A DNA stretch of 47,972 bases from positions 1 to 47,972 of the forward strand of contig SVOQ01000020.1 of the NCBI GenBank assembly GCA_015066345.1, given 5' to 3'. Below, piece by piece: positions 1-47,972 of the stretch. The first letter of the stretch is position 1. Each line of letters starts with the position of its first letter. Under the pieces are notes generated by a model. The model saw nothing but the letters and a program-made list of their open reading frames with translations. It was not told the DNA's origin and made no database searches. Source of the DNA: Oscillospiraceae bacterium (lineage in GTDB: Bacteria > Bacillota > Clostridia > Oscillospirales > Acutalibacteraceae). Both the position numbers and the translations under genes were made by a program.

Positions 1-115
1 CTTTTTTGTTGCAGTTGGCAGACCGCAACTCCATTATATCACGAAGGAGTTTTCTTTTTAGGATTGTTTCAGCTATATAATTTAACTGAACCACGCGTCT
101 AACGCGTGGTTTTAC
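1..115 (-). mobile_element. possible IS200/IS605-type element end (partial)
   Basis: The stretch holds a tight hairpin, CCACGCGT/ACGCGTGG with a 3-base loop at 91-109. Next to it lies an imperfect inverted repeat on minus (TTCAGTTA/TAGCTGAA) and, further left, a GGAGTT/AACTCC hairpin that includes TATAAT on minus. A short stable subterminal hairpin next to a leader is typical of IS200/IS605 ends, so a transposase or TnpB gene may lie beyond the left edge. No coding sequence of such an element is in the window. This is inference from hairpin shape only; it could equally be a terminator of a gene outside the window. Confidence 0.22.
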
Positions 116-119
116 TATA

Positions 120-150
120 CAAAAAAGTGTGTTCCAATAAAGGAACACAC
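120..150 (-). terminator. terminator of the small RNA
   Basis: On minus, GTGTGTTCC (150-142) and GGAACACAC (135-127) form a perfect 9-bp stem with a 6-base loop, followed directly by TTTTTT (126-121). Confidence 0.65.
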
Positions 151-276
151 CGAAAAAGTGTTCCCTCATTGTTGTCACACAATTGCATTTTACCCACAAG
201 GATATAGCGAAGAGAGAAAACACCTTTTACCAAAGTGTTTCCTTGTGAGAAAAAATATATGCAATTAGTGTGACAA
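120..276 (-). ncRNA. candidate structured small RNA, about 157 nt
   Basis: On the minus strand a promoter is followed at the predicted start site by a nested hairpin. The closing stem pairs 268-276 and 258-265 with 173-189 (17 pairs, one bulged base). An internal loop follows, then CACAAGGA/TCCTTGTG (8 bp), then an inner hairpin AAACACTTT/AAA-GTGTTT with a GGTA loop and one bulged G. After this domain comes GGAACAC/GTGTTCC, which overlaps a terminator hairpin ending in six U. Promoter, fold and terminator are all in register, which argues for a real transcript. It does not carry the conserved sequences of SRP RNA, tmRNA or RNase P RNA, and 6S RNA is not supported because the 5' and 3' ends do not pair. 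I do not recognise the family. Confidence 0.5.
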
Positions 277-280
277 GAAT

Positions 281-309
281 ATCTTATCACATAAATAATT
301 AAATATCAA
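281..309 (-). promoter_or_regulatory. sigma-A promoter of the small RNA
   Basis: The -35 is TTGATA (309-304), the spacer is 17 bases, and the -10 is TAAGAT (286-281) preceded by TG at the extended -10 position. The predicted start lies at about 274-276, exactly where the closing stem of the structured RNA begins. Confidence 0.55.
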
Positions 310-318
310 CCTAAAAAA

Positions 319-351
319 CAAAAAATGACGGCTACAAATTCGTAACCGTCA
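319..351 (-). terminator. minus-strand terminator downstream of the ASKHA gene
   Basis: On minus the arms TGACGGTTAC and GTAGCCGTCA form ten pairs with one U-G wobble and a 6-base loop, followed by six T. On the plus strand the same position would be a C-A mismatch, so the fold is better as a minus-strand terminator. It would stop transcription coming through the repeat from the gene at 579-1976. Confidence 0.55.
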
Positions 352-363
352 GTGATTTTTTTA

Positions 364-567
364 CTGAAGAATAACCGCAAGAGAACTACCCTTTATACCC
401 TTCGGGTGCGATATACCTACGGTGCGATATATCTGACGATGCGATATGTACTTCGTACGCGATATGTTTCGCAGAGCGAAACGCGAATAGGACCTCCCAC
501 CATCGCGAGCGATGGTCCCCCCTCCTCCTAAAGCAGGAGGGCGAGGCTTCGCATTGCAACAACTTAA
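364..567. repeat. modular GC-rich palindromic repeat (copy 1)
   Basis: The left boundary is the motif AACCGCAAGAGAACTACCC; the right boundary is GGCTTCGCATTGCAACAA. Both recur in the copy at 2339-2444. Inside is a degenerate array in which GCGATAT occurs four times at 17-19-base steps, with small palindromes between (GTAC-TTC-GTAC, TTTCGC-AGA-GCGAAA). After this come CCATCGC/GCGATGG and CCTCCT/AGGAGG hairpins. The base composition is unlike the surrounding AT-rich DNA. No protein is encoded. It ends about a dozen bases from the stop codon of the neighbouring gene. It looks like a non-autonomous, MITE- or REP-like element; the mobilising enzyme is not known from this sequence. Confidence 0.6.
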
Positions 568-578
568 TTTTGCATTCT

Positions 579-1976
579 TCAGAACTCCATATTTTCGATA
601 AACAAATCGGAAAATCCGGGGTCGGTTGCAAGGTCGATATAATTTGCATTTTCAATCAATTGTGAAATTTCATTTTTTTCTATACTGTATTTAACCGTAC
701 CCAAAAGACTTGAGTTGTTTATGGGTTCGGTTTTTTCTTTTAATTCAGGTGGTAAAAGTCCTGTTTTAACGGCATTTTCTATATTAATTTTTGCCGAAAA
801 ACCTCCCGAAATATAGAGTTTATCTATATTTGAAAACTCCACTCCGCCTATTTTCATAAGGGTAATTATAGCCGAACAAACGGCGGATTTTGCTAACTGA
901 TACTGGCGGATATCCTTTTGATTTATATAGACTTTTTCAGTAATATTATAGATTTCGCACTCCATATATCCTGTTTCATCTATAACACTATTTTTTAATA
1001 ATCCGCTTATTATATCAATGAGTCCCGTACCGCAAATTCCCACGGCTTTTTCATTTAAAATAGTTTTAAAATAGGGGGTTTTGCCTTTTAATTCAAAGGA
1101 ATAAATCGCACCTTTTGTGGCACTCATACCGCAGGTTATATTCGCACCCTCAAAGCAAGGACCTGCCGCAGCAGAGGTGCATAAAACTTTGTCCTCAGAA
1201 AACAAAATAATTTCTGCATTTGTTCCTAAATCCACAAGGAGATTAAATTTGTCTCCAACGGGCTTTTCAATAAAATTAAGTCCCGCTACCAAGTCCGCAC
1301 CAACAAAAGAAGAAATACAGGGCAAAGATGTAATCGTGTCAACACAATTTATACCAATATCTTTTCCTTTTATATTTTTCGAGCCTAAGAATTTGGGGGT
1401 ATACGGTGCAACTCCCATTGAAGTTGGATTTTCACCAAATAATATATGGAGCATCGTTGTATTTCCTGAAACATACATTTCGTTACAACTAATATTACCT
1501 AAGGTATCAATAAGGCTATTGACACCATCAACAACTGCATTTTGTAATTTTTCCACAGAATTTTCTCTGCAATAATCAATTCGTGAAATAACGTCATTAC
1601 CGAATATGACCTGAGGATTTGTACAAGTTGCAACGTCCACAACCTCTTTATTATCAAGGGAAACCAAAGCGAGGGCAAGTGTCGTTGTACCGATATCAAA
1701 GGCATAGCACATATTCCGAGAATACCTTTTTGATTTTTCTGTACCTGTTACGGATTCAACATCACCGGTTTCTGACAACTCGACTGTAATATCATTATTA
1801 ATCCTGTATTGGCAGGACAAAACATTTTCACCGTTTACAATAACCTTACATTTACCGCAAACTCCCCTGCCACCGCAATTATGCACCACATTAAAACCGT
1901 TATCAATTAAAAATTCTGATAACAGTTTGCCACTTGGTACATTGAATTGTTGATTATTGATTGTAACTTTACACAT
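579..1976 (-). CDS. ferredoxin/ASKHA-domain protein (RACo/RamA-like corrinoid reactivase)
   Basis: This 465-residue protein starts with a plant-type 2Fe-2S ferredoxin domain of about 75 residues, with cysteines C34-x5-C40-x2-C43-x11-C55. It continues with an actin/Hsp70-like ATPase domain (DUF4445 type) that opens at YAFDIGTTTLALAL near residue 92. Family members use ATP to reduce the inactive Co(II) state of corrinoid proteins. It is shorter than acetogen RACo (about 630 residues), but the C-terminal motif (IDL...PGFSDLFIENM) is present, so it appears complete. No corrinoid methyltransferase or corrinoid protein lies nearby, so the partner is unknown. A Shine-Dalgarno AAGGATGA precedes the ATG. 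Function is inferred from the domain pair. Confidence 0.8.
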   Translation of the reverse strand: MCKVTINNQQFNVPSGKLLSEFLIDNGFNVVHNCGGRGVCGKCKVIVNGENVLSCQYRINNDITVELSETGDVESVTGTEKSKRYSRNMCYAFDIGTTTLALALVSLDNKEVVDVATCTNPQVIFGNDVISRIDYCRENSVEKLQNAVVDGVNSLIDTLGNISCNEMYVSGNTTMLHILFGENPTSMGVAPYTPKFLGSKNIKGKDIGINCVDTITSLPCISSFVGADLVAGLNFIEKPVGDKFNLLVDLGTNAEIILFSEDKVLCTSAAAGPCFEGANITCGMSATKGAIYSFELKGKTPYFKTILNEKAVGICGTGLIDIISGLLKNSVIDETGYMECEIYNITEKVYINQKDIRQYQLAKSAVCSAIITLMKIGGVEFSNIDKLYISGGFSAKINIENAVKTGLLPPELKEKTEPINNSSLLGTVKYSIEKNEISQLIENANYIDLATDPGFSDLFIENMEF

Positions 1977-2005
1977 AAAAAATCATCCTTGGATTTGTTA
2001 AGTAT

Positions 2006-2033
2006 ATTTTAGCATAAAAAATCGGTAAAGCAA
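2006..2033 (-). promoter_or_regulatory. promoter of the ASKHA gene
   Basis: TTGCTT (2033-2028), a 16-base spacer and TAAAAT (2011-2006) with an extended -10 TG lie about 30 bases upstream of the ATG. Confidence 0.45.
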
Positions 2034-2143
2034 GAAATCTTTTAAATAAGATTATTGGGACTATCCACTACTCCGATTAAATTTTTCATAAATGAATAAT
2101 TAGACGTTTTTAAACGAATTGACAATTAGTGGAAAAATTTTAT

Positions 2144-2444
2144 AATTGCGAAGCCTCGCCTCCCTGCTTTAGGAGGGAGGGGGACCGTCATTTCATAAAC
2201 AAAAAATAGAATTAAGTTATAAACGTGAGAACAAGTGTATTTTATTATATAACCAAACGGACGGTGGAGGGTCCCCGTACTTAGCTAATAAAACAAACTC
2301 ATAAGGACCTTCCACCACCTGACATAAATTCTATCCAACTGAAGGAAAACCGCAAGAGAACTACCCACCACCGCTGCGCGGTCCCCCTCCCTTTTTTGCT
2401 AAAGCAAAAATGGGATGATAGGCTTCGCATTACAACAATTTTAT
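2144..2444. repeat. large imperfect palindromic repeat (copies 2 and 3, head to head)
   Basis: The left arm (2144-2190) has GCGAAGCCTCGCCTCCC and then GGAGGGAGGGGGACC. The right arm (2339-2444) has AACCGCAAGAGAACTACCC, CGGTCCCCCTCCC and GGCTTCGCATT, so the outer arms are complementary. A second inverted pair, GGTGGAGGGTCC (about 2263) and GGACCTTCCACC (about 2305, 11 of 12 matching), and AATAGAATT/AATTCTATC nest inside. This fills most of the 547-base gap between the ASKHA gene and rpoD. The parts at 2034-2143 and 2445-2497 show only AT-rich sequence and no gene. The arms are the same family as the repeat at 364-567. Confidence 0.6.
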
Positions 2445-2497
2445 CTATAATCGGCTTTGCCCCGAAACTCCTAATTGCTCACTCCTGATTCCTAACT

Positions 2498-2523
2498 AAA
2501 AAAACGCCCCGAAGGGCGTTTTT
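2498..2523 (-). terminator. rpoD terminator
   Basis: AAAACGCCC/GGGCGTTTT pairs around a 4-base loop and has a T-run on the minus side. It begins one base after the rpoD stop codon region, so the operon ends immediately behind rpoD. Confidence 0.85.
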
Positions 2524-2524
2524 A

Positions 2525-3622
2525 TCAATCAAGGAAATCTCTGAGTTTTTTGGAACGTGAGGGATGACGAAGTTTTCTTAAAGCCTTAGCTTCAATCTGA
2601 CGGATACGTTCTCTTGTAACGTTAAACTCTTTACCAACTTCTTCAAGAGTTTTGGGGTTGCCGTCTTCAAGACCGTAACGAAGGCTCAATACTCTTGCCT
2701 CACGGGGTGTGAGAGTTTTAAGAACTTCTGAAAGTTGCTCTCTCATAAGAGCCATGGATGCGGCATCAACGGGTGCCTGAGCATCATCATCGGGGATAAA
2801 GTCACCTAAGTGGCTATCTTCCTCTTCACCAATGGGTGTTTCAAGGGAAACGGGTTCCTGAGCAACACGAAGAATTTCGCGAACCTTTTCAACGGGCATA
2901 TCTAATTTCTCGGCAATTTCTTCTGCGGTCGGGTCTCTGCCGTTTTCGTGGAGAAGCTGACTATTGGTCTTTTTAACCTTGTTAATAGTTTCGACCATAT
3001 GAACAGGGATACGGATAGTACGAGCCTGGTCCGCAATAGCACGGGTAATCGCCTGACGAATCCACCAAGTAGCATAAGTTGAGAACTTGAAGCCTTTGGT
3101 ATAATCAAACTTATCAACAGCCTTAATAAGACCTAAGTTACCTTCCTGAATAAGGTCAAGGAACTGCATACCTCTACCAACGTATCTTTTTGCAATACTT
3201 ACAACAAGACGAAGGTTAGCCTCTGAAAGACGACGTTTAGCCTCGGCATCATTTTCAGAAATTCTGATAGCCAATTCAATTTCCTCTTCAGATGTAAGAA
3301 GGGGTACACGACCGATTTCTTTAAGATAAACCTTAACAGGGTCATCAATTGCGATATTTTTAGCATCTGCGGGTAAATCTTCTTCATTAGTTTTTGTTGA
3401 TTCAATATCGAATGAAAGTGCATCAAGCATTTCATCACTGATATCATCAATAATCTCTATGTTACTTGTCTCAATAAGTTCATAGAGTTTTTCGATATCG
3501 TCAACATCAAAGCCTTCAATTTCAAGAATAACATTGTCGATATCATGAGTAGCGAGTTTTCCGCTTACCTTACCTTTTTCAATAAGGGCTTTAATTTGCG
3601 GTTTTTTCTCCCAACCTTCCAT
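2525..3622 (-). CDS. rpoD: primary RNA polymerase sigma factor (SigA/RpoD)
   Basis: At 365 residues it has the usual length for Firmicutes SigA. A short acidic N-terminal part (region 1.1) is followed by region 1.2 ([17 protein letters not shown], near residue 92). Region 2 holds the -10 recognition helix ([18 protein letters not shown]). Region 3 follows, and region 4 ends with the helix-turn-helix [18 protein letters not shown]. It directs core polymerase to the TTGACA/TATAAT promoters seen throughout this window. It lies 52 bases behind dnaG, the conserved Firmicutes order, and is probably co-transcribed with dgt and dnaG. The RBS GAAAGGTGAG precedes the ATG. Confidence 0.98.
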
Positions 3623-3674
3623 TTTATCTCACCTTTCTTTTCACACATTTATTATAAAAATTTTATAAACTAAT

Positions 3675-5447
3675 TTAAGCATCCTTGTCATTATTCAAGG
3701 AATTGAAAAACGCAAGGAAACTATCATCACTCATTTTTGACGGGTCAGTTAATTCGCGTTTTTTCTTTTCTTCCTCCAGAACATCAAGGCAATCTTCACA
3801 CTCTTTTAATGTGTTTGACACCATAGCCTGTTTTGAAAGAAGTCGGGCAACCGCCCCGGTTTCTTCGGAAGTCAGAAAACGTGACAACTGCGAAATATCA
3901 ATACTTTCGTCCGCATCAAGTCGGCTACTGACAACCTTTAAAATTTGTTTATTGACGGGCATAATAAATACATCATTACTAAGCCTGTCCTTTAGTTTTT
4001 TATAGAAAGCGGCGTTATTAAACAGGGATATAAGCAGTGTATCCTCGGCTTTTGCGGCTCTCATATTTTTAACCCTTTGGGGGTCAATCATCTTTTCCAT
4101 ATCCTGAGCCTGTTTTTGGGCATTAGCAAACTCGGATTTTGTTCGTTTATAGTTTTCACGACGTGAAGCCTGTTTTATCTGTTGAAGCATTGCATCCTTT
4201 GATACACCCAATTCATCCGCAAGACGCATTGCGTAAACATCACGTTCTAATGAATCGGTTGTTGCAAGGTAATTAGCCGCTTCACGCAGGAAATTCACTT
4301 TACCGTCGGAACTTTGAACATCATATTTAGAACGGATTACGGACAATTTATACTCCGTATCATTATCTGCATTATTGAGAAGTTTAGAGAACATCTCTTT
4401 ACCGTGAACACGGATAATTTCATCCGGGTCTTTACCGCCCTGAAGCCTTATGACCTTAACACGTACACCCGTTTTTGAAAAAAGGTTAAGTGCCGCACGA
4501 ACTGCTTTCTGACCCGCTTCGTCCGAGTCATAACACAGGGCAACCTCATCCGCATAACGGGAAATAAGGCTTACCTGTTCGGGAGTAAGAGCCGTACCAA
4601 GACCCGCAACAGCATTTTCAAAACCCGCACCGTGAAGGGCTATAACATCCATATATCCTTCACAGAGAATTATCTTTCTGTCGTTACCGTTTTTTGCAAA
4701 ATTCAATGCAAAAAGCTCATTACTCTTTTTATAAACAAGTGTATCGGAAGTATTTATATACTTAGGTTTACTGTTATCAAGAACCCTACCGCCAAAGGCT
4801 ACCACATTGCCCCTGAGGTCAATTACGGGATACATAACTTTTGCTCTGAAGGCATCGTAATAATAACGTTTGCCATTCTTTTCACTGAAGCGTAAAAGGT
4901 TAGCCGCAACAAGTTCATCTCTGTTAAATCCCTTTGATTTAAGGTGATTTTCAAGGGCGTGCCAATCATCGGGAGCAGCACCAAGACCGAAATGCTTAAT
5001 CATTTTCAAGGGTATATTACGGCGTTTTAAATACTCTAACTGACTCTTACCCGCATCAGTAAAAAGGGTTTCGTGAAAGAACCTTGCGGCTTCGCGGTTA
5101 GCGGCATAAATACGCCGTCTGAGATTTGATGCACTATCGTCAACCTTATCGTCGGGCATCTTAATACCCGCCCTGTCTGCAAGAAGTTTAACCGCCTCGA
5201 TGTAATCAAGGTTTTCGATATTTCTTACAAAATTTATTACGTCACCACCGGCACCGCAACCAAAACAATAATATGACGAGGTTTCGGGATAAACGGTAAA
5301 TGACGGAGTCTTTTCGTTATGAAACGGGCACAGACCCGTTAAGGTCTTTCCCCTTCTGCGAAGGTCAACATACCCGGCAATTACGGATTCAATATCATTA
5401 CTGTCACGCAGTCTGTCAATGAAATCGTCGGTAAAACGAAATGCCAA
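3675..5447 (-). CDS. dnaG: DNA primase DnaG
   Basis: DnaG synthesises RNA primers at the replication fork. The N-terminal zinc-binding domain has CPFH...CFGC, the motif for loading onto template. The TOPRIM core contains EGYMDVIAL and later DSDEAG. The C-terminal third is helical, as expected for the DnaB-binding domain. I place the start at TTG 5447 because GGAGGTG (5460-5454) sits six bases upstream. The longer GTG at 5456 lies inside that Shine-Dalgarno. This gives 590 residues, normal for the family. It is followed by rpoD in the classic macromolecular-synthesis operon. Confidence 0.97.
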   Translation of the reverse strand: MAFRFTDDFIDRLRDSNDIESVIAGYVDLRRRGKTLTGLCPFHNEKTPSFTVYPETSSYYCFGCGAGGDVINFVRNIENLDYIEAVKLLADRAGIKMPDDKVDDSASNLRRRIYAANREAARFFHETLFTDAGKSQLEYLKRRNIPLKMIKHFGLGAAPDDWHALENHLKSKGFNRDELVAANLLRFSEKNGKRYYYDAFRAKVMYPVIDLRGNVVAFGGRVLDNSKPKYINTSDTLVYKKSNELFALNFAKNGNDRKIILCEGYMDVIALHGAGFENAVAGLGTALTPEQVSLISRYADEVALCYDSDEAGQKAVRAALNLFSKTGVRVKVIRLQGGKDPDEIIRVHGKEMFSKLLNNADNDTEYKLSVIRSKYDVQSSDGKVNFLREAANYLATTDSLERDVYAMRLADELGVSKDAMLQQIKQASRRENYKRTKSEFANAQKQAQDMEKMIDPQRVKNMRAAKAEDTLLISLFNNAAFYKKLKDRLSNDVFIMPVNKQILKVVSSRLDADESIDISQLSRFLTSEETGAVARLLSKQAMVSNTLKECEDCLDVLEEEKKKRELTDPSKMSDDSFLAFFNSLNNDKDA

Positions 5448-5478
5448 GTAAATCACCTCCGTTAATTAATTGGATAAC

Positions 5479-6480
5479 TTAATATATCCAGGTTTTTGGA
5501 ACAAATAAATCGTTGAATGTTTTAAGAGAATAACTATCCGACATACCCGAAATATAGTCACAAGCGGCACGTTCGGCACTCTCACGCTTGGCTATTTCAA
5601 AATAGAATTCGGGCATCTGGTGTGGGTTACGTGAAAAATAGCGAAAAAGTTCTTTAATCATACTTTCGGCTTTACTTTCCTCGCTCTTACATACGGGATT
5701 TGTATACACGTATTTGAACATAAATGAATGAAGACTGTTGTACGCGTCCTGAACCTCGGACGACATACGGATTTCATCAGTACTGTTTTCAATAACTGAC
5801 ATAATAAGCGTATTGATACGTTGCGTTTTAGAAAAGCCCAAAACAAGACGAATGTCCAAGGGAATATCATCTTCACTCAGAACTTCACCACGACAAGCAT
5901 CGTCAATATCGTGGTTAATATAGGCAATTTTATCACTTAATTTAACAATTCGACCCTCTAAGGTATCCGCTTCTTTACCGCGGGTATGACAGAGAATACC
6001 GTCACGAACCTCATAAGTAAGGTTAAGACCCTCACCCCTTTGTTCAATAAGGTCAACAACCCTTAAACTCTGTTCAAAATGTGTGAAACCTTTTTCGTAA
6101 ACACTGTTGAGTGCTCGTTCACCTGCGTGACCGAAAGGTGTATGACCTAAATCGTGACCTAAAGCAATAGCCTCGGTCAAATCCTCGTTAAGATTAAGAG
6201 AACGGGCAATTGTTCTCGCAATCTGTGAAACCTCTAAGGTATGGGTAAGGCGGGTTCTGTAATGAACATTATCAGGTGCTAAAAAGACCTGTGTTTTATC
6301 CTTAAGACGACGGAAAGCAGAAGAATGTATAATTCTGTCACGGTCCCTCTGGTAAGCGGTACGTACAGGACATTCTTCTTCAATCTTTTTTCTTCCTTTG
6401 GTATTTTCGCACAACATCGCGTACTGTGAAAGAGTTTCACGTTCACGCTGTAAAGTCCTTAATCTGATTATATTATCCAC
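5479..6480 (-). CDS. dgt: deoxyguanosinetriphosphate triphosphohydrolase-like protein
   Basis: This is an HD-domain dNTP triphosphohydrolase. The metal-binding set is visible: TRLTHTLEVSQ (first His, near residue 80), then GHDLGHTPFGHAGE (the HD pair near 109-110), and a later DDIDD-type Asp (YINHDIDDA). These enzymes split dGTP to deoxyguanosine and triphosphate, affecting dNTP pools. At about 333 residues it is the shorter clostridial type. The start is ambiguous between TTG 6483 and GTG 6480; AGGGTGA at 6491-6485 fits the GTG better. It lies 31 bases upstream of dnaG, so it shares the replication operon. Confidence 0.92.
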   Translation of the reverse strand: MDNIIRLRTLQRERETLSQYAMLCENTKGRKKIEEECPVRTAYQRDRDRIIHSSAFRRLKDKTQVFLAPDNVHYRTRLTHTLEVSQIARTIARSLNLNEDLTEAIALGHDLGHTPFGHAGERALNSVYEKGFTHFEQSLRVVDLIEQRGEGLNLTYEVRDGILCHTRGKEADTLEGRIVKLSDKIAYINHDIDDACRGEVLSEDDIPLDIRLVLGFSKTQRINTLIMSVIENSTDEIRMSSEVQDAYNSLHSFMFKYVYTNPVCKSEESKAESMIKELFRYFSRNPHQMPEFYFEIAKRESAERAACDYISGMSDSYSLKTFNDLFVPKTWIY

Positions 6481-6553
6481 CAAATCACCCTGAAATTACA
6501 CTTTATATATAATAATACTGTAAAACTTTAAAAAACCCTCTTTTTTTGACAAA

Positions 6554-7177
6554 TTATTTTGCGGCAATAATCTCATCAATGATTTCAAGTGTAAGTTTAC
6601 CGTTTGAAACATCCTGTAATTTTTTATCAAAGGCGTGTTCAGTACCCTGTTCTATACGGAAATTCAACGTTACATCCTCTGCAAAATCGGTCTCATTCAT
6701 AACCCCGCCGAAATCTCTCACGAGGGTTTCTATCTTACCATAGAACGAATAATCACATTTAATACGGCAAACTGACCACGGCACAAGAGTAATAATCTCG
6801 GCACCGTCAATACCTAACTTGGCAGAATGGGAGTAGGCTCTTACTAAACCTCCGCCACCTAAAAGAATACCGCCGAAATATCTTGTAACCACAACAACGC
6901 AGTCGGTTACATCCTCTTGGGTAATTACATTCAAAACGGGCATACCCGCAGTACCCTGTGGCTCACCGTCGTCAGAAAATCTCTTGATACCGCCTTCGCG
7001 GATGGAATAAGCGTAAACATTATGGGTTGCATCCCAATGTTTTTTAGAAATTTCCGCTATAAAATCAAGTGCTTCCTTTTCGCTTTTTACAGGCTTGGCA
7101 TAGCCTATAAACCGCGACTTTTTTACTATGTATTCCTCGGCGGCATAATGACCGAGGGTTTTATAAGGCTTAACCAT
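6554..7177 (-). CDS. yigZ: YigZ/IMPACT family protein
   Basis: At 207 residues it has the family length. The N-terminal UPF0029 domain shows the signature motifs EEYIVKKSRFIGYAKPV, DATHNVYAYSI, DDGEPQGTAG and VVVTRYFGGILLGGGGL. A small C-terminal ferredoxin-like domain follows (after residue 130). Bacterial members are linked to translation control by relation to eukaryotic IMPACT/YIH1, but the biochemical role is not settled. GGAGGTG lies eight bases before the ATG. It stands between rpmE and dgt with about 65-base gaps either side. Confidence 0.93.
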   Translation of the reverse strand: MVKPYKTLGHYAAEEYIVKKSRFIGYAKPVKSEKEALDFIAEISKKHWDATHNVYAYSIREGGIKRFSDDGEPQGTAGMPVLNVITQEDVTDCVVVVTRYFGGILLGGGGLVRAYSHSAKLGIDGAEIITLVPWSVCRIKCDYSFYGKIETLVRDFGGVMNETDFAEDVTLNFRIEQGTEHAFDKKLQDVSNGKLTLEIIDEIIAAK

Positions 7178-7199
7178 CCTGACACCTCCGTATATAACG

Positions 7200-7227
7200 C
7201 AAAAAGCCGGTGATAACTCACCGGCTT
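7200..7227 (-). terminator. rpmE terminator
   Basis: AAGCCGGTGA/TCACCGGCTT forms a perfect 10-bp stem with a 4-base loop followed by T residues on minus, 16 bases behind the rpmE stop. Confidence 0.85.
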
Positions 7228-7242
7228 ACTAAGCATATAAAA

Positions 7243-7446
7243 TTACTTAGAAAGGTTATATTTCTTATTGAATCTGTCTACACGTCCGCCTGTATCAACG
7301 AGCTTCTGCTTGCCTGTAAAGAACGGATGGCATTTTGAACAGATATCAACACGCATACCTTCCTTTGTGGAAGCTGTATCAAGCACAGCACCGCATGCAC
7401 ACTTAACCTGAGTTGCGCCGTATTTGGGATGAAGTCCTTCTTTCAT
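7243..7446 (-). CDS. rpmE: 50S ribosomal protein L31 (zinc-binding type)
   Basis: This 67-residue protein begins [20 protein letters not shown]. Cys16, Cys18, Cys36 and Cys39 make the CxC...CxxC zinc site of the C-plus form of L31, which can act as a zinc reserve in bacteria that also carry a zinc-free paralogue. No paralogue lies in the window. It has its own promoter and terminator and so is transcribed alone. Confidence 0.97.
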
Positions 7447-7489
7447 TCTGTAGTCACCTCTTTATATTTGATAACACATTAGCAGATGA

Positions 7490-7518
7490 ATATTATCACA
7501 ATACAACGAAAAAAGCAA
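7490..7518 (-). promoter_or_regulatory. rpmE promoter
   Basis: TTGCTT (7518-7513), a 17-base spacer and TAATAT (7495-7490) with TG at the extended position lie about 45 bases before the rpmE ATG. Confidence 0.55.
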
Positions 7519-7538
7519 GTGTTTTTTCAAAAAAACAC
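7505..7538 (-). terminator. weak terminator at the end of the aromatic operon
   Basis: GTGTTTTTT/AAAAAACAC is a perfect 9-bp palindrome with a 2-base loop (7519-7538), followed on minus by TTGCTTTTTTC. The stem is AT-rich, so termination may be partial. Confidence 0.5.
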
Positions 7539-7561
7539 AAATTATTTTTTGTTTATGAAAA

Positions 7562-8590
7562 TTAAGCCTGTTCCGCGATATCAAGAATAAGTTTTTCGGT
7601 CTTTTCCCAACCAAGACAGGGGTCTGTAATTGATTTACCAAAGATGCCGTCACCTATTTTTTGTGTACCGTCTTCAAGGTAGCTTTCAATCATAATACCC
7701 TTAACGAGCTTTTTGATATCATCATTATGAGCACGGCTATAAAGAATATCTTTGGTAATACGAACCTGTTCAAGATATTTTTTACCTGAGTTAGCGTGGT
7801 TAGCATCAACTATACAAGCGGGATTTTTAAGACCTGTTTTTGCATAAGATTCGCTAAGGTTAAGTAAATCTTCATAGTGATAGTTAGAAATATTGTGTCC
7901 GTCACGGTCAACAAAACCACGCATAATTGCGTGAGCGTAAGGGTTACCCTCACTTTCAACTTCCCAACCTCTGTAAATGAAAGTGTGACTGCTCTGAGCG
8001 GCAGTAATGGCATTCATCATAACGGAAATATCACCACCCGTGGGGTTTTTCATACCTACGGGAGCAGAAATACCGCTTGAAACAAGGCGATGCTCCTGAT
8101 TTTCAACAGAACGAGCACCAATTGCAACGTATGAGAGCAAATCAGAAAGATAGCGGTAGTTTGCAGGATAAAGCATTTCATCCGCACAGGAAAAACCATA
8201 TTCCTTAAGAGCGCACATATGAAGCTCACGAATAGCAATAATACCGTGAAGCATATCGGGTTTCTCATTAGGATCGGGTTGATGAAGCATACCCTTATAA
8301 CCTGAACCTGTTGTTCTGGGTTTATTAGTGTAAATTCTGGGAACTATTACTACTCTGTCTTTAACTTTTTCACGCATTTCTGCGAGACGTGAAATATATT
8401 CAAGAACAGGTTCTTTTGAGTCTGCCGAACAAGGACCGATAATAAGTAAAAGTTTATCGGATTCACCTGTAAAAACTTTTCTTATCTCCTCATCATTTTT
8501 TGCTTTTTGCTCTGCCATCTGAAGGGTAAGAGGATATTGTTCCTTGATATCCATCGGAATGGGGAGTTTTCTTTTGAAATTCATTGCCAT
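7562..8590 (-). CDS. aroF: 3-deoxy-7-phosphoheptulonate (DAHP) synthase, class I
   Basis: It catalyses the first committed step, condensing phosphoenolpyruvate with erythrose 4-phosphate. It resembles the AroF/AroG/AroH type of about 350 residues. Visible signatures are LLLIIGPCSADS, PRIYTNKPRTTGSGYKG, GARSVENQEHR, PVGMKNPTGG and DANHANSGK. I use ATG 8590 (342 residues), which has GGAGAG eight bases upstream; ATG 8605 is in frame but has no good RBS. It is the last gene of the operon, immediately behind aroA. In this enzyme class one or more isozymes are feedback-inhibited by Phe, Tyr or Trp; which one applies here cannot be read from sequence alone. Confidence 0.95.
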   Translation of the reverse strand: MAMNFKRKLPIPMDIKEQYPLTLQMAEQKAKNDEEIRKVFTGESDKLLLIIGPCSADSKEPVLEYISRLAEMREKVKDRVVIVPRIYTNKPRTTGSGYKGMLHQPDPNEKPDMLHGIIAIRELHMCALKEYGFSCADEMLYPANYRYLSDLLSYVAIGARSVENQEHRLVSSGISAPVGMKNPTGGDISVMMNAITAAQSSHTFIYRGWEVESEGNPYAHAIMRGFVDRDGHNISNYHYEDLLNLSESYAKTGLKNPACIVDANHANSGKKYLEQVRITKDILYSRAHNDDIKKLVKGIMIESYLEDGTQKIGDGIFGKSITDPCLGWEKTEKLILDIAEQA

Positions 8591-8605
8591 ATTATATCTC
8601 TCCAT

Positions 8606-9811
8606 TTAAATAATTTTATATTGTATTCCGAGGTTTTTAATATCCTTAAAAAAGTCGGGATAACTCTTATTAACACACTGAGCATCTTTTAAAATGCCCC
8701 CTGTTACACTGCACAAAACCGCAAAAGACATTGCAATTCTGTGGTCATTGTGACAGTCAATTTCTTCTGTGGGTGTATGGGGAACAGTATCAGGAATAAT
8801 TATATAATCATCCCCTATTTCTATGGAAACACCGAATTTTTCCAACTCCTGTGCCATAGCCATTCCTCGGTCACTCTCTTTAATTTTCAAACGATTAGTG
8901 CCTTTAAGTTCAGCACCGTTTTTTAATACCGCACTCACTATAAGCACGGGCCCTAAATCAGGATATTGGGAAATATCAAGCTCGGGAGTTCCGTGGGAAA
9001 GTTTTTCGTAAAACTCTCTGTAAATTTTATCTCCCTGGTAACTTTCGGGATTAACGCCCTTTACTACCACATTACCATCCGCAAGATTAAATGCGTCAAG
9101 AAAGGCGGAATTTGACCAATCCCCTTCTGTTACAAGGTTACGGCATTTGTACTTCTGATTGCCCTTAATATAAAAGCCTTTATCGGTCTTCTCTACAATA
9201 ACTCCAAACTCTTTAAGTACGCCTATTGTTATATCAACGTAGGGTGCGCTTTCAAGTTGAGTTGTTAAAATAATTTCACTGTCGCCGTTAAGCAATGGTA
9301 ATGCAAACATCAAACCTGTAAAAAACTGACTGCTCACATCACCGGTTAGTTTAAACGCTCCGCTTTTAAGCTCACCACCCGTATAAAGAACGTTATCATT
9401 CAAAGATAGATAACAATCCATCTCCTGAAAAAGGTCTTTATACACGTTCTGGGGACGTTCCATAAGCCTTCCCCTGCCCGTAAACTCACAAGTCTCTGCG
9501 AAAAGCATACCAACGGGAATCATAAAACGCAAAGTGCTTCCGCTTTCATTACAATCAAAGGATTTACTGTTTTCTTTTTGTGACAAAGAAACACCCGTGA
9601 CTTTTGCAACGCCTTGGTTGATTTCTATTTTTGCACCAAGATTTTCGAGGCAGGATACAGTAGCTAAAACATCATCATTTGTACCGATATTTTCAATGAT
9701 ACTTGTCCCCTCAGCAAGGGCGGCACAAATCAATAATCTGTGGGCTACACTTTTGGAAGCCGGTGCATTTATTTCGCCTTTGGCTACCGAAGGTGTAATA
9801 CTTATATTCAT
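8606..9811 (-). CDS. aroA: 3-phosphoshikimate 1-carboxyvinyltransferase (EPSP synthase)
   Basis: It transfers enolpyruvyl from PEP to shikimate 3-phosphate (step 6). The 401 residues include APASKSVAHRLLICAALAEG (N-terminal substrate loop), SGSTLRFMIPV, GDVSSQFFTGLMFALP, IKESDRG and DCHNDHRIAMSFAV. The family loop LxxAGTAxRP is here written CNESGSTLRFMIPVG, with no GNAGTA-type motif, as in class II-like or divergent Firmicutes enzymes. The start ATG overlaps the aroQ stop by four bases, indicating translational coupling. Confidence 0.95.
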   Translation of the reverse strand: MNISITPSVAKGEINAPASKSVAHRLLICAALAEGTSIIENIGTNDDVLATVSCLENLGAKIEINQGVAKVTGVSLSQKENSKSFDCNESGSTLRFMIPVGMLFAETCEFTGRGRLMERPQNVYKDLFQEMDCYLSLNDNVLYTGGELKSGAFKLTGDVSSQFFTGLMFALPLLNGDSEIILTTQLESAPYVDITIGVLKEFGVIVEKTDKGFYIKGNQKYKCRNLVTEGDWSNSAFLDAFNLADGNVVVKGVNPESYQGDKIYREFYEKLSHGTPELDISQYPDLGPVLIVSAVLKNGAELKGTNRLKIKESDRGMAMAQELEKFGVSIEIGDDYIIIPDTVPHTPTEEIDCHNDHRIAMSFAVLCSVTGGILKDAQCVNKSYPDFFKDIKNLGIQYKII

Positions 9812-10242
9812 TTATTCACCTTCTCAATGAGTGCATCAATTGCCTCAAGATATCCGTCAGTACCTTTACCTGTTATGGTTTTAAAACAAGCCTGACGGAT
9901 ATAACTTATTTGTCGGAAATCCTCACGGGAGGAAACATCAGAAATATGTACTTCTACCGTTGGAATACCAACCGCTTTCAATGCGTCAAGAAGAGCAATG
10001 GAAGTGTGGGTATACGCACCGGGATTAATAACTATACCGTCAAAAACACCGTAGGCAAACTGAATATTATCTACTAAATCACCCTCGTGATTAGATTGAT
10101 AGCATTTAACCGCTACGCCTTTTGACTCGGCATAATCTTCTATTTTATTTATAAGAGTACCGTAGGTTTCCTTTCCGTAAATATCGGGCTCTCTTATTCC
10201 CAACATATTAAGGTTAGGTCCGTTAATCACAAGAATATTCAT
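9808..10242 (-). CDS. aroQ: 3-dehydroquinate dehydratase, type II
   Basis: It dehydrates 3-dehydroquinate to 3-dehydroshikimate (step 3). At 144 residues it has the normal size. Signatures are ILVINGPNLNMLGIREPDIYG (catalytic Tyr within), YQSNHEGDLVD, INPGAYTHTSIAL and VEVHISDVSSREDFR. The start at ATG 10242 is favoured by GAGGCGG upstream and by alignment with the conserved N-terminus; a longer in-frame start would add nine unrelated residues. It overlaps the end of the aroE-aroK gene by 20 bases. Confidence 0.96.
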   Translation of the reverse strand: MNILVINGPNLNMLGIREPDIYGKETYGTLINKIEDYAESKGVAVKCYQSNHEGDLVDNIQFAYGVFDGIVINPGAYTHTSIALLDALKAVGIPTVEVHISDVSSREDFRQISYIRQACFKTITGKGTDGYLEAIDALIEKVNK

Positions 10243-11473
10243 TGAATTCCGCCTCAATTCTTTTTGCAACCGTCTCTATTGTTCCGCTACCGTCAATTAC
10301 TGCATCGGCACATTCAAGATATAGTGAATAGCGCTCATTGTAGCGTTTACTCAATGCCTCGTTATCCCTTGACAGGGGTCTGTCATCTGTGGCAACAAGC
10401 ATTTCAAGAGGTCTGTCTATAAAATAGATTCTGCCGTTTTCTTTTAAGATATCCGTATTATCTTTATTAAGTATTGCACCGCCACCCGTTGCAATAATAT
10501 GATTATTCCTCGATGAAACGGCGAAAACTTCATTTTTTTCAATTTCCCTGAAACCTGCTTCCCCTACTTCGGAAAAAATTTCAGGGATAGATTTTTTTTT
10601 CGATTCAACAATTAAATCATCCGTATCCACAAATGTTTTTGAAAGTTTCTGGGACAGATAATTGCCCACGCTTGTTTTACCGCTACCGGGCATACCTACA
10701 AGTACAATATTCATTTTATCTTTGTAAAGATTTTTGAAAATTGTTTCGACTTTTTCGTTATCAACCGGTGTATCAATAAATTTTTCCACTGCGTAAGCCG
10801 CCTGTGAAACGAGCATATAAAGACCGCCCGAAGATACAATACCAAGTTTCTCTGCATCGCAAATAAGTTTTGATTTCAACGGATTATAAACCGCATCAAA
10901 AACGGCTTCAAGTGAACTGAATTTACTTAAATCCATCGCAGATTTACCAATATTCGGGAACATTCCGCAAGGAGTAGTATTAATTATAATTTCAAAATCA
11001 GTGTATTTTTCATACACATCTTCGTATGTAACATATCCGTCTTTAGCAGTACGCGAAACCTTGACAATTGCTTTTGCCCCCATAAATTCGGCAACCGCAA
11101 CCGCAGTATTGGATGTACCGCCACTACCCAACACAAGGACTTTTTTATCCTTAAGAGTTACATTCTTGCGTTCAATAAGGGCTTTTAATCCGTAAAAATC
11201 CGTGTTATAACCGTATAATTTACCGTCACGATTAACCACCGTATTAACCGCGTTTATACTCTTCGCTTCAGGTGATATTTCATCAAGAAAAGGTATAATC
11301 ACCTGTTTATAAGGAATCGTTACATTTATTGCTTTAAAATCCCTTTTATCAAAAAAACTTTTCAGATTTTCTCGCTCTATTTCAAGAATTTTATAATCAT
11401 AATCGGCAAGTTCATTGTGTATTTCCTTGGAAAAGCTATGTTTTAAATGCTCACCGATACAACCGTATTCCAT
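10223..11473 (-). CDS. aroE-aroK: fused shikimate dehydrogenase - shikimate kinase
   Basis: One 416-residue frame holds two enzymes. Residues 1 to about 250 are shikimate dehydrogenase: KHSFSKEIHN (shikimate site), INVTIPYKQ (catalytic Lys), YNTDFYG, LVLGSGGTSNTA (NADP-binding) and the C-terminal GLYMLVSQA. From residue 254 a kinase begins, as if at its own start (MNIVLVGMPGSGKTSVG, Walker A). It continues with FVDTDDLI, GFREIEKNE, ATGGGAIL and IDRPLEMLVATDDRPL. It therefore performs steps 4 and 5 in sequence and could hand on shikimate directly. A second initiation at the internal Met is possible but no strong RBS was seen. It follows aroC by three bases. Confidence 0.95.
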   Translation of the reverse strand: MEYGCIGEHLKHSFSKEIHNELADYDYKILEIERENLKSFFDKRDFKAINVTIPYKQVIIPFLDEISPEAKSINAVNTVVNRDGKLYGYNTDFYGLKALIERKNVTLKDKKVLVLGSGGTSNTAVAVAEFMGAKAIVKVSRTAKDGYVTYEDVYEKYTDFEIIINTTPCGMFPNIGKSAMDLSKFSSLEAVFDAVYNPLKSKLICDAEKLGIVSSGGLYMLVSQAAYAVEKFIDTPVDNEKVETIFKNLYKDKMNIVLVGMPGSGKTSVGNYLSQKLSKTFVDTDDLIVESKKKSIPEIFSEVGEAGFREIEKNEVFAVSSRNNHIIATGGGAILNKDNTDILKENGRIYFIDRPLEMLVATDDRPLSRDNEALSKRYNERYSLYLECADAVIDGSGTIETVAKRIEAEFNEYSCD

Positions 11474-11476
11474 TGT

Positions 11477-12565
11477 TTACACCAACCAATCGGTACCGAA
11501 TTTCTGAGAAAGCAAATCACAAAGAGCAATTGCCACAACGCTATCAACAACAACTCTCGCACGATGTACTATACAGGGGTCGTGTCGTCCCGTAACACTG
11601 AGTTTAACTTCCTCACCATTAATAAAATCAACTGTATTCTGTTCTTTTGAAATAGATGGTGTAGGCTTTACGGCACAACGGAAAACAAGTGGCATGCCGT
11701 TTGATATTCCGCCGTTAATACCACCGTTATTATTGGTTTTTGTTGTAATTACACCGTCATCAAGTTGAAAATGGTCATTCATTTGACTACCGTTCATATC
11801 CGAACAACCGAAACCTGCACCAAACTCAACACCCTTAATAGCGGGAATTGAGAAAAGACCGTGGGAAATAATGCTTTCAAGGGAATCAAACCAAGGCTCA
11901 CCGACTCCGGCAGGAACACCGGTAACGACAGTTTCGAGAATTCCTCCTACGCTATCCCCATCTTTAGCCGCATTTTCAATAGCGGTAATCATATTATCTT
12001 TCGCATCTTCATTTAAAACAGAAAACTGAGCGTTTGAAAGAAAATTTATATTGCTTTCGTAATCACTGAAATCATCATCAGTTATTCCTGCACATTTTTT
12101 AATATGAGTACCGATACAGATACCTTTATTTTTCAACAAATCAACGGCTATTGCACCTACGCCAACAAGTCCCGCAGTAATCCTACCGCTGAAATGTCCG
12201 CCACCGCGATAATCCTCGGCACCGTTATATTTAACGAAAGCCGTGTAATCTGCGTGACCGGGACGTGCTTTTCCGTAATTTTTAGAATAATCACCGGATT
12301 TTGTATTTTCGTTAGGAATAATAAGGCAAATAGGTGTGCCGGTTGTTTTGCCGTAAAACACACCGCTCACAAGATTAAACTTATCCTCCTCTTGTCTTGG
12401 TGTGGAAATCTTACCAAAAGGACGACGTAAATCAAGTTGATGAGCAATAAACGCTTCATTTACCTTAATTCCTGCAGGAAGTCCGTCAATAATAGCGCCA
12501 ATTGCCGTGCCGTGACTTTCCCCGAAAAGGGTCACACTTACATTGTTACCGAAAGTGTTCTTCAA
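11477..12565 (-). CDS. aroC: chorismate synthase
   Basis: It converts EPSP to chorismate (step 7) using reduced FMN. At 362 residues it has the usual length. The family signatures GESHGTAIGAIIDGLPAG near the N-terminus, RPGHADYTAFVKYN and YRGGGHFSGRITAG, and RHDPCIVHRARVV at the C-terminus are all present. It starts with TTG: the start overlaps the aroB stop (ATTGA), with GGAGGC nine bases upstream. This gives MKNTFGNNVSV, the expected N-terminus. Confidence 0.97.
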   Translation of the reverse strand: MKNTFGNNVSVTLFGESHGTAIGAIIDGLPAGIKVNEAFIAHQLDLRRPFGKISTPRQEEDKFNLVSGVFYGKTTGTPICLIIPNENTKSGDYSKNYGKARPGHADYTAFVKYNGAEDYRGGGHFSGRITAGLVGVGAIAVDLLKNKGICIGTHIKKCAGITDDDFSDYESNINFLSNAQFSVLNEDAKDNMITAIENAAKDGDSVGGILETVVTGVPAGVGEPWFDSLESIISHGLFSIPAIKGVEFGAGFGCSDMNGSQMNDHFQLDDGVITTKTNNNGGINGGISNGMPLVFRCAVKPTPSISKEQNTVDFINGEEVKLSVTGRHDPCIVHRARVVVDSVVAIALCDLLSQKFGTDWLV

Positions 12566-13575
12566 TTAATATACGCCTCCTTTATAATTTCATCAAATTC
12601 TGAAAATTCAACAAATCTGAAATTGAATTTACCTATATCACTTACCTCAACAGCATTCACTCCAACAGAATCCGCTTTCTTGTCGTGACGCAAAGCATTA
12701 GTAAGCTCTTCGGGAGTAATATTTATTGCATAAGGTAAAGAATACTTCTTTAAAACTTCAGCCAAACGTGTTCTAACATTATCCGAAGAAAAAGCCAACA
12801 TACCCAAAGCAACACATTCACCGTGTAACAAGTCACCTAAACCTGTTGCAGTTTCAATTGCGTGACCTACGGTATGACCAAAGTTAAGAACCCGTCTTAA
12901 ACCCTGTTCTTTTTCATCTTCTTCAACTACCGCTTTCTTAACAAGTAAAGATTTTTCAATTACTTTGTCAATTTCATCATACGCATTCTTATTCTCTATA
13001 AGTTCAAAAAGTGATGCGTCCGAGGTAGCACCCATTTTTATACTCTCTGCAAGGCCGTTATTAAACTGACGTGTTGAGAGAGTTTTCAGAACTTCAGGGT
13101 CAATTATAACCTTTGTAGGTTGGTAGAAAGCACCAACAATATTTTTATAACCACCGAAATCTATTGCGGTTTTACCGCCTATGGAAGAATCCACCTGAGA
13201 TAAAAGTGTGGTTGGAATATTATAAAAAGTAATTCCTCTCATATAGGTGGATGCGGCAAATCCCGACATATCACCCACAACTCCCCCACCGACTGCTACA
13301 ACGCAATCGTAACGTGAAAAATCATTTTCACACATAATTTCAAGTAATTCTTTATAAGTCTCAAAATTCTTACTTTTTTCACCCTGGGGTATCGTCTTAA
13401 TTACAGAGTTTTCGAACTGCTTTAAAACAATTTGCGAATACTCCGGAGGAACACCATCGTCAGTTACAATAAGTGCATGTTTTTTTACATCGCAGATTTC
13501 ACTTAATTTATTTAATGCTCCGCGTTCAAGAACTATGTCGTAACTGCCTGTTGAAGTTTTTACTGTTATAATCAT
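12562..13575 (-). CDS. aroB: 3-dehydroquinate synthase
   Basis: It cyclises DAHP to 3-dehydroquinate (step 2), using NAD and a divalent metal. Signatures are VAVGGGVVGDMSGFAASTYMRGI (NAD site), PTTLLSQVDSSIGGKTAID, and the metal ligands in LNFGHTVGHAIE and LLHGECVALGM. At 337 residues it is slightly short but complete. The RBS is weak (CAGG). It lies 29 bases behind pheA and overlaps aroC by four bases. Confidence 0.97.
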   Translation of the reverse strand: MIITVKTSTGSYDIVLERGALNKLSEICDVKKHALIVTDDGVPPEYSQIVLKQFENSVIKTIPQGEKSKNFETYKELLEIMCENDFSRYDCVVAVGGGVVGDMSGFAASTYMRGITFYNIPTTLLSQVDSSIGGKTAIDFGGYKNIVGAFYQPTKVIIDPEVLKTLSTRQFNNGLAESIKMGATSDASLFELIENKNAYDEIDKVIEKSLLVKKAVVEEDEKEQGLRRVLNFGHTVGHAIETATGLGDLLHGECVALGMLAFSSDNVRTRLAEVLKKYSLPYAINITPEELTNALRHDKKADSVGVNAVEVSDIGKFNFRFVEFSEFDEIIKEAYIN

Positions 13576-13604
13576 AAGCCTGACGTTTTACCGTCCGCCC
13601 CCTT

Positions 13605-14705
13605 TTATATTGATTGCTCTTTAGGGTAACGACCCACAAGTCGCACATTAGTGCAGACTTCGGAAAGTTTTTCAATCATTGTTTTTTCTGCCTCGGGTGT
13701 AAGATGACCTTCACCCTCAAGGAAGAAATAATAGTTCCAGATAACATCTTTTGAAGGTCTGCTCTTGAGTGCTTTAAGGTTATAGCCACACTCACCGAAA
13801 ACAGAAACAGCCTTACCCAATGAACCCGCTTCATCCCGAACCGTAAAAAGAACTATAAAGTTATTAAGGTCCGGTGTATTATCGCGGGCTATTCTTGAAA
13901 ACACCGCAAAACGGGTTGTGTTAGCACTGTCTTTATTAATTTTACGGTCAATAAGTTTCAGACCATATTCATTACCCGCTTCAAGGCTACATATAACACC
14001 GAGGGTATCGTCCTGCTTTTGTGCAACAACCGAGGCGGCAACAGCAGTATTAACCATCTCTTCAGTAGCATATCCTTTTTCGTCTATATACTCCGCACAC
14101 TGACCGAGAGCCTGAGGATGACTGACAACTTTTTTTATAGTCTTGCTTTCTGCAGACTGAGTACCGAAAAGATGTTGCTCTATACCCATATCATAGATAC
14201 CGTTAATATGTAGGCTACCGAAGTAGGTTAAATCCATAACCCTCGCCACATCACCTTCATAACTGTTTTCAATGGGTAATACCGCCACATCGCACTCACC
14301 TATTTCAACCGCTTTATAAGCAGATTTGAAATCAGGATATGATACGGGTACCGAGTCAGGGAAAATTCTTTTAACCGCTATTTCGGCAAAAGCTCCCTTT
14401 ACACCCGAAAATGCAACGCGGGTACCATCAATAATCTTATGTTGATAGTCCTTCGAAAGGTTCATTGTATTCTTAAGAAAACTAACGTAATACGAACGGA
14501 TTTCATCGTTTTCAATAAGTGAACTGTTAGTTTCTATAAGACGGTTTTCTCTGACCATATCTTCAATGGGTATGCCATTGACTTTTTTATACTCAGCAAC
14601 ATCAACCGCCGCTTTCATTCGTTCTTCGAAGAGTTTTGCAATCTCTTTATCAACGCGACTTATAGTTTCTCGTGCCTCGCGGAATTTTTTATCGTAATCA
14701 GTCAT
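13605..14705 (-). CDS. pheA: bifunctional chorismate mutase / prephenate dehydratase
   Basis: Three domains are visible in 366 residues. An AroQ-type chorismate mutase helix bundle occupies about 1-90 (ISRVDKEIAKLFEERMKAA). A prephenate dehydratase domain occupies about 95-275, with FSGVKGAFAEIA, LPIENSYEGDV, VVSHPQALGQC and the catalytic NTTRFAVF. A C-terminal ACT domain occupies about 283-360, with AGSLGKAVSVFGECGYNL and LKSRPSK; this is where Phe binds for feedback inhibition in the family. Together with the upstream aminotransferase it leads from chorismate to phenylalanine. It overlaps that gene by eight bases. Confidence 0.96.
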   Translation of the reverse strand: MTDYDKKFREARETISRVDKEIAKLFEERMKAAVDVAEYKKVNGIPIEDMVRENRLIETNSSLIENDEIRSYYVSFLKNTMNLSKDYQHKIIDGTRVAFSGVKGAFAEIAVKRIFPDSVPVSYPDFKSAYKAVEIGECDVAVLPIENSYEGDVARVMDLTYFGSLHINGIYDMGIEQHLFGTQSAESKTIKKVVSHPQALGQCAEYIDEKGYATEEMVNTAVAASVVAQKQDDTLGVICSLEAGNEYGLKLIDRKINKDSANTTRFAVFSRIARDNTPDLNNFIVLFTVRDEAGSLGKAVSVFGECGYNLKALKSRPSKDVIWNYYFFLEGEGHLTPEAEKTMIEKLSEVCTNVRLVGRYPKEQSI

Positions 14706-15888
14706 TTTTATAATCCTCGTAAAGTTCCTTAAACGCGTTAAGTGAACGTTTAATTAAATCAGTATCTACACAATAAGCAAGTCTTACAAAACCGGGACAA
14801 CCAAAGTCATCACTCGGCACAAGAAGAAGTTCAAATTTCTTTGCTCTTTCGTAGAATTTATAGGCATCTTCTTCAAGTGATTTCACAAACATATAGAAAG
14901 CACCGTCAGGTTTAATAACTGTATATCCTATATCAGTAAGTCCCTCGTAAAGAATCTTTCTGTTTTCTTCATAAACCGAAACATCCGCCGTATTATTGAG
15001 ACACTCAGAAATTGTGTACTGCATAAGGCTCGGTGCACAAACATAACCCAAAGCACGTCCCGCACCGCAAACCGCCGCAAAAACATCTGAACTATCTTTC
15101 ATTGTGGGAGAAACAAATATATAACCTATTCTTTCACCGGGTAATGAAAGTGCCTTTGAATATGAATAACATACAAAAGAATTATCATAATATGCGGGAA
15201 TGTAAGCAACCTTTTCACCTGTGAAAACCAATTCTCTGTACGGTTCATCAGAAATAAGGAAAATCTCTTTACCGTATTCTTTTTGTTTTTCATTAAGGAG
15301 TGCGGCTAATTTAATAACGTCTTTTTCAGGAACAATAACGCCCGAAGGATTATTAGGGGAATTGATAATAACAGCTTTTGTGTTAGGTGTAATACTCTTT
15401 TCCAATAAATCAAAATCTATTTGTAAATCATCGTTTTTGCAACTTACGGGAACGAACTTAGCACCTGACTGTTCAACGAAAACCCTGTACTCAGGGAAAA
15501 ACGGTGCAAAAGCAATGACTTCGTCGCCTTCCTCTGCAATAGCATTCAAAGCAATTGTAAGAGAAGCCGCCGCACCACAGGTCATGTAAATAAGACCGGG
15601 GGTTGCTTCTACCTGAAACTTAGTCTTTATATTTTCAGCAATTGCAGTTCTCACCTTCAAATCACCGGGGCCGGAAGTATAACCGTGAAGCACCTCCGCG
15701 GGAGTTTCGGCAATAAGCCTGTTCATAACATCCGTAACCTTTTGAGGAGCAGGTACGCTGGGGTTACCCAAACTGAAATCAAAAACATTCTCAACACCTA
15801 TTTCGGCTTTACGGACTCTACCGTATTCGAATATTTCACGTATAACTGAACTTTTTTTGCCTAATTCCAACATTTTCTGAGATAACAT
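14698..15888 (-). CDS. class I/II pyridoxal-phosphate aminotransferase
   Basis: This 396-residue enzyme has the fold-type I layout: FSLGNPSVPAP (N-terminal substrate loop), YMTCGAAASLTIALNAI (phosphate cup), INSPNNPSG, LISDEPYREL and the Schiff-base lysine K245 in YSYSKALSLPGERIGY. It resembles aspartate/aromatic aminotransferases annotated as pyridoxal phosphate-dependent aminotransferase. As first structural gene of the aromatic operon, directly before pheA, it most likely converts phenylpyruvate (and hydroxyphenylpyruvate or prephenate) to the amino acid. That specificity is inferred from context. AAGGAG precedes the ATG, just behind the attenuator. Confidence 0.88.
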   Translation of the reverse strand: MLSQKMLELGKKSSVIREIFEYGRVRKAEIGVENVFDFSLGNPSVPAPQKVTDVMNRLIAETPAEVLHGYTSGPGDLKVRTAIAENIKTKFQVEATPGLIYMTCGAAASLTIALNAIAEEGDEVIAFAPFFPEYRVFVEQSGAKFVPVSCKNDDLQIDFDLLEKSITPNTKAVIINSPNNPSGVIVPEKDVIKLAALLNEKQKEYGKEIFLISDEPYRELVFTGEKVAYIPAYYDNSFVCYSYSKALSLPGERIGYIFVSPTMKDSSDVFAAVCGAGRALGYVCAPSLMQYTISECLNNTADVSVYEENRKILYEGLTDIGYTVIKPDGAFYMFVKSLEEDAYKFYERAKKFELLLVPSDDFGCPGFVRLAYCVDTDLIKRSLNAFKELYEDYKND

Positions 15889-15913
15889 ATAAAAATTACT
15901 CCTTAATTAAAAT

Positions 15914-15968
15914 AAAAAATCCGCAAACCGATATACTTTTTAAGCATAGCAGAATGCGGACTGGCTAT
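15914..15968 (-). promoter_or_regulatory. Phe/Tyr attenuator: terminator and antiterminator
   Basis: Terminator: TCCGCA (15960-15955) pairs with TGCGGA (15925-15920) around an inner hairpin TATGCTT/AAGTATA (7 pairs, one G-U), followed by six T (15919-15914). Antiterminator: ATAGCCAG (15968-15961) pairs with CTGCTAT (15952-15946) with one bulged C. That uses bases needed by the terminator, so the two folds exclude each other. Stalling of a ribosome in the Phe/Tyr-rich leader just upstream would leave the antiterminator free to form. The leader's Shine-Dalgarno region CGAGG (16072-16068) also complements CCTCG at 16002-15998. Confidence 0.75.
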
Positions 15969-15984
15969 ATACAATTCGTTGCAA

Positions 15985-16059
15985 TTACTTGCATTTACGA
16001 GGAGTACACAGACAATCCATAGTATAGTAATAAAATCGTTTATTAAAGCTATAAAACAT
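15985..16059 (-). CDS. Phe/Tyr-rich leader peptide of the aromatic operon (24 aa)
   Basis: The short frame starts at ATG 16059, six bases after GAGGTG, and begins MFYSFNKRFYYYTMD. Phe occurs at 2, 5 and 9 and Tyr at 3, 10, 11 and 12, so 7 of the first 12 residues are Phe or Tyr, including three Tyr in a row. It ends at TAA 15985, about 17 bases before the antiterminator. The peptide has no function of its own in such systems; its translation senses charged tRNA-Phe and tRNA-Tyr. It lies between a consensus promoter and the terminator hairpin, the layout of pheA/trp-type attenuation. Confidence 0.8.
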   Translation of the reverse strand: MFYSFNKRFYYYTMDCLCTPRKCK

Positions 16060-16090
16060 CTGTTTCACCTCGCAACTAAAAGATAGGGGT

Positions 16091-16119
16091 ATTTTACTCC
16101 TCTAATTTTTATTTGTCAA
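16091..16119 (-). promoter_or_regulatory. promoter of the aromatic operon
   Basis: A consensus -35 TTGACA (16119-16114), a spacer of exactly 17 bases and a -10 TAAAAT (16096-16091). The start site is predicted about 20 bases before the leader-peptide Shine-Dalgarno. Confidence 0.8.
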
Positions 16120-16155
16120 GTAAAAGTGTATATTTTTTTAATAATTATGCAAAAA

Positions 16156-16497
16156 TTATTTTTCTGCCTTTTCAACAATCTCCGCAAAGCCATAAACAAT
16201 AGCAGAAAGAAATCTTGCAAGAACAATAAGTATGATTAAAAATGTAATAATGGGAAGTATTATAAGTGCAATTAAATCAAATCCAACATAAATGCCCAAA
16301 ACTATTGTACCTACACCAACAAAAGTAATAGCAAGGAAAATGTTGATAACAAAAAGCAATATAGAAAAACGTTTAAGTGATGCAGAACAATTTCTGAAAA
16401 ACTTCATTTCCCCGCCTTTTGATTTAGTTTCTTCTTTTTTTACTTCAGGTGTTTCAGTTACTTCTGTAACGGTTTCATTAATAATATTTTCGCTCAT
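16156..16497 (-). CDS. small membrane protein, two predicted TM segments
   Basis: The family is not recognised. The 113 residues begin with about 35 polar, charged residues rich in Glu and Lys (MSENIINETVTEVTETPEV) and contain two long hydrophobic stretches, about 44-66 and 68-90. A short Lys/Glu C-terminus follows. The first helix starts after FFRNCSASLKRF, so the basic N-terminal side is expected in the cytoplasm. It is 15 bases behind the lipoprotein gene, likely co-transcribed, so the two may act together at the membrane. Confidence 0.7.
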   Translation of the reverse strand: MSENIINETVTEVTETPEVKKEETKSKGGEMKFFRNCSASLKRFSILLFVINIFLAITFVGVGTIVLGIYVGFDLIALIILPIITFLIILIVLARFLSAIVYGFAEIVEKAEK

Positions 16498-16512
16498 TTC
16501 AATTCTCCTTTA

Positions 16513-17295
16513 TTAATACCAACCGTCGTCAATGTCACCGGTCATAACTTCAATGCCATCCATTCTGGGGGTTGTGGTGGTTGTATTGAGGGGTTTTTTA
16601 CCTTGAGTTGTAGTTGATGAATCCTTGGTAGCAGATGAATTGTTTTTATCTGCCTTTGTTGTTTTTTCGGTAGTAGGTGTTTTATTGGGTTTGGTTACGG
16701 TACCGATAGCATTCTCTTGGGCTGCTTCTGTAACCTCAGGAGGAATTGTATCCTCTTCATCGTCATATACTTCCTTTAAGGAAAGTTGACCGTTAGCCCA
16801 AATGTAGGCAGCGATTTTGGTTTCGCCGTTAATTGTGTTACTTGAATAAATAACCTGATTTTCTGCATCAACTGAAATATTGGTTAAGCCCGAAAGAGAA
16901 ACAGAGAAATCAAATTTTTTTGTTGTGGCATTGAATAGCCAACAGTAGTAATAAATAGTATCGCCGTCAACTGACACTGCAATATAAAAGTCAGGCTCAC
17001 CGTCAAAGTTCATATCCAAAAACTCAGCGTGAGATTTAGCATAGGCTAAATCAAAAGCATATCCCGCATTTGAAGGATAATTAAGAACCTGATACTCTTC
17101 GCCATTGTTTTTGATAACTGTATTTTCCGCACCAACCTCGGCACTGAAAACGAAGTCACCATTTGTAACAGAAACTATGTTACTTTCATTAGTCTGATCG
17201 TCATTATTATCCGTGTCCTTACCACAGGAAACGAATACTGTTAACACAAGAGAAACGCAAATAATAAGGGAACATAATGCAAATATCTTTTTCAT
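16513..17295 (-). CDS. putative lipoprotein with Thr/Ser-rich C-terminal tail
   Basis: The N-terminus is a lipoprotein signal: MKKIFALCSLIICVSLVL followed by the lipobox FVSC, with Cys24 as the lipidation site. Residues about 40-185 form a beta-rich domain with LDMNFDGEPDFYIAVS, an Asp-rich pattern like FG-GAP/VCBS-type calcium-binding motifs. The last 70 residues are low-complexity Thr/Ser/Lys (TTTTT, SATKDSSTTTQ), likely a flexible surface tail. The function is unknown. GGAGG precedes the ATG; it lies 14 bases after the HAD gene. Confidence 0.75.
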   Translation of the reverse strand: MKKIFALCSLIICVSLVLTVFVSCGKDTDNNDDQTNESNIVSVTNGDFVFSAEVGAENTVIKNNGEEYQVLNYPSNAGYAFDLAYAKSHAEFLDMNFDGEPDFYIAVSVDGDTIYYYCWLFNATTKKFDFSVSLSGLTNISVDAENQVIYSSNTINGETKIAAYIWANGQLSLKEVYDDEEDTIPPEVTEAAQENAIGTVTKPNKTPTTEKTTKADKNNSSATKDSSTTTQGKKPLNTTTTTPRMDGIEVMTGDIDDGWY

Positions 17296-17309
17296 AATAT
17301 CCTCCGTAA

Positions 17310-17915
17310 TTAAAAATTCACACCTTTGTCACGTAAAGCAACTTCAAGTGCATTTATATCTTTTTTATAAACGAAACCGCTCATACCGTAATCAACGGCA
17401 CCTTTAATATTCTCGGGAACATCGTCAATAAAAAAGCATTCCTCAGCTTTGAGGGAAAATTTATTGCAAAAAGCTTCGTAAATCTCGGGTTGAGGTTTAA
17501 GAAGTTTGTACAAACAGGAAATAAACATACCGTCCATCAACGAAATAGCAGGTATATCAAGATATCGGTCAAAAAATCGTGGAGTTGCGTTTGAAAGCAA
17601 ATAAACATTGTAACCCGCAATCTTGAGACGTTTTACTAAATCTTCCATACCGTCAAGCACGGGCATATACGGATAAAAGTCCGATAACATCTCGGTAATA
17701 AGTTCGTGGGTTTCAGGAGGAAGTTTCGGTATAACTTCTTCGGTAAATTCATCAGAACGTCTACGACCCGCATCAAGCTCACGCCAAATCGGATTTTTAA
17801 AAACCAATTGGTTTAAAATATCGTGATACTCAGGTGCAAAACATTCATTTAAAGTACGGTCGAAGTTAAAATCAATTAAAACCCCGCCCATATCAAAAAC
17901 AATATTTTTAATCAA
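17310..17915 (-). CDS. HAD-superfamily hydrolase (HAD-IA, YihX/sEH-like)
   Basis: The 201 residues open with the nucleophile motif NIVFDMGGVLIDFN. They continue with LLSNATPRF (motif II), a Lys in LLKPQPEIYEAF (motif III) and FIDDVPENI (motif IV). This set matches small phosphatases related to YihX and the epoxide hydrolase N-terminal domain; the substrate cannot be told. The start is TTG 17915, giving MIKNIVFDMGG as in homologues; AGGA lies ten bases upstream. It heads a three-gene unit with the lipoprotein and membrane protein. Confidence 0.88.
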   Translation of the reverse strand: MIKNIVFDMGGVLIDFNFDRTLNECFAPEYHDILNQLVFKNPIWRELDAGRRRSDEFTEEVIPKLPPETHELITEMLSDFYPYMPVLDGMEDLVKRLKIAGYNVYLLSNATPRFFDRYLDIPAISLMDGMFISCLYKLLKPQPEIYEAFCNKFSLKAEECFFIDDVPENIKGAVDYGMSGFVYKKDINALEVALRDKGVNF

Positions 17916-17945
17916 AATGCATCAATCCTAAATATATATGGTTAC

Positions 17946-17973
17946 ATTATACCATCTATAAAAATTTTTTCAA
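17946..17973 (-). promoter_or_regulatory. promoter of the HAD-lipoprotein unit
   Basis: TTGAAA (17973-17968), a 16-base spacer and TATAAT (17951-17946) preceded by TG at the extended position. Confidence 0.6.
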
Positions 17974-18020
17974 TATTTCTAAAAAAATTTTAAAAATTTG
18001 CTTTTATTTTTTAACAAATG

Positions 18021-18029
18021 TGTTATACT
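18021..18029 (+). promoter_or_regulatory. extended -10 promoter of nagB
   Basis: TGTTATACT is an extended -10 (TATACT at 18024-18029) about 32 bases before the nagB ATG. No good -35 is visible; TTGCTT at 17998 is 20 bases away. Confidence 0.45.
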
Positions 18030-18060
18030 AAAATCTCAAATAATAATCGGAGGGATACAA

Positions 18061-18789
18061 ATGAAAATTATTATTTTAAAAACGGCGGAAGAAATCGGAG
18101 TTGAGGCCGCTAAAATCTTCACTGACGAGGTTAAAAATAACCCTTCATGTGTACTTGGTCTTGCGACAGGTGCTACACCTATTCCCACTTATAAAAACAT
18201 TCAGAAAACCTTTAACGAGGGTGGCATCACATTTAAAGATGTAAAAACATACAATCTTGACGAATATTGTGATTTACCCAAAGCGGATAAAAACAGTTAC
18301 TATACATTTATGCACGAGCAGTTATTTAACGGTCTTGACATCCTTGAGGAAAATGTTCATTTCCTTGACGGTAACACAACAGACTGCGAAGCAGAATGCA
18401 AAAGATACGATGACGAAATCAATAATGCCGGTGGCATTGATATTCAGTTACTCGGTATCGGTAACAATGCTCACATTGGTTTTAACGAACCTGCAGATGA
18501 ATTCACTACCGGTTCATTTAAAGTTAAACTTACAGATAGCACAATCGAAGCAAACAAAATCTATTTTGATGAAAACCCCATGCCCCGTTACGCTTTAACA
18601 ATGGGTATTAAACAGATTATGTCTGCAAAGAAAGTGGTTCTTATTGCAACAGGTCCTAAAAAGGCAGAAGCAGTTCGCAATATGATTGAAGGTCCCGTTA
18701 CCGCTCAGGTTCCTGCTTCAATTTTACAGGAGCATAACGATGTTGTTATTTTCCTCGATGAAGACGCTGCATCACTTCTCAAGAAATAA
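18061..18789 (+). CDS. nagB: glucosamine-6-phosphate deaminase
   Basis: It converts glucosamine 6-phosphate to fructose 6-phosphate and ammonia, feeding amino sugars into glycolysis. The 242 residues contain LGLATGATPIPTYKNI (phosphate loop), YNLDEYCDL (catalytic Asp), LLGIGNNAHIGFNEP (catalytic His/Glu) and KKVVLIATGPKKA. This is the short Firmicutes form without the allosteric tail of the E. coli enzyme (266 residues). The start is ATG 18061, with GGAGGG six bases upstream; a longer in-frame start is not supported. It is monocistronic, with no nagA or transporter next to it. Confidence 0.97.
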   Translation: MKIIILKTAEEIGVEAAKIFTDEVKNNPSCVLGLATGATPIPTYKNIQKTFNEGGITFKDVKTYNLDEYCDLPKADKNSYYTFMHEQLFNGLDILEENVHFLDGNTTDCEAECKRYDDEINNAGGIDIQLLGIGNNAHIGFNEPADEFTTGSFKVKLTDSTIEANKIYFDENPMPRYALTMGIKQIMSAKKVVLIATGPKKAEAVRNMIEGPVTAQVPASILQEHNDVVIFLDEDAASLLKK

Positions 18790-18805
18790 AACAGAATAAA
18801 TATAT

Positions 18806-18846
18806 AAAAACCAATGCACGAGTTCCCACTCGTGCATTGGTTTTTT
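18806..18846. terminator. bidirectional terminator between nagB and the convergent lipoprotein gene
   Basis: AACCAATGCACGAGT/ACTCGTGCATTGGTT forms a perfect 15-bp stem with a 4-base loop. A T-run follows on plus and an A-run (T on minus) lies on the other side. Confidence 0.92.
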
Positions 18847-18854
18847 GATGTGTT

Positions 18855-19343
18855 TTATGTAATTATCAGTGTATATGATACATTACCCTGGTTTTCATAA
18901 ACTTCTAATTTAACAAAATCATTGTTAATTGTACGCTCAATATAACAACAATCTTTTTGTGAATCGTAACTCTCGGTAACAAAGACATTTCCGTTTTCAC
19001 TAAAAAACTGCCAGATTAAAACCGGTAAATAATTATCCGGTAGAGTCTCTTTATCAAAAGAATGAGTTAACCCTGAATAAAACACCTGACAATTTTGCGG
19101 TGTTACCTTATATGCAATACCGTCATAAGCAGTATTATTTTCACCTAATGTGAAATTAAGAACACTTCTCGAAAACTGCAGTTTTATATCATAAATGTTT
19201 TGTTTATATGTCAGTTGAACATCCTTAACCTCGTTAAAATTTACTTCCGTATGTGAATGCGATTTAAAATGATTAGTGCAAGATGTAAACAAAAAAACGC
19301 ACAAAACCAATAATACGCATATTTTAACGGTTAATTTAATCAA
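18855..19343 (-). CDS. putative small lipoprotein
   Basis: The 162 residues start with a basic hydrophobic signal (MIKLTVKICVLLVLCVFLF) and lipobox FTSC. The rest looks like a single beta-rich domain with no recognised motif. I favour TTG 19343, which has AAGG six bases upstream; GTG 19349 is in frame but sits on the Shine-Dalgarno. It overlaps the end of nnrD by eight bases, so it is probably translated from the same transcript. The function is unknown. Confidence 0.7.
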   Translation of the reverse strand: MIKLTVKICVLLVLCVFLFTSCTNHFKSHSHTEVNFNEVKDVQLTYKQNIYDIKLQFSRSVLNFTLGENNTAYDGIAYKVTPQNCQVFYSGLTHSFDKETLPDNYLPVLIWQFFSENGNVFVTESYDSQKDCCYIERTINNDFVKLEVYENQGNVSYTLIIT

Positions 19344-20232
19344 TAACACCCTTTTCGATTATAGAGTATACCTTAGGTAAAGCCTTAGCACAATCCGTAG
19401 GTAACATTGAATACTCCGAAAACTCATTTTTGAGCATATCGGCACTCAATCCGTGAACAAAAGCACCAAGGACGGCACTCTTAAACAAGTCGCCTTTAAA
19501 TGCAGGTGTAAGACCCGCGATAATTCCCGAGAGCAAATCCCCTGCTCCACCTTTAGAAAGACCTGTATTACCGGTTTTATTTATATAAACAGTATCTGCT
19601 TCGGAGTTACAGATAATTGTCTCGTGACCCTTCAAAAGAACATTTACATTATATTCCTTACAAAAATCCGCGGTGATTTCAAATCGGTTACTTTCAACTT
19701 CCTCAATACTTTTAGCGGTAAGACGAGCCATTTCCCCCGGATGGGGTGTAAGAAGAATCGGTGACTTTGCCTTTTTAAGATATTGAGGACAAAGAGAAAG
19801 ACAGTTAATTGAATCCGCATCTAAAATTAACGGTTTACTGCAATTCTCAATAAGTGAGGTTGTAATAAGGCTCGGTGCAAACCCCGTACCTAACCCGCAA
19901 CCTACCATAACTACATCTGCTTTTTCTGCAGATTCAAGAATGGTCGGTACCGCAGTATAGTCAACAAAACCCCTATCATCTGAAGTTAAAGGTAAAAAGA
20001 GATTTTCGGTGAGCCTTGAAGTAAGAGAGTTATATAAAACATCAGGAAAAGCTAATGTAACAAGTCCTGCACCGCTACGCAAAGTACCCTCAGTTGCGAG
20101 AACACAGCAACCAACCATATTTCTGCTACCGCATATCAAAAGTACTTTACCGAAAGTACCTTTATTACCGTCAATATCCCTTTTGGGTAGCATATCGTTA
20201 GCCGACTTTAAATCCAATGATTTAATAATCAT
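19336..20232 (-). CDS. nnrD: ADP-dependent NAD(P)H-hydrate dehydratase
   Basis: It repairs hydrated NADH or NADPH, reversing damage by heat or side reactions. The 298 residues form the ribokinase-like YjeF C-terminal domain: NKGTFGKVLLICGSRNMVGC (substrate loop), RSGAGLVTLAFP, LLTPHPGEMARL and KGGAGDLLSGIIAGL with the catalytic Asp. The epimerase half (NnrE), often fused in other bacteria, is absent here and may be encoded elsewhere. The RBS AGAGGTG precedes the ATG. Confidence 0.94.
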   Translation of the reverse strand: MIIKSLDLKSANDMLPKRDIDGNKGTFGKVLLICGSRNMVGCCVLATEGTLRSGAGLVTLAFPDVLYNSLTSRLTENLFLPLTSDDRGFVDYTAVPTILESAEKADVVMVGCGLGTGFAPSLITTSLIENCSKPLILDADSINCLSLCPQYLKKAKSPILLTPHPGEMARLTAKSIEEVESNRFEITADFCKEYNVNVLLKGHETIICNSEADTVYINKTGNTGLSKGGAGDLLSGIIAGLTPAFKGDLFKSAVLGAFVHGLSADMLKNEFSEYSMLPTDCAKALPKVYSIIEKGVID

Positions 20233-20264
20233 AAAATCACCTCTTGATATTTATGATTATATTA

Positions 20265-20285
20265 TAACGAAATCTTTTGTGTCAA
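20265..20285 (-). promoter_or_regulatory. possible nnrD promoter
   Basis: TTGACA (20285-20280) lies inside the end of the upstream small gene. A -10-like TAATAT follows after about 15 bases, a short spacer, so the assignment is tentative. Confidence 0.35.
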
Positions 20286-20566
20286 GCCACAAGAACATCT
20301 TCAATTCTGGATGCTTTATTGATATTAGCGAGCATCTGTGCATATTCCTCATTATACTGTGCAGTGCGAATATCTTCAACTTTAGTATTAACTTTTCTAT
20401 TTTTCTTTTCCTGAACGGTTAAATACAATGCTTTGAAAAAAGCCTTAACATACTTTTTAACCTTACGTTCAAATCTGATTAAGTCCTTTTCTCTGAAAAT
20501 TGTATATGCACCGATGAGAATAAGGGTTAACATAAAAACTATCTGTAATGATGCGAATGTTGTCAT
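20282..20566 (-). CDS. small single-pass membrane protein
   Basis: The 94 residues have an N-terminal hydrophobic helix (MTTFASLQIVFMLTLILIGAYTIF) followed by a strongly basic amphipathic stretch (REKDLIRFERKVKKYVKAF) and a polar tail ending IEDVLVA. By the positive-inside rule the long part would be cytoplasmic. The start ATG 20566 has GGAGG eight bases upstream; a longer frame upstream lacks an RBS and runs through the promoter. No family is recognised. Its promoter is flanked by inverted LexA-like half-sites, so an SOS-induced role is possible. The usual SOS division inhibitor YneA differs in having an extracellular LysM domain. Confidence 0.65.
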   Translation of the reverse strand: MTTFASLQIVFMLTLILIGAYTIFREKDLIRFERKVKKYVKAFFKALYLTVQEKKNRKVNTKVEDIRTAQYNEEYAQMLANINKASRIEDVLVA

Positions 20567-20589
20567 AAATATTACCTCCGAACAAATAA

Positions 20590-20653
20590 CGAACATTTGT
20601 TTTTGTGATTTCATTATAGCACCTTTTTCGCCAAAGTCAACACAAATGTTTCG
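20590..20653 (-). promoter_or_regulatory. promoter with flanking inverted operator-like repeats
   Basis: The promoter is TTGACT (20640-20635), a 16-base spacer and TATAAT (20618-20613) with extended TG. AACATTTGT at 20592-20600 and its exact complement ACAAATGTT at 20642-20650 flank it. The downstream site, CGAACATTTGTTTT on plus, resembles the Firmicutes LexA box CGAACRNRYGTTYC with two mismatches and overlaps the predicted start site. The upstream site abuts the -35. Confidence 0.5.
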
Positions 20654-20905
20654 TTTATTTTCGTTTTTTAGTCCTTTTTTAGGTACTTTGAGTCGTTTTT
20701 TAGCAAATTTTCTTGGTTTTCGCTGAAAAAAGTTGCTTTTTTCAACATATAAAAAACCAACAAAACCATATAAAACAGAACATATCTTCTGATAAACCGA
20801 ACAAAAATTTTCTCGTGTTTTTTTAAAATTAGGTATTTATCTTTTACTATAAATAATGTATAATATGAAAGATAATACGCAAATATGACTTTTTGAGGTA
20901 TAAAT
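20654..20905. other. intergenic region before obg
   Basis: Non-coding and AT-rich. It holds a perfect hairpin TGAAAAAAG/CTTTTTTCA with a 3-base loop at 20724-20744, which could act as a weak terminator in either direction. It also holds a probable obg -10, TATAAT at 20859-20864, without a clear -35. I see no gene in it. Confidence 0.45.
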
Positions 20906-22177
20906 ATGTTTGTTGATAAAGCGAAAATACGCATTATAGCAGGTAATGGCGGTAACGGTGCCGTTGCCTTTCACAGAGAAAAATATATCAATGCAGGTGG
21001 TCCTGACGGCGGTGACGGCGGCAGAGGCGGTAATATCGTTTTTCAGGTTGATGACAACCTCTCTACCCTTTCCGACTTCCGTTACAAAAGAAAATATAAA
21101 GCCCAAAGCGGTGAAAACGGCAGAGGTTCACATTGTAACGGTAAAAAGGGTGAAGACCTTATTATAAAAGTTCCGCGCGGTACTGTTATAAAAGAAGTTG
21201 AAACAGGCTTCGTTATGGCGGATATGAGCGTTGAGGAAACCTTTATTGCAGCAAAAGGCGGTAAAGGAGGTTGGGGTAACTCACACTTTAAAACTTCCAC
21301 AAGACAGACTCCCCGATTCGCAAAAGACGGTGCTCCCGGCGAGGATTGGGAGGTTACACTTGAACTTAAAATGTTAGCAGATGTAGGCTTAATCGGTTTC
21401 CCCAATGTTGGTAAATCCACCTTAATCTCCATAGTCAGCGAGGCAAAGCCCATTATTGCAGACTACCATTTTACTACCCTTATCCCCGTTCCCGGTGTTG
21501 TAAGAATGGGTCCTGAAAGCAGTTTCGTAATGGCGGATATTCCCGGTATCATTGAGGGTGCAAGTGACGGTATAGGCCTCGGTCACGAATTCTTAAGACA
21601 TATTGAACGTTGTCGCTTACTTGTTCACATTGTTGACGTTGCTGGTAGCGAAGGCAGAGACCCCATTGAGGATTTTGAAGCGATTAATGACGAACTTAAG
21701 AAATATAACGAAGAACTCATTAACTATCCTCAGATAGTTGCCGGTAACAAAATCGACCTTGCCACCGACGAACAAAGAGAAACCTTCAAAGAATATATAC
21801 GCGAAAAAGGGCTTGACTATTACGAAATTATAGCGCCCATTGCTGAGGGTACTCAGGAACTTATCAATGCGGTAGCCGCTGAACTTCAGAAACTCCCCCC
21901 CGTAAGAATTTACGAAAAACAGGAAATCACACCTAAGGAAATTTTACGTACTGCAAAACAGGATTACAAAATCCGTGTTGAGGGTGATGTTTTCATAGTT
22001 GAGGCTGAATGGCTCGGTAAAATACTTATGAAAACCGACCTTAATGACTACGAATCATTACAGTACTTCCAGAATGTTCTGCAGACAAGCGGTATAATTC
22101 AATCCCTTATCGACAGAGGTATTACCGAAGGTGATACCGTAAGTATTTACGACTTGGAGTTTGACTATGTTCCCTGA
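20906..22177 (+). CDS. obg: GTPase Obg/CgtA
   Basis: This ribosome-associated GTPase is involved in 50S maturation and stress signalling. The 423 residues show the glycine-rich OBG fold (GNGGNGAVAFHREKY, GGPDGGDGGRGGN). The G domain follows: GFPNVGKSTL (G1), DIPGIIEGA (G3) and NKID (G4). A C-terminal OCT domain of about 75 residues completes it; OCT is typical of Gram-positive Obg. GAGGTA precedes the ATG. It heads obg-mrnC-lepA. Confidence 0.97.
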   Translation: MFVDKAKIRIIAGNGGNGAVAFHREKYINAGGPDGGDGGRGGNIVFQVDDNLSTLSDFRYKRKYKAQSGENGRGSHCNGKKGEDLIIKVPRGTVIKEVETGFVMADMSVEETFIAAKGGKGGWGNSHFKTSTRQTPRFAKDGAPGEDWEVTLELKMLADVGLIGFPNVGKSTLISIVSEAKPIIADYHFTTLIPVPGVVRMGPESSFVMADIPGIIEGASDGIGLGHEFLRHIERCRLLVHIVDVAGSEGRDPIEDFEAINDELKKYNEELINYPQIVAGNKIDLATDEQRETFKEYIREKGLDYYEIIAPIAEGTQELINAVAAELQKLPPVRIYEKQEITPKEILRTAKQDYKIRVEGDVFIVEAEWLGKILMKTDLNDYESLQYFQNVLQTSGIIQSLIDRGITEGDTVSIYDLEFDYVP

Positions 22178-22616
22178 TGAATCAAACATTTTAAATAAAA
22201 TATGCCAACCCTTAAGCGAAAAAGAGGCTCGAATGTATAGTCCCCTTACTTTGGCTTTTCTGGGTGACGCAGTTTACAGTTTACTTGTTCGTAATATGTT
22301 GGCTCTTTCCGCCAACAAACCTACGGGTAAACTACATAAAGAATCTATAACCTACGTCAACGCGGCGTTTCAGGCACAAGCAATAAAAGAGTTACTTCCC
22401 CACCTTAACGAAAATGAAGAATACATTTTCAAACGCGGAAGAAACGCCCACAGTGCCCATTCACCAAAAAATCAGAGTGATGCAGATTACCGTTACGCAA
22501 CGGGGCTTGAAACTCTTTACGGATATTTATATCTGTGCGGTGAAACTGAGAGAATTAAAGAAATATTCAACCTCAGTACTTACAAAGTTTATATTGAAAA
22601 CCAAAACAACAAATAA
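22167..22616 (+). CDS. mrnC: mini-ribonuclease III
   Basis: Mini-III matures the 23S rRNA ends in Firmicutes. It is an RNase III catalytic domain without the dsRNA-binding domain, here 149 residues. The signature is LAFLGDAVYSLLVRNML, with the catalytic Asp, and a later ATGLETLYGYLYL with the catalytic Glu. I start at ATG 22167, with GGAG seven bases upstream; this overlaps the obg end by 11 bases. An in-frame TTG two codons earlier is less likely. Confidence 0.94.
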   Translation: MFPDESNILNKICQPLSEKEARMYSPLTLAFLGDAVYSLLVRNMLALSANKPTGKLHKESITYVNAAFQAQAIKELLPHLNENEEYIFKRGRNAHSAHSPKNQSDADYRYATGLETLYGYLYLCGETERIKEIFNLSTYKVYIENQNNK

Positions 22617-22643
22617 GAGATATTTACTGAAAGGAAACTGAAA

Positions 22644-24458
22644 ATGTCCCTTGTAAAGAAAGAAGATATACGAAATTTTTCAATTATTGCTCATATCGAC
22701 CACGGTAAATCTACCCTTGCAGACAGATTACTTGAAATAACCGATTCTGTTTCAAAACGCGATATGGAGGCTCAGATTCTTGATGATATGGACCTCGAAA
22801 AAGAAAGAGGTATCACCATCAAGGCTCACGCCGTAAAACTTGACTACAAAGCCAATGACGGCAAAACATACCGACTTAATCTCATTGACACCCCCGGTCA
22901 CGTTGACTTTAACTACGAGGTGTCACGCTCCCTTGCGGCTTGTGAAGGTGCAATACTTATTATTGATGCATCCCAGGGTATTGAGGCTCAAACTCTCGGT
23001 AACACCTATCTTGCCCTTGACCATAATCTTGAACTTGTACCGGTTATTAATAAAATAGACCTTCCCTCTGCCGACCCTGACAGAGTTGCAAATGAAGTGG
23101 AAGAAATTATCGGTTTGCCCTGTGATACTGCTCCCCGTGTTTCTGCTAAAACGGGTGAAAATGTGCAACAGGTACTTGAACAGATAGTCGAGTTAGTCCC
23201 CCCACCCGAGGGTGACGACGATGCACCCTTACGTGCTTTGATTTTTGACTCTGTTTACGATAATTATAAAGGTGTTATTGTTTACGTGCGTATTGTGGAC
23301 GGTACAATAAAACCCGGTGACACTATGAAAATGATGGCAACGGGTGCGGAATTCACGGTTGTTGAAACAGGTACAATGAAAGCTACGGGACTTCAACCCA
23401 CAAGTAAACTTTGTTCGGGTGAAGTTGGTTATATTACCGCATCAATTAAAACCGTACGTGATGCAGTTGTTGGTGATACAGTCACCCTTTCACAAAAACC
23501 TGCATCAGAGCCACTCCCCGGTTACAGAAAAGCAACTCCAATGGTTTATTGCGGTATTTACCCCGCAGACGGTGCGGACTACGAAAATTTACACGAGGCA
23601 TTGGAAAAGTTACAGTTAAACGATGCTTCCCTTTCATATGAACCCGAAACATCCGGTGCTCTCGGCTTTGGTTTCCGTTGCGGTTTCCTCGGTCTTTTGC
23701 ATCTTGAAATTATTCAGGAAAGACTTGAAAGAGAATACGACCTCGACCTTGTAACAACAGTTCCGAGCGTTGTTTATAAAATACATCTTACTAACGGTGA
23801 GGTTATTGAAATTGATAACCCAACTCACTACCCTGACCCCGCATTAATCGACTTCAGTGAGGAACCCGTTGCGGATGCTCATATTTACGCACCTCAGGAA
23901 TACGTTGGCTCGGTTATGGAACTTTGTCAGGAGCGTCGCGGTACATTTAAGAATATGGATTATATTTCAGGTGACCGTGTTGAGATTAAATACGATTTAC
24001 CCCTTAATGAAATTATCTACGACTTCTTTGATGCTCTTAAATCAAGAACCCGCGGTTACGCATCTTTGGACTATGAAATTTCCGAATACAAACGTTCAAA
24101 CCTCGTTAAACTTGACGTTCTTTTAAACGGCGATGTTGTTGACGCACTCTCATTCATTGTTCACGCCGATAAAGCTTACGGCAGAGCAAGAAAGATAGCA
24201 GAAAAACTCAAAGACAATATTCCGAGACAGATGTTTGAAATCCCCATTCAGATTGCCATTGGCGGTAAAGTTATTGCAAGAGAAACAGTTAAAGCAATGC
24301 GTAAAGACGTTCTTGCAAAATGTTACGGTGGTGACATTACCCGTAAGAAAAAACTTCTTGAAAAACAGAAGGAAGGTAAAAAGCGTATGCGTTCCTTCGG
24401 TACTGTTGAAGTTCCGCAGGAAGCATTTATGGCAATTCTTAAACTTGATGAAGATTAA
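22644..24458 (+). CDS. lepA: elongation factor 4 (LepA)
   Basis: This ribosomal back-translocase/biogenesis GTPase of 604 residues has the usual length. G1 is [17 protein letters not shown]2 lies in [10 protein letters not shown]3 is [12 protein letters not shown] and G4 is NKIDLP. Domains II and III, the EF-G domain V-like part and the LepA-specific C-terminal domain ([16 protein letters not shown]) are present. AAAGGAAA precedes the ATG, 27 bases behind mrnC. Confidence 0.97.
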
Positions 24459-24464
24459 TAATAA

Positions 24465-24488
24465 AGCCGAAAGAGTATTCTTTCGGCT
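24465..24488 (+). terminator. hairpin between lepA and the GH36 gene
   Basis: AGCCGAAAGA/TCTTTCGGCT forms a 10-bp stem with a 4-base loop. The following plus-strand bases (AAATTTC) are not a good U-tract, so it may only partly stop transcription before the glycosidase gene. Confidence 0.45.
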
Positions 24489-24506
24489 AAATTTCAAGGT
24501 GATTAA

Positions 24507-26639
24507 ATGAAAAAAGACAATTTTTTTGATATTTATTACCAACAGGGTGAAAACCCCATATTTTGTTACAGAAGCGGTAATATGGTCTACGAAGAGGGCT
24601 TTGAAAACGGTGTGCTTATATCTTACGGATGGAATGCGTCAGGATACCCTCTTAATGTTTTAACCAACTGCCCTACACGAATTAACCGCAAACGTTATGC
24701 CGAGCCTTTTTCTTTCAATATTGAAATAGACGGTCAAAGTGTGGATTTCGGTTTGTCTTTTGAAGACTTCGAAACCCAAAAATCGGACAATAACATAACT
24801 TCTGTTTTTACACTCAAAAGCACTATCAAACCCGTAAAAATCAAGGTTTTCACTTTACTTGACGGCACACAGATGTTTTCACGTTGGATTGAAATTGAAA
24901 ACCTTTCGGATGATTACCTTAATATAAGCAGACTTTCTCTTATAAGCGGTGCAATGGAAAGTATGGATGTTTCCGATTACCATACGGATAAAAGTATTGA
25001 AGAATATTATTCAACAGGATACTTCTATGATGACCGTTGGGGCAACGAGGGTTTATTTAAATGGAATGACCTTTATCCCGGTAACACTCTCATTGACGGA
25101 CGTTTTACAAGAAATCGTTTCCGTCATCCCCTGATTTTTATAAAAAATAATATTTTGGGAAAAATCTGGTTTGCTCAGATTGGTTGGAGCGGTGGCTTCA
25201 GTTTCGGACTTGATTATAACGCAAAGAAATATGAATCCGACACCCATTTATCATTTAAAGCAGAATTAACAGGACATAAACCCTTAATGATATTAAGACC
25301 TCGCGAGGTTTTCACTTCTCCGAGTGTACATATAGGACACGTTGCAGGTGACCTTGACAATGCAGTTAATGAAATGCACTCACATATAAGAAAATCCGTT
25401 CTTAATATGCCCGAAGCAGATGGCAAAGCGGCACTTATTAACTGCGGTATGGGTGCCGAGCACACAATGAACGTTGAAGACACCAAGGAATTTATACGTC
25501 AATTTGCAGAAATGGGCGGTGAAATCTTTACAATTGACGCAGGTTGGGAATGTCCCCCGGAAAAAGAAATGCAATGGGTTGATTTTAACGGCAGAAACAA
25601 GCCCGACCCCGAACGTTATCCCGACGGAATAAAAGTGTTATCCGATTTTGCTCACGAAAACGGTTTAAAATTCGGTTTATGGGTAGATATTGAATGCTTA
25701 GGCAAATATTGTGACACATATGAAGCTCACCCCGAGTGGCTTTCGGTTGACCCCTTAGGCGAAAGAAGCTCAAAGTTTATGGATTTATCCGTTCCCCAAT
25801 GTGCCGAGTGGTGCGAAAGCGAATTATCACGGATAATAACAGAATATGAACTTGACCTGTTAAGAGTTGACCACAATGTTGACTATACCGAGTATTTCGG
25901 TATGCGTAAATGTAAAAGCGGTGCTCTTGAGTGCGTTAATTCCCGTCACAATATGGCGGTATATAAAATGTACGAAAACCTCAAAAAGAAGTTCCCGAAT
26001 GTTATTTTTGAAAATTGTGCAGGTGGCGGAGGAAGAACCGACCTTGGTATGATGAAAAACTTTAATCATACGTGGGTTTCTGACTGGCAGAAAGCACCCC
26101 GTTCGGTTATGATAACAAACGGAATGACTATGGCACTTCCTCCCGAAAGAGTTGACAGACTTTTTGCAGGAATGGGATGTCACACACTCGGTTCTTTTGA
26201 TTTCCATATGAGGAACACAATGCTCGGTCATATTTCACTTAACGTTATATCCCCTGCTTACGCTCAATGGAACACTGAACAAATGGAATTCATAAAGCAC
26301 TCCGTTGATATTTACAAGAATTTTATAAGACCGTTTTTATCCTATTCGAAAATTTATCACCATACACCCGATTTAACGAATACTGATAACTGCGTTATCG
26401 AACTCTCCTCTCCCGATAAATCCAAAGGTGTTATAGGTGTATTTACTCTTTCAGGTTCAAATGAAAAAAACATCAATATTATTCCAAAGGGTATTGATGT
26501 TTCAAAGACATATAAAGTAACACTTGATAATGAAAGAGAAAGTTACGAGATATATGGTAATGAATTAAAATCACGAGGAATAAATGTTTACATTCCTTGC
26601 TCACTTTCATCCGAACTTGTAATGTTTGAAGAACTATAA
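24507..26639 (+). CDS. GH36-family glycoside hydrolase (alpha-galactosidase-like)
   Basis: The 710 residues have the clan GH-D layout: an N-terminal beta-sandwich to about residue 300, a TIM barrel and a C-terminal beta domain. In the barrel the probable nucleophile is D455 in LLRVDHN. The acid/base is D526 in HTWVSDWQ, shortly after NCAGGGGRTDLGM. Classical GH36 alpha-galactosidases read KWDMNR at the nucleophile and usually SDD at the acid/base, so this is a divergent subfamily and the sugar specificity is open. There is no signal peptide, so it acts on imported oligosaccharides. AAGGTGA lies before the ATG. Confidence 0.85.
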   Translation: MKKDNFFDIYYQQGENPIFCYRSGNMVYEEGFENGVLISYGWNASGYPLNVLTNCPTRINRKRYAEPFSFNIEIDGQSVDFGLSFEDFETQKSDNNITSVFTLKSTIKPVKIKVFTLLDGTQMFSRWIEIENLSDDYLNISRLSLISGAMESMDVSDYHTDKSIEEYYSTGYFYDDRWGNEGLFKWNDLYPGNTLIDGRFTRNRFRHPLIFIKNNILGKIWFAQIGWSGGFSFGLDYNAKKYESDTHLSFKAELTGHKPLMILRPREVFTSPSVHIGHVAGDLDNAVNEMHSHIRKSVLNMPEADGKAALINCGMGAEHTMNVEDTKEFIRQFAEMGGEIFTIDAGWECPPEKEMQWVDFNGRNKPDPERYPDGIKVLSDFAHENGLKFGLWVDIECLGKYCDTYEAHPEWLSVDPLGERSSKFMDLSVPQCAEWCESELSRIITEYELDLLRVDHNVDYTEYFGMRKCKSGALECVNSRHNMAVYKMYENLKKKFPNVIFENCAGGGGRTDLGMMKNFNHTWVSDWQKAPRSVMITNGMTMALPPERVDRLFAGMGCHTLGSFDFHMRNTMLGHISLNVISPAYAQWNTEQMEFIKHSVDIYKNFIRPFLSYSKIYHHTPDLTNTDNCVIELSSPDKSKGVIGVFTLSGSNEKNINIIPKGIDVSKTYKVTLDNERESYEIYGNELKSRGINVYIPCSLSSELVMFEEL

Positions 26640-26676
26640 AATAAGTACCCCGCCTTGCGCGGGGTACTTATTTTAT
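26636..26676. terminator. bidirectional terminator shared by the GH36 gene and engB
   Basis: An 18-bp perfect stem (26636-26653 with 26659-26676; core GTACCCCGC/GCGGGGTAC) has a 5-base loop. The stop codons of both convergent genes lie inside its arms, so the genes end with no spare sequence. Confidence 0.9.
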
Positions 26677-27254
26677 AGAACACTTTCAATTATAGATTTC
26701 AATTCGTCCGTTCCCTCGCCTTTTTCAGAGGAGAAAGGAAGAATGGTTAAGTTATCGCCAAATTCGGCTAACTCTTCTTTAAGGGCGTTTTTACGCTCGT
26801 TATACTGTGTTTTATTAAGTTTATCGCTCTTGGTTGCGGCTACTATAAAGGGAAGCCCTGCATCCTTTAAGAAACGCATCATAATATAGTCATCCTCAGA
26901 CGGTTTATGACGCATATCTACTAACTGAACTACAAGTTTAATGTTACGGGGACTCCGGAAGTATCCCTCCATCATTTCTGCCCAACGGCGTTTTTCACCT
27001 TTAGCAACTTTAGCATAACCATAACCGGGAAGGTCAACAATTCGAACATCTTCAACCTTAAAGAAGTTAATAGTAATTGTTTTACCGGGAACAGAAGAAA
27101 CTCTCGCAAGATTTTTCCTGTTAAATAATCGATTAAGCATCGATGATTTACCCACGTTTGAGCGACCTGCAAAAACAATTTCGGGTAAATCGGATTCAGG
27201 GATTTGCTTTAATGTGCCGAAAGCGGCTTCAAACTGAACTTTGTTATAATTCAT
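26673..27254 (-). CDS. engB: ribosome biogenesis GTP-binding protein EngB/YsxC
   Basis: It acts in 50S assembly. The 193 residues show FAGRSNVGKSSMLN (G1), SVPGKTITINF (G2), DLPGYGYAKV (G3) and ATKSDKL (G4). I start at ATG 27254, five bases after GAGAGGTG; this gives MNYNKVQFEAAF. It begins two bases behind the lon stop, the conserved lon-engB order of Firmicutes. Confidence 0.96.
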   Translation of the reverse strand: MNYNKVQFEAAFGTLKQIPESDLPEIVFAGRSNVGKSSMLNRLFNRKNLARVSSVPGKTITINFFKVEDVRIVDLPGYGYAKVAKGEKRRWAEMMEGYFRSPRNIKLVVQLVDMRHKPSEDDYIMMRFLKDAGLPFIVAATKSDKLNKTQYNERKNALKEELAEFGDNLTILPFSSEKGEGTDELKSIIESVL

Positions 27255-27256
27255 TT

Positions 27257-29692
27257 TTACACCTCTCTGCAATATACACCCGTGGATTTTTTATCAGTTT
27301 CAGTATTCTTTATAGGAGTTGATTTTTTATTTACCCCATTATCTTTACGGGTAACTTTAACCTCCTCCAAAGCAACACTGAGAACTTCATCAAGATTACT
27401 TACGGGTATAAATTCAATAGCCTTTTTAACGGTTTCGTTAACCTTATCTAAATCCCCTTTGTTTTCCTCAGGAATTAAGACGGTTTTCATACCGTTTTTA
27501 AATGCGGCAGTGGATTTTTCACGAAGACCACCAATAGCAAGGACTTTACCCCTTAAGGTAATCTCGCCCGTCATAGCAACGCTTCTGTTAACTTTTCTGC
27601 CCGTTAAAGCAGATGCAAGAGCCGTAGTCATTGTAACACCCGCGGAAGGTCCGTCTTTGGGTACTGCACCTTCGGGAACGTGGATATGAATATCCTTGGT
27701 TTTATAGAAATCCTTATCAATACCTAATTCATCGGCTCGACTTCTTATATAAGTTATAGCCGCCTTTGCGGATTCCTTCATAACGTCACCCAAGGAGCCT
27801 GTTAGTTCAATCTTACCGCTACCCTCAAGAACCGCAACTTCAATCTGCATCATTTCACCGCCGACAGAAGTCCATGCAAGTCCGTTTGCAGCACCTATCA
27901 TATCATCAAAATCGAGTTTGGTTGTTTTATAACGGGGTGTACCGAGATATTCGCTCAAAGATGCGGGGTCAACAGTTACTTTTCCCTCAAAGCCTTCGGC
28001 GAATTTAACCGCAACTTTTCTGATTATTTTTGTTATAGTTCTGTCGAGTGTACGTACACCCGCTTCTTTTGTATAATCGGATATTAAACTTCTTATTGCA
28101 CCGTCGGTAAATCTTATCATACGGCTATTCATACCGAAATTCTTTACCTGCTTAGGTACAAGATGTTTTTTAGCAATGGCAAATTTATCCTCGGCAGTAT
28201 AACTGTATAACTCAATTACTTCCATACGGTCGTAGAGAGGTCCGGGAATCTGAGAAGCATCATTTGCGGTAGTAATAAAGAGAACCTTGCTTAAATCAAA
28301 GGGAACTTCCACATAGTGGTCGGTAAAAGTATTGTTCTGTTCACCGTCAAGAACTTCGAGCAAAGCGGATGATGGGTCACCCTTATAATCACTGCCTAAT
28401 TTGTCAATTTCATCAAGTAAAATCAAGGGATTGGCAGTTTCCGCCTGTTCAATAGCAGTAATTATTCTACCGGGCATTGAACCAATATATGTTTTTCTGT
28501 GACCACGGATTTCCGCTTCATCACGGACACCGCCGAGAGAAATACGCACATATTTTCTACCCATAGCCTCGGCAAGGGATTTTGCAACAGATGTTTTACC
28601 AACACCGGGAGGACCAACAAGGCACAAAATCTGTGCATTAGCATCGGGTGCGAGTTTCTTAACGGCAATAAGTTCAATAATTCTCTCCTTTACGTCCTGA
28701 AGTCCGTAATGGTCTTTATCAAGAATTTTACGTGCCGACGCAACATCAAGAGAATCTTCGGTATAAACGCCGAAAGGCAAACTCGTTACCCTTTCAAGAT
28801 ATGTACGGGTTACGTTGGACTCAGGGCTACCGGGTGAGGTTTTAATGAGTCTGTCGCATTCTTCGTAAAGTTTCTTTTTAGCCTTATCATCAATGGGTAA
28901 CGCAGATACTTTTTCCCTATATTTATTTGCTTCCGAAACGGGTGAATCATCGTCACCAAGTTCATTGGAAATAACTTTCATTTCCTCACGAAGATAATAC
29001 TCTCTTTGGTTTTTATCCATTTTTTCCTGAACTTTATCGGAAATTTCAAGTTCAAGTTTAAGAATCTGAGTTTCTTTTGACAAAATACCGCAGAGCATCT
29101 CCGCACGTTTCATTACGTCAAGTTCATTGAGAAGTTTCTGTTTATCAGAAATTTCAAAGTGAAAATGACCTGCTATATCATCAGTTACATCGGCAATATT
29201 ACCCTCTTCAAGGATTGAAAGGAAAATCTCGGGAGCAATTCGCGGACTTACAGAAACATACTCATCAAACTTAGATTTCAATGTTCTTAAAGTTGCAACA
29301 GTAAGAGGATTTTCGTTATCGGGATAAACCTCATTAAGTCTTTGAACAAGCGCACGAAGTGAAATACGCTCCCTCGTTACCTCTTTGACACACGCTCTGT
29401 AAAGACCCTCAACAACGATTTCAAAATTGTTACTGTCGGCGGAGCCTGAAATCTGCTTAATTTCGGCAACAACGCCAACTTCACTTAAATCTGAAAACTT
29501 GGGGTCTTCTATCATTGCATCCTTCTGAGAAACGAGGAAAATCTTTCTGTCCTCGGTCTCAATTGCGGACTTTATTGCTCGTACTGATTTTAATCTGCCC
29601 ACTTCAAAACTCATGGTCTGCTCGGGGAAAATCACAAGATTCCTGAGAGCAAGGACGGGTAAAGTTTCGGGCTGATAAATTTTTTCTGACAT
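27257..29692 (-). CDS. lon: ATP-dependent protease Lon (LonA)
   Basis: This cytoplasmic hexameric protease degrades misfolded and regulatory proteins. The 811 residues contain the LonA N-terminal substrate domain (LPVLALRNLVIFPEQTM) and a coiled region. The AAA+ module follows with CLVGPPGVGKTSVAKSLA and ILLDEIDKLG. The protease domain has the Ser-Lys dyad (Ser in PKDGPSAGVTM, Lys in the later EITLRGKVLAIGGLREK region). The tail after about residue 780 is Lys/Thr-rich. I start at ATG 29692, with AGGAG six bases upstream. It is the middle gene of the clpP-clpX-lon-engB block. Confidence 0.97.
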   Translation of the reverse strand: MSEKIYQPETLPVLALRNLVIFPEQTMSFEVGRLKSVRAIKSAIETEDRKIFLVSQKDAMIEDPKFSDLSEVGVVAEIKQISGSADSNNFEIVVEGLYRACVKEVTRERISLRALVQRLNEVYPDNENPLTVATLRTLKSKFDEYVSVSPRIAPEIFLSILEEGNIADVTDDIAGHFHFEISDKQKLLNELDVMKRAEMLCGILSKETQILKLELEISDKVQEKMDKNQREYYLREEMKVISNELGDDDSPVSEANKYREKVSALPIDDKAKKKLYEECDRLIKTSPGSPESNVTRTYLERVTSLPFGVYTEDSLDVASARKILDKDHYGLQDVKERIIELIAVKKLAPDANAQILCLVGPPGVGKTSVAKSLAEAMGRKYVRISLGGVRDEAEIRGHRKTYIGSMPGRIITAIEQAETANPLILLDEIDKLGSDYKGDPSSALLEVLDGEQNNTFTDHYVEVPFDLSKVLFITTANDASQIPGPLYDRMEVIELYSYTAEDKFAIAKKHLVPKQVKNFGMNSRMIRFTDGAIRSLISDYTKEAGVRTLDRTITKIIRKVAVKFAEGFEGKVTVDPASLSEYLGTPRYKTTKLDFDDMIGAANGLAWTSVGGEMMQIEVAVLEGSGKIELTGSLGDVMKESAKAAITYIRSRADELGIDKDFYKTKDIHIHVPEGAVPKDGPSAGVTMTTALASALTGRKVNRSVAMTGEITLRGKVLAIGGLREKSTAAFKNGMKTVLIPEENKGDLDKVNETVKKAIEFIPVSNLDEVLSVALEEVKVTRKDNGVNKKSTPIKNTETDKKSTGVYCREV

Positions 29693-29724
29693 ATTAACTC
29701 CTGTATAATACGGATAATTTAACA

Positions 29725-29765
29725 CAGGGTGATTTCATTTAATGATAAAATGATAAATCACCCTG
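29725..29765. repeat. 11-bp perfect inverted repeat between clpX and lon
   Basis: CAGGGTGATTT (29725-29735) and AAATCACCCTG (29755-29765) match perfectly, 19 bases apart. There is no T-run after it on the minus strand, so it is a poor intrinsic terminator. It does not match the CIRCE element (HrcA) or the CtsR heptad. It lies 33 bases upstream of the lon start, so an operator or RNA-stability hairpin is possible. Confidence 0.5.
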
Positions 29766-29778
29766 AAATTAGTTCGGT

Positions 29779-31041
29779 TTAAACCGCTTTATTATTTTCT
29801 TTAGGTTTCTTTAAGTAAACGGGCTCACTTTTACCGTCTACAACATCGGCAGTAATCTTAACCGCAGTAATTGACGGGTCAGAAGGCACACTGTACATAA
29901 TGGGAATAAGAATACTTTCCATAATGGAGCGCAGACCTCTTGCACCCGTTTCCCTTTCAATGGTAAGCTCGGCAACTCTCTTAATGGCATCATCAGTGAA
30001 ATTAAGCTCTACTTTGTCCATTTTAAGAAGGCTTGTATACTGCTTCAAAAGGGCATTTTTAGGTTGAGTAATAATATTAACAAGTCCGTCAACATCAAGA
30101 TTTTCAAGGCTTGTAATTACAGGAATACGACCAACAAGTTCAGGAATAAGACCAAATTTAACTAAATCCTGAGGAATAACTTTAGCATACATATCCATGG
30201 ATTTAAGTTCGCTCTTGGAGTGAAGTTCACCGCCAAAGCCTAAAACAGCCTTACCGAGCCTGTCTTCAACTAATTTTTCGATTCCCGAGAAAGCACCGCC
30301 ACAGATAAATAAAATCTTGGAAGTATCAATCTGAATAAACTCCTGTTGAGGATGCTTTCTGCCACCCTGAGGCGGTACATTGGCAACAGTACCTTCAATA
30401 ATTTTAAGAAGTGCCTGTTGTACGCCTTCACCGCTTACATCACGGGTAATGGATGTATTCTCGGACTTTCTGCCGATTTTATCGATTTCGTCAACATAAA
30501 TAATACCGTGTTCTGCTTTTTCAACGTCGAAATCCGCCGCCTGAATAAGACGAAGAAGAATGTTTTCTACGTCCTCACCAACGTATCCTGCTTCGGTTAA
30601 TGTAGTAGCATCCGCAATAGCAAACGGCACTTCAAGAATTTTAGCAAGAGTTGAAGCAAGTAATGTCTTACCGACACCGGTAGGACCGAGCATAAGCACG
30701 TTACTTTTATTTATTTCAACATCATCAGGTGAATCAAAATATATTCTTTTATAATGGTTATAAACCGCCACACTTAAAACCTGTTTAGCAGCATCCTGAC
30801 CAATAACGTATTCGTCAAGGGCTTTCTTTATCTCCACAGGTTTGGGCAATTTTTTTGCAGGTTCGGTAGTTACCTTCTTTTGTTGCTTTGATGGCACACC
30901 TTCAACAATGTCCATACAAAGCTCAACACAGGCATCACAAATGAAAACACCGGGTCCCGATATCATTCGTTCAACCTGGTCCGCGGTTTTACCACAGAAC
31001 GAACACCTTACCTTTTTATCTTTTATATCATCTCGTGCCAA
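29779..31041 (-). CDS. clpX: ATP-dependent Clp protease ATP-binding subunit ClpX
   Basis: This unfoldase feeds substrates to ClpP. The 420 residues have the four-Cys zinc-binding domain ([11 protein letters not shown]...CDACVELC) and the AAA+ core: [27 protein letters not shown] and [13 protein letters not shown]. The ClpP-docking loop reads AVLGFGGEL, an LGF variant of the usual IGF. A C-terminal sensor-2 domain follows ([13 protein letters not shown]). It lies 12 bases behind clpP and is transcribed with it. Confidence 0.98.
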
Positions 31042-31053
31042 AAAAGACCACCC

Positions 31054-31635
31054 TTATCTTTTCTCGATAATTTTATCTGCAATACCGTAAGCAACTGCTT
31101 CCTCTGCGGTAAGCCAATTATCACGCTCGGTATCGGCAAATATCTCTTCAACACTCTTACCTGTATTTTCGGCAAGAATTTTGTTCAAACGTTCTTTGGT
31201 TCTCTTAATGTGGTCCGCAGCAATGAGGATTTCGGTTGCCTGACCCTTAGCACCGCCGAGAGGTTGATGAATCATAACCTCAGCATTGGGGAGAATATAA
31301 CGTTTACCTTTAGCACCGGATGAAAAAAGGAATGCACCCATAGATGCCGCCATACCCATACAAATAGTAGAAACATCGCATTTGATGTACTGCATTGTAT
31401 CGTAAATAGCAAGACCTGCGGTTACACTTCCGCCGGGACTGTTGATATAGAAATTAATGTCCTTTTCGGGATCCTGACCCTCAAGATAAAGCATCTGAGC
31501 AACGATTATACTTGCGGTAGCATCGTTAACCTCGTCGGAAAGAACGATAATTCTGTCATTGAGAAGTCTTGAAAAAATGTCGTAAGAGCGTTCACCACGA
31601 TTGGTCTGCTCAACAACGTAAGGAACAAGTGCCAT
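31054..31635 (-). CDS. clpP: ATP-dependent Clp protease proteolytic subunit ClpP
   Basis: This serine peptidase forms a tetradecameric chamber. The 193 residues carry the triad Ser98 ([10 protein letters not shown]), His123 (VMIHQPLGG) and Asp172 (TERDNWL). The N-terminal segment [20 protein letters not shown] is processed in homologues. It precedes clpX directly. Confidence 0.98.
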
Positions 31636-31717
31636 AATGTTAACCTCCTAACAATAGTAACAGGATGATTATTGGAATGTTTATATCAATTTAAACACTT
31701 CACAAAAATATACATAT

Positions 31718-31743
31718 ACCGCCGCAGTATTTACTGTGGCGGC
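31718..31743 (-). terminator. hairpin between tig and clpP
   Basis: A GCCGCC-ACAGT/ACTG-CGGCGG stem with about 10 pairs and one mismatch lies just behind the tig stop. A T-rich but interrupted tail (TATATGTATATTTTT) follows on minus, so it may terminate or merely attenuate readthrough to clpP. Confidence 0.5.
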
Positions 31744-31754
31744 ATAAATTTTAA

Positions 31755-33173
31755 TTATTCAGCATCTTCTGCCTTTTCTGCAGTTTTCTTAGCTGTGGTC
31801 TTTTTAGTTGTTGTTTTCTTTGCGGGAGCCTTTTTTGCCGCCGGCTTTTCTTCCGCAGCAGCGTCATCTGCCTTAGGAGCAGCTTTTTTCTTTGCACCTG
31901 CAACTGCAGTATCTCTTACGATATCCATTGCTTTTCTGCAAGCAAGGTCTGCCTTAACATCATCAGAAGAAATAAGAGTTTTGATTTTTTCGATAGGCAT
32001 ACCGTATGCATCTGCATAAGTTTTAAGTTCTGTATCAACATCTTCATCAGAAATTTCGATATTTTCGAGAGCTGCAACTTTTTCGAGAGCAAGGCGGAGT
32101 TTAACCTGTTTTTCAGCACCATCTTTGTAGCTGTCACGAAGAGCAGCAACGTCCATACCGAGGTACTGAAGGTACATATCAAGCTGAAGCCCCTGTGAAC
32201 GGAGTCTGTATTCAAACTCGTTAATCTGGTTGTCGATTTCTTTTTCAATCATTACTGCAGGAATTTCTGCAACAACATTATCAACAAGAGTATCCATTAC
32301 TGCACTTTCGAATGCACGGTCTGCAGCAGCTTCTTTTCTTGCTTTGATTTCTTCTTCAAGATGTTTTTCGTAATCTGCAACAGTGTCAAATTCGCTTACA
32401 TCTTTAACGAACTCATCATCATATTTGGGGAGTTCTTTCTTCATAATCTTATGAAGTTTGATTTTGAAAACAACTGCTTTACCTGCAAGTTCTTCTGAGC
32501 CGTAGTCTTCGGGGAAAGTAACGTCAATATCAAATTCCTCGTCAACTTTGTGACCGATAACCTGCTCCTCAAAGCCGGGGATAAAGCTACCTGAACCAAG
32601 TTCAAGGTCATAGCCTTCGCCTTTGCCGCCGTCGAATGCTACGCCGTCAAGGAAGCCTTCGAAGTCGATTGTTGCAATGTCGCCCTTTTTAGCTGCTTTG
32701 CCTTCAACGGCAACGAGTTTTGCGTCTTTTTCAAGAGCTTTTTCAACTTCTTCTTTGATTTCGGCTTTTTTAACTGTAACTTTTTCTTTTTCTGCTTTGA
32801 TTCCCTTGTAAGCTTTAAGCTCAACTTCGGGTTTTACAGTTACTTTTAATTTGATTGTGAAACCATTTTCACTGATGTCAACGATTTCATCGTCATAGGG
32901 AGCAGCAACAGGTTCAATACCCGCTTCTTTGATAGCTGCTTCGTAAAGAGCACCGTACTCAGCATCAATTGCATCGTACCAGAAAGTTTCTTTACCGTAG
33001 TAAGTTTCGATAATGTGCTTGGGAGCCTTACCCTTGCGGAAACCGGGAACATTGTATTTGCCCCTTGTTTTTGTATAAGCCTTTGAAACTGCTGACTTGA
33101 AAGCATCGCCCTCAAGAGAAAGTTCAACCGCATATACGTTTGTTTCGATTTTTTCGCAAGACTTTAAACTCAT
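31755..33173 (-). CDS. tig: trigger factor with Lys/Ala/Thr-rich C-terminal extension
   Basis: This ribosome-bound chaperone has peptidyl-prolyl isomerase activity. The N-terminal ribosome-binding domain contains the signature VPGFRKGKAPKHIIE. The FKBP-like domain follows (KKGDIATIDFEGFLDGVAFDGG, SFIPGFEEQVIGHK), then the helical chaperone arms. At 472 residues it is about 40 longer than typical. The extra part (about 425-472) is a low-complexity tail of AKK/TTKK repeats ending AEKAEDAE, resembling histone-H1-like basic tails. The tail is in frame and ends at a proper stop, so it does not look like an error. Confidence 0.96.
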   Translation of the reverse strand: MSLKSCEKIETNVYAVELSLEGDAFKSAVSKAYTKTRGKYNVPGFRKGKAPKHIIETYYGKETFWYDAIDAEYGALYEAAIKEAGIEPVAAPYDDEIVDISENGFTIKLKVTVKPEVELKAYKGIKAEKEKVTVKKAEIKEEVEKALEKDAKLVAVEGKAAKKGDIATIDFEGFLDGVAFDGGKGEGYDLELGSGSFIPGFEEQVIGHKVDEEFDIDVTFPEDYGSEELAGKAVVFKIKLHKIMKKELPKYDDEFVKDVSEFDTVADYEKHLEEEIKARKEAAADRAFESAVMDTLVDNVVAEIPAVMIEKEIDNQINEFEYRLRSQGLQLDMYLQYLGMDVAALRDSYKDGAEKQVKLRLALEKVAALENIEISDEDVDTELKTYADAYGMPIEKIKTLISSDDVKADLACRKAMDIVRDTAVAGAKKKAAPKADDAAAEEKPAAKKAPAKKTTTKKTTAKKTAEKAEDAE

Positions 33174-33225
33174 TTGAATAACATCCTTTCATTTGCGAAC
33201 ATTTAATAAACATATTAACTGCGAA

Positions 33226-33254
33226 ATTATATCATAATAATCCGCGAATTTCCA
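33226..33254 (-). promoter_or_regulatory. tig promoter
   Basis: A -10 TATAAT (33231-33226) with extended TG, a 17-base spacer and a weak -35 TGGAAA (33254-33249) lie about 50 bases upstream of tig. Confidence 0.5.
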
Positions 33255-33334
33255 CTGTTTTTTAAAGAAATTTCAAATATTTGGTAAAATAAACCCGATA
33301 TTTTTAAATTCAGGCTTGTTTTTCATTAAAATAA

Positions 33335-34024
33335 TCAAGGAACTATTAATTTCGGAGTGAATCTCAGGTAATCCGCTGACACGAGATTATAGGAAATTCC
33401 GTCACTTTCTATCTTAGCACACCCGGGTGCAACAAAGCCGTGAAGATGACCGAAATAGCACTGTTTTACGGGAAACTCCTTTAAAACATCAATTAGTTCA
33501 TCACATCGTTGAACTTCGTTTATGGGCGGATAGTGAAGAAAGGCGATTATCTCACCGCCTAATTCCGAAGCCGCCTTTAAAGATGTACGAAGACGACCCG
33601 CCTCACGGAGTATAACTTTATGCACATCCCCTTCCGAATCGTCATAAAACCATCCCCGTGTACCCGCAAGAGCAAACCCTTCAACGGGATATGCGTTATT
33701 ATGAATTATCTTAATTGAATCAAATCCGTTTTCGTCTAAAAACTTTGTCATTTTAGACATGGTATTCCACCAATAATCGTGGTTACCTTTAAGGATGTAC
33801 TTAGTACCGTTCAAAGAATGAAGAAACTGAAAATCCTTTTTAGCCTCATCAAAATTCATTGCCCAGGAAATATCACCGGGGATGACAACACTGTCATTTT
33901 CACCCACAATACTATTCCAGTTACCCGCAAGGCGTTCGGTATAATCAGTCCACCCTTTAAAAACATCCATAGGTTTATCAACGGATAGAGAGAGATGTGT
34001 GTCACCGATTGCAAATAACGACAT
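33335..34024 (-). CDS. metallophosphoesterase (calcineurin-like)
   Basis: The 229 residues carry all five metal-site blocks: IGDTHLS, IPGDISW, LKGNHDYWW, AFLHYPP and GHLHGF. It belongs to a small YkuE-like or predicted phosphohydrolase group in Clostridia with no known substrate. It is 14 bases behind thrC and probably shares its transcript. No signal peptide, so it is cytoplasmic. Confidence 0.85.
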   Translation of the reverse strand: MSLFAIGDTHLSLSVDKPMDVFKGWTDYTERLAGNWNSIVGENDSVVIPGDISWAMNFDEAKKDFQFLHSLNGTKYILKGNHDYWWNTMSKMTKFLDENGFDSIKIIHNNAYPVEGFALAGTRGWFYDDSEGDVHKVILREAGRLRTSLKAASELGGEIIAFLHYPPINEVQRCDELIDVLKEFPVKQCYFGHLHGFVAPGCAKIESDGISYNLVSADYLRFTPKLIVP

Positions 34025-34038
34025 CGGAAACCCCTTTC

Positions 34039-35535
34039 TTAGATACCCAACATATTGAATACAACGTCTGCCATATCTTCTTTAGCGGTAACCTGAGTAA
34101 ATCTAACCTGTTTACCCTTAAGAGCAGAAAGCTGTTCGGGTGCTTTAAGAGAAGATATTTTTTCAAGTGCATCAACAGTAGCAAATTCATCGTCATAATC
34201 TGCAGAATTCTTTTCAACAGCAGAAAGAACTGCTTTTGAAAATTTAAAGGGTGATGCGGTAGATGCTACAACAACAGGTGTTTTATCCCCTGTTTTTTCA
34301 ATGTAAGCATCGCAAACATTGAGAGCAACAGAAGTATGTGTATCAGCAAGGTAATTGTAATCGTTATATGTTGCGTTAATTGTTTCGGCAGTTGCCACAT
34401 CATCACAGCAACCTGCGAAGAACATATCTTGAATGAGGGTCTTAACATCATCGGAAACGGTGTATTTACCTTCGGTTTTAAGTTTGCCGAACCAATCGTT
34501 TATAATTTCATCATTTCTGCCACAAAGGATATAAAGAAGTCTTTCAAGGTTACTTGAAATAAGGATATCCATTGAGGGTGAAACAGTTGTAAAGAAACTG
34601 CGGTTTCTGTCGTAAACGCCTGTTTCAATAAAGTCTGTAAGTACATTGTTGGCGTTTGAAGCACAGATAAGTTTATTAATTGGTAAGCCCATTTCTTTTG
34701 CAAAATAAGCCGCAAGAATATTACCGAAGTTACCTGTGGGAACAACTACGTTGATTTTGTCACCAAATTTAACTTCGCCACTGTTTACCATATCGCAGTA
34801 AGCAGATACATAGTAAACAATCTGAGGAGCAAGTCTACCCCAGTTAATTGAGTTAGCGGATGAGAATACAAGATTGTTCTTTTCGAATCTGTCGAGAATT
34901 TCTTTATTAGTGAAGATGTTTTTAACACCGGTCTGACAATCGTCAAAGTTACCGTAAACCGCACAAACACCAACATTGTTACCATCCTGTGTAGTCATCT
35001 GCAATTTCTGCATGGGGCTGACACCGTCATTGGGATAGAATACAAGAATTTTTGTACCCTCAACATCCTTGAAGCCTTCAAGAGCCGCTTTACCTGTATC
35101 ACCGGATGTAGCAACGAGGATTACAATTTCTTTATCCTTAAGATTCTTCTTAGCGGAAACTGTTAGAAGATAGGGAAGAATCTGTAAAGCCATATCCTTG
35201 AATGCACAAGTGGGGCCTTTGAAAAGTTCGAGTATATTAACATTATCGTGAAGACTAACTACGGGGGCTACAAACGGGGAAGCGAATTTACCGTCTTTGT
35301 ATGCACCCTCAACACAATAATCGAGTTCATCTTTTGTAAAGTCGGTAAGATAAAGACCCAAGACTTTTTTAGCACGTTCCTTGTAATCAACACCGCAAAG
35401 AGCCTTGATTTCGTCGGCACTGAGCTGGGGTATTGACTCGGGAATATACAAACCGCCGTCGGGAGAAATACCGTCCGTAATTGCCTTGGAAGCAGTTACT
35501 TTTACATTGTTATCTCTTGTTGAAGTATATAACAC
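34039..35535 (-). CDS. thrC: threonine synthase
   Basis: It converts O-phosphohomoserine to threonine with PLP. At 498 residues it is the long type. The N-terminal LYTSTRDNNVKVTASKAITDGISPDGGLYIP is typical. The PLP lysine is K113 in KGPTCAFKDMALQIL; LVATSGDTGKAAL and PTGNFGNILAAY form the phosphate and cofactor loops. I start at GTG 35535, ten bases after AGGA; GTG 35544 abuts the Shine-Dalgarno. No other threonine gene is nearby. Confidence 0.96.
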   Translation of the reverse strand: MLYTSTRDNNVKVTASKAITDGISPDGGLYIPESIPQLSADEIKALCGVDYKERAKKVLGLYLTDFTKDELDYCVEGAYKDGKFASPFVAPVVSLHDNVNILELFKGPTCAFKDMALQILPYLLTVSAKKNLKDKEIVILVATSGDTGKAALEGFKDVEGTKILVFYPNDGVSPMQKLQMTTQDGNNVGVCAVYGNFDDCQTGVKNIFTNKEILDRFEKNNLVFSSANSINWGRLAPQIVYYVSAYCDMVNSGEVKFGDKINVVVPTGNFGNILAAYFAKEMGLPINKLICASNANNVLTDFIETGVYDRNRSFFTTVSPSMDILISSNLERLLYILCGRNDEIINDWFGKLKTEGKYTVSDDVKTLIQDMFFAGCCDDVATAETINATYNDYNYLADTHTSVALNVCDAYIEKTGDKTPVVVASTASPFKFSKAVLSAVEKNSADYDDEFATVDALEKISSLKAPEQLSALKGKQVRFTQVTAKEDMADVVFNMLGI

Positions 35536-35607
35536 AACAAACACATCCTTAGATTTTAATCATACTTATTCATTATCAATTGATTTTACCAAAGGGTGCA
35601 ATAATTG

Positions 35608-36861
35608 TCAAGCATTTGTAAAGGGATATGCGGTTTTTCCGTTAGAAATAAAGTTAAATATTTTCAGAATACCGTCAAAGAAGTTCAGTTTCTTTACCTC
35701 GGTGCGACAAAGTATTTTGTATTCGTCTATAATCTTATCATCAAGGCTCACTTTTACCGTGCCGAGAGTCTGTTTTTCGGAAACGGGTGCATCAACGTTT
35801 TCTGATATTTCCACGGCAATTTTCACCTTTTCTTCCTGTCCTTTCTCTATAAGAACAGGTTGTATCTCAGGGAAAACAGTTTCAACAAAATCACTTCTTC
35901 CCGAAATTACTTTAACTTTTTCATATTGTTTTATATCAAGTTCGGGGGTATGTAAAGTATAGTTTGTAAATCCCCAACTCAATAAAGCTTTGGCGGTATT
36001 GAAACGGTCATTACTGTTTTCGCTACCCATTACTACCGCTACAAGGTGAAGACCGTCCCTTTCGGCACTGGCAGACACGCAACACCCCGCCTTAGCGGTT
36101 GTACCCGTTTTAAGACCCGTTGTACCATCATAAAACCTTACTAATTTATTTGTGTTTACAAGTTCCGTTTCGCCGTTTCTTAAAGAATCCATCCAAACAG
36201 TTGTATAGTCAATTATAAATTTATGCTTAAGTAATTCAGTGGACATAATCGCGATATCACGGGCAGTAGTAAGATGGTCGTCGGTAGTATCGTCAAGACC
36301 CGTAGCATTTACAAAATGAGTATTTTTCATTCCTAATTCCTTTGCTCTGGCATTCATAAGGGCAATAAAGGATTCTTCGCTACCCGAAATATATTCCCCG
36401 AGAAGTGTTGCCGCATCGTTGGCACTACCGATAACAGTTGCTTTTAAAAGTTCATCAACTGTCATAACCTCCCCTTCCTCGAGCCATATCTGCGACCCGC
36501 CTTTGGATGCAGCATTTGAGGAACAAGCAACCTTATCAGCAAGGGTTATTCTACCCGAATCAATGGCTTCCGCAACAAGGAGCATAGTCATAATTTTAGT
36601 TACGGATGCAGGAAACAATTTAACATCCGCATTGTATTGAAGCAACACTTCCCCCGTAGCAACATCCATAAGTACGGCGGACTTCGCTTTGACTTCAACG
36701 GGTAGTTTACTTGCATCATCACCGCCCACAACCTTGGATGTAAACGTGGACGGTAACTGAACATTTTCCTCATCACTGACTTTTCGTTCTTCACAAATAC
36801 CTACAACAGAAGCCTGAATTATAAAAACCAAAACAAATATCAAAGTTAAAAACCTTTTCAC
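35608..36861 (-). CDS. D-alanyl-D-alanine carboxypeptidase (S11, DacA/DacF-like)
   Basis: It trims the terminal D-Ala from peptidoglycan pentapeptides outside the cell. The signal peptide MKRFLTLIFVLVFIIQASVVG is clear when the start is GTG 36861, five bases after AGGTGA. The penicillin-binding motifs are S86-VTK (FPASVTKIMT), SAND and GLKTGTTAKAGCC. A beta-rich PBP5_C-like domain follows, and the protein ends with a hydrophobic/aromatic stretch that can anchor it to the membrane surface. It has 417 residues. It is transcribed alone or with thrC. Confidence 0.93.
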   Translation of the reverse strand: MKRFLTLIFVLVFIIQASVVGICEERKVSDEENVQLPSTFTSKVVGGDDASKLPVEVKAKSAVLMDVATGEVLLQYNADVKLFPASVTKIMTMLLVAEAIDSGRITLADKVACSSNAASKGGSQIWLEEGEVMTVDELLKATVIGSANDAATLLGEYISGSEESFIALMNARAKELGMKNTHFVNATGLDDTTDDHLTTARDIAIMSTELLKHKFIIDYTTVWMDSLRNGETELVNTNKLVRFYDGTTGLKTGTTAKAGCCVSASAERDGLHLVAVVMGSENSNDRFNTAKALLSWGFTNYTLHTPELDIKQYEKVKVISGRSDFVETVFPEIQPVLIEKGQEEKVKIAVEISENVDAPVSEKQTLGTVKVSLDDKIIDEYKILCRTEVKKLNFFDGILKIFNFISNGKTAYPFTNA

Positions 36862-36943
36862 ACAACTCACCTTTTCATTAAAAATTTACTTCGTAAATAT
36901 ATATTTTTAAAAAGCAACGTTAATGACTGAAGTCAATAGTGAC

Positions 36944-36976
36944 AAAAGAAAAACCGCCCTTTATGAGGACGGTTTA
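36944..36976 (-). terminator. rqcH operon terminator
   Basis: On minus, AAACCGTCC and GGGCGGTTT pair (one U-G wobble) around a 7-base loop and are followed by TTTTTCTTTTGT, 17 bases behind the rqcH stop. Confidence 0.75.
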
Positions 36977-36993
36977 AATTATTGAAACATATG

Positions 36994-38730
36994 TTATTCC
37001 TTATCTTTAGGCTTAACGTTTACTGAGTAGTAAGTATAGTAAACAACAAAGCCGGGTTTTGCACCATTGGGCTTTTTGATGTTTTTTACATCCGTATAGT
37101 CAACGGTAACTATTGTGCCGTCCTTTGCGGAGCTATAATAAGCGGCAATTTCGGCGGCTTCCACAATGGCATCGTCGGGTACTTCCCCACCTTCAGAAAG
37201 TAATAAAACGTGGGAACCGGGGCATTTCTGTGCATGAAGCCAGATATCCCCTTTTCGACCCATTTTAAAAGTCAGTTTATCGTTCTGAAGATTATTCCTG
37301 CCCACAAGAACTGTAAGTCCTTGGGTTGTTTTAAACTCAAGGGGTGGCAAAGCCTGTTTTTTCATTTGCTTTTTGCCTGATTTCTTAGGTTTAATAAAGC
37401 CTTGAGCAATAAGCTCATCTTTGATTTCCGAAAACTCTCTTTCGAGGGTGGAACGTTCAAGTAAATCCTTAACAGTTTCAAGATAGGCTAAATCTTCCTT
37501 GCCATCTTCGATAAGTTTAATAAGCATATTTTCCGCCGTACAGGCTTTACGGTATTCTTTGTAGAGTTTCTGTGCATTCTGCGAGGGCGAAAGTGCAGGG
37601 TCAACAGAAATTTTAACAAGGTTGTTATTATCATAATAATTCTCAACCTCATAAACGGAAGTACCCTTTTGTAATCTGTACTGAGCGGAGGTCACAAGTT
37701 CTGCGTTTATTCTTATGTTTTCCCTATCGGCACATTTATTCAAGTCTTCCTGTTGGTTATTGATTTTTCTTGACGTTCTCTCAATAGCATTTTCAATAAC
37801 CTTAAAAAGTTCAGCACCTTTAGAACGGGCTCTTAACAGCCTGTCACGTTCGGAGTAAAAGCCTTCAAGAAGAGAGAAAACATTTTCTTTTTTTATGGTT
37901 TTCAAATTGTCACCATATTGGGTAATGGGCATAAATGAAAACTCAAGCGGTTTCTCGGACTCATCGAGAATCATTGCAGGTTCAGGAGAATAGGAGCAAA
38001 GCATTGTTTTTAATGCACTGATTTCACAAAGGAGATTCATTTTATCGGCGGAATTTAACTCCCCTATTCCCTTATCGTCACCGCAAACCCTGAAAGCAAT
38101 TTCACGGGATAATAAAGGTGAAACACCCTGTAATGTTTTTAATATAGCACCCGAAATTTTAGAGTTCACTTGTTCAAGAATTTTTTCGCAAACAATGGTT
38201 GGCTCACTGACTCTTAAATCAATTTTTTCTTGTTGCGGGGGTAATTTATATTGAGCACCCGGTAAAACAAGGCGGTAAGATGACTTTTCACCGTCAACTC
38301 TTTTGAGAGCATCCACAATCCTGTTATCACCATCAAAGAGGATAACATTGCTGTGTTGTGCCATTATTTCAACCGCAAGGGTAAGTTTTACTCTGTCGCC
38401 GATTTCATTGGTTGCGTCAAAATTAAAGAAAGCAACACGATCAAGTCCCATTTGCTCAACACCAAGAAGTGTCGCACCAACAAGACGCTTCCTGAAAAGC
38501 ATACATAACATTGGCGGATTCTGTGGATTTTCGGGTGTTTTTTCCACCACGGCAAAGCGAGGGCTATTTGCATCCGCCGTAAAATAAAGCTTATGCATAC
38601 CGCCCTTTGTCCGCATTATAAACACCAACTCGTTTTTTGAGGGTTGGTGAATTTTATCAACTTTCGCGCCTGTCAGTAATTTATTTACCGACGAAACGAG
38701 AAAACTGAGATACATTCCGTCCAATGCCAT
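36994..38730 (-). CDS. rqcH: NFACT-family ribosome quality control protein RqcH (Rqc2 homologue)
   Basis: It binds stalled 50S subunits and recruits tRNA-Ala to add C-terminal alanine tails. The NFACT-N domain opens the 578 residues (MALDGMYLSFLVSSVNKL, with PQNPPMLCMLFRKRL). A long coiled-coil middle follows (about 290-430). The NFACT-R domain shows VLVGRNNLQNDKLTFK and DIWLHAQKCPGSHVLL. In streptococci and staphylococci the same family was described as fibronectin-binding FbpA/Fbp54. It is the last gene of the operon. Confidence 0.95.
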   Translation of the reverse strand: MALDGMYLSFLVSSVNKLLTGAKVDKIHQPSKNELVFIMRTKGGMHKLYFTADANSPRFAVVEKTPENPQNPPMLCMLFRKRLVGATLLGVEQMGLDRVAFFNFDATNEIGDRVKLTLAVEIMAQHSNVILFDGDNRIVDALKRVDGEKSSYRLVLPGAQYKLPPQQEKIDLRVSEPTIVCEKILEQVNSKISGAILKTLQGVSPLLSREIAFRVCGDDKGIGELNSADKMNLLCEISALKTMLCSYSPEPAMILDESEKPLEFSFMPITQYGDNLKTIKKENVFSLLEGFYSERDRLLRARSKGAELFKVIENAIERTSRKINNQQEDLNKCADRENIRINAELVTSAQYRLQKGTSVYEVENYYDNNNLVKISVDPALSPSQNAQKLYKEYRKACTAENMLIKLIEDGKEDLAYLETVKDLLERSTLEREFSEIKDELIAQGFIKPKKSGKKQMKKQALPPLEFKTTQGLTVLVGRNNLQNDKLTFKMGRKGDIWLHAQKCPGSHVLLLSEGGEVPDDAIVEAAEIAAYYSSAKDGTIVTVDYTDVKNIKKPNGAKPGFVVYYTYYSVNVKPKDKE

Positions 38731-38740
38731 TTTTTATCAC

Positions 38741-39484
38741 TCACACAAAATCAACGGGTGATTTTCCCTTGAAAACCACAATTTCCGTATTATCAAATTG
38801 TTTAACCAAAAGGTCTTTTAAATAATCACAAACAACAACCTCGGTTTCGTAGTGTCCCGCCGTAAGCAAGGCAACACCAAGATGTTTTGCTTCAAGGTAT
38901 TCGTGGTGTTTTGCTTCACCTGTAAGGAGTGCATCCGCACCGATTATAGCCGCGGCATTGATTAAATCGCCACCGCCACCTGAACAAAAGGCAACTTTAC
39001 TGATAACCTTACCATTATCCGCAAAAGCCACCGCACCACCGAGAGCATCTTTCACTTTTTGAGCAAACTCCTTGACGGTACAAGGTTCGATTTCGCCAAC
39101 CTTTAAAAACTCATCAATAATTTCGTGTTGTATATTCTTTATACCCACCTTACGAGCCAGACAATCATTTACACCGCCTATTGCCTTATCAAGGCAAGTA
39201 TGGGATGAAATAAAAGTAATCCCCGATTTTACTGCTTTATATAAAACACTTTCGCTCTCCACCTGTGAAACAGGGTTAAAAATCAAGGGATGATGAGTTA
39301 TAACTAACTCTGCACCAATTTTAAGTGCTTCATCGATAACCTCATCCGTTACATCAAGAGCCACAAGAATTTTTGAAAAATCATTATTGAGTGAGCCCAC
39401 ACTAAGACCGCAGTTATCCCACTCGGCACTTGTTTCAAAGGGTGCTACAAAATCAAGGAAATCATAAACTTCTTTAATCTTCAT
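38741..39484 (-). CDS. Nif3-like dinuclear metal centre protein
   Basis: The 247 residues are the short form lacking the inserted PII-like domain. The metal ligands are in ITHHPLIF (two His), SSHTCLDKAIGGVND (His, Asp) and GHYETE near the C-terminus (His, Glu). GTP cyclohydrolase I type 2 names are often given, but activity is not established for most members. It follows the trmK/ygjV pair; trmK-nif3 neighbours are conserved in Firmicutes. It overlaps the gene upstream by 11 bases. Confidence 0.92.
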   Translation of the reverse strand: MKIKEVYDFLDFVAPFETSAEWDNCGLSVGSLNNDFSKILVALDVTDEVIDEALKIGAELVITHHPLIFNPVSQVESESVLYKAVKSGITFISSHTCLDKAIGGVNDCLARKVGIKNIQHEIIDEFLKVGEIEPCTVKEFAQKVKDALGGAVAFADNGKVISKVAFCSGGGGDLINAAAIIGADALLTGEAKHHEYLEAKHLGVALLTAGHYETEVVVCDYLKDLLVKQFDNTEIVVFKGKSPVDFV

Positions 39485-40022
39485 TTTTAACCGCCTTTTT
39501 CTTCTTTAAAATATCGTATCTGACAATTGCAATAATAAGCGAGGTCATAACTATACATTCGGTGACAATACCCGCCACAGAGCCGACTATGATGTTATAA
39601 ACAAGCCAACAAGGAGAACTTGGGAAAGTAATAAGACGAATCTTTGTTTCGCTTTTCATCCAATAACTGACGGTCGTAAGAATCATAGCCGCAGAGGGAA
39701 GGAATGAATACCACGCCTCCCAGGTTAAAATAGCCGCAACGGTACTTATAACAACAAAGACAACTAACCAAATGGGGCTTTTCGCCCATTTTTTATGGTT
39801 ATTTATAAAAACTATTGAACGTAAAAGACCGATAAAATTAAGTGCCGCCCCTGAAAAAGCCTCGCCGTCACCGTCTATTCCCAGAATTATGTAATGGATT
39901 ATAAAAAGTACCGCCGCGCCAATCTGCACACCGATTATACCACGGCGTTTACTTTGTTGAAAAGATAAAAAGTTTAGACCTGCACCGCCGAAACCAATTA
40001 TCTGAGCAATTGTTTTAAGCAT
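39474..40022 (-). CDS. YgjV-like multi-spanning inner membrane protein
   Basis: The 182 residues contain about five to six hydrophobic segments starting MLKTIAQIIGFGGAGLNFLS. The pattern FLSFQQSKRRGIIGVQIGAAVLFIIHY, then FSGAALNFIGLLRSIVF, matches the YgjV family, whose function is unknown. I start at ATG 40022, overlapping trmK by eight bases; a much longer upstream frame is only trmK read out of frame. It is inserted between trmK and nif3-like. Confidence 0.85.
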   Translation of the reverse strand: MLKTIAQIIGFGGAGLNFLSFQQSKRRGIIGVQIGAAVLFIIHYIILGIDGDGEAFSGAALNFIGLLRSIVFINNHKKWAKSPIWLVVFVVISTVAAILTWEAWYSFLPSAAMILTTVSYWMKSETKIRLITFPSSPCWLVYNIIVGSVAGIVTECIVMTSLIIAIVRYDILKKKKAVKNED

Positions 40023-40692
40023 TAATAAAACCTTCGATTTTCTGTATAGTATCAAGAAGTCCGGGGACTTCATCGACTCTGTCACATTGTAAATATGCGT
40101 TGTATTTTTCTTTAAGTCTTGTAAGTTGGAGTGACAGGTGTTTATGAGAATCCTCGGTATGAGGAAGCTTACCGATAAAACAATCCGCATCGGTGAAAGG
40201 TTTATTTTCACCCGTATAGTTTGCATCAAAGGTTATGTAAACACGCCTGCCCTCGTGTACGGCAAGTTCATTATTAATTGAAAAGCCGTTTTCAAAAAGG
40301 AATTTTCGCAAATCCTCAGCCCTTGACTGAGGTTGGAACACAAAATGCAAATTACTGTTTTTTATCCACGGAGTTTCCGCTAATTTTTCGGCTATAAGAG
40401 TACCACCCATACCCGCAAAAACATATTCATCCGCATCACCTTCGGAAAACTCACGAAGTCCGTCGGATAATCTCAATGAAATCACATTATCTAAATCGTA
40501 ATTTTCAATGGTTTTTGCGGCATTCTGCAAGGGCATTTTGCCTATATCAGCGGCAATAGCACCCTTTACCCTACCCGATTGAATAAGGTAAACGGGCAGA
40601 TAACCGTGGTCCGTACCGATATCCGCAATAATGCCGCCGCCCCTCACAAGAGATGCGGCAGCAGAAAGCCTCGGTGTGAGATTCACATTCAT
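40015..40692 (-). CDS. trmK: tRNA (adenine(22)-N(1))-methyltransferase
   Basis: It methylates A22 in the D-arm of tRNAs. The 225 residues open LTPRLSAAASLVRGGGIIADIGTDHGYLPVYL (SAM motif I) and later have VFAGMGGTLIAE and FVFQPQSRAEDLRKFL, with a helical C-terminal coiled-coil part. Its ATG overlaps the stop of the DUF1858 gene by four bases, so translation is coupled. Confidence 0.94.
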   Translation of the reverse strand: MNVNLTPRLSAAASLVRGGGIIADIGTDHGYLPVYLIQSGRVKGAIAADIGKMPLQNAAKTIENYDLDNVISLRLSDGLREFSEGDADEYVFAGMGGTLIAEKLAETPWIKNSNLHFVFQPQSRAEDLRKFLFENGFSINNELAVHEGRRVYITFDANYTGENKPFTDADCFIGKLPHTEDSHKHLSLQLTRLKEKYNAYLQCDRVDEVPGLLDTIQKIEGFINA

Positions 40693-40889
40693 TTTTCAGC
40701 GAGGAATTTGTTGATTTTAGCAATAAGTTCGTCGGCATTAACACCGTGAACCATACAAGCCATTTCAACTGTTTCACCTCTTGAAGCGGGACAACCTATG
40801 CAATGCATACCCATTTCAAGGAAAAAAGGTGCTGTATCGGGTGCTTCGTCAAGAATATTACCGATAACTGTATCTTTAGTAATCTGCAT
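40689..40889 (-). CDS. DUF1858 domain protein
   Basis: The 66 residues start MQITKDTVIGNILDEAPDTA and contain the paired-cysteine motif MGMHCIGCPASRGETVEMAC. The domain is known from hybrid-cluster-type and other redox proteins in anaerobes and is frequent as a stand-alone small protein in Clostridia; its role is unknown. The C-x2-C suggests metal or thiol chemistry. The start ATG 40889 has AGGAG eight bases upstream; a longer frame is rejected. It is first in the trmK-nif3-rqcH operon. Confidence 0.88.
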   Translation of the reverse strand: MQITKDTVIGNILDEAPDTAPFFLEMGMHCIGCPASRGETVEMACMVHGVNADELIAKINKFLAEK

Positions 40890-40917
40890 ATTTAAAACTC
40901 CTTTTTGTTTTTTCTTA

Positions 40918-40926
40918 ATTATAGCA
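40918..40926 (-). promoter_or_regulatory. extended -10 promoter of the DUF1858-rqcH operon
   Basis: TGCTATAAT on minus (TATAAT at 40923-40918) lies 28 bases before the DUF1858 ATG. The region upstream is T-rich without a clear -35. Confidence 0.45.
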
Positions 40927-41036
40927 TACAAATAAACAAAAATAAATACAAATATGAAACTTTTTAACATATTTTATTACTTGTAATTGTTTGATTTTAC
41001 AATTGAATTATACAACCGCTGATGATAAAATTAAAA

Positions 41037-41045
41037 TGATATACT
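41037..41045 (+). promoter_or_regulatory. possible extended -10 promoter of the plus-strand accessory block
   Basis: TGATATACT (TATACT at 41040-41045) lies 24 bases before the ATG at 41070; no good -35 is visible. Confidence 0.4.
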
Positions 41046-41069
41046 TTAAAACTTTCCGGAGGCAAATTT

Positions 41070-42284
41070 ATGTTACAAAAAGAGTTTAGTCCTATTCTCA
41101 GATTTATGGTTGTGAGCGATGTTCACTACAAGGATGAACATTGTATTGAAGAAGAAAGAATGGAAAAAGCAATTAAAATTGCGTACAGATTAGCGGAAGA
41201 ACACCCTACATACAATAAACTTGACGCAGTTTTTGCCGACGGCGACTTTGCAAACTCAGGTACCGAAACCCAAATGAGAAAATTCAAGGCTACTATGGAT
41301 AATAACCTTAAGCCGGAAACTCAGTATATGCTCAATATGGCAAGTCACGAATATCACGGTAACGGTGTTGAGGCGGCATACAAACTTTTTGGTGAAGTAT
41401 TCGGCATACCCGTGGATAACCACATTGAAATTAACGGTTTTCATTTTATAACAATGTCATCCTCTCACGGTTGCGAATATGACCCTGACAAAATTGAATA
41501 TGCTTCAAAAGAACTTAAAATTGCCCGTGAAAAAGACCCTAAAAAGCCCATTTTCTTTTTCCAGCATCCCCATCTTACAGACACTGTTTCCGGTAGTATT
41601 TATTGGGCGGATGAATCTTTCATACCCACCCTTATGGACTATCCTCAGGTCATAGACTTTTCGGGTCACTCACACGTACCGATTAATGACCCCCGCTCTA
41701 TTCACCAAAGACATTTTACCTGTCTCGGCACAGGTTCACTCTCTTATTTTGAATTAGATGAATTCGACAAGCACTACGGCACTTGTCCCCCTAAAAAAGA
41801 AGACTGCGCACAGATGCTTATAGTTGAGGCTAACGCAGAGGGTGCAGTGAGAATTTATCCTTACGATGTTCTTACAGACAACTTCTTCCCCTTTGTATGG
41901 GAAATTGACGAGCCTTGGAATGTTGACTCTTTCAAATACACTGATGCACGTTACAAAACAACCGATGCTCCTTGGTTTGAAAATGCTCAAATTACCATTA
42001 GTGATATTAACAGTAACGGTTTCAAAGTTACATTCCCTCAGGCAAAGACAAAAACAGATTACGTTAACGACTACAAAGTTGTCATAAAAGAAGCGGATAA
42101 CGGTTTAACAGTTAAACAGAAAAAAATATGGAGCGAGTATTATTTCTACAATATGCCCGAAACTCTTTCCATTGATTTTGACGACTTAAAAGCCGACACA
42201 CAGTACGATATTGAACTTATAGCAGGTTCTTTCTGGGATACATACTCAGAGCCTGTAAAAGCCACAGTAAAAACAAATAAATAA
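41070..42284 (+). CDS. metallophosphoesterase with C-terminal FN3-like domain and altered GNH motif
   Basis: The N-terminal 270 residues are a calcineurin-like phosphoesterase: D17 and H19 in VVSDVHY, GD at 58-59, H164/H166 in FFFQHPH and GHSH at 197-200. The usual GNHE block reads ASHE (91-94), so the bridging Asn is Ser92; activity may be changed or lost. The last 110 residues look like a fibronectin III or Ig-like beta domain. There is no signal peptide, although family members with FN3 domains are usually exported. GGAGG precedes the ATG. It lies 18 bases before the GH5 gene, so both are probably one unit. Confidence 0.85.
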   Translation: MLQKEFSPILRFMVVSDVHYKDEHCIEEERMEKAIKIAYRLAEEHPTYNKLDAVFADGDFANSGTETQMRKFKATMDNNLKPETQYMLNMASHEYHGNGVEAAYKLFGEVFGIPVDNHIEINGFHFITMSSSHGCEYDPDKIEYASKELKIAREKDPKKPIFFFQHPHLTDTVSGSIYWADESFIPTLMDYPQVIDFSGHSHVPINDPRSIHQRHFTCLGTGSLSYFELDEFDKHYGTCPPKKEDCAQMLIVEANAEGAVRIYPYDVLTDNFFPFVWEIDEPWNVDSFKYTDARYKTTDAPWFENAQITISDINSNGFKVTFPQAKTKTDYVNDYKVVIKEADNGLTVKQKKIWSEYYFYNMPETLSIDFDDLKADTQYDIELIAGSFWDTYSEPVKATVKTNK

Positions 42285-42302
42285 TTTTCGGGAGGTTAAC
42301 TA

Positions 42303-43769
42303 ATGGATAGAATTACAATTGACGGTATGCGATTCGTTGACGAACACGGCAGAGAACGCATATTCAGCGGTATGAACGTTGTTGATAAAAAGGATTTTGA
42401 TAAAGAAAACCCTGCTTACGGTTATGCACCCGACAAATTCCCCTTTGAGGAATTCAGAGCAAGGGGCTACGATATGATTCGCTTAGGTTTTACCTGGGCG
42501 GCTATGGAACCCGTACCCGGTCGATACAACAAAAAACTTATTGCCGACCTTGGAGAATTCCTCGACAAATGCGAAGAATACGGTATTTACGCATATCTCG
42601 ACTGTCATCAGGATGTTTATTCATCCCATTGTTACGGTGACGGCGCACCCCGTTGGGCTACACTTACGGATAAATACACACCCCGAAAACAAATTGCAGT
42701 CTGGGCAGAGCCCTATTTCTACGGCGGTGCTTGTTTCAGAGCCTTTGACAACTTCTGGAACAACACAAAGTACAACAAAATAGGCTTACAGGACTACTAC
42801 GCAAATATGTGGAAACGCCTTGTAAGAGAAGTTAAAGATAAACCCGCTCTTTTCGGTTTCGACTTTTTCAACGAGCCCTTCCCCGGTGCAGACGGCGGCA
42901 GAATTTTCAGAAGAATCATTTTGGGTCTGGCAAAAACCACCCTTACAGACGGTAGAATTGACAAAAAAGAACTTATAAAACAGGGACTCGGCTCTGAAAA
43001 AATACGTGTTCTCGACCAATATGACGGTGAAGTTTTAAGAAAAATAGTATCCGATTGCGACGATATTGTAAGAAGATTTGACACCGAACGTTACTCACCC
43101 TTTGTCAGTAGAATGGCAACTGCGGTACGTGAAGTAACCGACAAGGGTGCTATGTTTATCGAAAACAACTATTACTCAAATATGGGTATCCCCTGTTGCA
43201 ACACCCCCGTTACAGTTAACGGAGAAAGAGAGCCTATGCAGGTTTTCGCTCCCCACGCGTACGACCTTATGGTTGATACACCCGCGTACAAGTACGCAAG
43301 TAATTCACGTGTTGGTATGATTTTTGACCAACACCGCAGAACTCAGGAAAGGCTTAACGTACCCTGTATTGTCGGTGAATGGGGTTCTTGTGCCGAGGGT
43401 GACGGTTGGTATCCTCACATAAGATTTTTACAGGATAAATTTGACAGTTACAAATGGAGTAACACTTACTGGTGTTATTTTGACGATATTCTCAAACAAG
43501 ACTTTATGAAGGTGCTTACCCGTCCCCGTCCGAAGGCAGTTACAGGTAAAATAATTTCATATAAGTACGATTTTGATAACCGGACCTTCACTTTAAAATA
43601 CACTCAGGAAAAGAAGTTCAAAGTACCGACAATTATTTACGTTGACAAGAAACCCGAAAAGATTGAATGCGACGGCAAATACGAAATCAAAGAAATCCCC
43701 GGTAATATCGGTTACGATATTGAAATCAAGACCGATGTTGGTGAACACACAATCAAAATAGAATTTTAA
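42303..43769 (+). CDS. GH5-family glycoside hydrolase, endoglycoceramidase-like
   Basis: The 488 residues form a TIM barrel plus a C-terminal beta domain (from about 405). LDCHQDVYS and GFDFFNEP are close to the endoglycoceramidase signatures. The acid/base is E191 in FNEP and the nucleophile is E359 in IVGEWGS. That group cleaves between ceramide and the glycan of glycosphingolipids; some relatives cleave other beta-glycosides or steryl glucosides. No signal peptide is present, unlike secreted endoglycoceramidases. The substrate is therefore inferred loosely: an intracellular lipid-linked or imported beta-glucoside. GGGAGG lies before the ATG. Confidence 0.85.
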   Translation: MDRITIDGMRFVDEHGRERIFSGMNVVDKKDFDKENPAYGYAPDKFPFEEFRARGYDMIRLGFTWAAMEPVPGRYNKKLIADLGEFLDKCEEYGIYAYLDCHQDVYSSHCYGDGAPRWATLTDKYTPRKQIAVWAEPYFYGGACFRAFDNFWNNTKYNKIGLQDYYANMWKRLVREVKDKPALFGFDFFNEPFPGADGGRIFRRIILGLAKTTLTDGRIDKKELIKQGLGSEKIRVLDQYDGEVLRKIVSDCDDIVRRFDTERYSPFVSRMATAVREVTDKGAMFIENNYYSNMGIPCCNTPVTVNGEREPMQVFAPHAYDLMVDTPAYKYASNSRVGMIFDQHRRTQERLNVPCIVGEWGSCAEGDGWYPHIRFLQDKFDSYKWSNTYWCYFDDILKQDFMKVLTRPRPKAVTGKIISYKYDFDNRTFTLKYTQEKKFKVPTIIYVDKKPEKIECDGKYEIKEIPGNIGYDIEIKTDVGEHTIKIEF

Positions 43770-43775
43770 AAATTA

Positions 43776-43804
43776 ACAAGCACTGCCGACAGGACAGTGC
43801 TTGT
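43776..43804 (+). terminator. hairpin between GH5 and the VWA cassette
   Basis: ACAAGCACTG/CAGTGCTTGT is a perfect 10-bp stem with a 9-base loop. The following bases (ACTATAAGG) are not a U-tract, so it is a pause, attenuator or processing site rather than a sure terminator. Confidence 0.4.
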
Positions 43805-43825
43805 ACTATAAGGAAGTGATACCCT

Positions 43826-45229
43826 ATGTCCGCAAAAAGCAATTCACAAAAAGTTGCACTTGAAATAACAGAACAAACAAAAAAAGATATATGCAGAGAA
43901 TTACCCGCTTTCATAAGGGCAATCGAGGGTATCGAGTATATTAACGATAAATCAAATTATACTGACGGCAATGCATTTTACTATGACCCCGAAGATATAT
44001 GCCGTAAATACGCCAAAAACAGTAATGATGTAACAAGGCTTCTTTTACACTCCATACTGCACTGTATGTTTCTGCATATATGGGGAACAAACTTCAAAAA
44101 TAAAAAGCTATGGGATATTGCGTGTGATATATGCGTTGAAAAAATCATCAATGAATTAAACATCCGCAGTTCAAAAACCGAAAAAACAGATATACAGAAT
44201 AAAGTTATCGAAAATCTATCCGATAAAATAAACAGTTTCACTGCAGAAAATTTATATTATTACTTCATTGATGAAAAAATTGAACCAGAGCAATTGGATA
44301 TTTACAAAGAATTGTTTTACTCGGATGACCATAATATCTGGTACAAAAATGCCCTTTATTCTGCGGAGGATGATGACGAAACTATTGAGGTTGAGGCTCG
44401 TTCTATTTATAAAATGCAGGATGAGAGACAGGGTCAATATCAGGAAAACGGCGAAACCCTTTCAAATATGGGTAATTCCCACAGCGACTCAGAAAACCAA
44501 TGGAAAGAAACTGCAAATCAGATATTACGTGATATTGAAATGTTCCCCTCACAGTTTGGCTATTCCTCGGGTAACGGTCTGCAGATTTTAAAAAATGTTA
44601 CCCAAGAAAAATTCAGTTACAAGGACTTACTCGCGTCTTTTTTACAGGACAATGAAGCCCTCGAAATAAACGACGACGAGTTTGACTATATTTATTATAC
44701 TTACGGTCTTCGTCTGTATGATAATATCCCTCTTGTAGAGCCACTGGAATACTGCGAAAACAATAAAATCAGAAGGCTTATTATTGCTATTGATACCTCA
44801 GGTTCAGTCAAAGGTTCACTTGTTGAAGGCTTTATTAAAAAAACTTATGCGATTCTTACCGCAACCGACTTTTTCAAAAAGGATTTCGAAATACACATTA
44901 TTCAATGTGACAATGAAATCAAAGATGTTGCCATTATCAAAAATGAACGTGAGCTTGAGGAATATATGAACAATATTACTCTGCACGGTTTCGGCGGTAC
45001 GGATTTCACTCCCGTTTTTGAATACGCTGATAATATATTTGACAGTTTAACAAATAAGAAACATTTTAACGGTATAATTTACTTTACCGACGGTGACGGA
45101 AAATACCCCGAAAAAACACCGTTATATAAAAATGCTTTTGTTATACACGATAACGGATTCGATAAAAGCCGTCTGCCCCTATGGGCAACCCCACTTTATA
45201 TTGATAAAAACCACCTTCGGGAGAGATAA
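43826..45229 (+). CDS. DUF2201/VWA-like protein (MoxR partner)
   Basis: The 467 residues have an N-terminal DUF2201 domain (putative metallopeptidase-like) and a C-terminal VWA-like domain. The VWA part has a complete MIDAS: D323-x-S325-G-S327 (AIDTSGSVKG), Thr in GFGGTDFTP and Asp in YFTDGDG. In the N-terminal domain the expected HExxH reads HSILH (75-79, with H84 behind), so the catalytic Glu is Ser76. The linker 190-230 is polar and Gln/Asn-rich. Such proteins pair with MoxR AAA+ ATPases; one lies 1.3 kb downstream. It starts with ATG after AAGGAAGTG. Confidence 0.85.
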   Translation: MSAKSNSQKVALEITEQTKKDICRELPAFIRAIEGIEYINDKSNYTDGNAFYYDPEDICRKYAKNSNDVTRLLLHSILHCMFLHIWGTNFKNKKLWDIACDICVEKIINELNIRSSKTEKTDIQNKVIENLSDKINSFTAENLYYYFIDEKIEPEQLDIYKELFYSDDHNIWYKNALYSAEDDDETIEVEARSIYKMQDERQGQYQENGETLSNMGNSHSDSENQWKETANQILRDIEMFPSQFGYSSGNGLQILKNVTQEKFSYKDLLASFLQDNEALEINDDEFDYIYYTYGLRLYDNIPLVEPLEYCENNKIRRLIIAIDTSGSVKGSLVEGFIKKTYAILTATDFFKKDFEIHIIQCDNEIKDVAIIKNERELEEYMNNITLHGFGGTDFTPVFEYADNIFDSLTNKKHFNGIIYFTDGDGKYPEKTPLYKNAFVIHDNGFDKSRLPLWATPLYIDKNHLRER

Positions 45230-45234
45230 TTTTT

Positions 45235-46485
45235 TTGAAAAAATCGGATGTTAAAGCCATACGGTGTTTTACACCTGTTATTAAAAACGGAAAATTCGCT
45301 TTTAACCACACTTTAACGAGTGTGGAATTGGCTTTTACGGTTAAAAAAATTGAACACTCCGCCTTTAGCGGTTGTTCAAATTTAAAAGAACTTATCTTTT
45401 CAAAAAATCTTAAATCAATCGGTGATTCCGCTTTTTCAAACTGCACCTCCCTCGAAGAAATCACAATCCCGTCATCAGTAAAACACATCGGTGCTTCGGC
45501 TTTTAAAGACTGTAAAAACATTAAAACATTAAACCTTCCCGAGGGCTTAAAAGTAATTCCGCAAAATGCCTTTGAAAACTGTGTTTCCCTCGAAAAAGTA
45601 CATTTACCCGACAGTGTTGAGATAATTGAAGAAAGTGCTTTCAGCGGTTGTATAAACCTTAAAGAAATAACATTCTCAAAGAATCTTAGTATAATTAAGG
45701 ATAAGGCTTTTAAACGGTGTTTTGGGTTGAAATCAGTTGTTTTTCCCGAATCCCTTAGTTACATTGGTGACAAATGCTTTGAACTTTGCAAAAACTTAAC
45801 TTCGGTTGTTTTTAACAGTAAACTAAGCTATATAGGTGGTGCGGTCTTCCCTGAAACACCCTGCCTTATACCGCCGATATGTGGAACTATGTTTTCGTCA
45901 AGTTTCCTACTGAAGTCTGAATATCCCCTATGCCCCACTGTTAAAGTTCCCTGTGGTGTAAAAAATCTTGCTCTCGGGTTTGAAAACACCCTTGATTACA
46001 AACACCGCAACGATAAAAAAACTTGCTTTGCTCACATCATTTCTTTAGAGGAACAAAAAGCAAAAGTTTTCATAAGTGAATTTTATTACAGTTATACCGA
46101 CAGAAACGATTTTCTTATAGAAAACGGCAAATTTGATTTTAATAAATACGACAGTCAGTTTGACCGTGCCGACCAACAGGAAAAACCGTTAGTTGCTTTA
46201 TATAGGTTAACATATCCTGAAAATTTAAAATCAGATATGAAACGAAATTATGAAAATGAACTCAGGGCGAAAGAATTTGATGCTGCAATGTTTGCAGTAG
46301 AGAAAAACGAAGAGGATGCACTAAAATACATAGTTGAAAATTGCACACTCTCAACCGAGGATTACACCACTCTCTACGAAACCGCATCCAAAAACAAATT
46401 CGCAAATTTACAACAAATATTAACACAAAGAAAAGAGAAAACAGGATTCGAGGAAATCGAAAGTTTCTTTAGTGATATAGGATGA
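45235..46485 (+). CDS. intracellular BspA-type leucine-rich repeat protein
   Basis: This 416-residue protein begins with TTG 45235, nine bases after GGGAGAG. Residues about 42-205 are seven tandem 23-residue LRR_5 units of the form SAFxxCxxLKEIxxPxxLKxIGD. After a linker, the C-terminal 130 residues are helical; AMFAVEKNEEDALKYIVEN and the following part resemble ankyrin-like helix pairs. There is no signal peptide or anchor, unlike most BspA proteins, which sit on the cell surface. It lies between VWA and MoxR genes with gaps of five and four bases, so it is probably a third component of that machine. The exact role is unknown. Confidence 0.82.
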   Translation: MKKSDVKAIRCFTPVIKNGKFAFNHTLTSVELAFTVKKIEHSAFSGCSNLKELIFSKNLKSIGDSAFSNCTSLEEITIPSSVKHIGASAFKDCKNIKTLNLPEGLKVIPQNAFENCVSLEKVHLPDSVEIIEESAFSGCINLKEITFSKNLSIIKDKAFKRCFGLKSVVFPESLSYIGDKCFELCKNLTSVVFNSKLSYIGGAVFPETPCLIPPICGTMFSSSFLLKSEYPLCPTVKVPCGVKNLALGFENTLDYKHRNDKKTCFAHIISLEEQKAKVFISEFYYSYTDRNDFLIENGKFDFNKYDSQFDRADQQEKPLVALYRLTYPENLKSDMKRNYENELRAKEFDAAMFAVEKNEEDALKYIVENCTLSTEDYTTLYETASKNKFANLQQILTQRKEKTGFEEIESFFSDIG

Positions 46486-46489
46486 TATT

Positions 46490-47803
46490 ATGAACATTAA
46501 AAACGCAACAGTCCATATTAAAAATACGGTTATTGCCTACCTTGAAAAGGATGAAAACAGCAACTTTTTCATACCCGTTGAAAAGCAACGCCCCATATTC
46601 CTTTACGGTCCGCCCGGTATCGGTAAAACCGCCATTATGGAACAAATAGCAAATGAAATGGGAATAGGTCTCGTTTCCTACTCTATGACACACCACACAA
46701 GACAAAGTGCAATCGGTCTTCCCTTTATAACCAAAAAGAAATTCGGTGATAAAGAGTACGACGTTTCGGAATACACTATGAGTGAAATTCTGGCATCGGT
46801 TTACGATTACATTGAAAAAACAGGTAAAAAAGAGGGTATTTTGTTTTTAGACGAAATCAACTGCGTTTCTGAAACCCTCTCTCCGTCAATGCTCAGATTT
46901 TTACAATATAAAAGCTTCGGCTCTCACACCGTACCCGATGGTTGGGTTATTGTTACCGCGGGTAATCCCCCCGAATACAATAAATCTGTTAGGGAATACG
47001 ATATTGCGACCCTTGACCGAATTAAAAAGATTAATGTTGAGCCCGATTACGGTATATGGCGTGAATATGCTATAAACAACCGTGTTCATCCCGCAATAAT
47101 CACTTATCTTGATATAAAAAACAATTGCTTTTACTCAATAGAAAACACCCCCGCAGGCAAAAGATTTGTCACCGCACGAGGATGGGAAGACCTATCAAGG
47201 ATTATGTGTCTTTACGACAGAAAAGGTATTGAAATTGACGCAGAGTTAATAGAACAATATCTTCAATCCCCCGAGGTTACCCGTGATTTCGCAGATTATT
47301 ACGCGGTTTATAAGAAACTCAAGGAAACCTTCGAGCCTCAATTAATTTTAGAGGGAAAAGCAACGGATACATCCGTTAAGGATGCAAAAGAATTAAATAT
47401 TTCGCAAAAATTAGGTTTAATTAATGTTTTAACAGACTTAATAAACCAAGATACGAAAAAATGTATTGAGTTAAGTGAAAGCATTAAACTTAATCTTAAA
47501 CTAATTAAAGACTCCGACCTTTCGGATGAAGAAAAGACAGAAAAACAAAACGGCGAAAAGGTTCGTTTCAATAAATTAAAAGACCTTGTCGGCTCTGTTC
47601 AAAATAAAATCTGCAACGGTGCGGACTTTATGTCTGAGGCTTTCGGTAACTCCCCCGAAAAAGAAATTTTCGTTTCAAATATCACACTCAATAAAAGCTC
47701 CGCTAAATTCCTTATGAGTTTTGGTTGTGATAAGTTCGCAAAGTTTTCGGATAACTCATGTTACACCGATAAAATAAGTGCAGAATTAGAAAGTATAATA
47801 TGA
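46490..47803 (+). CDS. MoxR-like AAA+ ATPase
   Basis: The 437 residues carry Walker A G40-PPGIGKT (LYGPPGIGKTAIM), Walker B with D121-E122 (ILFLDEIN), sensor TAGNPPEYN and a downstream Arg in TLDRIKK. The lid follows, then a C-terminal helical region of about 170 residues, rich in Lys/Glu, which may contact the VWA partner. MoxR ATPases with VWA partners remodel or insert cofactors into target complexes (RavA-ViaA, NorQ-NorD, CbbQ-CbbO). It is the last gene of the VWA-LRR-AAA cassette, before a strong terminator. Confidence 0.9.
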   Translation: MNIKNATVHIKNTVIAYLEKDENSNFFIPVEKQRPIFLYGPPGIGKTAIMEQIANEMGIGLVSYSMTHHTRQSAIGLPFITKKKFGDKEYDVSEYTMSEILASVYDYIEKTGKKEGILFLDEINCVSETLSPSMLRFLQYKSFGSHTVPDGWVIVTAGNPPEYNKSVREYDIATLDRIKKINVEPDYGIWREYAINNRVHPAIITYLDIKNNCFYSIENTPAGKRFVTARGWEDLSRIMCLYDRKGIEIDAELIEQYLQSPEVTRDFADYYAVYKKLKETFEPQLILEGKATDTSVKDAKELNISQKLGLINVLTDLINQDTKKCIELSESIKLNLKLIKDSDLSDEEKTEKQNGEKVRFNKLKDLVGSVQNKICNGADFMSEAFGNSPEKEIFVSNITLNKSSAKFLMSFGCDKFAKFSDNSCYTDKISAELESII

Positions 47804-47806
47804 TGT

Positions 47807-47847
47807 AAAAAATGTTGCCGAGAGATACCTCCCGGCAACATTTTTTT
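47807..47847 (+). terminator. terminator of the VWA-LRR-MoxR cassette
   Basis: ATGTTGCCG/CGGCAACAT plus inner GAG/CTC pairs form a strong stem flanked by an A-run and TTTTTTT; it begins four bases after the stop codon. Confidence 0.9.
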
Positions 47848-47850
47848 ATT

Positions 47851-47972
47851 GGTCCCTTTAGGGGTGGAAATAAACCCCCGGTTCTACCGGGGGAAGAAAA
47901 AGGCTTCAGCAAAGCCAAAAACGGCGAGCTCAAAGCCGCCGAAGTAGTTGCAAATAATTAATCCTCCAAGTA
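47851..47972. repeat. hairpin-rich GC block at the right edge (possible mobile-element end)
   Basis: Three short palindromes lie in a row: CCCCCGGT/ACCGGGGG (47874-47893), GGCTT/AAGCC and GGCG/CGCC. The base composition differs from the neighbouring genes. It could be the end of an IS200/IS605-like element or another dispersed repeat continuing to the right. A 49-codon frame runs through it but also through the terminator, so I do not call a gene. Confidence 0.3.

Follow-up and report, generated by a model that had tools for sequence, protein, structure and literature searches.

A predicted Phe/Tyr leader-peptide attenuator upstream of a shikimate-pheA operon in an uncultured gut Clostridia bacterium

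Described leaders and the present locus

Proteobacterial pheA, trp and his leader attenuators combine control codons in a leader ORF with three RNA pairings, termed 1:2, 2:3 and 3:4. We analyzed a leader in the DNA of an uncultured gut Clostridia bacterium; the whole stretch studied, here called the window, comprises 47,972 nucleotides and is an entire contig of a 2.33-Mb draft genome (98% complete). Like the proteobacterial attenuators, this leader has control codons in a leader ORF, three pairings, and an operon predicted to make the amino acid that is sensed. Unlike them, it comes from Clostridia, mixes Phe and Tyr codons in one leader, precedes a single operon extending from DAHP synthase to prephenate dehydratase, uses the Shine-Dalgarno (SD)/start-codon segment itself as region 1, and has no Rfam match.

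Several described leaders are comparable. The available text of one study, which analyzed five genomes including Clostridium novyi, reports two uORF candidates that are tied to shikimate genes and contain F and Y (Stav 2019; PMC6429828). The window leader resembles them in having a uORF tied to shikimate genes and in its F and Y residues, but that text gives no mechanism, spacing or co-variation and the likeness is one of description only; the candidates may be relatives of the window leader. The uORFC-13-1 motif, described in 2021 before aroF in Acholeplasma and environmental sequences, shares with it, in the portion of the report available, a promoter, an RBS, a uORF with Phe codon(s), a terminator and a DAHP synthase target; unlike the window leader, it is presented with one further paired substructure and with only Phe named (PMC8632094). 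The accessible parts of other sources describe a Leu-rich attenuator peptide of the Staphylococcus aureus ilv genes with experimental support (PMC5794164) and predicted His leader attenuators in Firmicutes (PMC9413887, PMC2965389). These are alike, by description, in being leader-peptide attenuators of Firmicutes, and differ in their amino acids and operons. The original prediction had set the Firmicutes, with their T-box or TRAP control of aromatic genes, against the proteobacteria with their peptide leaders; T-boxes are indeed present in the genome, but leader-peptide attenuation is less foreign to Firmicutes than that contrast implied, as far as the available text of two of these sources goes (PMC5794164, PMC9413887).

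The Lactococcus Leu/phe leader corresponds, according to the accessible text, to RF01743 (PMC2864571). No Rfam family matched the window leader at its gathering threshold, including RF01743 and the T-box (RF00230), and five sub-threshold matches were to unrelated sRNA or miRNA families. T-box leaders sense tRNA charging, as is predicted for the window leader; unlike them, the window leader contains no T-box and is predicted to sense through the ribosome and not by direct tRNA binding. A description of the window leader or its mechanism was not found in the literature covered, a body that leaves out most subscription papers. Within that coverage, several features are new: the lineage, the Phe/Tyr mixture together with the pairings, how far the operon extends, the 1:2 fold, and the contrast to another family's T-box on the same pathway. 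Our verdict is that the leader is real and conserved and very probably an attenuator of the classical type.

The leader, its operon and its relatives

The leader and the operon comprise the following features, all on the minus strand.

16091..16119 (-): promoter, with the -35 box TTGACA at 16119-16114, a 17-nt spacer and the -10 box TAAAAT at 16096-16091
16048..16076 (-): region 1, the SD/start-codon segment, which pairs with region 2 (anti-antiterminator) and thereby also hides the leader SD
16066..16071 (-): SD sequence GAGGTG of the leader ORF
15985..16059 (-): predicted leader ORF of 24 codons, MFYSFNKRFYYYTMDCLCTPRKCK, with ATG at 16059 and TAA at 15987-15985; one of 72 distinct peptides
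15994..16023 (-): region 2, the 3' half of the uORF; the 5' arm of the antiterminator is 16018-16004
15980..15993 (-): small hairpin TGCAA-GTAA-TTGCA enclosed by the antiterminator, with the stop codon in its loop
15958..15972 (-): region 3, the 3' arm of the antiterminator, whose AGTCC (15962-15958) is also part of the terminator
15914..15962 (-): intrinsic terminator (3:4), AGTCCGCA ... TGCGGATT, ending in T6
14698..15888 (-): gene 1, PLP aminotransferase (NF005305, PRK06836), above the NCBIfam curated cut-off
13605..14705 (-): gene 2, chorismate mutase-prephenate dehydratase pheA; the dehydratase match is below the curated cut-off, that of the chorismate mutase domain above it
12562..13575 (-): gene 3, 3-dehydroquinate synthase aroB, above cut-off
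11477..12565 (-): gene 4, chorismate synthase aroC, above cut-off
10223..11473 (-): gene 5, fused shikimate dehydrogenase-shikimate kinase aroE-aroK, with matches to both halves that fall below the respective cut-offs
9808..10269 (-): gene 6, type II 3-dehydroquinate dehydratase aroQ, above cut-off, start uncertain
8606..9811 (-): gene 7, EPSP synthase aroA, 278.6 bits against a cut-off of 287.25
7562..8605 (-): gene 8, DAHP synthase (aroFGH type), the sole match of the query in the genome
7204..7227 (-): terminator-like hairpin with a T tail 3' of gene 8, the probable end of the operon

Every element listed in the original prediction is present, namely the TTGACA-17-TAAAAT promoter, the RBS, the 24-codon frame and the terminator. 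The promoter has 11 of 12 consensus bases and is one of two sites that good across the 14 kb scanned, where promoter-like sites as a class are not enriched (30 against 39.6 expected). A site of the form TTGA[CT][AT], 15-19 nt, TAnnnT lies upstream of 38 of 39 leaders by script and, by eye, upstream of the remaining one (L061). Between promoter and first gene, the window and its relatives have a short SD-preceded leader ORF whose translation is predicted, and 25 nt separate the window terminator from the ATG of the first gene. By eye, several relatives have stop-codon hairpins similar to that of the window (TTGCAA-GTAA-TTGCAA), in some cases with altered stems.

The operon ORFs overlap their neighbours or lie at most 29 nt apart. 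Gene 8 is 72% identical to the DAHP synthase of a relative, which passes the aroFGH cut-off. Terminator-like sites as a class, to which the hairpin behind gene 8 belongs, are not clearly enriched (13 found, 10.5 expected). From its gene content, the predicted eight-gene operon runs from DAHP synthase to prephenate dehydratase and adds the aminotransferase. The operon is larger than the original prediction gave it, the DAHP synthase being the eighth gene.

Minimum-energy folding, proposed earlier as a check, gave -51 kcal/mol for the 178-nt leader RNA (z -5.0), and none of 200 shuffles was as stable. SD-preceded F/Y-rich short ORFs number three in the window, the leader included, against 2.35 expected from 20 first-order Markov samples. 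Because an F/Y-rich ORF alone is within chance in such AT-rich DNA, evidence from the single sequence is insufficient; comparative evidence, and not ORF composition, is what lifts the leader above chance.

We searched for pheA in 60 genomes including the window's own, 49 of which matched, and examined 30 loci, setting aside by eye the chance ORFs listed there. A leader with a Phe/Tyr uORF stands at 19 of the 30, those of the window, 14 genomes of the same genus, and G054, G050, G058 and G031. Among 21 same-genus genomes, 14 have a close pheA (62-91% identical), two a weak pheA match and five none. Homologous operons of relatives without both the Phe/Tyr codons and the paired hairpins had been named at the outset as a finding that would speak against the attenuator; within the genus, all 14 genomes with a close pheA carry the Phe/Tyr-codon leader.

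Two covariance models extended the search. Model R1 was built from 13 leaders, with L017 and L019 excluded as their region 3 was misaligned by MAFFT, and model R2 was a wider one of 35 leaders. The covariance search in the order that had been suggested with the original prediction matched, with R1 and strict filters, 21 of 394 genomes at E<=0.01, own genome included. Under strict filters R2 matched six of 391 genomes of the class. Three of the six had not been found before and belong outside the order; at these three loci the downstream gene is DAHP synthase in two and pheA in one. R2 found no leader outside the class among 398 genomes of the phylum, its two matches being same-order genomes already known, and this absence is weak evidence because strict filters were used. 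Within the DNA seen at the other 11 of the 30 pheA loci R2 found no leader, and neither a DNA search nor R1 found a second copy in the window's own genome.

A pattern scan of named genomes, which required three TWY codons 5-14 nt 5' of region 2, returned 52 records, 51 of them with an F/Y uORF; two MAGs gave two records each. By label, 51 of the 52 are Clostridia, Clostridiales, Oscillospiraceae, Lachnospiraceae or Ruminiclostridium, and many come from ruminant gut. One Ignavibacteriae record lacks a uORF and is probably a chance match. The first gene in the 51 records, assigned by regular expression, is DAHP synthase in 24, an aminotransferase in 13, chorismate mutase-pheA in eight and another gene in three, the contig ending first in three. 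For the 39 leaders a script gave aminotransferase in 20, pheA in five, DAHP synthase in five and no class in nine; by eye, those nine are four aminotransferases, four pheA and one unclear. One genome (G009; L061 / L007) has nearly 300 nt between terminator and aminotransferase gene, with leader and terminator apparently intact. At L097 and L099 an AMP-ligase-like gene (by eye) lies 387-422 nt past the leader, in place of an aromatic gene.

Pairings, control codons and ribosome position

The three pairings are an anti-antiterminator (1:2), an antiterminator (2:3) and the terminator (3:4). In the window the 2:3 duplex joins GGAUUG-U-CUGUGUAC to GUAUAUAG-C-CAGUCC, and a one-base mismatch occurs at the same place in many relatives; L017 is a clear example, where ACGGaCUUUCUG pairs with CAGAAAGcCCGU. 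The antiterminator and the intrinsic terminator are mutually exclusive by computation, and the computed pairings and their co-variation support what had been proposed for them. It had further been proposed that the leader SD can pair with CCTCG near the end of the leader. This is correct, and the contact belongs to the 1:2 pairing, which had been left open and can now be described as the SD/start-codon segment paired with the 3' half of the uORF.

We counted co-variation of 2:3 in alignment A5, which holds 35 of the 39 leaders (L016, L017, L018 and L019, with E 0.04-0.28, were left out). In these, 84.8% of cells are paired and the covariation score is 0.337 against 0.198 when shuffled (reached in 0 of 500 shuffles) and at most 0.093 when slid, values that lean towards 2:3 because A5 was fitted to that structure. 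Both sides are changed in 10 of 16 pairs, which seven of 500 shuffles reach; the 27 further pair types are only weakly above shuffles (32 of 500). Some leaders have a 2:3 pairing no better than shuffles, as in L018 (reached by 26 of 200) and L045 (12 of 200). For 1:2, 35 of 39 leaders beat 95% of 200 mononucleotide shuffles, and p is 0.065-0.15 in the other four.

Swapping arms among 17 leaders less than 72% identical gave a mean of -15.0 kcal/mol for 1:2, against -21.0 for cognate arms, and of -16.7 against -24.1 kcal/mol for 2:3. The cognate advantage of both pairings exceeds that of all 10,000 permutations in this divergent set, with the cognate arm being the single best partner in only six (1:2) and seven (2:3) of the 17.

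The full leader set comprises 93 records (some genomes occur twice), which reduce to 75 distinct nucleotide sequences and 72 distinct peptides; examples from relatives are MKNKFYFYFYYFKKGCPSSVISED, MLQKFYYYYYYFNKDCLFSSKEQHA and MYINRFYYYSYTDCLCAKSA. F makes up 18.4% and Y 15.9% of the residues in the 72 peptides, and W 0.1% (one peptide). An F/Y run of at least three is found in all 72, a set chosen partly by F/Y codons; the window and the 14 relatives identified via pheA alone have such a run too.

The aromatic codons have a defined place. At codons -6 to -2 before region 2, F or Y occurs in 60, 71, 73, 70 and 53 of 73 uORFs (two of the 75 were dropped, the script finding no region 2), and at codons -1, 0 and +1 in 2, 0 and 0 of 73, a sharp drop that is partly built in because region 2 was sought only after the last aromatic pair and because the pattern and the R1/R2 models contained aromatic codons. 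We also placed region 2 where region 3 formed its best duplex with any part of the uORF, ignoring the aromatic run. With this placement, F or Y stands at -6 to -3 in 24, 29, 28 and 31 of 34 leaders, at -2 in 25 of 36, at -1 in 12 of 37, at 0 in 8 of 39 and at +1 in 2 of 39, counts that retain L003, L008, L040, L041 and L044, where the duplex starts near the start codon. The 14 pheA-found relatives gave 7, 10, 9 and 10 of 12 at -6 to -3, 7 of 14 at -2, 6 of 14 at -1, 2 of 14 at 0 and 0 of 14 at +1.

The leading edge of a ribosome is taken to lie 15-16 nt from the first base of the P site. With the A site at codon -4, this edge roughly reaches region 2. In 24 of 25 cases among distinct leaders, F-[FY] is preceded by the Arg codon CGA (16036-16038, minus strand, in the window), whereas seven genes of the operon use CGA for six of their 92 Arg codons. 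The preference may reflect a slow codon timing ribosome and polymerase, an RNA constraint or descent. L045 and L116 have one base fewer before region 2 than L042, and their conserved nucleotides read as RAARLM; this frameshift may be an error of sequencing, or it may indicate that conservation acts on the RNA and not on the peptide.

For each ribosome position we folded, at equilibrium, the RNA that the ribosome leaves free. In the window, the terminator forms with a probability of 0.78-0.80 when the A site is at codons 2-3, 0.47-0.55 for codons 4-10 and 0.81 for codon 11. The value is 0.92-0.93 once the ribosome has reached codon 12 and up to the stop, and 0.92 on ribosome-free RNA; because codons 4-10 are equally low, aromatic or not, the fold alone fails to single out the aromatic codons. 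Among the 39 leaders the minimum at an aromatic codon is below 0.5 in 26, and 13 never fall below 0.5; at the stop the probability exceeds 0.8 in 38, and without a ribosome it exceeds 0.5 in 36. Readthrough would need co-transcriptional kinetics, because the antiterminator never wins outright at equilibrium in these 13 leaders. Its forming first during transcription is plausible there because regions 2 and 3 emerge before region 4.

Proposed mechanism, alternatives and T-boxes in the lineage

With its parts and their conservation, the co-variation of 1:2 and 2:3, the spacing and the fold predicted per ribosome position, the leader very probably belongs to the ribosome-mediated transcription attenuators of the trp/phe/his-leader kind and would sense charged tRNA-Phe and tRNA-Tyr to control the eight-gene operon. 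We infer translation of the leader, stalling, readthrough and a response to both amino acids, as follows. Transcription would start about 7 nt past the -10 box, and a ribosome would load on the leader ORF. When Phe-tRNA or Tyr-tRNA is scarce, it would wait on the RFYYY codons with its leading edge not yet at region 2 or touching no more than the first bases; region 2 would stay free, 2:3 would form and keep the five lowest base pairs of the terminator from closing, and the operon would be read through. When both tRNAs are plentiful, the ribosome would reach the stop codon and cover region 2, so that 3:4 forms and transcription ends. If no ribosome is loaded, region 1, with the SD and start codon, would pair with region 2, shutting the leader SD and letting the terminator form.

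Sensing of both Phe and Tyr is probable. An attenuator as described that responds in practice to one amino acid, for example Phe, is somewhat unlikely; pheA and the aminotransferase would suit the Phe branch, the sole prephenate dehydrogenase (tyrA) match in the genome lies on another contig (C19), and the first codon of the critical RFYY block is Phe, but both F and Y occur in 72 of 72 peptides, the two swap at critical positions, and the 75 distinct uORFs hold 264 Tyr codons beside 304 Phe codons. Ribosome stalling could also be imagined as nascent-peptide arrest of the TnaC/SecM kind at the C-terminal motif D/G-C-L/P, which recurs in most peptides. That motif coincides exactly with region 2, however, and in L017, L048 and L052 it is DFL, matched by AGAAAG in region 3; because these changes are matched, pairing probably explains the motif. 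L045, moreover, reads the same nucleotides in another frame, and we regard arrest as very improbable.

In two further readings the ORF does no sensing. The conserved start and SD of the ORF, its conserved aromatic run and spacing, and the lack of an Rfam match at gathering make a directly tRNA- or metabolite-binding RNA (a T-box variant or riboswitch, with the ORF incidental) more improbable still, even though T-boxes serve other genes in this genome and another family has one ahead of the pathway genes. The other reading, in which a small gene under no regulation or an ORF of chance origin happens to lie between a promoter and a terminator of the usual sort, draws on the 2.35 F/Y-rich short ORFs expected per window by chance, yet position, promoter, peptide core, target genes and two exclusive co-varying helices all recur, and this is the least probable account.

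A T-box in place of the attenuator had likewise been named at the outset as a finding against it; there is no T-box match in the leader, and one does precede the corresponding genes outside the family. The window's own genome has eight T-box matches, five above cut-off, which precede pheS, a leuA-like gene, trpB, thrS, alaS, ileS and two similar ligase-like genes, those of alaS, ileS and one ligase-like gene being below cut-off. Three of these T-boxes (L054, L056 and L059) lie within 3.3 kb (C42:103360-106670), one before the leuA-like gene and two before similar genes that, by eye, begin as HTH-cupin and go on as ligase-like; for the L056 gene, a search with its first 330 residues gave no NCBIfam match at 1e-30. 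In a genome of another family of the order (G038), an Rfam T-box at L069, 304-568 (+), lies directly before the shikimate-pheA genes, whose order by eye is DAHP synthase-aroB-aroC-pheA-aroA-aroEK. Its specifier is, by eye, UUC (Phe), with the same local context as in the own genome's pheS T-box. Because this other family has a T-box on the same genes, control of the pathway differs between lineages. G036, whose pheA locus is leaderless, has a T-box before trpB (gene name and specifier by eye).

If the attenuator reading holds, the cell senses tRNA-Phe by a T-box for pheS and by the ribosome for biosynthesis. More tentatively, as a possibility that we favour less than its contrary, the leaders could form a Clostridial attenuator class that evolved apart from the proteobacterial one, acts as a Phe/Tyr OR-gate on the common aromatic pathway, silences its own RBS by 1:2, places a slow CGA ahead of its control codons and, on the same pathway in sister families, alternates with a T-box for Phe. 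The leader suggests that trp/phe-type attenuation would run a complete amino-acid pathway in a T-box-bearing lineage, and that one leader would count two amino acids. With a T-box on the same pathway in a related family, the replacement of one tRNA-sensing switch by another becomes directly testable, and the leader pattern provides an annotation rule for many uncultured gut Clostridia.
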